Assembly (NCBI GenBank): GCA_963971405.1
Contig: OZ020491.1
Span: 28,008,519 to 28,072,518 of the forward strand
DNA: 64,000 nt
DNA from: Psococerastis gibbosa
Taxonomy: Eukaryota; Arthropoda; Insecta; Psocodea; Psocidae
Direction of reading: 5' to 3'
Positions 1 to 64,000 of this stretch are shown piece after piece. The position numbers and the translations under genes were made by a program. The number at the start of each line of letters is the position of its first letter. The stretch's first letter is position 1. Under the pieces are notes generated by a model, which made no database searches, had not been told where the DNA came from, and was given only the letters and a program-made list of their open reading frames with translations.

Positions 1-350
1 GGAAGCACTTTGTTGTGCTTTTGTTTGAGGAAGTAGTTGATCTAGGAGCTAAAAAAAGTATTACGTAAAGTGTTTTCACGTCAATTCTCGGAAGAATGGG
101 AACAATTAAGAGCGCCGAAGAAGGTGTTGTACTTGAATTATACATGGTCCTGAAGACAGTAGCGTCATGGGGAGATCATGGAAGAGGTGACTGGATGACG
201 AAAGACCTCCGTAAGCTTATCGTCCGCAACATATACCGGAGTAGAAAGGCTGTGAAGTTCAGAGAAGAAATGAAATGAAAACGTCTACAAATTAGGGAGC
301 TTTAGTCTCGAAGGGCTACTCTACCAGTGGGCCGATTATGGCGATTGGTA
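1..350. other. Gene-free left edge, weak repeat
   Basis: No gene is supported. A 60-codon open stretch from about 96 resembles nothing I recognise. The segment near 260-330 (aatgaaatgaaa followed by the words aagggctact and ccag) recurs in similar form at about 61410-61490, so it is probably part of a dispersed repeat. Confidence 0.4.
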
Positions 351-1112
351 TTAAGGCTGAGTGTTCAAAATGTTTTGTAAAAAAGAAATTTTGCTGATTT
401 TTTGACGAAAATAATTTATAGCTCATTCCACAGATACAAATATAACAAAGTGAACAGATAAAAAGCTCATAAAAAAATCCAAGTTATCGCAGGAAGTTTA
501 TATTTTCTGAACTGAAATATTATTACCTTAAAAAAATTGGATAAAGAGCCTTAAACCCATTTTGTAGCACAGTTGTAAATTTGTAAGGGAAATAGACATC
601 TTTCACAGAAGTATTTTTAAAGATTTTTTAATCTGTTCCCTTTCATATCTTTGTGTGGAACGAGCAATTAATTAATTTCGTCCAAAAAGTACGATAATTT
701 CTTGTTTACAAAACATTTTGAACACTCAGGCTTAAGCTTAAGCTTTGTAAACAAGAAATTATCGTAATTTTTCGACGAAATTAATTAATTGCTCGTTCCA
801 GAGCCACAAAGATATGAAAGAGAACAGAAGAAAAAATCTTAAAACATACGAGTTTTCTGTGAAAGCTCTCTATTTCCCCTACAGATTTACAACTGTTCTA
901 CAAAATGGGTTTAAGGCTCTTTGTCCCATTTTTCTAAGGTAATAATATTTCAGTTCAGAAAATATAAACTTCCTGCGATAACTTGTATTTAGTATAAGTT
1001 TTTTATCTGTCCACTTTGTTATCTTTGTATCTGTGGAACGAGCAATAAATTAGTTTCGTCATAAAACCAGCAAAATTTCTTGTTTACAAAACATTTTGAA
1101 CACTTAGCCTTA
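351..1112. mobile_element. Nested palindromic MITE (two inverted ~375-bp units)
   Basis: Two units of roughly 375 bp lie head to head around a centre near 731-742 (cttaagcttaag). The left arm from 351 (ttaaggctgagtgttcaaaa) is the reverse complement of the right arm ending at 1112, with scattered mismatches. Each unit is itself an imperfect inverted repeat: the words gctcgttcca and ttcttgtttacaaaacattt recur at both of its ends. There is no coding capacity. The outer ends begin and end in TTAA, so a TTAA or TA target is possible but not proven. A fragment of the same unit end lies near 38518-38570. Confidence 0.75.
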
Positions 1113-1129
1113 ACTTACTCCTGGGGTTA

Positions 1130-1262
1130 AAACTGTAAACAAACAAATTTTGTATAGCACTTTCCATTGTAAAATTATCTTGTTTACATTTTTAATACTA
1201 TGGTATTATATTACATAATTATATTAACCCCGGTCCTATATAATCGCCCTGATCGGGGCGTA
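1130..1262. mobile_element. Partial MITE (family also at 27.6 and 63.9 kb)
   Basis: Shares aaactgtaaacaaacaaat, the aaaattatcttgttt segment and a terminal block with gatcgggg with the complete copy at 27606-27774. Only one terminal repeat is recognisable here. Non-coding. Confidence 0.55.
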
Positions 1263-1285
1263 TCTACCTAAGAAAGGCGAATGAC

Positions 1286-1287
<2 letters not shown>

Positions 1288-1316
<29 letters not shown>

Positions 1317-3060
1317 GGGGCCTTTCAGCCTGAATGGCGTCGACCTTTAATAGGTCTTTTGCCACCGTGGTTATCTCAGTCTTCCCATTTTGATACACCC
1401 ACCAGTCCAATAAATTTTCTGATGGTGCCTATGGGGTCGTTTCTGATGGTTAACGCTTCTTCTCCTGGGAAGCCCAGGGTCTGAAGGCGTTTTCGTGCCA
1501 GCGCCTCACATTCAAGAAGGACGTGCTCTGCTGTTTCATCCTCCATCACGCACCATCGGCACAGTCGGTTTTCTTGTATAATTCCGATCTTGTGGAGATG
1601 GGCTCGAAGTTGGCAATGTCCTGTCAGCAAACCAATGACTTTCCTCATCATCTGTCTCTTTAACGATAACAGGTTTAAGGTAGTCTTCCTGCTAGGTTTT
1701 ATTCCCAACTTCTGTAAGTTGCGATGTTCTGGCATGGTTCTCCATTCTTCCAGTTTTTGTTTCTGTACCCATGTACCAACTTCCGTGCGGATGCTTCCGT
1801 AGGCTATACCGCATGCTGGTTCTGGTCCTGTCAGGGGTGTCTCTGAGCCCTTTCGGGCTAGTTCGTCTGCTTTTTCATTCCCTGCATGGCCTGAATGACC
1901 CGGCACCCAAGCGACTGTTACGTTGTTGTGCTTGGCCAGCCTTTGCAGGTTGAGTTTGCATTCTCGTAGGATTTTTGATTTCGTACGAGATGATTCCAGT
2001 GCTTTCAATGCAGCTTGGCTATCTGTGAAAATATAAATGTTGCGGTTGGAATTCCCTGCCGCTATATTTTCAAGGGCGCACTGCGATATGGCACATACCT
2101 CAGCCTGATAGACTGTGCAGTGTCTTCCTAGGCTTATGCTTGTGGATCTGTCAGAGTTTATCTCGACTATTCCCGCACCTGTGCCATTGGCAGTCTTGGA
2201 GCCATCTGTGTAAAACACTATGTCTCCCTGTTTAACTTTGGCACCTTCCTCCGACCATTCTGTCCTGGAGGGGACTATGGTCTGGAAGGACCGTCGGAAG
2301 TTCAACTCAGGTATGATGAAGTCCGACGGCATTAGCATTAAGTTGTTATTGATAAGTGAGCTTATTTTGGAGTGACCTCTTTGGATATGTTTCCAGTGTC
2401 CTGTCTGCTCCAGTCTATAAGCGGATATTCTGGCTTGTCCTTTAATGAACACACTCAGTGCTGGAAGGTCCAGAAGGGTGTTTAGAGCATCGGTGGGTGT
2501 GCTAGACATGGCTCCAGTTATGCAAATGCATGCCAGTCTCTGCACACTGTCTAACCTGCGTTTTGCAGTGCATTGGTTGACTTTCGTCCACCATATTACA
2601 GCTGCATATGTTATGATAGGCCTAATAACTGCTGTGTAGAGCCACATAGTTATTTTTGGGTTTAGGCCCCATGTTTTGCCCACAGCTCGTCTGCATGCAA
2701 ATAGGCAGTTCTTTGACTGTGTTATTTTATTCTCCAGGTGAGTGTTCCAGGTAAGTGTTTTGTCAAGGGTGACTCCCAGATACTTGGCCTCACTCGACCA
2801 GGAGAGGGGAGTCCCAAATAGTTTGGGCGGTTGTTCCTGCGTTACCCCACGTCTGCGGGTGTAGAGGACAAGTTTTGTTTTGTCTGGATTCACCCTAAGT
2901 TTTTCTTCCAGACACCAGTTCTCTACCTTTTTTAGTGCCGCTTGTGTCAGCTGGATAATGGTAGAGGGGAGAGAGCCTTGCACAACTAGGACAATGTCAT
3001 CAGCATATCCTTGTGCATAGATTCCTGCATTATTCAGGTTGTACAGCAGTCGATTTACCA
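1288..3060 (-). mobile_element. 5'-truncated LINE insertion (I/LOA-like) with TSD and poly(A)
   Basis: The insertion is flanked by a perfect 14-bp target-site duplication, aaggcgaatgactt, at 1274-1287 and 3061-3074 (15 bp if the shared neighbouring A is counted). On the plus strand the left flank runs into 24 consecutive Ts (1286-1309), the poly(A) tail of a minus-strand element. The 5' end is cut inside the reverse transcriptase, as expected from incomplete target-primed reverse transcription. The coding part is uninterrupted, so the insertion is recent. Confidence 0.93.
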
Positions 3061-3061
3061 A
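1376..3061 (-). CDS. LINE ORF2 C-terminal part: RT thumb, RNase H, zinc knuckle
   Basis: About 561 codons stay open from the 5' junction to the stop. The first codon is a TTG made partly of flanking target DNA, so the frame is a truncated ORF2 without its own start. In order: the RT catalytic YADD box at residues 19-22; the thumb region; an RNase H domain with FYTDGS (D286), E321, FTDSQ (D347) and GHSGHAGNEKAD (D399), so all four acidic residues are present; and a C-terminal C-x2-C-x8-H-x4-C knuckle at 501-518. RNase H plus knuckle is the arrangement of I/LOA-group non-LTR retrotransposons. The endonuclease and RT fingers/palm are absent, so this copy cannot be autonomous. The exact clade is uncertain. 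Confidence 0.9.
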   Translation of the reverse strand: MVNRLLYNLNNAGIYAQGYADDIVLVVQGSLPSTIIQLTQAALKKVENWCLEEKLRVNPDKTKLVLYTRRRGVTQEQPPKLFGTPLSWSSEAKYLGVTLDKTLTWNTHLENKITQSKNCLFACRRAVGKTWGLNPKITMWLYTAVIRPIITYAAVIWWTKVNQCTAKRRLDSVQRLACICITGAMSSTPTDALNTLLDLPALSVFIKGQARISAYRLEQTGHWKHIQRGHSKISSLINNNLMLMPSDFIIPELNFRRSFQTIVPSRTEWSEEGAKVKQGDIVFYTDGSKTANGTGAGIVEINSDRSTSISLGRHCTVYQAEVCAISQCALENIAAGNSNRNIYIFTDSQAALKALESSRTKSKILRECKLNLQRLAKHNNVTVAWVPGHSGHAGNEKADELARKGSETPLTGPEPACGIAYGSIRTEVGTWVQKQKLEEWRTMPEHRNLQKLGIKPSRKTTLNLLSLKRQMMRKVIGLLTGHCQLRAHLHKIGIIQENRLCRWCVMEDETAEHVLLECEALARKRLQTLGFPGEEALTIRNDPIGTIRKFIGLVGVSKWED

Positions 3062-3099
3062 AGGCGAATGACTTAATTGACTACAACTTAGGTCGGTAT

Positions 3100-3372
3100 C
3101 TTCTTCTTCTACTGGCTCTACAGCCCTTGATGAGCTTTGGCCTGCTCGACAACACTCCTCCAGTCATCTCGGTTTTGTACAAAGCTCCACCATCTACGGA
3201 CTCCCAACTCACGAAGGTCAGCTTCCAACTCATCCTTCCAGCGTTTTCGAGGACGTCCGACCAGTCGTCTTCCTGTCATGCTTGCTTTGCACATCATTTT
3301 CGGCATGCGGTCGTTTGACATTCTTTCGACGTGTCCCAGCCATCTTCTGCGTTGCGCTTTTATGACGCTTAG
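3100..3372 (-). mobile_element. LINE ORF tail fragment (family A)
   Basis: Minus-strand reading at 3118-3321 ends with GRRLVGRPRKRWKDELEADL, then a WW segment and NRDDWRSVVEQAKAHQGL. This is the typical C-terminal tail of a widespread arthropod endonuclease/reverse-transcriptase LINE, RTE-like or similar. Further copies lie at about 40275-40540 (-), 58060-58440 (-) and 61020-61390 (+). A hAT MITE interrupts the upstream side at 3376. No RT core is present. Confidence 0.75.
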
Positions 3373-3375
3373 GTG

Positions 3376-3706
3376 CAGTGGCGTAGCCAGATTTTTTGTT
3401 GGGGGGGTCCAGTTTTCATAAAGTTAGCCCGCTTACGATAGGTTTTCGAATGGGGTGGTGTTTCATTTGGCGCTCCCCCCCCCCCCCCCCGGGGGATCGT
3501 TGTTTAAATGATAGACCTGAAATAGTTTGTCGGTAAAAAAATTTGATTTTGCAGACGATATCTTGATTAACAAAACTGGGAAAAGGGGGACCGGGGTCTC
3601 CCCGGCGATTTTTTTAAAGATAAATATCTAAAAATTGTTATTTTGCTAAATTTGGGGGGGGGGGGGTCCGGACCCCGCTGACCCCCCAAATTTGGGTACG
3701 CCACTG
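3376..3706. mobile_element. hAT-type MITE with poly-G/C core
   Basis: Terminal inverted repeats cagtggcgtagccag and (reverse complement of the right end) cagtggcgtaccc bound a 331-bp non-coding element. The flanks carry an 8-bp duplication, cttaggtg at 3368-3375 and cttaggtc at 3707-3714 (7 of 8 match). An 8-bp duplication with CA...TG ends is the hAT signature. The interior has an 18-C run near 3473-3490 and a 13-G run near 3654-3666. Confidence 0.8.
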
Positions 3707-3714
3707 CTTAGGTC

Positions 3715-4169
3715 AGTATAAGGCTAAGCAAACCATAGGCGTAAATTCACCTAGGGTTCCAATAAGAAACCTTTTCCACCTCCAATCAACAGAGTTACGA
3801 CAAAATAGGCCTACTCCAATTTCCTTGAAAATAGCATAAATTTCAATGATTAGGTACACAATTCCCGCATATGTAGCTAACCTCTGAAACCTTTTCCCTC
3901 GACAAACAAATCAGACACAAAGTCATCAAAGATCCTGCCGGGGAGGATGATGAAATTAAAGCAAACGCACACAGTGACGAGCCCCCCCCCTCCCCCCAAT
4001 CAAATTGAAATGACAAACACGGAAATCCCCCAGTCAGCAGCGTGCTTAAGAGGGCGGTGAGGCTTTTAGCAAATCAAGAAGAGCCATTAATTTCATTTGA
4101 AAGATGAATTGCAAAAGGCTTTGAGCGCCGCGCGCCATATTGCCTGAGCAAATCAATCACCGCCTTGTC
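3715..4169. other. No gene seen
   Basis: AT-rich sequence with short C runs near 3980-3998. I see no coding region or recognisable element. Confidence 0.4.
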
Positions 4170-4556
4170 GGAAAGGCTGCACCTGCTAATTCTGCGGGTT
4201 TTCTTCGCCTTTGTCTCGCTGTCAATGAGGGGCTTTGAGTGCAGAACAATTAGATTGTTAATAATATTGTGGTTGATTAACTTTGTAGTGCTATTGTTAA
4301 AGAGTTTCAGTTTGCCGGGCTCATTACCTGTCATCTAATAGGTTATGAGCTCAGGGTGGTTTTTATTTCTATTAAGACTTTAAGTTAAGTGAAACGGCAA
4401 ATCGTGTTGCCAAACAAGTTTGTCTTACTTGGTGGAAAGGCTGCACCTGTAAATTCTGCGGGGTCTCTTCGCCTTTGTCTCGCTGTCAATGAGGGGCTTT
4501 GAGTGCAGAACAATTAGATTGTTAATAAGACTGCGGTTGATTAACTTTGTAGTATA
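4170..4556. repeat. Direct repeat of ~123 bp, two copies
   Basis: The blocks at about 4170-4292 and 4434-4556 are near-identical, sharing ggaaaggctgcacctg, tcgctgtcaatgaggggctt and gattaactttgtagt, with a few substitutions. The spacing is 264 bp. A segmental duplication is the simplest reading. The short minus-strand open frame at 4074-4334 has no recognisable similarity. Confidence 0.7.
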
Positions 4557-4579
4557 ACTGCAAAGGCTTTCACGGCCGG

Positions 4580-5210
4580 AGTCGAATGAGGAACCAGTAG
4601 AATCCGGGCTGATGGGCCGTGGTCAAAGTGAAAGTGAACTTCCAAACGTTTCGTCAACATCTGCGGTCGATATCTTCAGTGGAACTGCGTAGACTTCTAA
4701 GATTGTATCTCGGAGGCTCAGCAGCGACTGTGAGGGCAGGAGGTTGTGCTCTGAAATTTATACTAAGATGCGGGGTGGTGGGGGGTGGAGGCGGAGTCAT
4801 CCTCGCTCCTGATTGGCTCCCTACTACCTCAACCTGATTTCCGGATGATGACACCAGTTTCTTTGCTGTAGTCTTCTTTAAGGCTGGATACCAAATTCTA
4901 TTGACCTTTAATCCTTCTTCTTTCCTATTGAAGTTATGCGGGTGCTTGTGGATCTCTATAGCCTCTCGGTGTAACCGAGGGTGGTATGAAGAAGTTGTAG
5001 AAAGTACTGTAGCATCTTGAAATTGTATTATGTGACCGGTTTGTGTTAGAACATGCTCAGCGATTGCAGACTTCTCCGACTGTAGAAGACGGCAGTTTCG
5101 TTTATGTTCATCAAACCTGGTTTTTAAGCTTCGTTTCGTAGTACCTATATAGACTTCTCCACACGAACACGGAATCCTGTAAACACCTGCTGACGTCATC
5201 GGGTCCCATG
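4580..5210 (-). mobile_element. Penelope-like element, 3' fragment with GIY-YIG domain
   Basis: The minus-strand reading at 4654-5199 starts with the GVYRIPCSCGEVYIG motif, a Penelope-type GIY-YIG endonuclease core with its CxC feature. R22 to E31 and the following H-x-N region also fit, and the tail ends STEDIDRRC. In Penelope-like elements this nuclease follows the RT; here the RT part is absent, so the copy is a 5'-truncated fossil. Fragments of the same 3' region recur at about 28985, 42370-42680, 45550 and 56395. Just beyond the 5' junction lies a scrap of another LINE. Confidence 0.82.
4640..4684 (-). ncRNA. Hammerhead-like ribozyme fold in the Penelope 3' end
   Basis: Read on the minus strand, TTCCA is followed by CTGAAGA (CUGANGA core), a TCGAC/GTTGA stem, GAAA, a very short ACGT stem III, and TGGAA pairing back to TTCCA. 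That is the order of a minimal type I hammerhead, known from Penelope-like elements. The base of stem II is imperfect, so activity is uncertain. It overlaps the end of the coding segment. Confidence 0.5.
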
Positions 5211-5340
5211 CTGAGGTCTTGAGGCGAATGAATGGATACAGAAGCCACGAACGAAGAAGTAGAAGAAGAAGAAGAGGAAAAAGTAGAAGGGGTAGAAAAA
5301 GAAAATGACGAAGAAGAAGAGAAGAGGATGAAGATATAAG
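5200..5340. repeat. LINE scrap plus GAA-rich simple sequence
   Basis: The word atgctgaggtcttgaggc resembles the tail-encoding LINE sequence at 49835-49855 (atgccgaggtcctgaggc), suggesting a short LINE scrap at about 5200-5255. It is followed by an imperfect (GAA)n tract to about 5335. The serine-rich frame opposite is an artefact of this tract. Confidence 0.5.
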
Positions 5341-5958
5341 TATGTATTGTGTGGCAAAACAGCAGCAGGCATAGGAAGTCGACGGCCCTGGCGATGAAAA
5401 CAGAGCTGCGTAACCCTTTCAAATTTATATACAAAAAAAAGTAAAAAATCACTTTACAAACGTTCAATTACAAGGTAATAACACAGTGCGAATAAGGGTG
5501 GCTAATTTAAAAATTGTCAGCTCATAACCAGATTGACGGGGTGCTTATTTCTTAGGGGGCAGTCTCCTACGATGAACTAATTGGCAATATTTCACCCTAA
5601 ACGAACCTTCAGGCGGGCCATTAACGTCTCTTAACGACTCACTGCCTGGTCTTCTTTAGGGTAATAGTTTTTTGAATTGGGAGGGAGTAAGGAGTGCCGG
5701 GGAGGGGGTAGGAAAGGGTAACGCTGTCTGGCTTGCCCCCCAGAGTAATTTCCTTCTTATGCTTTCAAAGGGTTTTATCGTCTTAGCTGAACTTTGTAAG
5801 TTATTCAATAGTGGTTCATGAGGCTATTGAGCACCTTTATACTTTCCGGTTTTTGGAGGGAAAATTAAATTTGTTCAAGAAAAATGGAAACGAATGTAGA
5901 GCTGTAATTGCGGGGTTTAGTAAATATAAGAAATATTCCTCTACATTCAGTCAGGAAA
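5340..5958. other. No gene seen
   Basis: No coding region, structured RNA or clear repeat recognised. Confidence 0.4.
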
Positions 5959-6150
5959 TGTAGAGTAGTGGTACGGACCCCGACTTCCACCCGAAAGGTT
6001 GTTGGTTCGAGTCCGAGTCCCAAACTTACATTTTCTGGCCATGCTTCGGAGGGCATATAAACCAGGCGGTCCCGGGCCTTCATATTTGAGTGTAAGAGAG
6101 GGCTTTATAGTCCTAACTCCACTAGGTTGCTTAGTAATAAAACTAAAAAA
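5959..6150 (+). mobile_element. tRNA-derived SINE (family W)
   Basis: Starts with gtagagtagtggtacggac and contains the B-box-like ggttcgagtcc. The head folds like a tRNA: an ACTTT/AAGGT-type anticodon arm in other copies, and an acceptor-like GTAG/CTAC. The body (tctggccatgcttcggaggg, gcggtcccggg) is shared with copies at 18300, 24742 (-), 33172 (-), 35255 and 50155. Pol III promoters in such SINEs are internal. Confidence 0.75.
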
Positions 6151-6754
6151 TCCATTATTAAAAAACATTTTGATATATGGTAACAACAATTACTACAACT
6201 TAAATGCTGACGAGAACTTACTTACCCAATCAATTTTTCCCGTAAAATTTGCTTTTGTGAAGAAAAAAAAATGGATGGTGGGTTCGCCTCTTTTTAATAG
6301 CCTAAAGTTCGAAATCTCCCTACCTCCCCCTCTCCCCTAAAAAAGGGGGCAGAAAACTCCATAATATTCTTGTCACATCTAGCAGTAAAAATATCGCCCA
6401 ATCTGCCATATTAACGTCCTGAGACAAGGTTAACGGGGCAAGACGATAAAAGCTTCCGCGTGGAAAATACTGAAGAAGAGAAGAAGAAAAGGTACAGTAA
6501 ATTAGAAATAAAAAACCTCTGGGGAAATTTCGGCGCGCTGATTCTCCTCTCTCCCCCCGCCCTCCAAACGGTATCCCCCCCCCCCATTCTACCTCTCTTA
6601 AGAGTCTAGTTCATCATTTTTCTTTCGCTAACTCTTTAAATACGGATAATTAATACCTTATCAATCAGTCGGGAGGGAGTGGGGAGGTGTATTAATTTCT
6701 ATAGAGCTGTCTCTGTGCAATTTTGAGCGATGGATTGGTTGGATGAAATGAATA
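6151..6754. other. No gene seen
   Basis: AT-rich with C-rich spots (for example near 6568-6580). Nothing recognised. Confidence 0.35.
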
Positions 6755-7405
6755 TAAAAAATCCCTTTCGGCTCTTGTCGATCAGGTGCAGGGAGTTTCC
6801 AAGCAAGCTCAGACTCCGCTTCTCCTTTAGTTCTATAAGCTATCTATGTAATTAAAAATAAATAAAAATACTTCATTCTTTCCCCGACCGCAACATCAAC
6901 TAACAAAACATCATTGTGTTCCATATTTCGAACCACAGTGACGACTATGAACTTTTACTTAAGTATCACATTATTGTCACTTTGACTGGACGCCATCTTG
7001 ACATCATTGATTTGTCGTAAAAAGTGGTGATTACCATTATCGTAGATACTAATACGGGCTTTCAGACAGATTTTAATTCATTCCTCTGTGACCAATATTA
7101 ACTGTGAAATGAATTATATAAGGTTTTAATCGGCCGCCATCTTGGAACATAATAGCGTATCAAACTCAATCAAGATATTTGTATGATCAATTTTTGTGCC
7201 AAGTTTCATCATGATCGGATAATATTTACGGAAGTTAGAGTGTTTCCTAAAATCTATATACAGTACATTGTATGTACATACATACATATACAGTACATGT
7301 ATTATAACATATTGAACGAGGGGTGGTGACTCAGAAGGTCATGAAATGAAAAGTTGTGAAGAAAGTTTCCGAAAGTCGAACATTGGTCGCCATCTCAATA
7401 GGTTG
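6755..7405 (+). repeat. Dispersed repeat family Y, copy 1
   Basis: A block of about 650 bp runs from ccctttcggctcttgtcgatc to ggtcgccatctcaatagg. Similar copies lie at 29858-30583 (-), 37345-37895 (+) and as a fragment at 48545-48640 (-). It contains the shared words gccgccatcttggaac and ccaatattaact. No coding potential is conserved, so it is a non-autonomous or unclassified element. Confidence 0.7.
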
Positions 7406-7719
7406 ATGAATCACCCTAAAAAATTGACTATGGTAGAATAGATTTTCTATCGTCAGGTTCTATTCCACTGGCTATTCAATAGGCATTTGCTACGACACGA
7501 GAACTTCAAAAGCTGTATCATAGATGTAACCATAGAATGTGACCTGGGTGCCCTAGAAATGAATATCTGCTGCGATGGAGGATTTTATTTATTTATTTAT
7601 TTTAAAGTAATTTAGATATAATAACAAAACACGACCACCCCAAAGCTTCCGCTTGTCGGGGGTGGCGTCTTCTATACTAAATGTTGCAACTTATTATGTA
7701 TATTGTGGGTTCAATAGGT

Positions 7720-7995
7720 CTTGCCTATTGAGTTTCTATCAAGCATTTTTGTATTACTTTTTTTGCTTTCACAATTGTTTCTTCATTTTTTATAGATCGG
7801 GGGATTTTGTTAAACAATTTTGGTATTAGTACTTCATTTTCTCTGTCCCCATGTTTATTGTATGTCATTGGTGTAATCTTTCTTCTTCTTCTTTCCCTTG
7901 TCCAGTATTCCCTGGACAAGGAGCATTTATTACAAAAATACAATAACATACAGATTAATACATCCCGCATTATTTGGGACAAAAGACTCATACAG
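7720..7995 (-). mobile_element. LINE ORF tail fragment (Jockey/CR1-like)
   Basis: The minus-strand reading 7725-7991 includes YNKHGDRENEVLIPKLFNKI and PRSIKNEETIVKAKKVIQK. This is the shape of the last residues of Jockey/CR1-type LINE polymerases (basic block, FNKIP, then a lysine-rich helix). A short palindromic word (ttgtccagtattccctgg with aca) lies near 7900. Related pieces are at 8105-8175 and 58770-58860. Confidence 0.6.
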
Positions 7996-8019
7996 TGCTG
8001 CTAAACAAGGTTTAACCAA

Positions 8020-8225
8020 TTATTTTTGTTATTTATTTATTATGTTTATTTTATTTTATTTTTATTTTAATTTTATTTTAATTTTAATTTTATTTTTACT
8101 TGTTTTTTTTTCTTTTCCTCGTCCAGTATTCCCTGGACAAGGAGCATATATTACAAAAATACAATACATAATAATACCATCCCGCATCCCCAAGCTATCG
8201 CGTTTACTTACTTACTTACCTACCT
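8020..8225. repeat. ATTT-rich simple repeat, LINE scrap, (TTAC)n
   Basis: 8020-8100 is an imperfect (TTTA)n tract. 8105-8175 repeats the gtccagtattccctggac and ggagcat segment of the LINE tail at 7900. 8205-8222 is a short (CTTA)n run. Confidence 0.6.
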
Positions 8226-8633
8226 GCAACTGGTGTTTTTTTTTTTTATATAATCTCAATAATACACCTTATGCAATATGAACTACTTTTTTTTTATAAC
8301 CACATCTTTCTACGAGTGAAGAGTAACTCGTACACATTTTGGTTCTAAGTCTGGACTATGGGACTGACTCCGCCAACTGACTCCAGGAGCCAAAGATAAG
8401 CACCTAATTTTCATTGGGTGCCTCCCAACAACTACCAAAAACTTTCCTTTGGAAAAAGTAAAAACTCTCAAGATTTTTCCAAGTCTGCGCCACTATGTTT
8501 AGTTAACACTCCTGCGCAGATTAATGACTGGTTTCACAGAGCTACACGCGCTTGCAGGCTGTAACACAATCCGTTAGTCCAGATCGTGTATTACTGTGTT
8601 GCTGTTGCATATTAAAACGTTAAAAATTTAAAA
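8226..8633. other. Leader region of the eIF4A-like gene; nothing else seen
   Basis: This interval separates repeat sequence from the start codon at 8634. I see no clear TATA box or initiator. The last 40 bases are AT-rich and give taaaaATGagtg, an acceptable but not strong start context. Confidence 0.35.
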
Positions 8634-9779
8634 ATGAGTGATGAACGTTCAGAACCTCGCAATTTTCTCCAAATGGGGCTGGACGAAAGACTTATAAACC
8701 AATTAAAAGTGCTATGCATTAGGAAGCCCTTTCCTATGCAACAGTCTATGATAGAATCGATCATATCCGGTAGCAATGTTATTGTAGAGGCCGACAGGTG
8801 TGTCGGAAAAAAAACAGCGCTTTGCATCGCCATTTTGCACAAAATCAAGCCCACGAAAAATCGACGATGTCGGGTACAGGCTATTATTGCAGTTCCCACA
8901 TGGGAAACAGCCCGCGAAATCTCATCGCTACTCATGGTGTTGGGAGAACCCATCAAAAATATATGCAACGAACCAAGCGACTCAGAAGTAGACAGATTTG
9001 GCACGGAAAAAATCCAAAAAGGGGGGGTTTACGTGATTGTAGCCACTCCAGAATGTATTGCAGAATTAGTGCGTGACAAGCACTTGTACGTTGGCACTGT
9101 TGACGTTTATGCCCTCGTTGAAGCGCAGATACTAATACGTGGTAATTTTCGTGATAAGGTTGACTTTATCCTATGCAAATTACCGCCATATGTTAAATTT
9201 GTTACTCTGTCCCCTATCCCTCAAGGTGAAGAAATGTTAAATATTGAAGAAGTCAATTCGAGCCCTGCTGATGTGCGTATGTTATGTACTAGAAACAGAT
9301 GGGCGCACATTGCCAGAGTTAAGAACTGTTACGTAAAAGTAGAGGACAAGTTGCAAAAATTGCGCCTGCTATGCGAAAGGTTTAGATGTGGCAGTGACCA
9401 AGCTGTAATATTTTGTAATAAGAAAGCCACCGTTGAGGTGGTAAAAGAGGTTATTGAGGAGGAAGGGTTTTCAGTCGCTGCCTTGCATTCTGGTACTAGT
9501 AAGCCTGGACGACAATGCCTTCTGGAGCAATTTACCGATGGGGACCGCAGAGTGCTCGTTACAACTGATCTTTTTCCCCGCTGTGTTTTGGTAAAACAAG
9601 TGCCCCTTGTTGTCAACTACGATCTGCCGACACGATTTAAGGATTATTTTCGTAGGTCTTATACTTGCCAAGATGACGCCCGTTTCCTCAGTTTTGTTAC
9701 TGATGAAGAGATGTCCCAAATGAAGGACATTGAAAAGTTTTTCAACTTAGACTTGAAAATAATGGTAATCGAGGATTAA
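8634..9779 (+). CDS. eIF4A-like DEAD-box protein with eroded catalytic motifs (intronless)
   Basis: 381 codons, no intron, about the length of eIF4A minus its N-terminal arm. It aligns along both RecA-like domains of eIF4A/DDX48: PFPMQQ (Q motif, 32-37), VEADRCVGKK (motif I, 51-60; eIF4A has AQSGTGKT), PTWETA (Ia, 88-93; normally PTRELA), TPEC (Ib, 138-141; normally TPGR), LVEAQ (II, 161-165; normally LDEAD), SPI (III, 193-195; normally SAT), VIFCN (IV, 258-262), VLVTTD then PRCVL (V; normally ARGID), VVNYDLPT (327-333), and FRRSYTCQD where HRIGRGGR should be. P-loop K59 and E163 survive, but both DEAD aspartates and the motif VI arginines are lost. ATP-driven helicase activity is therefore unlikely. 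Family members unwind RNA in translation or the exon junction complex. This one is probably a retrocopy turned pseudoenzyme, kept open over 1.1 kb. A dying pseudogene is the alternative. Confidence 0.9.
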   Translation: MSDERSEPRNFLQMGLDERLINQLKVLCIRKPFPMQQSMIESIISGSNVIVEADRCVGKKTALCIAILHKIKPTKNRRCRVQAIIAVPTWETAREISSLLMVLGEPIKNICNEPSDSEVDRFGTEKIQKGGVYVIVATPECIAELVRDKHLYVGTVDVYALVEAQILIRGNFRDKVDFILCKLPPYVKFVTLSPIPQGEEMLNIEEVNSSPADVRMLCTRNRWAHIARVKNCYVKVEDKLQKLRLLCERFRCGSDQAVIFCNKKATVEVVKEVIEEEGFSVAALHSGTSKPGRQCLLEQFTDGDRRVLVTTDLFPRCVLVKQVPLVVNYDLPTRFKDYFRRSYTCQDDARFLSFVTDEEMSQMKDIEKFFNLDLKIMVIED

Positions 9780-11620
9780 GTAGTCTTCATAATTAACGCC
9801 CGATTTTTTTCCGGGTAAAATTAAGCGACTCTTTGTTGGAATGTATATTTACTTGTGTTTTTTTATGTTTTTAACATGTCACGACTGGTGTTTTTTAACC
9901 TGATTAATGTCTTAAAATACAATTTATAACTTTAACTTAGCCTATGAGGATATGAAAAATATATATTGGTCACTACTGAATCACGAAAAAATCACTCCAG
10001 CATTTCCGACAGTACAACGTTGAGCGTAAGCTCAAAAAGCCCTAAGAATACAGTCGCATATACTGTGTATAAATTTTTTAATTACTTAACTTACTAAGCA
10101 CTTGGTGCCATGCGAAATTTTAACAAAAGGAATAAAAGCTCAACTCTGTAGCTCATGCTTGAGCCATTGTGCTTTTCAAGTTGTACAAGACATTATTAAT
10201 TCGCGGTACAATAAATTTTAGTCTTGGTAATGTGATTTTTCTGATAAACTAATAGGGGGTATTAAAATGAATAAAATATTAATTATAAAATATAAATAAA
10301 AAATTAATTAATCAAAATCATGGAAAAATCGTCAACAATTAAAATACCTTATGGTTATAATTTGGCGTTTTAAATAGTCCTCTGGTTATTAGGGGGGCAA
10401 TTTCTCTTCAACTTTCCCTACGTATTAGCCTAAATAAAATATAATAATTTAAAATATAACAGTTAGAGGTTGATTCAGGGGTGTCCAATATATATTACTT
10501 TGTCGGCGAACTATTTTTTAAGTAGGCTACATTCTTAATTATTAATCCTAACACATTATTGTAACTTTTACTAAAACTAAACAATTCATATTATAGTTTG
10601 ACAACGATTTGATTTTATTACGTCAGTTTTGACAATGCAGTCTTCCCCAAATTACTATTTTTTATAAGGTTTATAATATTTAGCATGTTGTCTGTACCGT
10701 ACTTATATAGGCCTATTATTATTTTTGGGCTCTTTATATTGTATATAACGGTATAATCAATCCGCCATATATAACGGTTTTAAAATTAACTGTATGTGTA
10801 AGACTGGAAATAAATATTTTGAAACAAGAAACACATAATATTTATTTAAGCGTTAGTCTTACACTGCTCGTCCATTCTGAGGTACGCGGCTTAGCACTAG
10901 TGAACTGCTATGCATTGGAAATTGGGCGTGCCTCCTTACTGCATAACAAAAAGAATTACTTTAAAGAGTCCATTTATGCATTAAGGTGGCACCCCCTTGT
11001 TCCAATGCCTAGCATAACATCACGTAGAGTGCCCCCTTAAGACCTTAACTGACGGTGTAAGAATAACTGTATATTCTGAACCCCAATTTTAAAAAATATT
11101 TAAGGAACTTGTATATAAAAGGCGATTTGTTACTTGAAACTGTAACTGGATGAGGGACTAAACACCACACACAATCTAAATGCTTCTACAAGTACATTAT
11201 GGGTTGTAATATTTTGATTAATATTCTTTGATATTGATTCTGTAAACGTTTTGCACCAAACTAGCATTTGAAGCAGTTAATGCGAAGTCTTCAGTTATAC
11301 CACTAACACAAAAATTATTTGTTGTGACAAATTGGCTTATCCATACATGCTTCTAATTTATGTAATCTCATTTTACTGTATATTGTACAGTGAGTGGTAT
11401 ACCTTAGTTTATGGTAATATACCAAATTTGCCTTAGCTACCTGCAAACATTCAAGATTTCTGGGCCAATTTTTATTTTCTAATATACGCCCAGTCTTTGA
11501 ATAGTATGCAAAACGCCCATGTAACCTTTGTTGAGGCCCTGGATGGGGCCAACACAATGACGAGGCCCCCCAATTCCCATTTTATTTATTAATACCATAA
11601 TCGAAACCTCTTCTAAATCC
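9780..11620. other. AT-rich, no gene seen
   Basis: 3' flank of the eIF4A-like gene and beyond. Short frames (for example 10819-11040) lack any recognisable motif. A small inverted repeat pairs gcattggaaattgggc (about 10912) with the complement near 10990-11010. No other structure seen. Confidence 0.4.
10131..10136 (+). promoter_or_regulatory. Candidate poly(A) signal
   Basis: AATAAA lies 352 bases downstream of the eIF4A-like stop codon. It is the first canonical hexamer I see after the gene. Use is not proven. Confidence 0.35.
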
Positions 11621-11621
11621 C

Positions 11622-11795
11622 AAGGCCTTGCCCAGGTTTTGATTTCGGGGGGACCAAACATTTTTTTTACGTAATTTATTGACGAATTAATGGATAAATT
11701 CTTCAAAATATACAGGTTTACATACAAACATTTTTTTTTGGGGGGGGGGGGGTCCGGACCTTATGGACCACCCCCCTAGGCACGGCAAAACCCCT
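11622..11795. mobile_element. Possible hAT-like poly-G MITE
   Basis: ccttgcccaggttttgattt and a G run at the left, and cccccctaggcacggc at the right, are imperfectly inverted. The interior has a long G run followed by gtccggacc, as in the clear hAT MITE at 3376-3706. I found no clean 8-bp duplication. Confidence 0.35.
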
Positions 11796-12009
11796 TACTT
11801 CTATCAGATGTAAGGTTTCAAAAATTAAAATTAAAATTTTCATTTTAATATTTTCTATGGTCTATCGTGGTGCCAATTGGAAAGGCCCTTCTTTGGCTCT
11901 TGAGGTGGTCCTTAGGCCATGACCTCATGGTTAACAGGTCTGCTCTGATTATCCACAAAAATAATATTAACCATGTTGCCGCCAACCAGCCAGCCTGCTG
12001 TAACTTGAA

Positions 12010-12031
12010 GATGATGATGATGATGATGATT

Positions 12032-12105
<74 letters not shown>

Positions 12106-12124
12106 GAAGAAGAAGAAGAAGAAG
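12010..12124 (+). repeat. (GAT)n to (GAA)n microsatellite
   Basis: About 30 GAT triplets with one imperfection, followed by GAAGAA repeats. The methionine-rich frame 11867-12178 across it is an artefact. Confidence 0.95.
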
Positions 12125-13436
12125 GATAAGAAGGCCTTTTATACGCCACTAAGTCACGCAGTAAATTATATTATATAAAAATTAAATACTGCCACAACGC
12201 AGATGGTACAAAAAGAAAAAAATCTAGGATATCTGGGAAACGATATCTTCAAATAGCCAATGAGACAGATAAAACGGCTTGAATCATTTCATATTATTTG
12301 GAAAGCAATTTAACGTTAAAGACGCGCTTGATAGCTTCGTAACGTAATGTCCTTTTTTCGGGGCCTTCGCCTTCTTTTGGGGCCCTTCATATCAAAGAAA
12401 GGTTTTTAGGGGGGCAGGGGTAATAAGAAACCGAAGGGCGAGTTTTATGGGGGAAGAATCAATCAGTGGGGAACGCCTGGCTGGTTCCCTCCCTTATCGA
12501 ATTACAAGCCTGGCGCTTTAGGCCTAAGGGGCGTCAAGGAGGGGGGCATTTTATGGGACAAACTATTGTACCATGGTGTATTACGATCGTTATTTCTTGT
12601 TCTGTGAGTTTTAAGTTCTTTTTTACTTTTTTCTGACTGGTATCTGTACTTGGTTAAGTCATGCTTAACGACCGTTTTGTTCTATAGGAGATTCGATCTC
12701 CTTATAGAAGAGACATTTGCTTCCCACCAAAAAATATTTCTTTCCTTCTTTTTTCTTAATTTCTGCTGCCACCCGCCACTTCGCTGCTTATGCCCAGCCA
12801 TTACAAGGACCCCAGACATTTTTGGCGGGAGGAAATCTCCCATCTCTGCTATATAGAGGTCGAATCAGTCGTTAATAGGCCCCTTCTCACTTCTCAATTT
12901 TCCATAAAAATTACGAAAAGCCATAATTCATCGCATCAAACTCTATTACAACCAGAATTCCAGGCAGTTCCTCAAAAGCCCATTATTTCCATTCAAAACC
13001 GAAATTACGCATTGAGTAAGCGATCTACCTGAAAATGACTCAGCAAAAGAAGACAGCGCTGCCTATTCCCCTCCTTATGAGCTTGACATCATTATATAAA
13101 TTACAGCAAGATTAATGCTTTTTTTCCTTTAATGAGAGGATTATCTGCGATGAGGCAAAAGAGGCTCTTCACCGTGACTGAATAAATTTGAAAAACGTTT
13201 TTTTATACTGCGAGAGCTCATTTTCAATAATTCTAATGGTTATGTATTAGGGTAATCCTTGTTGAAAAACTTTTTGCAGGTTTTGAGGCTTAGAAAAAGG
13301 TTAGGGGATTTTTTTTAAGTTGATATTGAGTACCTACTTAGAAATAGTATTTTTTTTTATAAAGATAAATTTAAATGGAGAATACTCATGAAATTGAATA
13401 GAACAATGACGAACATAAGAATAAGAGCGTAAGAAT
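12125..13436. other. No gene; short family T scrap
   Basis: At about 12627-12670 the word tggtatctgtacttggttaa with gtcatgctta matches dispersed family T (full copies at 22263, 34587, 46728 and 47575). The remainder has no recognisable gene. Confidence 0.45.
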
Positions 13437-13990
13437 TCTGGGGGGGGGGGGGGGTATCGATAGTACAATAATCGTAAGAAATTTGGTAAAAATATAGCCA
13501 GTTGAAAGTATAAATAATGTATGAAAATGATACTGTATTTACCCTGCCTATATGGGAAGGGGGGCTGGGGATCCCCCCGGGGAATTTTTTTGATAAAATT
13601 GGCGTGAAAAAGTGAAGTCTATGTAATTTTTATTTTTGGTAGTAGGAATATTTAGATTTTACCGTAGAAGATTCATATATCTTCAAACAGGGGGGCTTGG
13701 GGTCTCCTCTGGGGTAATTTGTTGATAAAATAGGCGCGAAATGGTGGAGTTACGGGTATTTTCATAACAGTGCATTTTAGATTTTACCGACGAAGATTCA
13801 CTTAGCCTAGCTGAAACTGCACTGGGGGAAATGTTTGAAAAATTGGCTCAAAATTGGGATTTTACATATTTTTACACTCCAAGATGAGATTTTTTTAAAA
13901 GTTAGGGAAAAAAATTTGAGGAATTTTTTTTAGGGAGGGGTGGATTAAACCGAATGACCCTCATCCCCCTCTGGGTGAAGATCCCTAACT
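13437..13990. repeat. G-rich degenerate tandem segments
   Basis: A 14-G run near 13440 is followed by two related segments (about 13556-13680 and 13685-13800). Each has a gggggcttgggg-type block, a tgataaaat block and agattttaccg. This looks like a decayed tandem repeat. Its ggggtctccccgg words resemble 3590-3606. Confidence 0.5.
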
Positions 13991-14399
13991 AGTTTTCTAT
14001 TTATACGTGACAAGCAAGCTAGTGAACGATATTCGAACAGACCCTTAATTGAATAAAACAAATCCGCAATAGCCTGCAGTCAGCAGCCATTGAACAATCA
14101 ATTTAGAAAATTTCAAAAGCTAAATAAAATTAATAATCGGATGATAATTCTAATTCAGAATATTAATCTACTGTAATATTACAAATTCCAATACTAATCG
14201 GGACTTCATTATTAGAAAATCGGAATTCCGATTAAAACTCAATTTTAATATTTGCTTGAAGGCTTCTCATATTGAAAACTGAATTTGCTAAACTATATAT
14301 AATTCAAAACAATACAATGCGCATATTTTACAGCATTAATTTAAAATTAAAAACCTGCCTAGGGTAGGTAGCCGTAGGAATACATCCTGGACCACTAGT

Positions 14400-14492
14400 C
14401 ACAGTCGAGAGTTAATCCGTCACTGCTGACAGGGCTGCTTAAAAGCAGAAATGCTGAAACCAGGCGTTGGAAAACAAACAAGCAATAACCCG
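14400..14492 (+). mobile_element. 3' scrap of SINE family U
   Basis: ctgacagggctgcttaaaag followed by cagaaatgctgaaa matches the 3' region of the 5S-headed SINE found at 28178-28535 and elsewhere. Confidence 0.55.
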
Positions 14493-14672
14493 CCATTGAA
14501 TAGGCGTCTCTCAAATAATGTGGAACTCTATGGGTTGCCTACTTACTGGTCATTTAGATTGCCATGCAATTTTTTAAATGGCGCTTAATAAGGCTGTCCC
14601 CAACCAGAAGTGGGTCCAGAGGATCCGGACCCGCCCCCATAATTGCAATTAGATAGAATGAAGTTTTAAATA

Positions 14673-15350
14673 CATTAGGATACCTCACCTCCGGTGACGT
14701 CAGATGGACCCCCCGAAAATTTCTGACTACGGCCATGGCTGCCCCCTCTACTGGATACGCCTCTGCTTCCAACTTTAGCATGTACCCCCTAATCATCCAC
14801 GGTTCTAGAAATTCAAAATCAATACGGAACAGACGGATTCGAGGTAATTATAAGGGGTGGGTCATAACAATGGGCGACTTTCATTATAATACGTGTTAGA
14901 AATAAGGGAGGGGGGAGGGGGGGTTTGTTTGGACCCACTCAAGTGAAGATGAATCCTCATCATACGATTTTAGGAGCCCCCCTCCCTCTAATAATGAAGA
15001 GAAGTGCCGAGGATTAGGATACCTCACCTCCGGTGACGTCAGATGGGCCCCCCGAAAATTTCTGACTACGGCCATGGCTGCCTCCTCTACTGGATACGCC
15101 TCTGCTTCCAACTTTAGCATGTACCCCCAAATCATCCACGGTTCTAGAAATTCAAAATCAATACGGAACAGACGGATTCGAGGTAATTATAAGGGGTGGG
15201 TCATAACAATGGGCGACTTTCATTATAATAGGTGTTAGAAATAAGGGAGGGGGGAGGGGGGTTTGTTTGGACCCACTCAAGTGAAGATGAATCCTCATCA
15301 TACGTTTTTAGGAGCCCCCCTTCCTCTAATAATGAAGAGAAGTGCCGAGA
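14673..15350. repeat. 339-bp tandem duplication
   Basis: Two adjacent units (14673-15011 and 15012-15350) are almost identical. Each begins attaggatacctcacctccg and ends gaagagaagtgccga. Small length differences occur in the G run and near the agcccccct word. Similarity is high enough for a recent event. The block cctccggtgacgtcagatgg resembles family X at 26020. Confidence 0.9.
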
Positions 15351-15621
15351 GGCTCCCCCGTTTAGATTGAAATAATTTTTCGTTTTAGCCTGTCTTGGAG
15401 GGCTTCCAATTTTATAGGTAATGTGGAGATGATTTTGCGATGAGGGCCTTCAATTAGGAAAGCCGGGCTGATTGGTTACTGTTGGAATTGAAGAAGAATT
15501 CCAAAATTTCTATTTAAGAGCAATCTATGGGGTGTAAGCTAATTAAAATCTCGCCCCAGTAACCTTACATGGACAAAAGTGCTATTTGAAAAGCTCTTAA
15601 AATAATATATAAATTTTACTT
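15351..15621. other. No feature seen
   Basis: Nothing recognised between the tandem duplication and the long-TIR transposon. Confidence 0.35.
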
Positions 15622-16107
15622 ACTGTTCGCCCAGAAAAGTTTGCAAATGTCCATGAAAATATCCCTTAATGCTTTACTAAGTCGGGGACAAGCCCCGCCT
15701 CTCCATATAAATTCCCTATGCTGCATTTTCAAATCAGATAGAACTACTTTGCATGTGTTTGTATACACAATACTTACGGGGGTTCCATTCCAAATTTAAT
15801 GCATTAAGGTCACAAGTGGACATTGCTTATTTTTTTAGCTAAAATTGTCGATCTGTTGCACTTTTTACGAATTCACGACTCCAATGTCAAAATTTAAATT
15901 TAAATTTTCTGAATGTTAGTTAATTGTCTTCAACTACTGTAGCAACGTTAGTGGAACAGTTTTAGGATCATCATAGAACAAAATCAAAGCAATATTTATT
16001 GTTATAAATATTATTAGTGATGCGTTTCTTGAATTTGAGAAATTTATAAAATTTTCATCTTACCATACTGTGTTATAAAATGGATCAACTTGAAAGTAGG
16101 AAGTTAA

Positions 16108-16310
16108 CTTAAGGGCGTTCAGGCCACAGAATAGAGTTTCTGTGTATCACTCCAATAAGGGTCTCGTCAAGGTATACAATGCGATTTCCTTCAGACCTGG
16201 CGTTTCGGATTCCTTTTAAATACCTATAACGCCAAGAAAGCGTGCGTGGCGACTCGACCAAGACGTTGTATTTTGTCAAACATCTTAAATCTGCCCAGCA
16301 TTTATATTGT
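16108..16310 (-). pseudogene. Transposase remnant, DDE-type (IS630/Tc1-like)
   Basis: One minus-strand frame reads TLSWRYRYLKGIRNARSEG, then NRIVYLDET and LIGVIHRNSILW. The pattern R-x-YL-x2-IR-x3-SEG-x3-VYLDETW is that of DDE transposases of the IS630/Tc1/mariner group, where the D of YLDET is catalytic. Here the usual W after DET is L. The frame stops as it enters the left arm and has no intact upstream domain, so the gene is internally deleted. Confidence 0.6.
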
Positions 16311-16694
16311 GACTTCTTTGTTTCTGCTGCACTTCTGATGCGTGTATTTATTTTATAAAAGTCTCCTCAACCGACTGGTTGTGTTTTTTATTTTACCTGA
16401 AATGAAGACGAGGAGGCTCTCCTTGGGCATTTGGTAACGACCATCAAGCTCTAATATTTCTTGTCGCAGGGTGTCCAAGCTTAACAGTCAGCAATCAGTC
16501 AGCAATCATCCTAGGATGAATATACATAATTATGGGGTTCCTTATCATACTTTCATCACATTCGTCGAGATTATTGTAGTATTTTTGACGTCTTCTTTCC
16601 TTGATATTTTTGTTGATTTTATACCTCGACGGACTCCTAGTCTAGGAGTCCTAGACTCTGTATATAGGCTATATGTATATAACTTTCAACTTCC

Positions 16695-16895
16695 TTAAAT
16701 AGTTCGCAAAGGTTTAAGATCATCATTCATGCCTCCTAGTGAATTTGCTTGCCTTACCAAACGGTTCATGCGGAAATGTTGCTTCAGTTGCTTCCTCTTA
16801 CTAGGCCTGCTTCCTTTGGTAAGACTTACCACTCTTTTCTGTGGTCTGAATGCCCTTAACTTCGATATTAACGGTCTACTTTCAAGTTGATCCAT
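16695..16895 (-). pseudogene. Transposase N-terminal remnant (MDQLES...)
   Basis: 66 codons begin with the ATG embedded in the right inverted arm. The product is very basic (RPQKRVVSLTKGSRPSKRKQ), consistent with a DNA-binding N-terminus. It runs in the same direction as the YLDET remnant 400 bp downstream and is probably the same gene. I do not recognise a named domain. Confidence 0.45.
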
Positions 16896-17359
16896 TTTAT
16901 AACACAGTAGGCCTGTGGTAAGATGAAAATTTTATAAATTTCTCAAATTCAAGAAACGCATTACTAATAATATTTATAACAATAAATATTGCTTTGATTT
17001 TGTTCTATGATGACCCTAAGACCGTTCTACTAACGTTGCTACAGTAGTTGAAGACAATTAACTAACATTCAGAAATTTTAAATTTTAATTTTGACATTGG
17101 AGTCGTGAATTCGTAAAAAGTGCAACAGATCGACAATTTTAGCTAAAAAAATAAGCAATGTCCACTTGTGACCTTAATGCATTGAATTTGGAATGGAACC
17201 CCCGTAAGTTTTGTGTATACAAACACATGCAAAGTAGTTCTATCTGATTTGAAAATGCAGCATAGGGAATTTACATGGAGAGGCGGGGCTTGTCCCCGAC
17301 TTGGTAAAGCATTAAGGGATATTTTCATGGACATTTGCAAACTTTTCTGGGCGAACAGT

Positions 17360-17850
17360 TGGCTACTTACTTGATTTAAAAAAAAAAAAAAAAAAACATA
17401 ATTCCGTCTCAGGCCTGATGATGGTGATGATGGGACTGATGATGGCACCCACTCCCTAAACGTCGCCCCTTTCCCCTGACGATGGACTCCACCCTAATTG
17501 TTCGATGACTATGGGGTCCATGCCTCTAATGAATATTAACACAGTAGGAAATGTTAGTCCAATTAAACTAACACTTTGTTAAATGGCTAGTACGGTATAG
17601 TATATTTGTGATAATAGGCTTTTATTTATTAATTATTTGTAGTTTTTAAGGTGTACCAATACGTACTGTATCTCTACAACGACATTGCTATGTAGTGAAC
17701 TAAATATGGATATAATGACCTACAATTGTGTATCATCCATTCATTCATTCGAAAATTGCTTGTATTAAAATATCTCTCATCGCTTCCCGCGAATAATATT
17801 AATTCTCCTGCACACTTTGCGACACTGCCGGATAATTAACCAAACATTAA
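17360..17850. other. No gene seen
   Basis: Contains an A run (about 17377-17396) and AT-rich sequence. Nothing recognised. Confidence 0.35.
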
Positions 17851-17982
17851 CGCGCGGAGCTACGGTGTTTGCCACAATTGGCGCGAACGTAGCTACGGTG
17901 TTTGATTTGATACAATTGGCGCGAAGGTAGCTACGGTGTTTGATTTGATAGAATTGGCGCGAAGGTAGCTACGGTGTTTGTG
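17851..17982 (+). repeat. 38-bp minisatellite, about 4 units
   Basis: The word gctacggtgttt recurs at 17859, 17892, 17930 and 17968 with attggcgcgaaggta between. The spacing is 33, 38 and 38 bp. Confidence 0.85.
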
Positions 17983-18299
17983 TCACAAACAGTCGAGTGA
18001 AGGAAGTGGCGGATATAGAGGGAAACGGGAGGGGGGAGCGTAGTGGCAAAAAAGTTTGTTGGATTAAATACATTTAAATTCCCTGCTGTCGCAAAACCTG
18101 TGACAGGTTGATGAATTTATTTTCTGAAAATTTAAAAAGGTGTTGGTTCTATTGAAGGTTTTCACTGTGGAAATCAATTTGTTAGATACTGTTGAAAGTC
18201 AATGAGTTTGTGACGTCTGAAGACCGGTTTATGGGGGGGGGGGTCTTCATTTATTTATTTTAACCATCCATCGGCTGACTTGAGGGAACTAAGGAAATT

Positions 18300-18660
18300 G
18301 TAGAGTAGTGGTACAGACTCCAACTTTCCCCCGAAAGATTGTTAGTTAGTGTCCTTCACTTGCTACATTTTCTGGCCATTCTTCGGAGGGCCTGCAAAGC
18401 CAAGGACGGATACAGGGGGGGCAGGGGGGTAGCTGCCCCCCAAATTTAATAAGTCATTGTAAAATAATTTATTACGCTCAAATTTGATCGATCCTACGCA
18501 TGTTTTCCTATTTTGACCCACAACTAACCCCCCCTCCCCAAAATAATGGACTGGATCCGTCTCTGTGCAAAGCAGGCGGTCCCGGGTTTTCCTAGTTGAG
18601 GGTAAGAGAGGGTTTTATAACCCTAACTCCCCTAGATTGGTTTAGTAATAGAATAGTCAA
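18300..18660 (+). mobile_element. SINE family W, copy split by a hAT MITE
   Basis: The tRNA-like head (tagagtagtggtacagactc) lies at 18300-18370, the body to 18400, and the rest resumes at 18574 (aggcggtcccgggttttcct). A 165-bp hAT MITE with its target duplication sits between. Confidence 0.75.
18401..18565. mobile_element. hAT MITE inserted in a SINE (family Z)
   Basis: Perfect 8-bp duplications tgcaaagc at 18393-18400 and 18566-18573 flank caaggacggatacag ... ctggatccgtctctg. The inverted ends match at most positions. The interior has G and C runs. The host SINE gives the unoccupied sequence. A relative is at 37068-37235. Confidence 0.88.
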
Positions 18661-18734
18661 TATTTTATTTATTTATTTAAAACACAGTACACAATGTAAG
18701 TCCATCTTCGGCGGGGATTCCACCGACCTCTAAC

Positions 18735-19076
18735 TGCAAAATACACATACGGTGACGTGGTAGCAGATATCATTAATAAAGGCGGGGTTTCAGCCGACCT
18801 GTAATTGCGGAATGCAAATGACATTGATGGGAATTATTGTTTTAGTCTATGCCATAGTTAAAATTGATCAATGATCATAGAGTAAAATCACAAACAAACT
18901 AAAATTAAACAATGGCGTCATGGGATATGTTATGTACAAACATTTTTATAGATTTCTATAAAAAGAAAAATTTAAATTTCCGTCAAAGTCATTTGGATTC
19001 TGCAATGAGAGGTCGGTGGAAACCCCGCCTTTATTAATGATATCTGCTACCACGTCACCGTATGTGTATTTTGCAC
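18735..19076. mobile_element. Nested hairpin MITE (outer M-type, inner S-type)
   Basis: Outer arms: gcaaaatacacatacggtga followed by cgtggtagcagatatc at the left, and the exact complement ending at 19076. Inside, from about 18777 to 19033, a second inverted pair (aaggcggggtttc ... gaaaccccgcctt, with gacctgtaattgcgg opposite ctgcaatgagaggtc) encloses an AT-rich loop. The same two-layer structure recurs at 35694-36079, so it is a stable composite and not a chance insertion. No ORF. Confidence 0.8.
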
Positions 19077-19530
19077 TACCCAGCAAGCCTGTCACTGAGA
19101 ATATGACCAACGACGAAAATAACATATGTTTGAGCAGTGATCATGTGAGACAAGATAACTGTCTAATGCCACGTCTGACAAATATCAATTTGACAACTGA
19201 AACCCGTTTTCGATTTCCCGCCTGAATTCAAACTGGCATTCTTGTCGATTCCCCGGCAGCTGAGGCGTGACATAGTTTTACGCTAGTTTTCACACTGTTT
19301 CCGGTGGTTATTGGCCTGTCAAATTTTCAAAATATGCTGACAGACTGCTTTCGGCGGCCCTTCTAACAGAGTGTTGGGGCTTTATTGTATTTATTTCTGG
19401 GTTGCTGACTGATACGGTACGACTTATACATGCGACTCAAATGAACGCAACGGCCTGATAAATTCAAGGGGATAACTTTATTAGTACTCACATTTTACTT
19501 TATTCCAAACCATAGGAAATCAGGTCGATG
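19077..19530. other. No gene seen
   Basis: Unremarkable sequence between two hairpin MITEs. Confidence 0.35.
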
Positions 19531-19534
19531 CATG

Positions 19535-19696
19535 TAATTTGGCGGCAATTCCACCGCCTTCGTTTTGCATAATGCACGTGACATTGACATGGTAACAGAC
19601 ATCATTAATAGGTCTTTAATGTCTGCTACCACATCAATGTCACGTGCATTATGCAAAACGATGGCGGTGGAATTGCCGCCTATGCTAAACATGACG
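19535..19696. mobile_element. Hairpin MITE (family M)
   Basis: ggcggcaattccaccgcc with cgttttgcataatgcacgtg at the left mirrors cacgtgcattatgcaaaacg and ggcggtggaattgccgcc at the right. The short loop is near 19608. The inner words ggtaacagacatcatt and aatgtctgctaccac are shared with family members at 29143, 33426 and 62855. Confidence 0.85.
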
Positions 19697-20655
19697 GGGC
19701 AGCCCTAAAAGAACATCAAATTTCGCGCAAGATTTTTGTCTGCTGCCACGTAAATTTAATACTCTATCCCGAAGCCCGCAAAATTAATCGAATACCAGTA
19801 TTACTATGGGCAAAGTTTCTATTTGCATTTGTTACGGCGGATAGGGTCTTGCCCAAGAACAAGCAGTAATGTATTTCCGAATTGGCAGACTTCGCGCGCC
19901 CCTATATGGGTATATATTTAGTATTAAGTACCTTTACAAAAAAGAAATTAGGCGTGGTTTATCTATAGGAATAGTCGATTTATTAAGGTTTGTCTTGCAC
20001 AACTCAATGCAAGAAGCATGGGAAGAATCTTGGTTCTTGTGCAAAACACTAAAGTTGCAGTAGGAGGTACTAACCCCAACCGGTTTCCCCCATGGGAGAA
20101 AAAGATTATTAAGATTGGGTGGATCCAGGTTCGACAGAAAATTATTCCCCATTTTTTTCGGTAGATAGTGTAATAAATTTTATAAATAAAAAAAAAAACC
20201 TCACCCTCAACTTTACTCCTGACTTCAAATAAGGCATGCAGGCATAAACAAATGAGGGAGACAGATGGGTAGGCATTTGAATAAAACAGGTAGTTTATTT
20301 TTGAATTTACCACCCTCCCCCGTAAGTTCCTACCTACTCCAAATGTCATTTTCTCTAGACCCTACCGCTGCTTTTACAGCACTAATGACCCGTGGTTTCT
20401 TTCAGGGGGGAACTTAAATAACAACTTTTCCCAAATTATCATATTTTTTATGAGTTTTTCGGGCCACGAAACCTCAGCAGCTTTTCTCGACATTACAACG
20501 GCTGTTTCAGCAGTTTTTGGTTAGCGGTTTTTTGTTGGTGGTTTTGAAGCGGAAAGGTATATTGTACTAACACTGGGATACATTCGCATTATCCACGGCA
20601 GATGGGAGAACGGCGTCTGAAGGATCAGACAAAATACCGAAATACATACCCTATT
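19697..20655. other. No gene seen
   Basis: Several short frames overlap on both strands, none with a recognisable motif. Confidence 0.4.
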
Positions 20656-20659
20656 CACC

Positions 20660-21367
20660 TCCCCGAAATTGGAACTGAAAGGGCGTCGTACGCAATGGCT
20701 GGGTCATTAGAACCGAATGCCGACGGCGAGGGTGCCGAAGCTGCTTTTGGAAGACACCTTCAACCACCCTAGGCTGCCCAGTAGGCTAAGGATCAGTCAC
20801 AATGCCGAAATACAAACCCTATTTGCCTCCCTGATCATAATTTTGGAACTGAAAGGGCGTCGTATCCAGTGGCTGGGTCTACCGAATGCAGGCGGGGAAG
20901 GCACCGAAGCTGGTTTTGGAAGACACATTCAACCACCCCATAGGCTGTCCAGTAGGCCAAGGATCAGGCGCAATGCCGAAATACATACCCTATTTGCCTC
21001 CCTGATCATAATTTTGGAACTGAAAGGGCGTCGTATCCAGTGGCTGGGTCTACCGAATGCAGGCGTAGAAGGCGCCGAAGCTGGTTTTGGAAGACACATT
21101 CAACCACCCCATAGGCTGTCCAGTAGGCCAAGGATCAGGCGCAATGCCGAAATACATGCCCCATTCGCCTCCCCGAAGATAATATTGGAAATGAAAGGGC
21201 GTCGTATCCAATGGCTGAGTCATGTGAATGCAGGCGGTGAGGGCGCCGAAGCTGGTTTGGAAGACACCTTCAACCACCATAGACTGCCCGGTAGGCCAAG
21301 GCTTAGAGGGATGGACCAAGTACTAGAAGATGTGCACGCTACCTGCACCCGAGACGGCATGGTGTAG
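20660..21367 (+). mobile_element. LINE ORF tail amplified as in-frame 171-bp tandem repeat
   Basis: The word tgaaagggcgtcgta recurs at 20676, 20850, 21021 and 21192, giving periods of 174, 171 and 171 bp, all multiples of three. The plus frame 20717-21367 (216 codons) therefore stays open, repeating LKGRRIQWLG, NAGGEGAEAG and HRLSSRPRIR. The last unit continues into PGRPRLRGMDQVLEDVHATC. This matches the usual end of a LINE reverse transcriptase (RRIQWLGHV ... GRPRLRWMDQV). Only this tail is present. Confidence 0.8.
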
Positions 21368-21534
21368 AGGCAGTGGCCAAAAGTCCCCCCGGGCTAACCT
21401 AAGTAGAGTAAGACAAGTCTGGGATTTAGTAACTCTATAATAGAGAACAAAATCGTTCCAGTAGTTTGGGCTCTATCTCGGTGCATACACACAAACCACA
21501 AAACCACTTTTTTGGACACCGGAGACCTGATGAA

Positions 21535-21759
21535 CAGTGGCGGCTCTAGAAATTTTAAGGCGGTGGGGCCAAGGGGGCATGACTTCTATCTGGGGGGCCA
21601 ATGAAAAAACAAAACATTTTTCATTGGGAGTATACCGTTCAATAATTCTGCAATTTAACAACATGTAAAATATCTCAAAGGTGGGGGGGGGGGCGGAGGG
21701 GCCGGAGAAACTGTTGGGAGGGCCAGGCCCCCTCGGGCACCCCCGTAGCGCCGCCACTG
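21535..21759. mobile_element. hAT MITE with perfect TSD
   Basis: 225 bp flanked by perfect 8-bp duplications ctgatgaa (21527-21534 and 21760-21767). The ends are cagtggcggctctaga and cgtagcgccgccactg. The interior carries a G run near 21683. Non-coding. Confidence 0.9.
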
Positions 21760-21879
21760 CTGATGAAGAATCATCAGGTATTGTATGTGTATTGGTACTT
21801 ATACTTGAAAGTTGAATGCATAAGTTCCAATTTTAGGCAAAGTTCTCCTGCCCCCCCCCCCCCGAGAAAAATGTCTAAA

Positions 21880-22110
21880 TCCGCGCCTGGTACCACCATT
21901 CAGAACAGGTTTAGCAATTTGACCGTCATGCCTATAGGGAATGAGACGACTAGGTCGCAGAGCGTGCCAGAACTTGTAAAAAAATTTCAGGAGTCTAAAA
22001 ACAATTTATTTTTGAAATTGTATTGTATTTAATACATATTAAAAAAATAATAAATAATAAAACAGTCATTTAATTTACTAGGCAGATTTCAGAAGTGAAT
22101 GAGCAATGAA
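21880..22110 (+). repeat. Dispersed repeat family Q (unoccupied copy)
   Basis: The block starting ggtaccaccattcagaacag is continuous here to gagcaatgaatcaaaagt. The second copy, at 30605-32225, is interrupted by the LTR element. It therefore serves as a natural empty-site comparison. Confidence 0.8.
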
Positions 22111-22262
22111 TCAAAAGTGGGGTTCTTAAGAAATTTTGGGAATTTACGCCAATGGAATCATGGGTAACACAAAATCTCGAAATTGAAAATTTAGTCGTTA
22201 ACAATACTCCGTTAGTTATTATTTTTTTAAGAACTTTTTATGGACCCAGGCCTACTTATATA

Positions 22263-22490
22263 GTGGTCCATAGATCCCTTGTCCTATGTCCACGACCCCA
22301 TTGATTTCGGACATTATTTGTATTGTTTCCGTATGCATTTTTGGCCATTGACAAACTGGCATATACGTTCTCGATGTCAACCTACATCGGCTACAAGCGA
22401 TAATAGACAAGCTGAGACAAGCTTACCGTTGACGCAATGAAACAGCCGAAAGCATGACTTAACCAAGTACAGATACGAGTCTTCATAATA
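22263..22490 (+). repeat. Dispersed repeat family T, copy 1
   Basis: Runs from gtggtccatagatcccttgt to accaagtacagatacgagtc. Other copies lie at 34587, 42945 (split), 44010 (-), 46728, 47575 (-) and 63755. There is no tRNA-like head and no ORF, so it may be a SINE or MITE of unknown class. Confidence 0.75.
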
Positions 22491-23147
22491 CTTACTTCAT
22501 TTATAAGTGAAAGTAAAAAAAGAAAAAGAAATTGACGAAGCTCTAGAAAGGCTCCTTGCGTACTCTCAAAATACTGCCTCTTCCACATCTTTCCCCATAA
22601 TACCTTATTGGTAGGGACGCACTTCAAACCGATTCTAATGGTCCAACTTCTCCCGAAACCTCCCCTATAATATAATGCTTTCTAACAGTCTTCAACTTTG
22701 GCCTTGAAACCTTTCAAACCTTTTCCCCTTCCCCAGCCTATTCATAGAGCCTTTTTCTTATTGTTTACGAGCTTTGCTCCCAAAGGAAAAAACCTGTCTT
22801 ATCCATCATGATGGGAAACCCCATCCATCTCACAGTACTACCAACTTTAAAAAAAAAGTATCTCACCAGTTTCGGCAACTTTTGAAATTTTTTATACGTT
22901 TATAACCTCTGGTTTTCTAACCCTCTTCCGCGATTTTCGTGTTGGGTTTTTTGACAGGTAATTCACCTTGACACCCCTTTTTAGTATTTTTCTCTTATTT
23001 TCATTTTCTTCCTTTTTTTGGCAGCTTGGGGTTTTTAGCGTTCACTTATATTACTGTCGCGCGCGTTGGGGAATGTTTAACCCAAGTGCTTCTGATTTGT
23101 TTCGTCCCAGAGAGGATTGGAGAACTTGGAATTTGTTTCAGAGGGTT
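22491..23147. other. No gene seen
   Basis: AT-rich and pyrimidine-rich stretches only. Confidence 0.35.
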
Positions 23148-23634
23148 GCCGACGGTCTTACCATGTTGATTCCATGAGAGCAGAACATGTTTCAAACTGC
23201 GGCAAACTTGGTAGTGTGCACAGCGTTGGCAGGGGAACATGGTGGGATATGATAACGCGCTGAGACTATACCAGTCAGTCTACGTGCGTGTCGAGTCCTG
23301 GTCACCTCCGATTTAATCGTGTGACTTTACCATGTTCCCCAAGTGGTACGGAATCCACTATAATCAGGAGGTCCACCGTTTCAGTCAACTCCCCTTCTCC
23401 CTGAAGGAGTCTGCCCTTAGGGTGCCTCAAGTTAATACAATTATTTGGGTTTAACTAATTCGGGTTATAGTTATAACAAGTTTTTTTTAATTTTTGTAAT
23501 TTTTTGTTTATTAAAATGAAATACCACGAAGTCACGAGTTATCAAAGTTATCAAACGGACTCACTCCCCCCGCCAGGCTGAACAGGGTTGCTTGAAAGCA
23601 GAAATGCTCAAAGCAGGCTTTAGAATCAATATAA
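23148..23634 (+). mobile_element. 5S rRNA-headed SINE (family U), copy 1, with insertion
   Basis: The head gccgacggtcttaccatgtt gattcc resembles the start of arthropod 5S rRNA. The body includes gtcgagtcctggtcacctcc, and the 3' end has gcttgaaagcagaaatgctc. The flanks share a gtttca-agaggtt word, a probable target duplication. About 108 bp (23438-23547) interrupt it: a copy of the retroposon seen at 40553-41098. Confidence 0.75.
23438..23547 (+). mobile_element. Short retroposon P inserted in SINE U
   Basis: Contains attatttgggtttaactaat, ataacaagttttttt and attaaaatgaaataccacga with agtcacgag. These match the 3' end of the hairpin retroposon at 40978-41090. It interrupts the U-SINE block gtgcctcaagttaata / aacggactcac. 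Confidence 0.7.
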
Positions 23635-23839
23635 CTGTTTCAAGAGGTTGTGTTTCTTTTCTTCAGTACGATAAGCTAATGAGGAATACCCGACTTAGTG
23701 TTCTGCAGGTCCTGGAATTTCATTTTTTTACATATATCAAATTTATGATAATTTTTCTTTGCCGGAAATGTAGGTATACGGGACTTACACTCTCAGAACT
23801 ACTGATATGAGTTATGTGTATTTATTTTATTTCATTTAT

Positions 23840-24081
23840 ATCGTCGCTGATACTGCAAAATGCCGTGTGTCAAAAAATGCGAAGTACAGCCTTGCAGGTT
23901 AGCACCATGGCGACCAAAATAAAGGAATATACCATGTAGCAAACGTTCACTTGTGAACAGCCAATAGGAAGGAAGCAATAAATACATAAAATAATAAATA
24001 AATAAATAAGAAAAGTTAGACATGTTTTTTCTCCTGAAAAGTAAGCTTTTCACAAGCGACATTTTGCGGTATCAGCGACGA
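23840..24081. mobile_element. MITE with ~22-bp TIRs
   Basis: atcgtcgctgatactgcaaa atg at the left mirrors cattttgcggtatcagcgac at the right (one mismatch). About 242 bp, no ORF. Target duplication not clear. Confidence 0.65.
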
Positions 24082-24740
24082 TTTTTTTCCGGGACATTTA
24101 AGAGGTTGCATAACTTGAGTTTTGAAGGGAATTCGTATCCAATATTCGAAACACAAGCAAAAATTTAAACGCACATCAAAGAATTAACGGCCACATCGTC
24201 GTATTGTTACCATATAATCCGATAATCCCGAAAATGCGACTGAAAACGAGATAAAAAGAGATATTGTCCTAAAAATTACAATAAAAGCGAATATTTTCAT
24301 CACAATTCACAGCTTTTGTCAAACCAGCGCAGTAACACTTCATAAAATAAAAATTAAAACGTAACCGCTAGCCTGTCAAATAAAATCGGGGAAATAAACA
24401 CGAAAAAAAGGAAAATATTAAAATTATTTTGGAAACTAAGCGTAACATACCAGCATTTCAAAATGATTCAGCAGTCAATCTTAATTAGGGGTTGACATTT
24501 TCGGCAAAAAGATTAATATTTTGAGTGCTATTTACTGTACTATATATTTTTCAAATGAATGAAATGGTAAAAGATTGTATTGATGCGATTTACCTTTAAC
24601 ATTGCCGAAATATTGACTGGAAAATTTATTATGAAATGATGAAACTCAGCTGAATGCAGGGATGGATCCAGCCCATTTGCTTCCCCAACTTAAGTTAATT
24701 TAATGCCAGCATTAAATATTAATCAATAAATGTTGACTTT
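24082..24740. other. AT-rich, no gene seen
   Basis: Nothing recognised. Confidence 0.35.
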
Positions 24741-24741
24741 T

Positions 24742-24940
24742 TGTTCTATTACTCGTACTAAGCCAACCTAGCGGAGTTAAGGCAATAAAACCAACTCTCT
24801 TACACTCAACTAGGAAGACCCTGGACCACCTGCTTTACATTCCCTCCGAAGCATGGCCAGAAAATTTAGCAAGTGTGGGACTCGAACCAACAACCCATCG
24901 GGTGAAAGTCGTAGTCTACCACTACTCTACTTGTCATATT
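24742..24940 (-). mobile_element. SINE family W, minus copy
   Basis: ggactcgaaccaacaaccca (reverse of the B-box region), tgaaagtcgtagtctaccac and gcatggccagaaaat give the tRNA-derived head and body in minus orientation. Confidence 0.75.
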
Positions 24941-25299
24941 ATATAATGCTGAAATATATTCTACAAGATACCCCTGCTCCGGTAGCCGGTAGTACTTTCA
25001 CATTTCACCCACCCCTATCTTTGACCCCTTGTTTTTGCATCAGCCCGAGTTACCCCGGCGTACGGTAATAATACTATCTTATCAGTCCAAAGGGGACACA
25101 CAAACTCCAGCATCTGCAACGTGCCTGGAAATCTTCCAACCGCATGTTATAACCCAAGCTGGGGTCAAGAGGGACGCTTAACCTTCTTTACTAACTGCCC
25201 CTAATAAATATTAATTTAAACCATCCAACTTACTATATTTCTTCTGCATATTTTATGAGAAAATACCATGTCTTGCAATCATGTATATACCATATCGGA
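24941..25299. other. No gene seen
   Basis: Weak similarity between 25100-25230 and 27110-27250 (shared ctggggtca and ctgcccctaataaat-like words). Possibly an unclassified old repeat. Confidence 0.35.
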
Positions 25300-26185
25300 G
25301 CAACTATATGTTTTTGCTTTCCAATTTATACGTAGTATAAGGAAAGCTTTGTGATGGTCGAAATTTTCGATTCCGAGATTTCAACGGATTTACACGTTTT
25401 GAGGTCCCAGGAACCCAAAAAAGTGGTTTTTACAAAATGTCTTACTGTCGGTCGGTCTGTCGGTCGGTCTGTCTGTTCGTCGATTTCCGGGCAAACTACT
25501 CAGTGGATTTGAGTGAAATTTGGCATGTAGGTTCACAAAAATCATACCTCAGGACCATTTTTTTTTTTGGGCTAACTCAATTTGGGGGGGTTTTATTTTC
25601 AAAAAACTCCAAAAAAACGTCTAAAAAAATTATTTCTCAAAAACGGCTCCAACGATTTCTTTTAAATTCTCTTAGATTGTAGTCGTTATTAATGTTGACA
25701 AAATGCGGGGGGTCGCTTGCCCCTTGATAGTTTGCTTCTGGGGGTAAAAAAATAAAAATAACTAAATTTTAATGAAAAAATGACTAAAAAATGCGAAACC
25801 TTTCTATCGATGATTTCTACCTTCAAGCATGTTTTAGGTGTTAAATTGAGTAACGAAACCGGATAGGTTGCTTTCCCAAAAAAATATTTGGTTTTGCCCA
25901 AAAAATTATTTTTTGAAAAAAATGATAGAAAATTCGCGCTCAAATGCATTGCATGCCCTGCCATTATTGCTGTGTGGTAATTAATGTGTTTGTTTATTGA
26001 CCTATCGAGAATTTACCTCACTTCCAGTGACGTCAGGTGGACAACCCCCCCCCCCCGAGATATCGGAAATTCAACCATAGGAAAAATATTTGCCATAAAA
26101 TTACTAATTTTCTCTATCTAATAATTTTGATAAATTGGAAAGCATGTTCGAGTGAACTCGGATCGGTTCTTTTACAACGTTTTTT
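25300..26185 (+). repeat. Dispersed repeat family X, copy 1 (~880 bp)
   Basis: From ccaatttatacgtagtataa through a (GTCG/GTCT)n microsatellite at 25446-25480, the aaatttggcatgtaggttca word, gtgacgtcaggtgg with a C run, to gcatgttcgagtgaactcgg. The copy at 59545-60430 matches end to end in the opposite orientation. Partial copies are at 29345 and 54690-55400. No ORF is conserved between copies. Confidence 0.8.
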
Positions 26186-26490
26186 TAGTAAAGTCAATTT
26201 TCTTAGGAAAAATCGATCTTAGAATCGTCAAAAAGAACCTTTAAATTAGCAGAAATGCTCATCTACATTTCAAAATATAAGCTGCGGCCTTCACTAACAC
26301 CAGTGAGGCACAATTCTTTAACTCCTTCCTCGGGAATACAGGAACAAAAGTTTTTCCTTGTCATGTACCAAAACGTAGAAGAGCATTTCTGCTACTATAA
26401 CGGATATTTCTGACGACACTATGATCGATATTTGCTATTAAAATTGCATTTGTACAAAAAAATGGTTAGTGAAGGTAACCAAAACTAGAG
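26186..26490. other. No gene seen
   Basis: Nothing recognised. The word ggatatttctgacgac recurs at 28152. Confidence 0.3.
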
Positions 26491-26491
26491 G

Positions 26492-26725
26492 ATATAGGAA
26501 AAACTGGACATGGCGGGATTCGAAACCATCATCTACGCATAGCCGGGGGGTCGTCTTAACCACTGAACCACAAGCCCCGACAAGTGAGATTCATTTTAAA
26601 TCCTCTATTTATCGCATGTTCTTATTGACATTGTGATCCTGCGGTTTTAACGACGCCCCGGTTGGATTCAAATCCCGCCAAGTCCGTTTTTTTCTATATT
26701 ATCCCCTTTTCCCATGGCCTTTTCA
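26492..26725 (-). mobile_element. tRNA-derived SINE family V, inverted pair
   Basis: Minus reading: gggcttgtggttcagtggtt aagacg ... ggtttcgaatcccgccatgt, a tRNA-like D arm and B box. From about 26636 the complementary strand of the same head appears (ttttaacgacgccccggttg, ttcaaatcccgcc), so two copies face each other. Further copies are at 29058 and 35540. Confidence 0.65.
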
Positions 26726-26774
26726 ACCAAAGTTAATTTAATGTCAGTGTTATATATACTGTACTGTAATAATA

Positions 26775-27070
26775 CAGTTGTCCCTCGATAATCCGACAGG
26801 TACGGGACCGACGTGGTGTCCGATTATCGAAAAAAGCTTCTCCGTAATACGTTCGATCGATAATCGTAATTTTTTATACAGTATTAATAATCATTAAATA
26901 GCTAGGACGATGTAAAAGCACACTACAGTACTGTAAACCGTTACAAAAAATTTAATTAATGTAAGTCGTGTCTACTGCACAATGTTGGAGGTATAAAGCT
27001 GTGACAAGCCAGCCGGTGGCGCGTCGGACTACGTCGGATTTCAAAGTGTCGGATTATCGAGGGACAACTG
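26775..27070. mobile_element. pogo/Tigger-type MITE
   Basis: Perfect 24-bp inverted ends (cagttgtccctcgataatcc ... ggattatcgagggacaactg) flanked by TA on both sides. The CAGT start and tccctcg-ataatccgac wording are those of the pogo/Tigger branch of Tc1/mariner. 296 bp, non-coding. Confidence 0.88.
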
Positions 27071-27605
27071 TATTGCAATATAGTGAATTAGTGAGGGTGC
27101 TTCGACTTATTCTTAATGTGCCTTGTGCCTGGGAATTTTCAAAGCGGCTGTTTATAGCCAATTGTACCGTAGGCTGGGGTCAGACGGGCCCTCCCCACAC
27201 ACATAACCTCCCTTACAAACTGTCCCTAATAAATTTCAACCCTCCCCGACAATATCGAAGTATTTAGAGCTTCCCTTATGTCTTTGAAAATGTTCTAAAA
27301 ATATTAAATTGCCCCCTCGGACGGTTTCTTGTGATATTTTTTCTGCTACTACTGCCATGTATTCATGGGTGAATGCATTTTTATTAATACTTTATGTGTA
27401 ATTTTATACAATTTTTATTACTAGCTGCCTTTTGATCTTATTGTAGGGTGGCTCCCCTTCTGTACCAGTTGAAGTCAAGGCACATTATTAATTTTTTAAA
27501 GAAAAAAAAATTGTTTCCCAAAATACAATTTTCTTATAAGAAATCGGTTTTACTAAACGGTTTGTCTTCTATTTTCCTTTAAATTTTTAAGCAATAATAG
27601 ATCAG
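27071..27605. other. No gene seen
   Basis: AT-rich. Only the weak repeat relationship mentioned for 25100-25230. Confidence 0.35.
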
Positions 27606-27774
27606 CAGCCTGATCGAGGCGATTATAATACCGGGGTTAAATAAATACCCTAAGATTATAACTGTAAACAAACAAATTTTGAATAGCACATTCCATTATA
27701 AAATTATCTTGTTTGCATTTTTATTACCAGGGGATTAAATAAATACCGGCATTATAATCGCCTTGATCAGGCTG
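27606..27774. mobile_element. MITE family K, complete copy
   Basis: Inverted ends cagcctgatcgaggcgatta and taatcgccttgatcaggctg, followed inward by ccgg and aaataaatacc on both sides. 169 bp. Related partial copies at 1130-1262 and at the right edge of the window. Confidence 0.8.
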
Positions 27775-28177
27775 TAGGAATAGTCCAGTTAATATAGAAT
27801 TAGGATATTAAATGGAAGATCGAGGTTCGAGAACTGATAGGAAGCAAAGTTTTCCACCTGGTCATCTTTTTCTATAAACGCCTCTTCTATCGAACCTTTT
27901 TGGACCTTTTTGGAGACTGCTGTTCTGAAGTCGTGCTCTTGCCAAACCACTGCCTCAGGGTTCTCAACCAGGACGCCTACAGCAGGACTGTCGTACCGGC
28001 GACTCTCCATGAGGATAAGGCGCAGTCAAAGTAAAGTCAGTAGTCCTAAGGAAAACCATAAGAACTCCAAGATCAAGAACAAGTTCTTTGGGGTCAGAGA
28101 AGGCCACATGTCTTGTATCGAAATGTAGCAGAGAATTTCTGCTAATTCATGGATATTTCTGACGACTGTACTATCGA
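27775..28177. other. No gene seen
   Basis: Short frames on both strands (27789-28010, 27910-28128) have no recognisable motif. Confidence 0.35.
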
Positions 28178-28535
28178 CTAACGGCCTTACCATGTTGAAT
28201 CCATGAGAGCAGAGCATGTTTCAAACTGCGACAAACTTGGTAGTGTGCACAGCGTTGGCAGGGGAACATGGTGGGACACGATAACACTCTGAGACTATAC
28301 CAGTCAATCTACGTCCTGGTCACTTCCGATTTAATCGTGTGACTTTACCATGTTCCCCAAGTGGTTCGGAATCCACTTTAAGCAGGAGATCCACCCTGTC
28401 AGTCAGCTCCCCTTTCCCCGAGGTGAAAGAGTCTGCCCTTAGGGTGCTTCAAGTTAACAAACAGACTCACTCTCCCCGCCTGGCTGGCAGGGTTGCTAAA
28501 AGCAGAAATGCTGCAAGCAAGCGTTCGAAACAACA
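28178..28535 (+). mobile_element. 5S-headed SINE family U, copy 2
   Basis: Head acggccttaccatgttgaat, body and 3' end (gcagaaatgctgcaagcaag) as in other U copies. The word actatcga flanks it on both sides (28170-28177 and 28536-28543), a probable target duplication. Confidence 0.8.
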
Positions 28536-28984
28536 ACTATCGATATTTCTTCAGTAAAAATCACTATATGCCGAAAAAAACGGTTAGTACTCCGACCCAG
28601 CTAACAAAATCGAAAAATTAAATTAGAAAAAAAAGCGCGGGCTTTTCCATAAAATTTTCCTGCAATAAATCAGAAAAGGGTGCATGGAGTGGCGTACCCG
28701 ATAAGACTATATCTACCCAAATTTCATGCCCACTGTCCGGCTTCCATTTTACATAAATTTATATTAAAGTGTCCACTCTCTCTAGCTAAAGGTTCTTTCC
28801 CGGTCTTCTTTATCTCTTATGAATTTTATTACAGGTTTGCGGAATTTAGGCATAACCTTTTTTTCTGGGACTTCTGGTATAGTTGGTTAACGTATTCTGC
28901 GGTCGTTAAAAGCTATGAAAGGTTCGTTAGCAGTAGCTGGGTAGCTCAGACGCCCCTGAGCCTCTGAGAAACAATCTCAATAGT
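28536..28984. other. No gene seen
   Basis: Frame 28680-28967 has no recognisable motif. Confidence 0.35.
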
Positions 28985-29045
28985 GCCATTGAAGATGTCG
29001 ACCACAGATGCATGCTGACGAAACGTTTGGAAGTAGAAAACATCC
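28985..29045 (+). mobile_element. Penelope-like 3' scrap
   Basis: ttgaagatgtcgaccacaga and gacgaaacgtttggaagta match the terminal part of the Penelope-like fragment at 4640-4684 in the opposite orientation. Confidence 0.65.
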
Positions 29046-29057
29046 GAAATAGGGTAT

Positions 29058-29135
29058 CAGGGAAAAACTGAATCCGGTGAGACTTGAACCCACGAACTAC
29101 GCCTTATAGGGGTATTGTGTTAACACGGATTCCAC
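29058..29135 (-). mobile_element. SINE family V head scrap
   Basis: Reverse reading contains ggttcaagtctcaccggatt with gttaacacaat, resembling the tRNA-like head at 26492. Confidence 0.45.
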
Positions 29136-29142
29136 CGTACTA

Positions 29143-29286
29143 AGGCGGGGTTTCCACATACGTCAATGGTCAATGAGAAATATGGTTTTGACGTGGTAGC
29201 AGACATTTTTAGTATGTCTTTAATGTCTGCCAAAACGTCAATTTCATATTTCTTATTGACCATTGACGTTTGTGGAAACCCCGCCT
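29143..29286. mobile_element. Hairpin MITE family M, near-perfect
   Basis: aggcggggtttccacatacg with tcaatggtcaatgagaaata folds onto the right half ending ccccgcct. TA dinucleotides flank both ends (29141-29142 and 29287-29288). The central word is acgtggtagcagacat / aatgtctgcc. 144 bp. Confidence 0.9.
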
Positions 29287-29344
29287 TAGCTTATACCAGA
29301 TACCCTGCTCGATGCTCAACAAGACGATAAGATGCGCTTTTTGT

Positions 29345-29570
29345 TTTCCTATATTTATACATAGTTTAAGGAAAGCTTTTAAATGGTCGAAATGTTCGAT
29401 TATCAGTGGATTTACACGCTTTGGAACCAAAAAAGTGGTTTTTACGAAATCCCTGTCTGTCTGTCTGTTCGTCAATTTGTTGGCAAACTACCCTGTGGAT
29501 TTTGATGAAATTTGGCACGTGCGTTTACAATAATCATAACTCGGAACAATTTTTTTTGGCTAACCTAACA
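29345..29570 (+). repeat. Family X partial copy
   Basis: ggaaagcttttaaatggtcg, aaaagtggtttttacgaaat and aatttggcacgtgcgtttac match the 5' third of family X. Confidence 0.7.
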
Positions 29571-29857
29571 TAACCTAACCTATTACTCAAAATGCTTAAA
29601 ACCCCAATACTTTAGACCTACTTTTGCAAACTTTTTCTTCAGGGGAGACCCCCGGGCCCCCTCAGTGGTAGCTTTATTCGTTTGTAAAATCTCAACTGTA
29701 CTACTGCTTGCAAAATGCGTAAAACCTCACTAATTTGGGCCTATTTATAGATTTTCTTTCTCCGGGGGAGACCCCCGAGCCCCCCGTTCTCCAGGGTATA
29801 ACATGCGCAAAACCTCAATAATTTCGAACTATTTATCAATTTTAGGGAGATGATGAG
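29571..29857. other. No gene seen
   Basis: Two similar ~100-bp segments with gggagacccccgggcccc and gggagacccccgagcccc words (29640-29660 and 29765-29785) suggest an old internal duplication. Confidence 0.4.
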
Positions 29858-30583
29858 TACCTATTGAGATGGCGACCAATGTTCGACATTCGGAAACTTT
29901 CTTCACAACTTTTCATTTCATTAGATTTTAGGAAACACTATTTAGTTACAAGATGGCGGCCGATTGAAACCTTGTATAATTCATATCTCAGTTAATATTG
30001 GTCATAGAGGAATGAGTTAAAACTTGACTGAAAGTCCGTATTATTATCTATGATAATGGTAATCACTACTTTTTTCGAAAAATCAACCATTTTAACATGG
30101 CATCCATTCAAAGTGAAAATAATTTGATAACTAGAAGTTCATAGTCGGCATTGTGGCTCGAAATTTGGAACACAAGAGTGTTTTGTGTGTTGATGTTGTG
30201 GTCGGGAAAATAATGAAGTATTTGTTATTTGTTATTACATAGTACATAGCGTAGGTAGTGTAGCAAGCACGTAGCCAGGGAGGGGGCTTTGGGGGCTGGA
30301 GCCCCCCCCCCCCCCAGAATGTAAAAAATGGAAGAAAAAAAGAAGATTATTATTGTAAATGAGTGAAATGAGTTTTTTGTATATATTATTATGGAGCTGA
30401 TTTATTAATAAAAGACCCGCCGTTTTATTGGGGATATTCCATACCCCCCCGCCCCGGACCCCCTGGTAGTTAGCCCCCCCCCCTCCGAAATAAAATCCTG
30501 GCTACGTGCTTGTAGTGTAGAGGAAAAGCAGGGTCTGCGGAATCTCCCTACTCCTGATCGGCCAGAGCCGAAAGGGATTTTTT
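29858..30583 (-). repeat. Family Y, minus copy, split by hAT MITE
   Basis: ttgagatggcgaccaatgtt, aagatggcggccgattgaaa and gatcggccagagccgaaagg give the whole family Y block in reverse. The hAT MITE at 30264-30512 interrupts it. Confidence 0.75.
30264..30512. mobile_element. hAT MITE with perfect TSD
   Basis: Perfect 8-bp duplication tagtgtag (30256-30263 and 30513-30520). Inverted ends caagcacgtagccagg / cctggctacgtgcttg (16 bp). 249 bp with C runs and no ORF. Confidence 0.92.
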
Positions 30584-30823
30584 TCTTCAGGGGAGACCCA
30601 CAGCCCCCCTTTCTCCGCACCTGGTAGTACCACCATTCAGAACAGGTTCATCAATTTGGCCGTAATGCATATAGAGAATGAGACGACAAGGTTGCTGAGC
30701 GTGTCAGAACTTGTAAAAAAATTCAAGAGGTTTAGAACAATTTTTTTAATTTTTAAATTTCGAAGAAAAAGTTTACTTTTTAATTTTTTTGTTTTACTGA
30801 ACGTGAATTAATATGAAGTGTAT

Positions 30824-32118
30824 TGTTAAAAACTATAAATAATTATTCAAGGTTCACAATTTTTCTTTATTAAAACGAATCGTTAGCGATAATTTCAAAA
30901 CATTCAGGTTGACTTCAATTGTTTTCTTTTTTCGAACGTACACAAAACCCAGTAGCGCCACGACATCCTCCCACCAAAGAAGGTATCTTCTTTCCGCTTT
31001 AACGTAGTCGGCCAGCAGGCAAAACACGCGTCCACGGCTGGTCACTGGGGTACGGGGGTCAGGCATACCTTCTTCCTTCTGAGTAGATTCATCCTCCGGT
31101 TGTGGTATGTTTTCTGTCTTCTTCTCATCCTCATCATCATCATCATCATCATGAAAATCATCATCATCAAGGTCATCATCGTCGTCTTCAAAATCAATAT
31201 CATCATCCTCATCAAGGTCATCATCGTCGTCATCAAGATCATCGTCGTCATCATCAAGATCATTATCATAATCCTTATCAAGGTCATCATCGTCGTCATC
31301 AAGATCATTATCATCGTCATTGAGATCAATATCATCGTCATCGAGATCAATATCATCATCATTATCAATATCATCATCGTCATCGAGATCATCATCATGA
31401 TCAATATCATCATCATTATCCTCATCAAGATAAATACCATCATCATCTGTCTGCCGCCCTTGTCCAGAGCACATAATGGTCCCATGTCTTCCAGAACATC
31501 CCCTGCAAGACTCTTGGGCCACACAATCGTTGGCTTTGTGATTAAGTTCTGTGCAAAATAAAGAGGCCCGCTTTTTCATCAAAATCAATTTCTCATCGAA
31601 TTTTATTAGTTCTATTTTGGGCAATTTTAGATTGCATTTCCCGTCGCTTAATTGCACACTTAGATTAACCTTACACAATCCAGTAAGGATAACTTCCCTT
31701 GAGCAACAACTCATTATCTTCTCTTGGCAATCATTGGCACTTTCATTCTCGCTACATATATCGTCTTCCGTCACTAACTCATCAGAAACAAGCAAATTCA
31801 CAATATTCTCATCTAATTTAACTAGTTTTTATTCGAAACTCTTCCCATTTCTCATCGTCATAGGCTAAATCTGCGTCCCGAGGTTATCAGCATTCGTAAG
31901 GCCCCTCTTTTTTTCTCAAACAATTAAGATTAAGACTTGCCGTTCCGTCCATGGATGTCCTGTCACGGTCGCCACTTGTTAAAAACTATAAATAATTATT
32001 CAAGGCTCACAATTTTTCTTTATTAAAACGAAACTTTAGCGATAATTTCAAAACATTCAGGTTGACTTCAATTGTTTTCTTTTTTCGAACGTACACAAAA
32101 CCCAGTAGCGCCACGACA
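30824..32118 (-). mobile_element. Short LTR retroelement, BEL/Pao-like, non-autonomous fossil
   Basis: Two 142-bp LTRs (30824-30965 and 31977-32118) are about 98% identical, begin TG and end CA, and sit between 5-bp duplications tgtat (30819-30823 and 32119-32123). On the minus strand, tggcgaccgtgacagga follows the 5' LTR as a primer-binding-site candidate, and gggagga precedes the 3' LTR. The 1-kb interior has a gag-like cysteine/histidine region and a long aspartate-rich, GAT-repeat-coded stretch. There is no RT, protease or integrase, so it depended on a partner element. The young age is inferred from LTR similarity. BEL/Pao assignment is tentative. Confidence 0.82.
31120..31445. repeat. 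Imperfect (CAT)n trinucleotide tract
   Basis: About 320 bp of CATCAT/CGTCAT variants inside the LTR element. The histidine- and isoleucine-rich frames on the plus strand are artefacts. Confidence 0.9.
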
Positions 32119-32225
32119 TGTATAATGTATTAGAAAAATTTAATAATAAAAAAGTCATGTAATTTGTTAGGCAGACTTCAGAAGTGGATGAGTAATGAAT
32201 CGAAGTCTTGGGGTCCTAAAGCCCC

Positions 32226-33165
32226 CCTCCCAGAAATTTTGCCAATTTTCATGTGAAGAAATAATAGTGTGTGTGAAGAATGCTCAATGCGTCAGCTTCT
32301 ATAAGCTTTAAATAAACAATGAAATAAATATAAATACACTACATTCTAATCTTTGGTATAAAACGAAAAGCAGGCTGGTCTTTTTTAGCTCCATACACAT
32401 TTCATTTTATCCCTCCCCAAAAAACTCATCCAAGCGAATAGGCTACAACCTTAATTTAAGCTAATTCCACACTGTCTCCTACACTGTGCAGACTGCTCAT
32501 CCAAGCCTTAAGCAATTTTATCTAATTTCTTGTAAAATTTTCTGGAAAATTCAAGAATGTCTCCTCCAAAATTTCATTGCAACCTGAATTGTTTTTTCAT
32601 TTATTAATTTGTGAAATGTTTTGAAGAGAAACGCAGGCTATGATAATGAGTAGAAATTACGCCAATGCCTTCGATATCTATATATATTGCTTTCCTGTTT
32701 ATAGGTTTAATTAATAAATAAATAAATACAGTATATATTTCTATTAAATTATCAAGCAATCAACAATCAACAATCGACAAGAAAGTATATAGTAAAATCG
32801 TCAAAATATCGTCTGAATCAGGTAGTTCTGTCATTGTCATTGTGCTAGTGCCTTAGTAAGCTTTCTCTAAGAGATGGTCTTTAAGCAATTTATGGAAGTT
32901 TGTAGCATTTCTCGCCGCTCTCAGTTCAATCGGAAGTTTTCTAAGGTATTAGGATGATTATCACCAACCTGTACCACCATGGGGTGAAGACGGAAGCTCG
33001 TAATGGCGACTAGGGTCTAGGGGGTCGAGTTTGGGCCGGGCTAAGCGACAAAGACATGGCTCTCTTCTGTCCTGGTGTTGGGAAACTGGCCCCGACGGTG
33101 GAGGAACTCAATGAAAAGTCAACGGCATAAGGATGCAGAAGGCAACGGGAAATTGCAATAAATAT
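32226..33165. other. Mostly featureless; LINE-like block at the end
   Basis: 32226-32940 shows nothing. About 33050-33165 (ggaactcaatgaaaagtcaa, ggcataaggatgcagaaggc) matches 54010-54090, part of a LINE copy there. Confidence 0.5.
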
Positions 33166-33171
33166 TGACTT

Positions 33172-33346
33172 TTTGTTCTGTTACTAAGCTAACCTAGCGG
33201 AGCCCTCTCTTTCAGTCAACTAGGAAGGCCCGGGACCACTTGCATTACATTCCCTTCGAAGTATGGCCAGAAAATGTAGCAAGTGTAGGACTCGAACCAA
33301 CAACCTTTCCGGGTGAAAGTCGGAGTCTGTACCACTACTCTACATT
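33172..33346 (-). mobile_element. SINE family W, minus copy
   Basis: ggactcgaaccaacaacctt, gggtgaaagtcggagtctgt and accactactctac give the complete tRNA-like head. Confidence 0.78.
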
Positions 33347-33425
33347 CCCACTTTTATATTTACTCTTTTATATCGAGCCTCTACCTCGACCTTGAATTGC
33401 GGCCAGTTCCCTATCAACTGCACTA

Positions 33426-33568
33426 AGGCGGGGTTTCCACATACGTCAATGGTCATTGAGAAATATGGTTTTGACGTGGTAGCAGACATTTTTAGTATGT
33501 CTTCAATGTCTGCTAAAACGTCAATTTCATATTTCTCATTGACCATTGACGTATGTGAAACCTCGCCT
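33426..33568. mobile_element. Hairpin MITE family M
   Basis: Nearly the same sequence as 29143-29286 (aggcggggtttccacatacg ... attgaccattgacgtatgtg). Confidence 0.88.
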
Positions 33569-34049
33569 AATCCAAGGCCATAACTCTATCAGACAACAAA
33601 AAAAGTACGAACTCCCCCGACAGATAAAGATCAGCTGAATCAGCGAAGGGGGACCTTTGGCACGTAAAACACACACATGGCTGGGCAAAAAAAGATAAAC
33701 AACAACACAAAAGGAGAGAATAGAAGTTAATCAGCGGGGGGATCTTTGACAGAAAACGTACACCGAAAAGAAAAGGACTTGGCCTGGGGCGATTGGGAGG
33801 CATTAACAAGTTTACCGAAAAGTTGCCGGCAGCTAAAAGAAATAAGGGAGCTGTGTGTGGGGCGCAACTGAGAAGGGAAGTAGTAGGACCGTGTGGTAGG
33901 GAGAATTAATTACTTAATTAGCAAATACGGTAATAATAATAATGTCCTGAAGGACTTTTTATGGACCTCTCTCTTAAGGTTATAATCTTAGCGATTGGTT
34001 GGCAGCAACTCCCTGCATATTTTTATTTTTATTTTATTTAATAAAAAGA
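33569..34049. other. No gene seen
   Basis: Nothing recognised. A word near 33955 (tcctgaaggactttttatgg) is also found beside family T copies. Confidence 0.35.
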
Positions 34050-34560
34050 TAAATCGCATACAAACAATTTAATGAATGTATCCGATTGACCTTTTCAGTC
34101 GCCTCTGTAGGTTATTACCCGTGATGAGTACGACACGTCTCCGATTGCATGGCGTGTAAAGACTCGCACAAGTACAAGCACGTTACCATCGTCCTCCAGT
34201 TTACTCGGTCCTCGATCTTCCTCCTCAGTTCTTGATATGATATTGCTCCTGCGTCTTCTTTTACTTGATCCATGAATTCCTTCTTCGGCCGTCCTCTTCG
34301 GTTATTTCCCTCTACTGTGCCCTCGATAATAGTGTGTACCAGATTTTCGTGCCTTAGCAAATGCCCCATCCATTTCGCTCTCCTGATTCGTATCTGGGCT
34401 ACTAACTGTCTTTCTTCCCCGATAGCGTCTAGCACTCTTTCATTTGTCACATGGTCCCTCCAGCTGATCCGTAGCATCCTTCTGTAACACCACATTTCGA
34501 AAGCTTCGAGTTTCTTTAGTTCCTTATCTGCTATAGTCCAGGTTTCACAGCCGTACAATA
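34050..34560 (-). mobile_element. LINE ORF tail and 3' UTR (family B)
   Basis: The minus frame 34115-34558 reads MYGCETWTIADKELKKLEAF, EMWCYRRMLRISWRDHVTNE and NRRGRPKKEFMDQVKED, the conserved end of craTKR/RTE-like arthropod LINE polymerases. The 3' UTR follows (gccatgcaatcggagacgtg, gaatgtatccgattgacc complement) with an AT-rich end near 34030-34050. UTR-only copies lie at 36105-36265 and 41300-41430. Confidence 0.82.
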
Positions 34561-34586
34561 AAACACTCCACCTAGGGCTACTTATT

Positions 34587-34800
34587 GTGGTCCATTGATC
34601 CCTTGCTTAATGCCAACGATCCCATGAATTTCGGACATTGTTTCCGTAGTTTTGGCCATTGGCAACTCGTATACGTCCTCGATGTCAACCAACGCCTGCT
34701 ACAAGCGATAATGGACAAGCTGAGACAAGCTTACCATTGAGGCAATGTAACAGGCCAAAGCATGACTTAACCAAGTACAGATACGAGTCAAACAAATACG
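34587..34800 (+). repeat. Family T, copy 2
   Basis: gtggtccattgatcccttgc through accaagtacagatacgagtc. Confidence 0.75.
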
Positions 34801-34824
34801 GTATCCGGTAGCTTTTCAAGTGAT

Positions 34825-35181
34825 GGTTGTTGTTTCTAACGCCTGCTTTCAGCATTTCTGCTTTAAGCCACCCTGTCAGCCTGGCGGGGGGAGTGAGTCT
34901 GTTTGTTAACTTGAGGCACCCAAAGGGCAGACTCTATCACCTCGGGGAAAGGGGAGTTGACTGACAGGGTGGATCTCCTGATTATAGTGGATTCCGAATC
35001 ACTTTGGAGAACATGGTAAAGTCACACGATTAGATCGGAGGTGAATAGGACTCGACTTATACTGCCTAAGCGCGTTATCATGTCCCACCAGGTTCCCCTG
35101 CCAACGCTGTGCACACTACCAAGTTGCCGCAGTTTGAAACATGCTCTGCTCTAACGGAATCAACATGGTAAGGCCGTTGGC
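34825..35181 (-). mobile_element. 5S-headed SINE family U with 11-bp TSD
   Basis: tttcaagtgat flanks it at 34814-34824 and 35182-35192. Reverse reading starts gccaacggccttaccatgtt and ends in an aacaacaac tail. This is one of the clearest full-length U copies. Confidence 0.88.
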
Positions 35182-35254
35182 TTTCAAGTGATTGTGGGAC
35201 TCAATTTTTAACAGTAAAGGCAACTTCACTCACTGAATTTGAGGAAAAAAAAAA

Positions 35255-35400
35255 TGTTGGTTCTAGTCCCAAACTTACTACATTTTCTGGCCATGCTCCG
35301 GAGGGCATGTAAAGCAGGCGGTCCCGGTTCTTCCTTGTTGAGTGAGTTTCATTGACCTAACTTCACTAGGTTGGCTTAGTAATAGAACAAACAGTCAATA
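35255..35400 (+). mobile_element. SINE family W, 5'-truncated
   Basis: gttggttctagtcccaaact, ctggccatgctccggagggc and aggttggcttagtaatagaa. Confidence 0.7.
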
Positions 35401-35423
35401 TTTATTTATAATACACTCTGTGT

Positions 35424-35472
35424 TGCATATAGTGTGTCTGAAGCCTGACGATGACGTAGTGCTGAAACGTGT
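35424..35472 (+). ncRNA. Possible hammerhead-like remnant
   Basis: agcctgacgatgacgtagtg followed by ctgaaacgtgtc has the CUGANGA and GAAAC words in hammerhead order, but stem II is weak. Confidence 0.25.
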
Positions 35473-35539
35473 CATTTTTAATGTATTTAGTAATATTCGA
35501 AAAAGTTATTTTGTTTTATTTACTATTACGAAGTAGGAA

Positions 35540-35690
35540 ATTAGGGGATATAGAAAAACAGGGCTTTGCGGGATTCGAAACCACGATCTACGCCTAACCG
35601 GGGCGTCTTAACCGTTAGATCACAAGACCCGACACGTGCAATCTCTCTAAATCTTCTACTTATATGCTCTTATTGGCAACATTTGTATTG
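35540..35690 (-). mobile_element. SINE family V, minus copy
   Basis: gcgggattcgaaaccacgat and cttaaccgttagatcacaag give the tRNA-like head in reverse. Confidence 0.65.
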
Positions 35691-35693
35691 CTA

Positions 35694-36079
35694 AGGCGCC
35701 CATTCCATTGACCGGCTAGGGCTATTTCCAACAACGATGACGTGGTAGCAGACATTCAAGACTTAGGTAGCGTTTCCAACGACCTCGCATTGCAGATTGC
35801 AAATGACATTGACGGAAATGTTTTTTTTTTTTTTAATAGAAATCTATTAAAATGTTTGTAATTAACATATCCCATGAAGCTATTTTTTAATTTTAGTTTG
35901 TTTGTTTGTGATTTTACTGTATGATCATTGATCAATTTTAACTATGGCATAGAGGAAAATAAACATTTCCGTCTATTCTGCAATGCGAGGTCGGTGGAAA
36001 CGCCACCTAAGTCTTGAATGTCTGCTACCACGTCACCGTTGTTGGAAATAGCCCTAGCCGGTCAATGGAATGGGCACCT
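35694..36079. mobile_element. Nested hairpin MITE, second composite copy
   Basis: Outer arms ccattccattgaccggctag and gatgacgtggtagcagacat; inner arms with acgacctcgcattgcag / ctgcaatgcgaggtcg; AT-rich loop with a T run at 35820. Same two-layer architecture as 18735-19076. Confidence 0.82.
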
Positions 36080-36104
36080 AAGTGTCTAACTTACTGTCGA
36101 CTTC

Positions 36105-36265
36105 GATGGCCAGGTGGTAAGGTGCTTGCACTTGCGAGAGTCTTTACACGCCATGCGATTGGAGACGTGTCGTAACTCAACACGGGTACTAACCTTCAGA
36201 GGCGACTGAAGAGGTTAATCGGATACATTCATTAAATTATTTGTATGCGATTAATCTTTTTAAAA
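36105..36265 (+). mobile_element. LINE family B 3' UTR
   Basis: gccatgcgattggagacgtg, gcgactgaagaggttaatcg and gatacattcatt match the 3' end of the LINE at 34050-34560. Confidence 0.7.
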
Positions 36266-36370
36266 GAAAAAAAAAAACTCAAATTCTGTGGTAGGTACCC
36301 CGCACAACATTACGTTAAGGGGGCCTACAATATATGTTGTTATGTCAATAATGTTAAAAAAAATACACGA

Positions 36371-36373
<3 letters not shown>

Positions 36374-36407
<34 letters not shown>

Positions 36408-36408
36408 G
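36374..36408 (+). repeat. (ATT)n microsatellite
   Basis: Eleven consecutive ATT triplets. Confidence 0.95.
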
Positions 36409-37067
36409 CCTACAAATCAACAAACTCTCCAGTGACAGTTCATTTCTGGCCTATACTCTACAACAAAAACAGAAATATTTTTTGCAAAATTTCCAAAAAA
36501 TGTTTGTTTATAGCGTTCCAAGCAATTATGATAGAAAGCAGGCAGCGGAGCAGATGTTATCATGGGGGGGGGGGGGGAGTTTAAGGGAGAACATCTCCCC
36601 CCCCCCCAATGTTGACAACAAGGACCGTTTATCATCCCCGTCTGCTGGTGGTGAACTTTATTTTTTAATATTTTTCCCCACTCCCCCCTCCCTCCAAAAT
36701 CGGGCATATACCAGGTATCGTAGTAATCCAACTGGATAGCCATGATAACCCCCTAAATTTTCCGCTTTTCCCAAAATTGTTTTTCTGCGATATTTCAAAG
36801 TATTGTTATTGTAACAAGGGGTGTTGTTTTCTGCTGTTTTTAAAAGGGCGGCTGATTGGAGAGGTTTATTTGGTGGTTGAGTTGGTAATATCGGCCACCT
36901 GCGGGGATGTTTTTTTTCAGAAATTGTTTTCATCGTAAACAGAAAATGTGCTCGATTACACACACGGTTTATTTATTATAGGCCTGATGATTATCTGACA
37001 AACTGTATTGTAGAGATATCCCTTAATACTCGAACGCTTTTGGAAAAGTTACCAACAACCACACAAC
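36409..37067. other. No gene; paired G and C runs
   Basis: A G run at 36565-36578 and a C run at 36598-36608 could pair. Nothing else recognised. Confidence 0.4.
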
Positions 37068-37235
37068 CATGGACGGATACAGGGGGGGGGGGGGGGTAGC
37101 TGCCCCCCTAATTTGATAAATCTATTGTAATTTAATTTATTACGCTCTGATTTAATCGATACTACATTATGTTTTTCCTATTTTGACCCACCACTACCCC
37201 CCCCCCAAAAAAAAAAAAAAATGGCTGGATCCATG
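37068..37235. mobile_element. hAT-like MITE family Z, second copy
   Basis: catggacggatacag at the left and ctggatccatg at the right. The interior (tgaattt-type AT-rich core, ttttcctattttgacccacc) matches 18401-18565. No clear 8-bp duplication remains. Confidence 0.7.
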
Positions 37236-37344
37236 TTGTATGTTTTAAGAGCGTTTTCATGTTGGAACTAGGTTAAGCAACATGGCAGGGGAACAGTCTG
37301 AATCATGATGCTACCTATAATTCCAACCCCATGAAAGATAAAAA

Positions 37345-37895
37345 ATTAATTTCGGCTATGGCCGATCAGGTGTAGGGAGATTTCATGCAAGCGCAGACCC
37401 CGCTTCGCGGGGCAATGGTTTTTTCTTCCCTTGGAAATTATATTGTATAATTTTGCAGAACACTAGCGTTCTTTCGCTATGCCGGACATATGTGTTACAG
37501 ACTCCTTGAAATTTTTAAAACGTTTGTTTGTCGTAAAAAGTATTGATGATCGTTATCGTAGATGTAGATAATATGGGCTTTCAGTAGTCACATTTTATTC
37601 CATTCTTCTGCGACCGATATTAACTAAGATGTGAATTTATTAAGGTTTTGATCTGCCGCCATCTTGGAACAAAATGGTTGTCGAATTCGATCAAGACATT
37701 GCATGAAAAATATCTGCGGCAAGTCTCAAAAACATTGGGTTGCCAGGGTTACCTAAAATCGATATCTACATACATACATACATATCATTTTGAACGAGGG
37801 GTGGTTTTAGGCTCAGGGGGTCATGAAAAGAAAAGTTATGGAGTATGTTTCCGGAAGTCAAAAATTGGTCGCCATCTCAATAGGAACCTAGATGA
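37345..37895 (+). repeat. Family Y, copy 3
   Basis: ttcggctatggccgatcagg, gccgccatcttggaacaaaa and gtcgccatctcaatagg. Confidence 0.75.
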
Positions 37896-40270
37896 AATCT
37901 TCCCAGAAAAAACTAATATAAGACCAATAAGAAATGATTAATATCATCCGATCATCTCGTAACTCCCCCCCCCCCCCTGACAAAAACCGGAAAACTCATA
38001 TTAACGGCAACTAACCGAAAACGTATTAGAAAAGTTGAAGAAAGGCAACAAAAAAAAATCATGCTCCTCGTAGTGCCCCGGCCTCCCCTAAAACGGAAAC
38101 TTTGTAAAGTTTTTCCGGGCAAAAGAAAAAGTTTCACCCTGATTGAGAACTGCGTTAAAGCAGATGAGGATGTTAGGGGAAGACTGGGCAATGTGGTACG
38201 TGATCGAAAAGAAAATTAGATGTTGTAGCAGAGGTCCTGTAAAAGAGATTGGACATTCCGTTACGATAAACGGCAAAAAACATAGATTTTGAAATGGGGT
38301 CACAATTGGTACTATCAATAAAATTGAAAAATGACTTAGCGCGAAAACCAAAACTGGAAGATTCTCTGTTTACCACTTTTGGGATGTTATAGGTTGACAT
38401 TGAGGACATATACCGGTTTACCAATGGCCAAAAATGCATATATGCAGGCTGAGGTCTATAAAAAGTCCTCCAGTAAGTTATTATTATTACATATGTAATA
38501 TTTATATATATATACGGCTGTGGAACGAGAAATAATTAAGTTCGTCAAAAAATGTCTTGTGCACAAATAATTACTGTATTTTGAAATCTTTCCCTATATA
38601 TATTAAGCATTGCCAAAATTCAAAATACATGCGGCTTGGCGGGAAAGGACTGTCAACTCTCTTCCATTTAAGAACTCCTCGCGCGGGAAAATCTCTTTCT
38701 TGAGGAACTGATCACTCCTTTGATCTACCCTTCTGTCTACGTTCATCCTTTGATTTTTTATTTCCCTTTGATACCGGATTGCTTACCTGTCTTAATCAGC
38801 GACTCAGCTAATTGTATTAACTGGTTGCTAATTATTTTCGCTGACTGGTTAAATCACTTTCATTGTTTTGTTCGGTTTCTTTTGTCGCAATTTTAATTAG
38901 GGGGGTTTCAACATTTTGTAGGGTGGTTTTAACTTAATATTCGGCGTTTTTAATGCGTATGTTTTGTATGCGAATAGTGGGCAAAGTGATGACTTATTAC
39001 TGGGGGTAGGCCTAAGTAGTTAAGGGAGTCATTTCAACATAATTTGTATTTGTAAGCGCGTATTCAAATAAAACACTCGTAAAAATACAAGCTTTCATTC
39101 TGACCAGTATAAGTACATTATTACTTAAGAGTGTACGTCCCGTTAGAAATTGGCAGCCCAAAATTTAATACTAATTATTTTTTATTTGAATAAAAAAGCA
39201 AGTTATTAAAATATTGCTTCATTTAAGTTGTATAGAAGACTACTTAAGGCATCATATAATGGGGTATAATTAATTTTTCATGGTGTCCACAGGTAGGTAT
39301 TATACGCGAAATTTTACCCTAGGACAAATATTTACCGATGAACTATTACAGTACCTATCCTATAGGCCTAATTGACAAAATATAGAAAAGCATGTACCGG
39401 TTCACTCGTTTTGGTTCTTATATATGAAAAAATGATAAAAACGACTTTATTGCAAACAAAAGGCGAACAATAAGACTATAAAGTCTTGTTTTCATGCTAA
39501 CCTTAAAAACTAAAAAAAAAAAAAACATTGTAGACTATTATAAATTAATTAAAATTAAATAGAGAAGAAGGAAACAGAGGAGTAGTGGAAAAAAAAGGAT
39601 AAAAGGTATAGGGGGGGGGGAGTCATTGTCATTGTTATATTGCATTTATATTTATATTTTACATTTATATTGCAAACCTACAACTTGGTTACATTTCCTT
39701 TTACTACCTTTGTCACTTCCTTTGACATTTCCCTCTACACTTCACCGCTATCAGTCATACTTAGCTTATGAATAGGCGCCATCTATTCGGTTTTATTATC
39801 GGTGGGCTTAAAGCTATCCCCAGGATATATGCTGCGGATAATTTACACTTTGGTGTTGGTGCTATACGGTACGCTTGCAGGTACATACAATAAGCATATT
39901 ACAGCTCATTTTCCACGATCCCCCCCCCCAAAATGCTCCTGATTAGTTTCACCACGTTAATTATAACTGGAATATATACCGTAGGGAGGGAGGGGGGGTT
40001 AGGTTGGTAATGAACAATGAAATTACAGCTAGTTTAATCCATAGTTTTGATGGTCACGGCAACACAGCAGATTACTTGACTATGTTAATCCCAAGTTTAA
40101 TCCAGATTAGTCTCATTATTTATGGTATATCCCACTATATGCTATTCTGTAGCTATACCTTTGCCGAGTGGCTAGAAATTGGATTAAAATAGACTACATA
40201 ACCATCAGAGCCCAGAGGAGGGTCATTCAGTTGCGCTTTTCACCAGAGAGCCACTCCAAAGAGTTATCCC
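37896..40270. other. Long AT-rich stretch without genes
   Basis: Family T scrap near 38385-38440 (accggtttaccaatggccaa), MITE-end scrap near 38518-38570 (gtggaacgagaaataattaa), G run near 39610. The small plus frame at 40004-40192 has no recognisable motif. Confidence 0.45.
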
Positions 40271-40274
40271 TATA

Positions 40275-40540
40275 CGATCCACTTCTTCTTCTGGCTCTAC
40301 AGCCCTTGATGGGCTATGTCTTGCTCGACAACACTCCTCCAGTCATCTTGATTTTGTACAACGCTCCACCATCTACAGACTCCCAACTCGCGAAGGTCAG
40401 TTTCTAACTCATCTTTCCATCGTTTTCGAGGACTTCCGGCCAGTCGTCTTCCTGTCATGCTTGCTTTGTACATTTTGTTCGACATGCGGTCGTCTAACAT
40501 TCTTACGGCGTGTCCCAGCCATCTTAGGCGTTGCGATTTT
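40275..40540 (-). mobile_element. LINE family A ORF tail, interrupted
   Basis: Minus reading: SQRLRWLGHAVRMLDDRMSN, then GRRLAGSPRKRWKDELETDL and WWSVVQNQDDWRSVVEQ. The upstream part is displaced by the hairpin retroposon at 40553. Confidence 0.78.
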
Positions 40541-40552
40541 ATAAACCGATCC

Positions 40553-41098
40553 AAAAAATAACAAAAACTTAGAGTTTTAGAAAAACTTGTTATAACAACC
40601 CGAATTAGTAAAACCCAAATAATCGTTAAGAAATTAACTTTGTCTAAGAAACCCACTTGTGTTAGTATAAAACCCTGAGCGCTTTCGGCAAGAACTGCCA
40701 TCTACAGAGGGAAACCCACTAGCACAGTTACACCTTATCTGCGATTTGAGACTTGCTCAACTCGAGGAAAAGATGCAAATGTCTGTGCTGTGTCTGTGAA
40801 GATGCAAATGAAAATGCAAATGTCACATTTGCATCTTCTCCTCGAGTTGAGCAAGTCTCAAATCGCAGATAAGGTGTAACTGTGCTAGTGGGTTTCCCTC
40901 TGTAGATGGCAGTTCTTGCCGAAAGCGCTCAGGGTTTTATACTAACACAAGTGGGTTTCTTAGACAAAGTTAATTTCTTAACGATTATTTGGGTTTTACT
41001 AATTCGGGTTGTTATAACAAGTTTTTCTAAAACTCTAAGTTTTTGTTATTTTTTGTTTATTAAAATGAAATACCACGAAGTCACGAGTAATCTCATTA
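40553..41098 (+). mobile_element. Hairpin retroposon with 230-bp inverted arms and 15-bp TSD
   Basis: Arms 40553-40782 and 40825-41054 are reverse complements with a single mismatch over 230 bp, separated by a 42-bp spacer. The right side extends 44 bp further (gaaataccacgaagtcacga). Perfect 15-bp duplications tttataaaccgatcc flank it (40538-40552 and 41099-41113). The length of the duplication points to LINE-type insertion. The structure suggests template switching or twin-priming that copied the same cDNA in both directions. A simple copy of its 3' part is at 23438-23547. No protein function seen. Confidence 0.92.
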
Positions 41099-41299
41099 TT
41101 TATAAACCGATCCACTACAGCAGGCAATTCACTAGATTACTAGGAAGTAGACATTTATACCGATTACATTACTTAATAGTCTTCCATGGTCCCTAAAGAA
41201 GAATCTAGTTTTAATGCCATACTTGTATTTAAAATTAATGTTAACTTAATAATTATTAATTAAAGTTACTAGTGAACCCATATATCCTTATACTTGTGC

Positions 41300-41430
41300 G
41301 CGTTACTACACGCCATGCGATCGGAGACGTGTCGTAACTCAGCATGGGTAGTAACCTACAGTTGGCCTATATAGAGACGACTGAAGAGGTCAATCGGATA
41401 CATTCATTGAATTGTTTGTACGCGATTAAA
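41300..41430 (+). mobile_element. LINE family B 3' UTR
   Basis: gccatgcgatcggagacgtg and gactgaagaggtcaatcgga as in 34050-34165 (reverse). Confidence 0.7.
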
Positions 41431-41528
41431 AATCAAAATAATAAAAAACCCAAATAAATCTAAGTCAATCCAAGTAGGCTGCAGGCTAATTAATTTTCTC
41501 GTAATCATAATATTGGTATTACCTATTA

Positions 41529-41820
41529 GTAAGGCTCTATATTAGACAGGTATTGTCATCCGCCATTTTGAATCCATTTTTAGTCTGCTCTATAAGCAAA
41601 GCATTGGGTGTTTACCTATTTATTTTTAGAAATTTATCGTTATTCATAATCATTTAAATAAAAGTTCTACCAATTATGGAAGTGTTTAATAAAAAAATAT
41701 AAATTTAAACAGTTTTTTCGTTCTTTTCTATCTTTTACTTTCTTCCAATACTTACCACATAGGAATTATAGGATACAAAATGGCGGATGACAATACCTGG
41801 GTAGGTATATAGTGCCTTAC
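41529..41820. mobile_element. MITE with ~40-bp TIRs
   Basis: gtaaggctctatattagaca and aggtattgtcatccgccatt at the left mirror the right end (aatggcggatgacaatacct ... gccttac). TATTA flanks both ends (41524-41528, 41821-41825), so a 5-bp duplication, or 3-bp TTA, is possible. 292 bp. Confidence 0.8.
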
Positions 41821-41825
41821 TATTA

Positions 41826-42365
41826 TTAATCAACAGTCTGCCTGCACCGATGCATATTCTGAAAGTGACAGATATATTATAAGCCTACCCATTCAGCATC
41901 ACATCGTTTTAATACAATTATACAATTCAAAAATTGAAAGAGAAAACCTTTTGACTTTTACAAAAATCTAATGAAATCTGCGCCTTTCAGGGCTCAGGAG
42001 AAAAAACGGTTTTATTATTTCTTTCCCTTTCACTGTCGCTTAATCAACCCTTTCCCCCTCTGAATCCCATCCCTTCTACCAAAACTACCCCTCTTCAATC
42101 CATCAAAAAAACCCCAAAGGGCACAATTGCAAACAAAACGTGGTGGGGAGGGGCGCATGAAACCAAATAAAACATGGAGAAGTTTTTTTTGACGTATTTG
42201 CTGACACCATATCTCTGTGAGTTTCTTTGTATAATAACACGTTTTGAATAAAGGGGGGGGGGGGTTCGATTGGGGAAGGGAGCACATCTGGCGCAACTTT
42301 CAAATTCGGGAAAATTGCTGATAAGGTGAACTTAGCTCATGTTGGTACTATTTTTTCAATATATT
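41826..42365. other. No gene seen
   Basis: A G run near 42253-42263. Nothing else recognised. Confidence 0.35.
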
Positions 42366-42369
42366 GACA

Positions 42370-42680
42370 AAGGAGCTACGTGACGAAGCTGTAGAATCCG
42401 TGATGAAAGCGTACTTCCAAACGTTCCGTATACATCTGCGGTCAACATCGTCGGGGGAACTGCATAGATTTCTAAGATTATATCACGGAGGCTACGCAAC
42501 AGGCAACAGCAACGGCCTATCGTCTCGGATACTGTTGTGTCTCACTAAATGAGTATGTTAGTATTTTAACGGATTTATCATGTGTCATTGAAGATGTTGA
42601 CCGCAGGAAGTACGCTTTCAGAACGACCACGGCCTATCATCCCGGATTTTATTGCTTCGTCACTGTTTTTTTCAATATGA
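42370..42680. mobile_element. Two Penelope-like 3' scraps in inverted order
   Basis: 42370-42530 (acttccaaacgttccgtata, ctgcggtcaacatcg) runs as the fragment at 4630-4720. 42575-42680 (tgaagatgttgaccgcagga, acgaccacggcctatcatcc, cttcgtcac) is the opposite orientation of the same terminal region. Confidence 0.65.
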
Positions 42681-42944
42681 ACTGTATAGAATATAATTGT
42701 TTTTATTTGGAAGTCACAAGAGACAACAATTTCCCGACAAGCTGCCTGTTAGTCCCTTACGGCGGCATGATGCTTGTACCTGTGTGTCTTATGCGTTCGA
42801 TGACCTGTCGTAACATAAGTTTAACATAAGCAAAAATCATGATGTTATTGACAGATTAAAATTTAAAAAAATATATACACAGTATGTATGTTAAATTATA
42901 CAATCATGTAATCAACTAGTTATCAACAAAAAGTATAAAGTGAA

Positions 42945-43440
42945 ATCCATAGACCCATGGGCCCCTTGTCCAATGCCAATGACCCCATGGATTCCGGACA
43001 TAATTTGTATTGTTTCCATATGAATTTTTGGTGGCCATTGGCAAACTGGTATACGAATTCTCAATGTTAACCTACACCTAGTAGTAGTATGGTTTGACAC
43101 AGTCCCAGGCCACGGTGTGGGCCCATACGACTCCAGTCGATCTCCTGATTATAGTGGATTCCGAACCACTTGGGAAACACAGTGAAGTCACACGATTAGT
43201 TCGGAGGTGACCAGGACAAGTCCTACCATGTTTCCCTACCGGCACTGTGCACACGACCAATTTATCTGCAGCTTTGAACCTGCTCTGGTCCGCTGGATTC
43301 AACTTGGTATGGCGGCCGGCTTCAACCTACACCTGTTACAAGCGATAATGGAAAAGCTGAGACAAGCTTACCTTTAACGCAATGAAACAGGCAAAGGCAT
43401 GACATAACCAAGTTCAGTTACGAGTCCATTGTCTTTGTGC
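42945..43440 (+). repeat. Family T, copy split by SINE U
   Basis: 42945-43079 and 43324-43440 are the two halves of one T copy. Removing one 11-bp duplication restores continuity across tgttaacctacacct / gttacaagcg. Confidence 0.85.
43080..43323 (-). mobile_element. 5S-headed SINE family U inserted in family T
   Basis: Perfect 11-bp duplication aacctacacct (43069-43079 and 43324-43334). Reverse reading starts near gccgccataccaagttgaat and ends in a CTA-repeat tail (gtagtagta on the plus strand). Confidence 0.9.
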
Positions 43441-44005
43441 TAGTGCCTCAGTGACAGTGTAAAAAGCTTTCTCTACGCAATTTAGGGAAGTTAGTAGCAT
43501 TTCTCACCGCTCCCAGTTCATCTATTACGTAATATTCCGCTTTAGCAATCATTAACAACTGTTGTCAGTTTTAACTAAAATGCAACAAAACCTAAATAAT
43601 TATATTATTCGCAGTGCTATTTCCGAATTGGGAAACTAAATAGTTGAAAAGTTCGTATATTACTCTTCTACAACAAAATCCATTTGAATTTTATCATAGC
43701 CTGCCAAAAGCGTTAACAAAAATTCAATGATTACTAAACAATTAAAGCACTATTGCTTTGAAATTGAAATAGTTATAAAGACTGCATGTTTGCTTTCTCT
43801 TGTCTACGGAATTTCGATTGAATTATTTGCTTTGTGGGAGCAATCAGCCGAATAATTCCATTCACTTTCAATGGCAAAGGGAGAAGTAATTTTGTTTCCA
43901 GCAAGGGGAAGACATTGGAGCTTTAAAGTTGCACCGAAAAAGGGGGAAATTTTGGAAAAATACATCAAAAACGTATTTGTAATCGTTTAGAGGAAGCTGA
44001 TTGTC
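43441..44005. other. No gene seen
   Basis: AT-rich. Nothing recognised. Confidence 0.35.
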
Positions 44006-44009
44006 GAAC

Positions 44010-44155
44010 TCTTTGTTAAGTCATGCTTAAGTCTTAATCTTCATTGTGTCAATGGTAAGTTTGTCTCAGCTTGTCCAATATCGCTTGCAACGGGTGTGCG
44101 TTGACGTCGGTGATGTAATACCAGTCTGCCAATGGCCAAAAATTCATTTGTAACC
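44010..44155 (-). repeat. Family T, minus copy
   Basis: tgtcaatggtaagtttgtct, cagcttgtcc and gccaatggccaaaaattcat. Confidence 0.7.
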
Positions 44156-44524
44156 TGAGAAGGGTCAAGTTCCCGTAAGATCTTTCATTTCTTTTTTATG
44201 AAAAGGGTATATTGAAGAATAATTAGTGCGAATACTCAGCTAGGGGCAATACTTGACAAGGCTTAAGTGCAAAAACCAAAGAACCCAAAAAAGGAAAAGG
44301 AAAACTCAACTAGGGCAGTCTGGAACCACCTGTATTATCTTCACATTCACTTTGTAACACGTCGTCATAGTAAATCAAAAAAAAAGTAACTTAGTCAAGT
44401 ATTACTAAAAATTATTAAGAGCGACCGGTTTTGGCATCTTCAGGCTACAGACGACATACAATACATTGCCAAGTAAGCACAATGGTTAGGGATATTTATG
44501 TTGCCGACATTGGAAAATTGGCAA

Positions 44525-44960
44525 AACTTTCACTGCATGTGTGCTGAGGAATCAAGACGACAGATTGAAAATGGCGCCAAAGGTTGAACCGGAAACAATG
44601 ATAAAGACGCAACGCCAAAAATTGTAGACACTATGGGCCAAGAAATAACAACATTCCGGGAGAATTGTTAATAATTTTTACTTGTACATTACTTTCACTG
44701 CATGCGCTTAGAGGAATCAAGAGGACAGGTTGAAAATGGCGCCAAAGGTTGAACTGGAAACAATGACATTGGAGTAACGCCGTAAAATGTAGCAAATGTG
44801 GAAGTCGAACCAAAGCGCAACAACCTTCCGGAAAAAAATTTAAGATTTTTACCTCTGCACTTCGTTCACAGCAAATGCATGTATGCTGAGGAATCAACAA
44901 GACAGGTTGAAAAGGGCGCCAAAGGTTGAACCGGAAATTATGATGAATGTATTTATAAAT
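44525..44960. repeat. Degenerate ~170-bp tandem triplication
   Basis: The word ggcgccaaaggttgaac recurs at 44573, 44738 and 44915, each preceded by gaggaatcaa and followed by ggaaa-at-atga. Periods 165 and 177 bp. No coding content recognised. Confidence 0.75.
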
Positions 44961-45550
44961 ATGTTGCCTCATCCATCAATTTAACTGTGATTTCCGATCT
45001 GTTTATGGAACATCTGCCTTGATTCTTACCGGATATTGGAAAAGAGATAAGAAAACAATCATGGCGGCTCAACACGCTCGTACATGGAGCAAGGGGAGGG
45101 GGGAGGGAGCATATGAAAAATGTGGGCCCTGAAAAATCCCCATTTTTTGTTCTAAAGGCCCAGACAGGTGATTTATCGCAAGTTTTAACCGTTTCATTAT
45201 TGATATCGAAAATGTTTTTGCGACAAAGAACAGTATGTGTCCCTTTTTTATTATTATTTGAAAATGGACGTTTCTGTCTTTTTTTAGGGGGTTTAATTTA
45301 ATTTTTTAACGTATGGTTTTGTTCGCGATTTATGCTCTGTATAATGGTGGATACTGGATATCAATAAAAGAAAAGCTGTCATGGTTTTGTGATGATTGGA
45401 ACAAAGGAAGTCGATTTGGTCTGATGGGCCGTGTTATGAATGAGGAAATTGTATATGCCAGCCTTTCGAAATTTTCCATAAAGAAAATAACTACAGGCCA
45501 ATGATGATGGTCAATCATCGCTACATACATACAGCTATATATACACAGTG
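44961..45550. other. No gene seen
   Basis: Frames at 45113-45301 and 45313-45504 have no recognisable motif. Confidence 0.35.
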
Positions 45551-45596
45551 CCACTGAACTCTGAAGATGTCGACCGCAGGTGTGGCGAAACTTTTT
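45551..45596 (+). mobile_element. Penelope-like terminal scrap with hammerhead-like core
   Basis: tctgaagatgtcgaccgcag and gtgtggcgaaac keep the CUGAAGA and GAAAC words of the fold at 4640-4684, with weaker stem II. Confidence 0.5.
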
Positions 45597-46100
45597 TAAT
45601 TGCAGTTTTAGATCATCTCAGATTCTACTGTATTTCTTTTGTACCGTCTTCTTATAATACCGTAATATCAACCATAACAAACCACTATTAAAACCATATT
45701 ACAAAACAAATGGTAACCTCGGGCAATGGGTAAAGTAACCCCTCCTTACAGTAGCCTATTCAAAGGCCTACTTGAAATACAAAATGAATTATTTGTTAAT
45801 CCAAGTTTCACTTAACTTGCGGGAAAATTCGTGGGGGCGGGGGGGGGGGGAGGGATTCGCTTTATCAGAGAAATGAAACTTCGAGATCTTTGATTTTAGT
45901 TATAAAGTTGAATTGGTCTAAATGGAAGTGATTAAATAGTATAAATTCCAATGCAGGCTTACCATAGTTCCCCCCCCCCTTTCCACTAATCTATTGGTTT
46001 ATTACGCCTTGCCATGTAGCCCCTTAGATTATTATTAAGATAATTAATATGGCCTTTTGTGCAGCCTTAGCCTATCTACTATACTATATATATATATATA
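45597..46100. other. No gene seen
   Basis: G run near 45839-45850, C run near 45970, (AT)n near 46083-46100. Confidence 0.35.
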
Positions 46101-46103
46101 CCC

Positions 46104-46415
46104 AGCGTTGGCAGGGGAACATGGTGGGACATGATAACGGGCTGAGACTATACCAGTCAGTCTGAGTGCGTGTCGAGTCCTGGTCACCTCCGAATTAATC
46201 GTGTGACTTTTCCATGTTCCCCAAGTGGTTCGGAACCCACTATAATCAGGAGGTCCACTCTGTCAGCCAGGGAAGGGGATTCCCCCGAGGTGAAAGAGCT
46301 TGCCCTTAGGGTGTCTCAAGTTAATAAACAGACTCACTCCCCCTGCTTGGCTGATAGGGTTGATTAAAAGCAGAAATGCTGAAAGCAAGCGTTGGAAAGC
46401 AAAACTATCCTAGGA
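46104..46415 (+). mobile_element. SINE family U, 5'-truncated
   Basis: cagcgttggcaggggaacat, gtcgagtcctggtcacctcc and aaagcagaaatgctgaaagc. The 5S-like head is missing. Confidence 0.78.
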
Positions 46416-46727
46416 GCCAATATTTCTGATGTAATGTTATTGAAAATATGTATTTAAATAATTAATGTACCGACCACGACAGGGTGGCACCTCGAACACA
46501 TTGTTTATTTGAGAACTTACATAAGCGCAACACTGAGTTTATTCGATTTTTATAAGTGTTCCAAGTGCCATCCTATCATGGCCGGGTAGTACAGCCCTCC
46601 ACCCCGAATCGCTTCACAGAGAGTAGGGAGTGAAGATGGAAGCTCGTTACTTCCCGTCTCGTAAGCTCGGCACTAAATATAATATAATTTTGTCCTGAAA
46701 AACGTTTTTATGAACCTAAGCAAATAC

Positions 46728-46950
46728 TGTCCCATTGGTCCCTTGACAATGCCAACTACCCCATCGATTTCAGACATTATTTATATTGTTACCGTAAGAA
46801 TTTTGGGCCATTGGCAAACTGGTATATACCTCCTAAATGTCAACCTGCACTGACTACAAGCTATAATGAAGAAGCTGTGGCAAGCTTACCATTGGCGCAG
46901 TGTAAGAGGTGAAAGCATGACTTAGCTATGTACAGATACGACTCAAAGCT
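46728..46950 (+). repeat. Family T, copy 5
   Basis: attggtcccttgacaatgcc to tgacttagctatgtacagat, more diverged than other copies. Confidence 0.65.
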
Positions 46951-47095
46951 CACCACTTCCCGTCTCGTAAGCTTGACAGTTCCTGTCTCGCAAGCTCGGC
47001 ACAGCATCCCAATTCGCAAGTCCGGCACTTCCATCTCGCAAGCTCGCACTTTCCGTCTCGCAAGCTTGCAACTTCATGTCTCGCAAGCTGACGCA
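46945..47095 (+). repeat. ~23-bp minisatellite
   Basis: cttcccgtctcgtaagctt, cctgtctcgcaagctcggca, cttccatctcgcaagctcg and similar words repeat about seven times. One unit pair also lies at 46640-46670. Confidence 0.75.
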
Positions 47096-47574
47096 ACTAC
47101 GGGGTGACGGGGTAATTTAATGAAAATGCTTTCTTGGATTACTTTAACGCTGCTGCTACATCTACTGATGCTAGTCTAATCATGTTTTACCTACAGAAAG
47201 TCTTCAAAAAAGAAAACGTTTTGACAAATAACCCAAGAATGACTCAGCTGTAGAAATTAATTAAGAAAATTACAAGTACAGCTTGAGCAGCGAGAAAAAC
47301 CTCAAAAGAAAATGATGTTTTTCTTTGCAGTGTTGAGAAAATCTCATGCTGACAACCTAACAAATGTCTACCCTTTACCACGCTAATTATGATGAATCAC
47401 CTTCACTGATATTTTCACGTTGTCAGGTTGGCGTTATTTGTTTTTCGTAGTCAAAGATTTCACCCCGGGGCCATTAGCTAAGTCATTAATTAGTTTGTTT
47501 ATTTTTGGATGGTTTAAGAGCAAATTGGAGTATTCCCACTAGGCGCGTTTTGTACAAAGTCGATTTACACGTCA
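47096..47574. other. No gene seen
   Basis: Nothing recognised. Confidence 0.35.
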
Positions 47575-47805
47575 TGACGACTGGTATCTGTACTTGGTTA
47601 AGTCATGCTTTCGCCTGTTTCATTGTGTCAATGGTAAGATTGTCTCAGCTTGTTCATAATCGCTTGTGACCGGTGTAGGTTGAAATTGAGAACGTATACC
47701 AGTTTGCCAATGGCCAAAACGTCACACGGAAACAATACAAATCATGTCCGAAATCCACAGGGTCGTTGGCGTTGGACAAGGGACCTATGGGCCACTATAC
47801 CGTAA
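47575..47805 (-). repeat. Family T, minus copy
   Basis: ctggtatctgtacttggtta through gttggacaagggacctatgg. Confidence 0.75.
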
Positions 47806-48089
47806 GTAGGATCTGAATCCATACATAAAAAGGCGTAAAAAAGTAATAACTAATACACTGGTCAAGCCTTCTACATTTATGTCTTCAAAGTAGCTGAGCT
47901 TCTGTGAATAAGGCCTTATGATGGTCTCAGGGTCGAAGACGCGAAATTCCCCAATCTGCACCTCTTCGTGGTACCGATTGATTTGTTGGGAACCGCCTTG
48001 CTGTTTGTCGTTTCACAGCACGTCGCAGACTATTGAGTAGACAGTGTGGTTAACTTACCTAAAAAAGTTAAAGAAAATATATTAATAAT

Positions 48090-48520
48090 AGTTAAACATG
48101 GGTATAAGAATGAAGTGGTTTGAGTCTCTCAAGTTGTCACGAGGCGTGGTGACAGCCTCGTCACGCCTAATATCAGGACACACCATGACGAAGTATCACC
48201 TGCAGCGAATGTCAATTGTGGACTCTGCCTCTTGCGATCAGTGTGGCCAACCGGAAACGGTGGAACACATTTTATGGGACTGCCCAAGCATGGCTCTAGC
48301 CGCGAGGGATAGACTCACAGTTGCCATTCGTCAAGGTTTGGGGTACTCGGTTACGGAAGTAAGGGACATTATGGCGATGGCTCTTGAATTAGGGGTATCA
48401 TCGGTCCTGCAATGCCTTACATGGGAGTTGGACGATGTAGTCACGATTTAGGAGGAACTAAGTTTCTGCTGTACCTCGACCTGATATTGGCTTAGCTAAG
48501 TGCCCGTAAAAAAAAGAAAT
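48090..48520 (+). mobile_element. LINE ORF tail with zinc knuckle (I/R1/Jockey-like)
   Basis: Plus frame 48098-48451: LISGHTMTKYHLQRM, then CDQCGQPETVEHILWDC, a C-x2-C-x8-H-x4-C knuckle. The GHT-x-KYHLQR segment followed by the knuckle is the standard end of I/R1/Jockey-group polymerases. An A-rich tail follows near 48508-48520. RT and RNase H parts are missing. Confidence 0.78.
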
Positions 48521-48544
48521 TAAGTGTTTTTATATTTTCAATTA

Positions 48545-48640
48545 CATAGGCTTAGAGAACTAAAGAAAAAGCGGAGTCTGAGCTTGCATGGAATCTCCAT
48601 ACACCTGATCGGCCGGAGACAAAAGGGATTTTATTATTTT
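48545..48640 (-). repeat. Family Y scrap
   Basis: gcggagtctgagcttgcatg and gatcggccggag match the 5' end of family Y in reverse. Confidence 0.6.
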
Positions 48641-49619
48641 TATTATTCCTTTTTTACCATACTAATAAGAGATTTTTTTTAGATAAAAATCATTTTTTAT
48701 TTATTTATGTATTTATTTATTTAAGCGTATTTCCTCGTGTCTCAGAATATGCCCCATCCATTTGCCTCTCCTTGTTGAAATGGTGACCATAATAGCTATT
48801 TTTGTTTACTCTAGGGAACACCTCTTCGTTGGTTATGTGGTCTTTCCATGGGATTTTCAAGATAAGGTATAATGTTGGGTAGACCCAAGCCATTTACATT
48901 TTGTGTCGTCAATCGTGTTTCGAACCTTGAGCTTTCCTTCCAGTTCCAGTTCTCCACTAACTCCATTATTTCGAACCACAACAGCAAACTATCCTGTTTA
49001 TTAATTTCTAATTTTAAAACAATACATAACGTCCACAAAGTATCCTTTCTATGCAAAATATCCCTCGAATCCAATATACATATATGCGACACTCGATAAC
49101 TCCACAAAAAGAGCTCCTACCCCCCGACAAACCCCTAACTAAACTCGGGGGGAAGGGGGGCGTGGATTTCATTTAAACCTACAGAGGGAATAAAATAAAA
49201 AGAGATTGGTAGAGTGAACGTATTGTTCCGTTAGTTATCTACTTTTACCAGCCGCTCGAAAATGCGAAATCCATAATTTCGCCTCTTAAGCCCGTTTTCC
49301 CCGCATTAGTGACAAAACCGGATTTTTCTTGTCGACGAGAGTTGTTCGTTTTTCTGTTGAAGGGAAAGGATTGTTAAATTTATCCTCCCCCCTTGGTTTT
49401 TGATGATATGTCATTTTTGAATGCTATGTTACCAAGCACTAATGGATGTTCTTTTCCCGGAGTTTTGTAAATGATGGGTTTAGGTTTTTTTTTGTGGTGG
49501 TTTTGAATGAGGAATGTACGGAATAATGAGGTATAATGGTCTCTAAGATGCTGAAGTTGTGTATTCAATTTGGAAGTGAAGGGGTATTTATATTTTTCAG
49601 TCAGGACTTCCAAGCTCGC
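48641..49619. other. No gene seen
   Basis: ATTT-rich near 48695-48725. The frames around 48811-49107 have no recognisable motif. Confidence 0.4.
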
Positions 49620-50125
49620 AGGAATCACAAGTTCGAAATGTCTTCATGAAAATGCAGAAAGTACTTAGGTGTCGAAATCTGCGGTTGCGAATGGTGAAAT
49701 GTTATGTGTTCCCAATCGTTCCAAATGATATGGAGGGATGGACTCTGAAAAAGTTATGGAAAACAGAATCAGTGCATTTGAAATGTGGGTATACACACGA
49801 ATGCTGCGCATGTAATGGACAGATCGTGTCCCTAATGCCGAGGTCCTGAGGCTAATGGATACAGAAACCGAGTTGCTGCTAACGGTAAAGAAACTGAAAA
49901 TGACATACTTCTGCCAAGTGATGAGGAATGGAAAGTATTGCCTTCTGAATGTAATAATGAAAGGGAAGATAGAAGGATTGAGAGCTCCCGGCAGAAGAAG
50001 AGCAAACATCATGGTTGAAACACCTAGACATCGGTTTGGCACGACTTCCCTTTTCAGAGCAGCAGTGTCCAAGGTCCGAATTGCCATGATTGCAGCCAAA
50101 CTTTGATAGAAGAAGCATTTAAAGA
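49620..50125 (+). mobile_element. LINE ORF tail, frameshifted (family C)
   Basis: Two plus frames give MVKCYVFPIVPNDMEGWTLK, then TETELLLTVKKLKM, YFCQVMRNGKYCLL, GKIEGLRAPGRRR and FGTTSLFRAAVSKVRIAM. These are the known end of a very common insect LINE polymerase (ETELL-KKRKL-YFGHVMRNGKY...). At least one frameshift lies between 49840 and 49860. A scrap of the same family is at 54195-54260. Confidence 0.85.
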
Positions 50126-50154
50126 AGAAAAAGGAGTCAGGACTCAAGATATGC

Positions 50155-50200
50155 AGTAGAGTAGTAGTACGGACTCTGACTTTCATCCGAAAGGTTGTAT
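50155..50200 (+). mobile_element. SINE family W head scrap
   Basis: gtagagtagtagtacggact with ccgaaaggttgt. Confidence 0.5.
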
Positions 50201-50223
50201 CGGTAAAGAAGTCAGATGACAGC

Positions 50224-50487
50224 CTCTATATAGCTACTTCGGAAGAAAAAAGAAACAACTCGAAAATTGTCGATTTTGACTTGAACGACTATAACGAATA
50301 TTGCGTTAAAAATTTGTATTTTGTTTGAAAACGTCTTTAATGGAGTGTGTATATTTTCCGCGCGAGGGCAGTTGAATTTGGCGGAGCTGCCAGGTAATTC
50401 ATTATAAGAAAAACATTAACTTCAATTTCTGTAAATTGATAGATTTAGAGTTGTGTCCCTTTTCTTCCGAAGTAGCGATATAGAGAA
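50224..50487. mobile_element. MITE with ~38-bp TIRs
   Basis: ctctatatagctacttcgga agaaaa...acaactc at the left mirrors gagttgtgtcccttttcttc cgaagtagcgatatagag at the right. 264 bp, no ORF. Confidence 0.7.
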
Positions 50488-51814
50488 CTTAGTGATAGTA
50501 GTTAGATTAGATTAGTAGGTTGACATTTTAAATGTAAAATATGTAAATTGCAGTACATTATCAACTTACTCACTTATTGAGTATATTATTGATTACATTT
50601 CTAATCATGGTGTGACCGGCTTAAGTTGTCCCCCAACAAGTAGAGACAGCTGGCGGACAACCTCAACACCAAGTTGCCTCTCAACAATCCCAATGCGCTT
50701 CGTTTCGTTACAGACAATGGTATTAAAATTTCAAAGCCCTCCCATAAAACGTTTAATTTAAAAACAAAAATATTGTTATAATATTCTATGCTAGTGATAG
50801 GCTATAGGGTGTGCTTTCAGGCTACGCTACCGAAGACACAAACAATTTAAACTGAACACCGGTAGAAAATATGCTTCACCTTTTCAAAACAGCAAACGTT
50901 TTTTCTAAAATTCACTCGTGTCTGATCATTACGTTGTCTCAGTTAACATTTGTTTTTCCCTGAGAAGACAACTAATCCACCGTCCTATAAAGGTAAAAAA
51001 TATAACGAGGAAACTTTTATTAAAAAACAAAAATGAAACAACACTCCCAACAAAACAGGAGGGACATTCTTCCACAATTCACCAAGAGTCCTGAAACTAC
51101 AATAAAAATGAACGAAATAGGCAATTGAGACGGATTAAATAACACAATGAAAATAAAATAACTTCATGTGTTGGGCCTAGCACTGTCACGACAAACATCC
51201 CAATACAATCACTCAGAGGACCAATCCCATTTTTTTGGGGCCTTTTTTCGGGGCCTTCTCCCTCTTGATCCCAGTTATTTAGGCTTTCCCTTGTTTTTCT
51301 TTGTGATCGCCCCATCATTTGTCCTCGGTCCTCATGTAATCCCCCTACTTTCCACTGAAACAACAGGGGAAAGGCCTCTTAAACTGTATTATTCGATCAA
51401 CTTTGTGTCCTTTTAGTGAGCTTTTCGGGGGGAGGTAGAGGGTGGTATCTGGACGTAGTTGATCTCGCTTTCAAATGGCTTGGGAGCTATCTCATTGTAA
51501 GAGGATTCATGTAGTCTTTAAAATTAGGGAGAGTATTTCTTTCTTTTGGATTTTTTTTTCAAATATTACAAATAGTGCCGTTATCTGGAATACACTGGAA
51601 AATATAGAAATAAATAAATAAATATAATGAATTGTATTTATTTTCCACTTGAGGGAATTTAATGCCTTCCGGGTAAATAAATAGCCTATATAACATAATT
51701 TTTTAGTTAATTGTTGAAAAAAAATTGTTTTTATTTATTGGTATCTCTTTATAAATTGGTATAGTATAGGTGCGGCACCGAATGGTTGAAATGCCAAAAG
51801 CGGGTGATTGGTAA
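50488..51814. other. No gene seen
   Basis: Frames at 51097-51363 and 51168-51416 overlap on opposite strands and have no recognisable motif. Confidence 0.4.
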
Positions 51815-52220
51815 AGTCTTAGACCATATAATAATCTAGACATGGCATTCTATATGCACTGCATGAGAAAGTTGGAGCACCAACATTATGTTTATCTTTT
51901 GCCAGTGGATGACGTCACAGCCCAGATTACCTGGCAACAGAGACTTGGACTGCTAGGTAACCAACCTGGTCACCCGAGGGACTAGTTTGTTTGGTTTTTG
52001 AAGAAATAACGGACTGAGGAGTTTCCAATTGAATATTTGAATATTAAATAAGTTACAGAATGTTCTCTTACTCCAATTAACTAAACAAAACTTGAAAATA
52101 ATAGGTTCGCGCCTCTAAAAGCAGCTGATTATGCGCTTTAGCCAGTGTGTGACGTCATTTTATGTTGGTCCCTCGGAAATTCTAACATGGCGTGTCTAGA
52201 GTATTATGTGGTAGGCTATG
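51815..52220. mobile_element. Possible MITE with imperfect TIRs
   Basis: agaccatataataatctaga catggcattct at the left is imperfectly complementary to catggcgtgtctagagtatt atgtggtagg at the right. Both sides also carry gtgacgtca. About 400 bp, no ORF. Confidence 0.5.
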
Positions 52221-53754
52221 GCCTAAAGGTAAAATAGGCCTACTATTTTATTAAGAAATTTCACTGTTTATTTATTTATTTATTTATTCATCAAAATAGA
52301 TGAATACATTAAGAATAATAGTGTTAGAATGTTAGATCCACTTTAACTCCAATGAAAAATAATACTTAGCAACGCCAAGCAATCTCATTCACGCGCAACA
52401 TTCTCTTTGTTTGGCAGTTAGGAAAACGACAGGGAGGGGGGGGGGGAGCACACCCCATGGAAGCTCCCTCTAGATTTTATCTCAAAATGTCGTGTCTGTA
52501 GACTTGATGGACAGATTTCTGGTGACACGGCGAAAAAACTCTGCTCTCTACAATCTACTTCTCTACTGTATGTCTTCTGCTTCCTACTTAAATAATAATG
52601 TCTGTTTCCCCTCCCGCCCTCTTGTGCTTTTGAGAGAAGATGTCTGATTGGTTTAATGTTTACTCCTAGTTGTTTATTTAAGACTGAGCATTCCAAATGG
52701 TTTATAAACAACTGGAGATTGCGTTTACAAAATTAATATAGCTTATAGTTTTATTTGTAGCTTACGTATAGGAAATTGTAGAAAAAAATAGAAGCTGACT
52801 AATTTTTAGGTGATCTAGGGGTGATTAATATCTACGTTCGATGTCTTTTAAATTATATTCTATTACGTACCTACCTAACTGGTACAGGTAATAATGGAAG
52901 AATCATCACCCTAAATGAATATAATGAATAAATATTGAGTTTTTGCCGCATAAATATTCTATTTTGGGTGGTGTAGAGCTACAAAGATAAAAGTTTGACA
53001 AATGATATTGAGTTATTAAAACGTTTGACCACTGCGCAGCGGCCAGCTGAAAACAAATCTGGTTGCCATTTATGTCAATATTGTTGTGTTAATTGTACGT
53101 TATTCTTTTAAGTAAAAGTACGACTGTTCTTCGTTTTGATTTCTTTTGTTTTTTGTAAATAATCCGTTTTAAAAATAAAATTATTGCATTATGCATTACA
53201 TAGATCCAATCAAAATGAAACAGGGGAGGTGGCAGAGACTAAGTTAGTGCTTAAATAGCCTATGTCCCTGCTTACTCCTAACAGTGTACTGTAGGATAAT
53301 GCGTCGGCAATACCGGAAAATTCCAATTTTTTGCACTAAAATTTATATTACCAAATTGATTTATAGAATTCCAATGTAATTGCATAAGTTGAATTGGATG
53401 GCAAGTTAAAACAGCAGCCATATTGGATTTGAACGCTTCAGTTCAATGAACATTCCATTGTTACCAACTTAATCTCTCTACTGATTTACGATTTACTTGA
53501 TTCAATCCAAACTTTTTAATTCACTCGCTTCCCAACTCTATTGCCATCTTTTGCGTTTGCCAATGCTGACATTGTGCCCCCGCGACATTCATTGCACAAG
53601 TTTTTACGATTATTATATAAAAGGGGGGAAAGGGGAAGGGGGTTTCATTCTTTGAAGTTATAATCAAGAAGTTGGTCTTGTTAGATTAGATTGGAGATTC
53701 TTTTCTGCTTTATCTTCTGTTAAAGCCCGTGAGAATTTTTTTTGTAGCGATATG
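52221..53754. other. No gene seen
   Basis: AT-rich, with (TTTA)n near 52270-52290 and a G run at 52436-52446. Confidence 0.4.
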
Positions 53755-54260
53755 GTAAGTATATTATTTTTTTGCTAGGGCTAAGCTGCAGCTCACAGGT
53801 GGCGGGTATTGGAAAGGCCACCAGATTTGGTGGCTAGCTTCGAATATAACGAATAAGCAGTCCCCGACCAAGCAGCGGTATAATCGGAGGGTGTGGTGGC
53901 AAGTCTGGTGATACAGGCTTGTCTAGAAAAAGCCGCAGTAGCCCGAGGATGGCTATGTGACGGGGCTAATAGTTGCCACCACTAAATAAGCAACCCCTAC
54001 TAGGGCACTCTTTTGTCCTGGGGTTGGGCCCCGAAGACGGAGGAACTCAATAAAGAGTCAATGGCATAAGGATGCAGAAGGCAACGGAAAACCATGACTG
54101 CATTACACTGTCCAGTAGTCATCATGACTTAGTAAATTCGATACTCTAAACTCTTACTTTCCTTTTGGGGAGTCCGAAGCACGGTATCTACGTGTTTGCA
54201 GTTGCCATGATGATTGCCAATCTTCAATAGAAGAGGCAGTCGGAGAAGAAGAAGTGAAGC
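53755..54260 (+). mobile_element. LINE copy with internal deletion (family C)
   Basis: 53775-54100 carries a 5'-type block (aagctgcagctcacaggtgg, taagcagtccccgaccaagc, ggatgcagaaggcaacggaa). 54195-54260 (gttgccatgatgattgccaa with tcttcaatagaagagg) matches the ORF end of the LINE at 50070-50115. The coding middle is missing. Confidence 0.6.
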
Positions 54261-54689
54261 TGTTTCCATAATCAATCAGCAATGTAATGGCTATGTACCT
54301 GTATGAACCAAATGCACGCATAGGCATAGCCAAATTACTCGCGTATATCAGACAATTTTAGGCACATTAATCAGCACTACTCCCTACAGTATTGAGGTCA
54401 GAACACTCAGCGTCTAGTAACCGCTGACTAATTAGCTTCATTACTGGAAATAAAGCTGAGAGCTTATTATGATATACAGTACAGACCCGCGCTGCTGACC
54501 GCAGCTCTGTCAGCACTCCGTCAGTTTCTAACCCCTACCCCCCTCTTAGTACCCCTTTTGTGTTTCCACTTTGTACCCCTAAACAGCTGTGTCTAAATGT
54601 TCCTGCTATGCTGGGGTTGAATGAACTCTTATGAGTCTTCATATCATGTAAGATAACCAGAAATAATTAGAAATGGCTTTCCTATTTGA
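54261..54689. other. No gene seen
   Basis: Nothing recognised. Confidence 0.35.
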
Positions 54690-55400
54690 ATGTTAGTCTG
54701 GGGAAAGCTTTGTGATGGTCGAAATAATTTGCGAATTCGAGATTTCAACTACGTTTTGAGGTTCCGGAACTTTTTTTTCTAACGCCTGCTTTTTGCATTT
54801 CTACTTTTTAAGCAACCCTGTCAGCCTGGGAGGAGTGGGGGGAGGGGGGAGTGACACTGTTTATTAACTTGAGGCATCCTAAGGGCAGACTCCTTCACCT
54901 CGGGGAGAAGGGGAGTTGACTGACTGGGTGTATCTCCTGATTATAGTGGATTCCGAACCATTTGGGGGACATAGTAAAGTCACACGATTAAATCGGAGGG
55001 GACCAGGACTCGTCACCAATGTAGACTGACTGGTATAGTCTCAGCGCCTTATCATGTCCCACCATGTTCCCCTGCCAACTATGTGCACACTACCCAGTTT
55101 GCCGGGATATAAAGCACAGCTCTCGTGGATTCAACTTGTCAAGGCCGTTGGCAAAGGTTCCAGGAACTAAAAAAATGTGTTTTTCTGAAATGTCAACCTG
55201 TCAGTCTATCTATTATCTATCCGTCTATTTGTTGTTCGGCTTGATGGCAACTGCTCCGTGAATTTAGAAGAAATTTTGTATGTAGGTTCACAAAAATTAT
55301 GTCTCGAAATATTTTTTTGGGGCTAACTCAATTTTTGGTGGTTTACCCGCTGAAAAAACAGCTAAAAATAGGTTTTTTATTTTTTTAAAATAAAAAACTG
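54690..55400 (+). repeat. Family X copy split by SINE U
   Basis: 54700-54770 (ggaaagctttgtgatggtcg) and 55155-55400 (gtaggttcacaaaaattatg) are the two parts. The U SINE lies between. Confidence 0.75.
54771..55154 (-). mobile_element. SINE family U inserted in family X
   Basis: Flanked by aggttccggaac (54759-54770) and aggttccaggaac (55155-55167), a near-perfect duplication. Reverse reading begins gccaacggccttgacaagtt. Confidence 0.82.
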
Positions 55401-56390
55401 TCCGGATTCTACTGCCTCACAACGTTTTTCCGCTTTCCAGCAACAGGTGCAAAATACGTAACCTGCTACGGGGGGGGGGGGGCAGGAATGACGGGCTGGA
55501 ATGGGGAGTATAGTGCTCCAAGCATCCCCTTGCGCATACTGTATGCAAGCCTCCCCCCCCCCCCCCGTTCAGTTGACATATCTAATGAATTAGACATGAC
55601 TAGTCCCCGGACGTGACGTCTACGAGGCGTCACATCCGATCTACCTGTGGAGGGGGAATTTCAGGGGGCCGCAGCGGGGGAGGGGGGTGAGAACTTCTCC
55701 CTTGAATGCATATATTAAACATCTAGTTTTCCCCCTCCCTTGATAAATGTCTGGGGGTAAGGCACTTCATGCGTGATACGTCCATCTGCTTGGGGTTCAT
55801 AGAAATTCTCCCCCCCCCCCAACGTTTTTGGGCTCCTCGTGTTTTCAATGGCTGGTCACGGCAGACATGGCAGGAGAGCTCAGAAATTTATGTAAAAATT
55901 TTTTTGGAGGGATGTTACTACCATCTCTCTTATACAGAATTATAGCATTGGTTATTTAAACCTTTTTCTGGATAGTATAGACACTACTAGACTATTAAGT
56001 GTTCTGAAATTCTGACTCTTCTTTCTCAAATCAATTCTTAAACGCATCTGAATTTCGTAAAAGGGGGGGGGGGTAGATGGTGTCAATCTCCCTTCAAGAG
56101 GGTGAATCGGTCTGGTTAATTAGTTATAAGCCCACCTACCTAGAACGTAAGGGAGAAGGGGGGTAATACACCCTCAATATTTTAGCAGGCAGAGGGGGGG
56201 GGGGGGGTGGAATTCAAAATGGACTCCGTAATCGGTTGGGACATGTCAGCTAATGGGCTTTCAATTAGGCCCATATCTTACTTGAGGGAAGTTCTAGGGA
56301 AAGTTAGTCGATAAGGCGGCTGTGATTCTGTAGCCTAATCTGTTTCAAACTGATATTACTGAAGATTGAAGTTTAATCAATATAGTGCAC
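55401..56390. other. Poly-G/poly-C-rich stretch, no gene
   Basis: Runs of G or C of 9-14 bases occur near 55470-55482, 55554-55567, 55811-55820, 56065-56073 and 56196-56208. No TIR pairs could be assigned with confidence. Confidence 0.5.
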
Positions 56391-56394
56391 TATG

Positions 56395-56470
56395 ACGAAT
56401 CAGCAGAATAAGAAGATGATGGGCCGTGGTCCTTCTGAAAGCGTATTTCCAAGTTTGAGAATTGACTTTA
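56395..56470 (-). mobile_element. Penelope-like terminal scrap
   Basis: gatgggccgtggtccttctg followed by aaagcgtatttccaa matches the region beside the Penelope-like fragments at 4610-4645 and 42630. Confidence 0.5.
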
Positions 56471-56849
56471 ATGCTGAAAGGGTCCACCCAACCCCTATAA
56501 GTACCTTTGCCCACAACCATTGCTATTGGTCGCAACATTCAAAACAGAGCTGTGGTGAAAGAGGATTATCCTCTACTAGTCCTCAGGCATAAATCTCAAC
56601 AGGTTGTCCTGTTGTTTTTCTGAATCCACCATTTATATGGATTGAATATCTAAATCTTTTATAAGATTTGTTTTATTGATTTCTTTTGTCGTTGATTGCT
56701 ACAGAATTAGTTATTGGTAATGGTATAAGATTGGATGAATATTCATATATATTTATTATACTAGTTTTTGTTTGTTTTATCAAATTCCCTTGGGTTTTGT
56801 ACCTTCTCCAATATTGAAAAAACATGCCTGCTGCGAATAGCACTAACCA

Positions 56850-57720
56850 GAACATTCCAAATTGAGCAGTGTTTAAGAGTGAAGATTCACTGTCAATCCT
56901 CAGGCCTTAAACCTCATTGCAAACTGATATGCCATGGATTTGATCGCTTTTCCTTTCTAAGATGTGTCAGTCTACCAAAAGATGGAAAACTAAGACAAAG
57001 GGACGTACCATCATGTTTTTTTTTAGATTTTTTCTTTTTTAGATTTTTTTTGAATTTTTAGAGGTTCCCAAATTGAGCAGTGTTCAAGGGAAAAGATTCC
57101 CTGCCAATCTTCAGACCTTAAACCTAATTGCAGACTGATTTGCCATGGATTTTTTCGCTTTTCCTTTCTAGTATATGCCGGTCTACCAAGGAACGGAAAA
57201 CTAAACCAAAACGACGTTCCATCATGGTAATTTTTTTAGAATTTTTAGGGCTTCCCAAATGATATATTTATAATAATGCGTGTATTTATCAACAACAAAA
57301 ATTACAAATTATACATTACAAACCGGTGTTAAAAAGACAGAGCCCTGTTCAAGAGAAAAGATTCACTGCCAATCCTCAGGCCTTAAACCTCATTGATTTT
57401 ATCGCTTTTCCTTTCTAGTACAGTATATTCCAGTCTACCAAAGAACGGAAAACTGAACCAAATGACGTTCCATCAAGGTAAACTTTTTAGCATTTTTTTA
57501 GAATTTATTTGAATTTTTAGAGCATCCCTAATAGAGCCGTGTTTAAGAGAAAAGATTCACTGCCAATCTTCAGACCTTAAACCTCATTGCTGACTGATAT
57601 GCCATGGATTTTATCGCTTTTCTTTTCTATAATACAGGTATGTCAGCCGACCAAAAGACGGAAAACTAAGCCAAAAGGACGTTCCATCATTGTAAATTTT
57701 TTAGAAAAACCCAACGTATA
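56850..57720 (+). repeat. Four-unit ~200-bp tandem array with splice-like signals
   Basis: Units begin near 56861, 57074, 57340 and 57530 at a gagc-gtgtt-aagag word. Each holds attcactgccaatcttcaga, ccttaaacctcatt, gccatggattttatcgcttt, tcctttctag, a 50-60 base block with ggaaaactaa, and gacgttccatcat followed by gtaa in three units. The pyrimidine tract plus AG and the GTAA lie at constant spacing, like acceptor and donor sites around a mini-exon. Unit 1 reads CVSLPKDGKLRQRDVPS. Unit 3 has lost part of its centre, and extra DNA separates units 2 and 3. Confidence 0.75.
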
Positions 57721-58059
57721 GAGGACACTTTAGAAGATTAAAAAAAAAGAGCAAAAGTGAAATTCAGAAGTCCTGAATCTCGCTGAGGCCATAAAGAAGA
57801 TTGCTTTTTTGATTGCTGCTACGAAATTTCTAAGACAGGTACGAAGGCTGTTTTGATAAATCACAGAGACAGGTTTATCGATATTTTCGGCAATTTCGGG
57901 GGGCAATTTCAGTTGGATGGGGTTAAGCCGGATTTAAAGTAAGTTTGGGTGCTGCGGGGATTTATACATAAGCTAGTATATATAAAAGTACAATAAGAAC
58001 AACCTGAAAAAATGTGTAAGGAGGATATTTCAAGGTTCTACTTGCACTTGAAGGACAGT
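57721..58059. other. No gene seen
   Basis: Nothing recognised. Confidence 0.35.
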
Positions 58060-58440
58060 TTTGCCGCAGAGGCATCATCATCTTCTTCTTCTTCATCTTC
58101 TTCTTCTGGCTCCACAGCCCTTGATAAGCTTTGGCCTGCTCGACATCACTCCTCCAGTTGTCGCATGTTTGTTCGACGCTCCACCATCTACGGACTCCCA
58201 ACTCGTGAAGGTCAGTTTCCAACTCATCCTTCCAGGGCTTTCGACGACGTCCGGCCAGTCGTCTTCCTGTCATGCTTGCTTTGTACATCTTGTTCAGCAT
58301 GCGGTCGTCTGACATTCCCAGCCTTCTTAGGCGTTGCGCTTTTATGAACCGGATTATGTCTTCTACGTTGAGTATTGAGTCTATTTTGGGGTTGTTTCTT
58401 ATACGCCACTCTCCGTCTTCGCATAGGGGTTCATAGATCC
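58060..58440 (-). mobile_element. LINE family A ORF tail, longest copy
   Basis: Minus reading: a segment with YEPLCEDGEWRIRNNPKID upstream, then KAQRLRRLGMSDDRMLNKMY, KASMTGRRLAGRRRKPWKDE and RWWSVEQTCDNWRSDVEQAK. The plus-strand serine/histidine-rich frames over the GAA/TCT run are artefacts. Confidence 0.78.
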
Positions 58441-59540
58441 TCCTTATTATCTTTCTTTCTATCTTTTGTTTGCGTCATTGACAGTAAAATTCCTGGTTTT
58501 CGAGGCGTATGCTGCAATATGTCTGGCAGACACTGTGTAACAAAATGGAAAATTTCTTCTGAGGAATGTCACCAAACTGGTAATTCTACAATCTATATTT
58601 CCTGAAAAATGTGACAAATTTCTCATGAAAATCTATGTCAGAACCATAAATGAGGTGCCATAAGCAGAAGAAATGTTCCCTTACATTTTTATATGTATTG
58701 CGTGGCACCCACTGACTTTTGGCTACAGTCTTGGAAGGTGTGGACCTAATCTTACTTTGAAATTCTTCTCTCTCTTCTCCTCTCCTAGTATTCCATGGAC
58801 AAGTAGCATGTATTAAACAATACAATACATAATACATTTACCATTACCAATAATACTAGTAATAACACTAAGCCTTTCCCGAGTCAAAGGGAAGTAACTC
58901 AAAAAAAAATAAAAAAATGAGTGTTTGGTATCAAAAAAAGCAGAAAAAAATTCTTCGTCGATTGAAACAGAACTAAATCAGAGAAAAAAAATCTGGATTC
59001 AAATTAAATGAGTTAATTCTCTTTCTGAGCAACGAAATCCGCACATGTTATGCTACTTGGTATAGAAGTAACTCCACTTCCTTCACTATGGCCCGATTTA
59101 TATGGCTACAGCAGCCTGCTCCAAGCGGAAGCAAATCGAGCTCCTTTATTAATTTTATTTTAAAAAATCAAAAAGAAAAAAACACCAAAACTGTATTTCC
59201 AATTTATTCGAAACTAAAAATTTTGAGTTACTTTGCTTTGACTCGGAAAAGGCGTAATAATAAAGTCTTCATTAAAAAAAAAACAAAAACAATAATGTAG
59301 ATAAACTTACACCTAACCCAACTTATCAATGATGGTTTAATTGAAATATTTTTATATGTAAAAAACTACATTCATACTGAATATTTAAATGTAGAGGAGC
59401 TTTTCTTCTTCTTCTTCTACCCCTACTACTACTGCACTACTACTGTTAATTGACATTGTACCAAAAACGTGCAGTGAACTTCATTGATTTACTCTAACAA
59501 AAGTTCCCAATTCAAAATTTCACAATGAAACTACAATAAC
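58441..59540. other. No gene; LINE scrap near 58770
   Basis: 58770-58860 (cctagtattccatggacaag, caatacataatac) resembles the pieces at 7900 and 8110. The rest is AT-rich. Confidence 0.45.
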
Positions 59541-59544
59541 TAAA

Positions 59545-60430
59545 AGAACCGGTCCTAGTTTACTCGAACATGCTTTCCAATTTATCAATTAGTAGATAGA
59601 GAAAATGAGTAATTTCATGGTAAATAATATTCCTATAGTTAAATTTCGGGGGTGGGGGGGGGGGGGGTGGGGTGGTTGTCTACCTGACGTCACTGGCAAT
59701 GAGATAAATTCTAGATAGGTAAGACCAACACATTATTTACCACACAGCAATAAGGGCAGGGCACGCAATGCATTTGAGCGCGAATTTTCTATCATTTTTT
59801 CAAAAAATAATTTGTTGTGCAAAACCAAATTTTTTTTTGGGAAAGCAACCTATCCGGTCTTGTTACTCAATTTAACACATAAAACATACCTGAAGGTAGA
59901 AATAATCAATAGAAACGTTTTGCAAAAAAAATATTTTTAGTCATTTTTCATTAAAATGTAGTTATTTTTATTTTTTTACCCCCGGAAGCAAACTATCAAG
60001 GGGCAAGTGACCCCCCGCATTTTGTCAATATTAATGACTACTACAATACATGTGAATTTAAATGTAATCGTTGGAGCCGTTTTTGAGAAATAATTTATTT
60101 AGACGTTTTTTTGGAGTTTTTTGAGAATAAAACACCCCCCCCCCCAAATTGAATTGGCCCAAAATAAAAAAATGTATGATTTTTGTAAACCTACATGCCA
60201 AATTTCATCAAAACCGACCGAGTAGTTTGCCCGGAAATCGATGAACAGACAGAACTACAGGCAGATAGACATACAGAAATTCAGACAGACATACAGACAG
60301 ACTGAGCGACGGACAGACGTTTCGTAAAATTCACTTTTTTGGGTTCCTGGGACCTCAAAACGTGTAATTCCGTTGAATCGGAAATTTCGACTATCACAAA
60401 GCTTTCCTTATACTACGTATAGGCTAAATT
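59545..60430 (-). repeat. Family X, full minus copy
   Basis: gtttactcgaacatgctttc, ctgacgtcactggcaat, catgccaaatttcatcaaaa, a (CAGA)n microsatellite near 60245-60310 and ttccttatactacgtat mirror 25300-26185 end to end. A (TC)n run follows at 60490. Confidence 0.8.
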
Positions 60431-61015
60431 GGAAAGCAAAAACAGACACCTTTAGACAAATAGTATATAAAAAACCCAAACATCCAAGCTCTCTCTCTCT
60501 CTCTATATCGGAAAACACAGCACCATTCGTCAGACCATTGATTTCGACATAAACACTAATTTCCGATGGACCCTCTAGGGCTTTTGCACGGGAGAAGCGG
60601 GCGGCGGGGGGGGGGGTTGGGTGACGGAGAGCGGGCGACATAGCCAGGAAAGGGGGATGGGAAAATTGGGGAGGAGAGGGGGGCGGGGTGAAGAATGCGT
60701 CGCTTCGTTACCTGTATATCAGGTTCGTTAACTTACATAGCCGCAGGTATTTTAGTGGGCGGTTAATCAGTGTTATATTGTCGCGTCTCTCACTCTTTGG
60801 CTTCTTTGTGACTTTGCGCGCGGAATTCAAATTTGTCAGCTGGTTTTATTGGGAAATTTAGCACTGATTTTGTTGGTATTGATGCTGATTTATTGGGAAT
60901 GTTTGGTGTTTTGTTGTACGTAAATTGAGCCAATATTGGCAACGGTTTTTAAAGGGCATGGAGGGTGTATAGTTGTATGATATGTGACTTTCACTGAAAA
61001 GATAGCTCATTCGAA
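60431..61015. other. No gene; G-rich segment
   Basis: 60598-60690 is strongly G-rich on the plus strand (several runs of 4 to 13 G) and could form G-quadruplexes. Nothing else recognised. Confidence 0.45.
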
Positions 61016-61019
61016 GAAA

Positions 61020-61390
61020 CTATGAGAAAAGAAGTAATTAGGAGAATCTGTGAACCACTGTCCGAAAACGGAGAGCGACGTATAGGAAACAAGGGAAATG
61101 GACGCAATACTTGATGGAGAAGTCATAGTCAACAATAGAGGAACGTCAATGATTGCGAGAACATGATACAAAAGTGCCAGAAGACCGTACAAAGCGAACA
61201 AGACGGTAAGACGTCTTCAGGAACATCGAGGAAACTGCTAGAAATTATAAACTTCCCTCCATATGTTGGGAATTCGTAGATGGCCCGTTGTGCAAAACCG
61301 AGATGACTGGAAGAGTGTTTTCGGGCAGGCCACATACCATTGAGGACTACTGAACCGGAAGAAGATGAAGAAGCAGAAGCACAAAAAGAT
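61020..61390 (+). mobile_element. LINE family A ORF tail, degraded plus copy
   Basis: Plus readings in shifting frames: RRICEPLSENGERRIGNK near 61045-61100 and RRWPVVQNRDDWKSVFGQAT near 61265-61330. These match the family A tails elsewhere, but several frameshifts and stops separate them. Confidence 0.7.
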
Positions 61391-61700
61391 GGTTATGAAG
61401 AAGCAGAAGAAATGAAATGAAATAAAAAATCGTCTTTATTTCAAGCGAGCTTTGGCCCCGAAGGCGAAGGGCTACTCTTCCAGCTAACCTGCACAATTGT
61501 TTTTGCAGAACCATTAAAATATGACGATGAAGAAGAAGCAGTAGCAGAAAAAGATGATGAAGAAGAAGATGCAGCAGAAGAAACAGAGGCAGAAAAAGAT
61601 GAAGAAGAAGAAGAAGAAGAATGTGTAAAAGCAGAAGAAGACGAAGAAGACGAAGGAGAGGAAGAAGACGAAGAAGAGGAAGAAGAAGAAAAGGTAGTCG
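61391..61700 (+). repeat. GAA/GAT-rich simple repeat
   Basis: Interrupted purine-rich (GAAGAA)n from about 61530 to 61692, glutamate-coding in one frame but without a gene. The word aagcgagctttggccccgaa at 61443 resembles 310 near the left edge. Confidence 0.8.
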
Positions 61701-62850
61701 AATTCGTGAGTTAGTTATATGAGACTAACCTGTTCACCAAGAAAACAACACCTGCTGTACAATTTAGTCAAAATACCTTTATTACCAAGAAATATGGGTT
61801 CTTATTAAACAGAGATAAGAAATGAAACATTACACCTAACTATAATGCAGAGATAATTTTTCATGAGAAATAACGTTACTTATATCATAGCTGGGTATAT
61901 GAGAATTCCCCAAAAAATGAATACCTCCATTATTTACTCGGCAAAGTTCCCTAAATTCCATGAGAGCGTGAAATATTCTGTATATCGAATACTTTGTATT
62001 TTCAGGACTAATATATTACATCTTGGGGACAATCTCAACAATCCGAAAAATTAGTAGGGAGCCTCAGCCCTCCAGGAATTTCGAAATTAGAATACCGTGG
62101 TTTTGAGATTCCCCTCTAGGACATTTTCAGTTTTTAATACAATACATGCCCCTACGGTAAGTAATACAATTTACCTATTGTAAGGGGGACTTGACTCTGT
62201 ACTTGGTTTTTTCGTTTGAAGATCCTACAATGTCACTAGACTCGACATGGAATGTCTCTATCGCCAAGAACTGGCGATGAATGAAGTAAGGAAAGAAAGT
62301 AAGATCAACACTAGAGGTACCCCTTTCTTTCATTTCGTAACTCCCCCCTCCCCTCCTGGGAAACTATTGTTTACGTACCACCCCTTATCGCAGGGATGTT
62401 CCACCGTTAAGGGTGGGGGTAGTTAGTCGTATTTACACAGTTAGTGGCTCATCCGAGCGTTCAATATGGGCGGCTGCTGTATTTATTTGCCGCATAATTA
62501 GTGAAAATTGACCGTGCAGCCTCTTCCGCTTGTGAACAAGAGGGGTGGGGGGGGGGGGGGTTGTAAACGGGGGTGCGGAGGTGGTTAAGGAAGGAGTTAG
62601 TATTTACGTCGGGGGAATTTGTTTTTGTTACGTTGGCTATTTATTATTTTAATTCTGTTCAATTCTGAGGCATTTAAAGAAGAATCCAAATTATCACTGA
62701 ATTATCGCAATTATTCCTTTACTTTCATCGAAAAAATTTTAATTTTAATTTTTTGAAGCACTCTTTATAAACGCATGCCCCCTTTTTCGTATACTTTCCC
62801 TGTACTACTAAAACAATCAGATCTCCCTGTTTGTTTTTGCAAACCTGCTT
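61701..62850. other. No gene seen
   Basis: AT-rich with a G run near 62546-62560. Nothing recognised. Confidence 0.4.
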
Positions 62851-62854
62851 TCTA

Positions 62855-63010
62855 AAGCGGGTATTCCACATACGTCAATCGTCAATGAAAAATTGGAAAA
62901 TGACGTAACAATGACGTAAATTGACGTGGTAGCAGAATTTTTAGTTTGTCTTTAATGTCTGCTAAAACGTCATTTTTCATTGACGATTGACGTATGTGGA
63001 ATACCCGCCT
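62855..63010. mobile_element. Hairpin MITE family M
   Basis: aagcgggtattccacatacg with tcaatcgtcaatgaaaaatt folds on aatttttcattgacgattga-type right half ending cccgcct. The centre has a duplicated aatgacgta word. Confidence 0.85.
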
Positions 63011-63400
63011 AAGCAGTCATGCATAGCACCTCTCCAACTAGTATGGAGATATTTTGTTTTGTTTTAGTTGTGAAAAAGAGTATAATATAACATAACATAA
63101 CTTTATTATTATCATCAAAAGTCCTTAAATTTACAATTATAAAATGCTGTAGGGGCGTAGGGCTCAGCACCTGTGAAGCTTACAATTGAAAAAAGGGCCT
63201 AACCTAGGCTTGCCCGATTTTACCCCTCGGATTGTCACTTATCGGGAAATTCTTATGTTGACTTCCACTGTCTTCAGTAACGCTGCAGGAATAGAAATAA
63301 ACATTTGATGGCTGCTTCCTAAGGATTCCACTTTCCACTGTCTCCTGCACCAAATCCGTTGCCTCGCATCCCTAAGTAGGCCATGATTGTTTAGCATTCA
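63011..63400. other. No gene seen
   Basis: Nothing recognised. Confidence 0.35.
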
Positions 63401-63414
63401 TTATAAAGTAGGTA

Positions 63415-63700
63415 GTAGTAGTAGTAGTGTTCGTCGGGTTAATAACGACTTAGGCCTCATATTTGGGCCCATAGAGCGACTCCGACTTGACTGTCCTATG
63501 CCAGCCCATAGGACAGTGGACCTCCTGATTATAGTGGATTCCGAACCACTTGGGAAACACAGTGAAGTCACACGATTAGTTCGGAGGTGACCAGGACAAG
63601 TCCTACCATGTTTCCCTACCGGCACTGTGCACACGACCAAGTTATCTGCAGCTTTGAACCTGCTCTGGTCCGCTGGATTCAACTTGGTATGGCGGCTGGC
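63415..63700 (-). mobile_element. 5S-headed SINE family U with 14-bp TSD
   Basis: ttataaagtaggta flanks it (63401-63414 and 63701-63714). Reverse reading begins gccagccgccataccaagtt and ends in a (CTA)n tail (gtagtagtagtagt on the plus strand). Confidence 0.9.
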
Positions 63701-63749
63701 TTATAAAGTAGGTACTCGTCAAAGTCAAAAGAAAATATAAAAGACTACA

Positions 63750-63805
63750 TAAAGACCCATAGCTCTCTTGTCCAATGCCAACGATCCCATGAATTTCGGA
63801 TATCC
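63750..63805 (+). repeat. Family T scrap
   Basis: tcttgtccaatgccaacgat and cccatgaatttcggat. Confidence 0.55.
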
Positions 63806-63934
63806 TATTACTAATAGTAATGAAAATTTTAATTAATGTGTCTGCATCAAAGGGAGAAAAAATTAAAAACTCGCCAAAAATATTAATTAATCAATTTGAA
63901 TTTCCCGCGCATTTAGCACTCATTTATTAAAAGC

Positions 63935-64000
63935 ATTTGAATAAGCCCCGGCATTATAATTATTATCCCATATCGCCTTGATCGGGCTGCTGAACATCGA
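63935..64000. mobile_element. MITE family K, cut by window edge
   Basis: ccccggcattataattatta and cgccttgatcgggctgctga match the right end of 27606-27774. Confidence 0.55.

Follow-up and report, generated by a model that had tools for sequence, protein, structure and literature searches.

An intact, intronless frame of 381 codons in the genome of the insect Psococerastis gibbosa very probably belongs to a gene family that is maintained by selection and is no longer catalytic. The frame (locus L001, protein P0001) lies at 8634..9779 on the forward strand of the window, by which we mean the whole 64,000-nucleotide stretch of DNA analysed, and was characterized as an eIF4A-derived pseudohelicase through translation, Pfam, a structure-database match and a search of its own genome. 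The catalytic motifs of these dead eIF4A paralogues are nearly all lost yet the family is still under selection, which makes a non-enzymatic function probable. Our best reading is that of a lineage-specific pseudohelicase family, one that would have kept an adenine-site-like pocket while its hydrolysis motifs and usual RNA contacts disappeared.

An eIF4A-derived frame with rewritten motifs

Translation of 8634-9779 yields 381 amino acids followed by a stop codon. Pfam matches cover both RecA-like domains (PF00270, 7.8e-13; PF00271, 7.6e-17), bearing out a sequence-only reading of this DNA that had described an open 381-codon frame alignable to eIF4A in both. The closest solved structure is eIF4A-I, at 150.6 bits across residues 10-377, with eIF4A-III next at 137.1 bits. 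Judged by this full-length, two-domain similarity, with eIF4A on top, L001 is an eIF4A-derived protein. An AlphaFold2 model of the single protein had a mean pLDDT of 34, too poor for use.

Each motif change listed in that reading was found in the translation: PTRELA has become PTWETA, TPGR has become TPEC, DEAD has become VEAQ, SAT has become SPI, ARGID has become PRCVL, and HRIGRGGR is gone, with K59 and E163 retained. The P-loop is likewise altered, to ADRCVGKK, a change beyond those noted earlier. L001 thus has none of SAT, TPGR, PTRELA, ARGID or HRIGR. It is enriched in cysteine, as are two relatives (15, 14 and 12 residues in L001, L007 and L016, the three counted, versus 6 in canonical eIF4A_B).

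Sixteen open paralogues and their origin

We searched the insect's own assembly (409 Mb, 68 contigs) with the L001 protein and obtained 27 matches, of which 16 are full-length, stop-free, intronless paralogues (L001 included), with identities of 36-100% in the search table. The remaining 11 comprise one stretch of eIF4A-III (C2), four exons of two canonical eIF4A genes (C3, 32.40 and 32.42 Mb), a broken copy (C12:656 kb) and five partial matches (L018, L020 and L025-L027), some of which read by eye as other DEAD-box genes. Repeating the search with L013, a distant paralogue, gave 26 matches, containing the identical set of 16 and no further full-length member; the single TAG that it placed within a paralogue (L044, the same gene as L009) is that gene's own stop codon. 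Because only the best candidates were scored in these searches, 16 members is a lower bound. The members lie on six contigs, with seven on C19 (L001, L002-L006 and L009), five on C12 and one each on C3, C14, C15 and C20. The broken family copy (L022/L050/L052, C12:656285-657056) carries several stops and is the one copy of the 17 found that is not open. Among the matches of the L001 and L013 searches, none was a broken canonical eIF4A retrocopy. The open frame of L001 is more than chance, as the genome has another 15 full-length paralogues without stops.

FastTree and IQ-TREE both separated the 16 paralogues from eIF4A and eIF4A-III (SH 1.00, UFBoot 100) on a stem of 1.29-1.30 substitutions per site. 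With these two proteins as the sole outgroups, the trees neither fix a root within the family nor tell whether eIF4A or eIF4A-III was its parent.

Over the region that the family matches, we located five exons of canonical eIF4A in copy B and four in copy A, with intact motifs, a set that excludes the first exon of both genes and the last exon of copy A. The two canonical genes (L028 and L029, C3:32.398-32.424 Mb) form a tandem, intron-bearing pair, with motif VI seen in copy B only; their dS of about 1.8 and omega of 0.037 over 329 codons point to a core translation factor that was duplicated long ago and kept in both copies.

The family frames continue through the canonical exon junctions and have no introns there, the pattern that marks a retrogene, and from this the founder likely arose as a retrocopy. 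Any poly(A) tract and target-site duplication would probably have decayed in a family of such age. L001 itself had been proposed as the retrocopy. That origin is likely for the founder; L001, whose flanks on both sides are shared with L002 and L003, more likely came from a later DNA-level duplication within the family.

A shared signature replaces the catalytic motifs

We then counted residues in aligned columns over the 16 full-length paralogues, L001 included; coordinates are those of L001, on the forward strand. The Q-motif glutamine (Q36, 8739..8741) is retained in all 16 and the upstream phenylalanine F11 in 15, so the Phe and Gln of a functional DEAD-box helicase's Q motif are in place. 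The P-loop (8790..8816) reads ADRCVGKKT in L001 and AxRCxGKxT in the family, replacing AQSGTGKTA; C56, G58, K59 and T61 each occur in 15/16, and the P-loop is lost in L012. Measured against the GxGKT of working helicases, L001 has CVGKK and the family CxGKx, with Gly replaced by Cys in 15/16 and the Thr after the Lys kept in only 2/16. Motif Ia is PTWETA (8895..8912), its Arg having become Trp in 15/16 and Cys in L010; P88, W90 and E91 are each found in 15/16. Motif Ib has TPEC in place of TPGR (9045..9056). At motif II (9117..9128), VEAQ replaces DEAD, which occurs in 0/16 paralogues; V162 is present in 14/16, E163 in 15/16, A164 in 13/16 and Q165 in 14/16. SPI stands for SAT at motif III (9210..9218; S193 in 14/16), and PRCVL for ARGID at motif V (9576..9590), where P315 is invariant (16/16), C317 is found in 15/16 and L319 in 14/16. 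The motif VI site reads RRSYTC (9651..9668), and three columns of HRIGRGGR are empty in all 16. The common signature, with few exceptions, is thus AxRCxGKxT, PTWExA, VEAQ, S-P, FPRCxL and a shortened motif VI; exceptions include L012, which has no P-loop, and L015, which has YDAH at motif II. As the rewritten motifs are common to the 16 paralogues with so few exceptions, the loss of catalysis probably preceded the expansion of the family. A near relative of L001, L003 (C19:27485934-27487070), has altered signature residues of its own (VEGQ, TLEC and IHT).

Selection on L001 and its relatives

Because the stem carries about 1.3 amino acid substitutions per site, dN/dS against the canonical parent was set aside and paralogue comparisons were used. 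Eight pairs of family members gave pairwise omega values of 0.40 to 0.76, seven of them with 2dlnL of at least 6.1; the pair L001/L003, at 0.758, was not significantly below 1 (2dlnL 1.4). These values are high for such a fold, the canonical eIF4A pair giving 0.037. With L004 and L005 as outgroups and three tips tested singly without correction, the L001 tip branch had an omega of 0.38, rejecting 1 (2dlnL 6.46, p ~0.01), and the L002 tip an omega of 0.39 (2dlnL 16.2). The L003 tip, at 1.41, differed from the other branches (2dlnL 9.91) but not from 1 (0.79), so that L003 is possibly under relaxed or altered selection and, by the same measure, some family members may be decaying. Family-wide omega under M0 was 0.615 on 378 codons (2dlnL versus 1, 121) and 0.505 on 173 strict, gap-distant columns (111).

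In a substitution-only neutral simulation of the tip branches (4000 runs each), the probability of remaining open was 0.12 for L001, 0.04 for L003, 0.009 for L002 and 0.0005 or less for each of the remaining 13 of the 16 frames. The family is thus clearly selected, and for L001 alone the case rests mainly on its branch omega. It is very unlikely that L001 is a young retro-pseudogene in decay whose frame happens still to be open: its own 0.12 chance of staying open unselected, the tip omega of L003 and the broken copy on C12 fit that account, but every other family copy found (16 of 17) is open, the L001 tip rejects an omega of 1, and neither protein search matched a broken canonical retrocopy. 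The sequence-only reading had proposed selection for a non-enzymatic role, and this is supported by omega below 1 on the L001 branch and across the family, by the 16 open frames and by the largely conserved replacement motifs. The family therefore combines lost catalytic residues with purifying selection, as a pseudoenzyme does.

The 63 motif columns evolve more slowly than the 315 others (mean omega 0.58 versus 0.75, Mann-Whitney p 5e-4). Motif columns with a derived consensus (34) showed no significant slowing relative to the 188 derived columns outside the motifs (p 0.08), which counts against our main reading.

Site models, run on M0 branch lengths that were free only in a single overall scale factor, gave on 378 columns a 2dlnL of 40.9 for M8 over M7 and 17.1 for M2a over M1a, with M8 placing 30% of sites at omega 1.35. 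On the 173 strict columns, M2a/M1a (1.17) and M8/M8a (1.47) were both non-significant; M8/M7 still reached 22.5, but its class at omega 1.12 was superfluous against M8a. As these two tests fail on the strict columns, we dropped positive selection as an established result, and alignment error may lie behind the 378-column signal. The site models bear on a further idea, compatible with the best explanation, that the family evolves fast through conflict, in an antiviral or reproductive role, with positive selection driving its surface. The 378-column results and the clustering of duplicates on C19 and C12 fit it, the non-significant strict-column tests do not, and we consider it rather unlikely.

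Conserved flanking blocks

Many paralogues resemble one another in stretches of the 100-230 bp that precede the start. From paralogue flank alignments and a comparison with four-fold sites we propose a conserved 5' block at 8504..8633 (forward strand) as a putative core promoter and leader, the naming being our own suggestion from its sequence. Within it, on the same strand, are CTGCGCAG (8512-8519), exact in 8/16 as counted on the upstream alignment; CAGGCTGTAACA (8555-8566), seen in the paralogue flank alignment; and an element resembling the Inr, an arthropod promoter element, at 8574-8580, where L001 has TTAGTCC and the consensus TCAGTCC is exact in 3/16. A TCGTGT downstream of the Inr-like element is common among paralogues, as is a CAGG(T/C)..TAACA-like box in their upstream blocks. 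Identity in the 5' block is 62%, versus 50% at four-fold sites, and is higher in 77 of 88 pairs, a set that omits L012 and L015 as too divergent, along with the three pairs that L001-L003 form with one another; the block was picked from the alignment, which favours it. A rougher control by global alignment gave 61% identity at -100..-10 and 51% at -480..-390. A conserved 3' block (9856..9926, forward strand), found by flank alignment about 80-150 bp past the stop, is common to several paralogues.

Searching the genome with the L001 5' block returned four places, each beside one of L001-L004, and with the 3' block seven, six beside paralogues and one a 55-base match at C20:5239714; both searches detect near copies only, missing most paralogues' own diverged blocks and likewise any diverged copies elsewhere. 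These results weigh on the notion that the family is cargo of a mobile element and not a host gene family. Copies on six contigs with shared flanks would suit such cargo, but the 5' block occurs only by family members and the 3' block mostly so, as far as near copies go, and no relative was confirmed in one pattern-based scan of viral contigs, in which 32 stretches fitted the pattern. We regard mobile-element cargo as highly improbable.

Other features of the window and genome

The window also holds a non-LTR retrotransposon fragment at 1376-3061 on the reverse strand, with reverse transcriptase and RNase H domains (class named by eye), and a 181-aa frame at 4654-5199, also on the reverse strand, that by eye resembles a GIY-YIG endonuclease of a Penelope-like element and had no Pfam match at 0.001. 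A minisatellite of four copies of a 171-bp unit (20620-21301) overlaps a 216-aa open frame (20717-21367), and a TCATCA-type repeat (31125-31447) contains an Asp-rich frame on the reverse strand.

Elsewhere, a large COX1 copy sits on a nuclear contig (L061/L062, C14:11085363-11086704), one of many COX1 fragments off the mitochondrial contig. The mitochondrial order on the COX1 strand is M-C-I-Q-ND2-W-Y-COX1-L2-COX2-K-D, with C, Q and Y on the opposite strand; ND2 and COX2 were named by eye, and one unlikely tRNA-Ser call within COX2 was omitted. It suggests a psocomorph barklouse, since it fits the arrangement reported for two members of that group, in which, according to the available part of that report, trnM adjoins the control region, trnM and trnC are translocated, and the boundaries trnQ-nad2 and trnY-cox1-trnL2 are shared (PMC3632521). 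The same text explains the psocomorph order by duplication and loss of the trnI-trnY block (PMC3632521).

A model for the family

The history we envisage would have begun with the retrocopying of one eIF4A messenger, to which the missing introns point. Catalytic motifs Ia, II, III, V and VI would then have been lost in the founder, which would have acquired the new signature that its descendants share with few exceptions. Duplication of the DNA together with its flanks, evident in near relatives and weaker in distant ones, would have produced the open genes, at least 16 in number, that now lie on six contigs.

In DEAD-box proteins, hydrolysis and its coupling depend on the P-loop Thr, the motif II Asp, the motif III Thr and the motif VI arginines, and the usual RNA contacts are the Arg of Ia and Ib and the GG. 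Loss of these residues would remove hydrolysis, coupling and RNA contacts, with the adenine-site Phe and Gln and the P-loop Lys remaining. Given the retained two-RecA fold, Q motif and P-loop lysine, the pocket may hold an adenine nucleotide; alternatively, it may have been refitted around the new cysteines C56 (P-loop) and C317 (motif V). The protein would neither hydrolyse ATP nor clamp RNA as DEAD-box proteins do, and could act as a fixed-shape scaffold for a protein or RNA partner, with expression in the germline as a first guess from general knowledge of retrogene families. We offer this fixed-shape pocket tentatively, as possible but short of probable. Among 23 columns with a single exception, seven exceptions fall in L012, five of them at F11, C56, G58, K59 and C317, which we take to be pocket positions; this one lineage faintly suggests that the pocket is a unit that L012 alone has abandoned. 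A bolder version, in which C56, C317, the motif Ia Trp and VEAQ rebuild the ATP cleft and lock the RecA domains through a disulfide, a metal or a trapped nucleotide, making closed clamps for co-regulated, tissue-specific control of messengers, strikes us as unlikely.

The sequence-only reading had instead suggested a decoy. Such a dominant-negative form would displace eIF4A on eIF4G and slow translation. An informative case is the mutant PRRVAA, presumably an altered PTRELA. In the portion of PMC7470955 available, helicase-dead eIF4A mutants fail in the assay and PRRVAA can be dominant negative, which favours a decoy, and eIF4G binding is reported to require D265, E268, D296 and T298. Also in its favour, 6/16 paralogues, L001 among them, have an acidic residue at position 268. 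Against it, the D265 column is empty in 16/16 (both columns adjoin a 3-residue gap of uncertain placement, on which their counts depend), D296 is kept in 3/16 and T298 in 2/16, and position R45 is Arg in 1/16 and Lys in 6/16; L001 itself has a gap, E, G and S at the four positions. As most residues that the accessible text names for eIF4G binding are changed, the simple decoy idea is weakened, and we find it doubtful.

Comparison with known systems

Pseudoenzymes that arise from duplicated genes are a known kind; the size of this family and its mostly consistent rewritten motifs are unusual. We found no paper joining the term Psocodea to eIF4A, and among the matches listed for eIF4A retrogenes or pseudoenzymes, pseudohelicases, testis paralogues and barklouse genomes no title concerned such a family. 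If the pseudohelicase reading holds, the at least 16 natural variants would form a mutational series of the uses to which a DEAD-box body can be put without ATP hydrolysis, and the family would also show how a core translation factor yields a lineage-specific gene family.

Like eIF4A (eIF4A-I/II) and eIF4A-III, L001 has two RecA-like domains, aligned over residues 10-377, the Phe and Gln of the Q motif, the P-loop lysine, the motif II glutamate and the motif IV core FCN. Unlike them, its family is intronless and multicopy, with motifs I (partly), Ia, GG, Ib, II, III, V and VI altered, and it evolves at an omega of 0.5-0.6, far from the 0.037 of the canonical eIF4A pair. The PRRVAA and helicase-dead eIF4A mutants resemble L001 in losing catalytic or RNA-contact motifs within an eIF4A body; as the part of the study at hand describes them, they change single motifs in an otherwise normal eIF4A and were tested in a D296K partner background (PMC7470955), whereas nearly all motifs differ in the L001 family and the eIF4G-site residues are not retained as a set.

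To our knowledge, pseudokinases are well known and pseudohelicases few. Utp25/Def, called the first fully validated pseudohelicase in the available text of PMC9539457, shares a DEAD-box-like fold with the L001 family and, by the same text, has a needed role although its helicase motifs are dispensable. It differs, as described there, in being a growth-essential ribosome-assembly factor with accessory N-terminal sequence (PMC9539457). The L001 family is by comparison multigene, derived from eIF4A, found in one insect and marked by a motif signature of its own.
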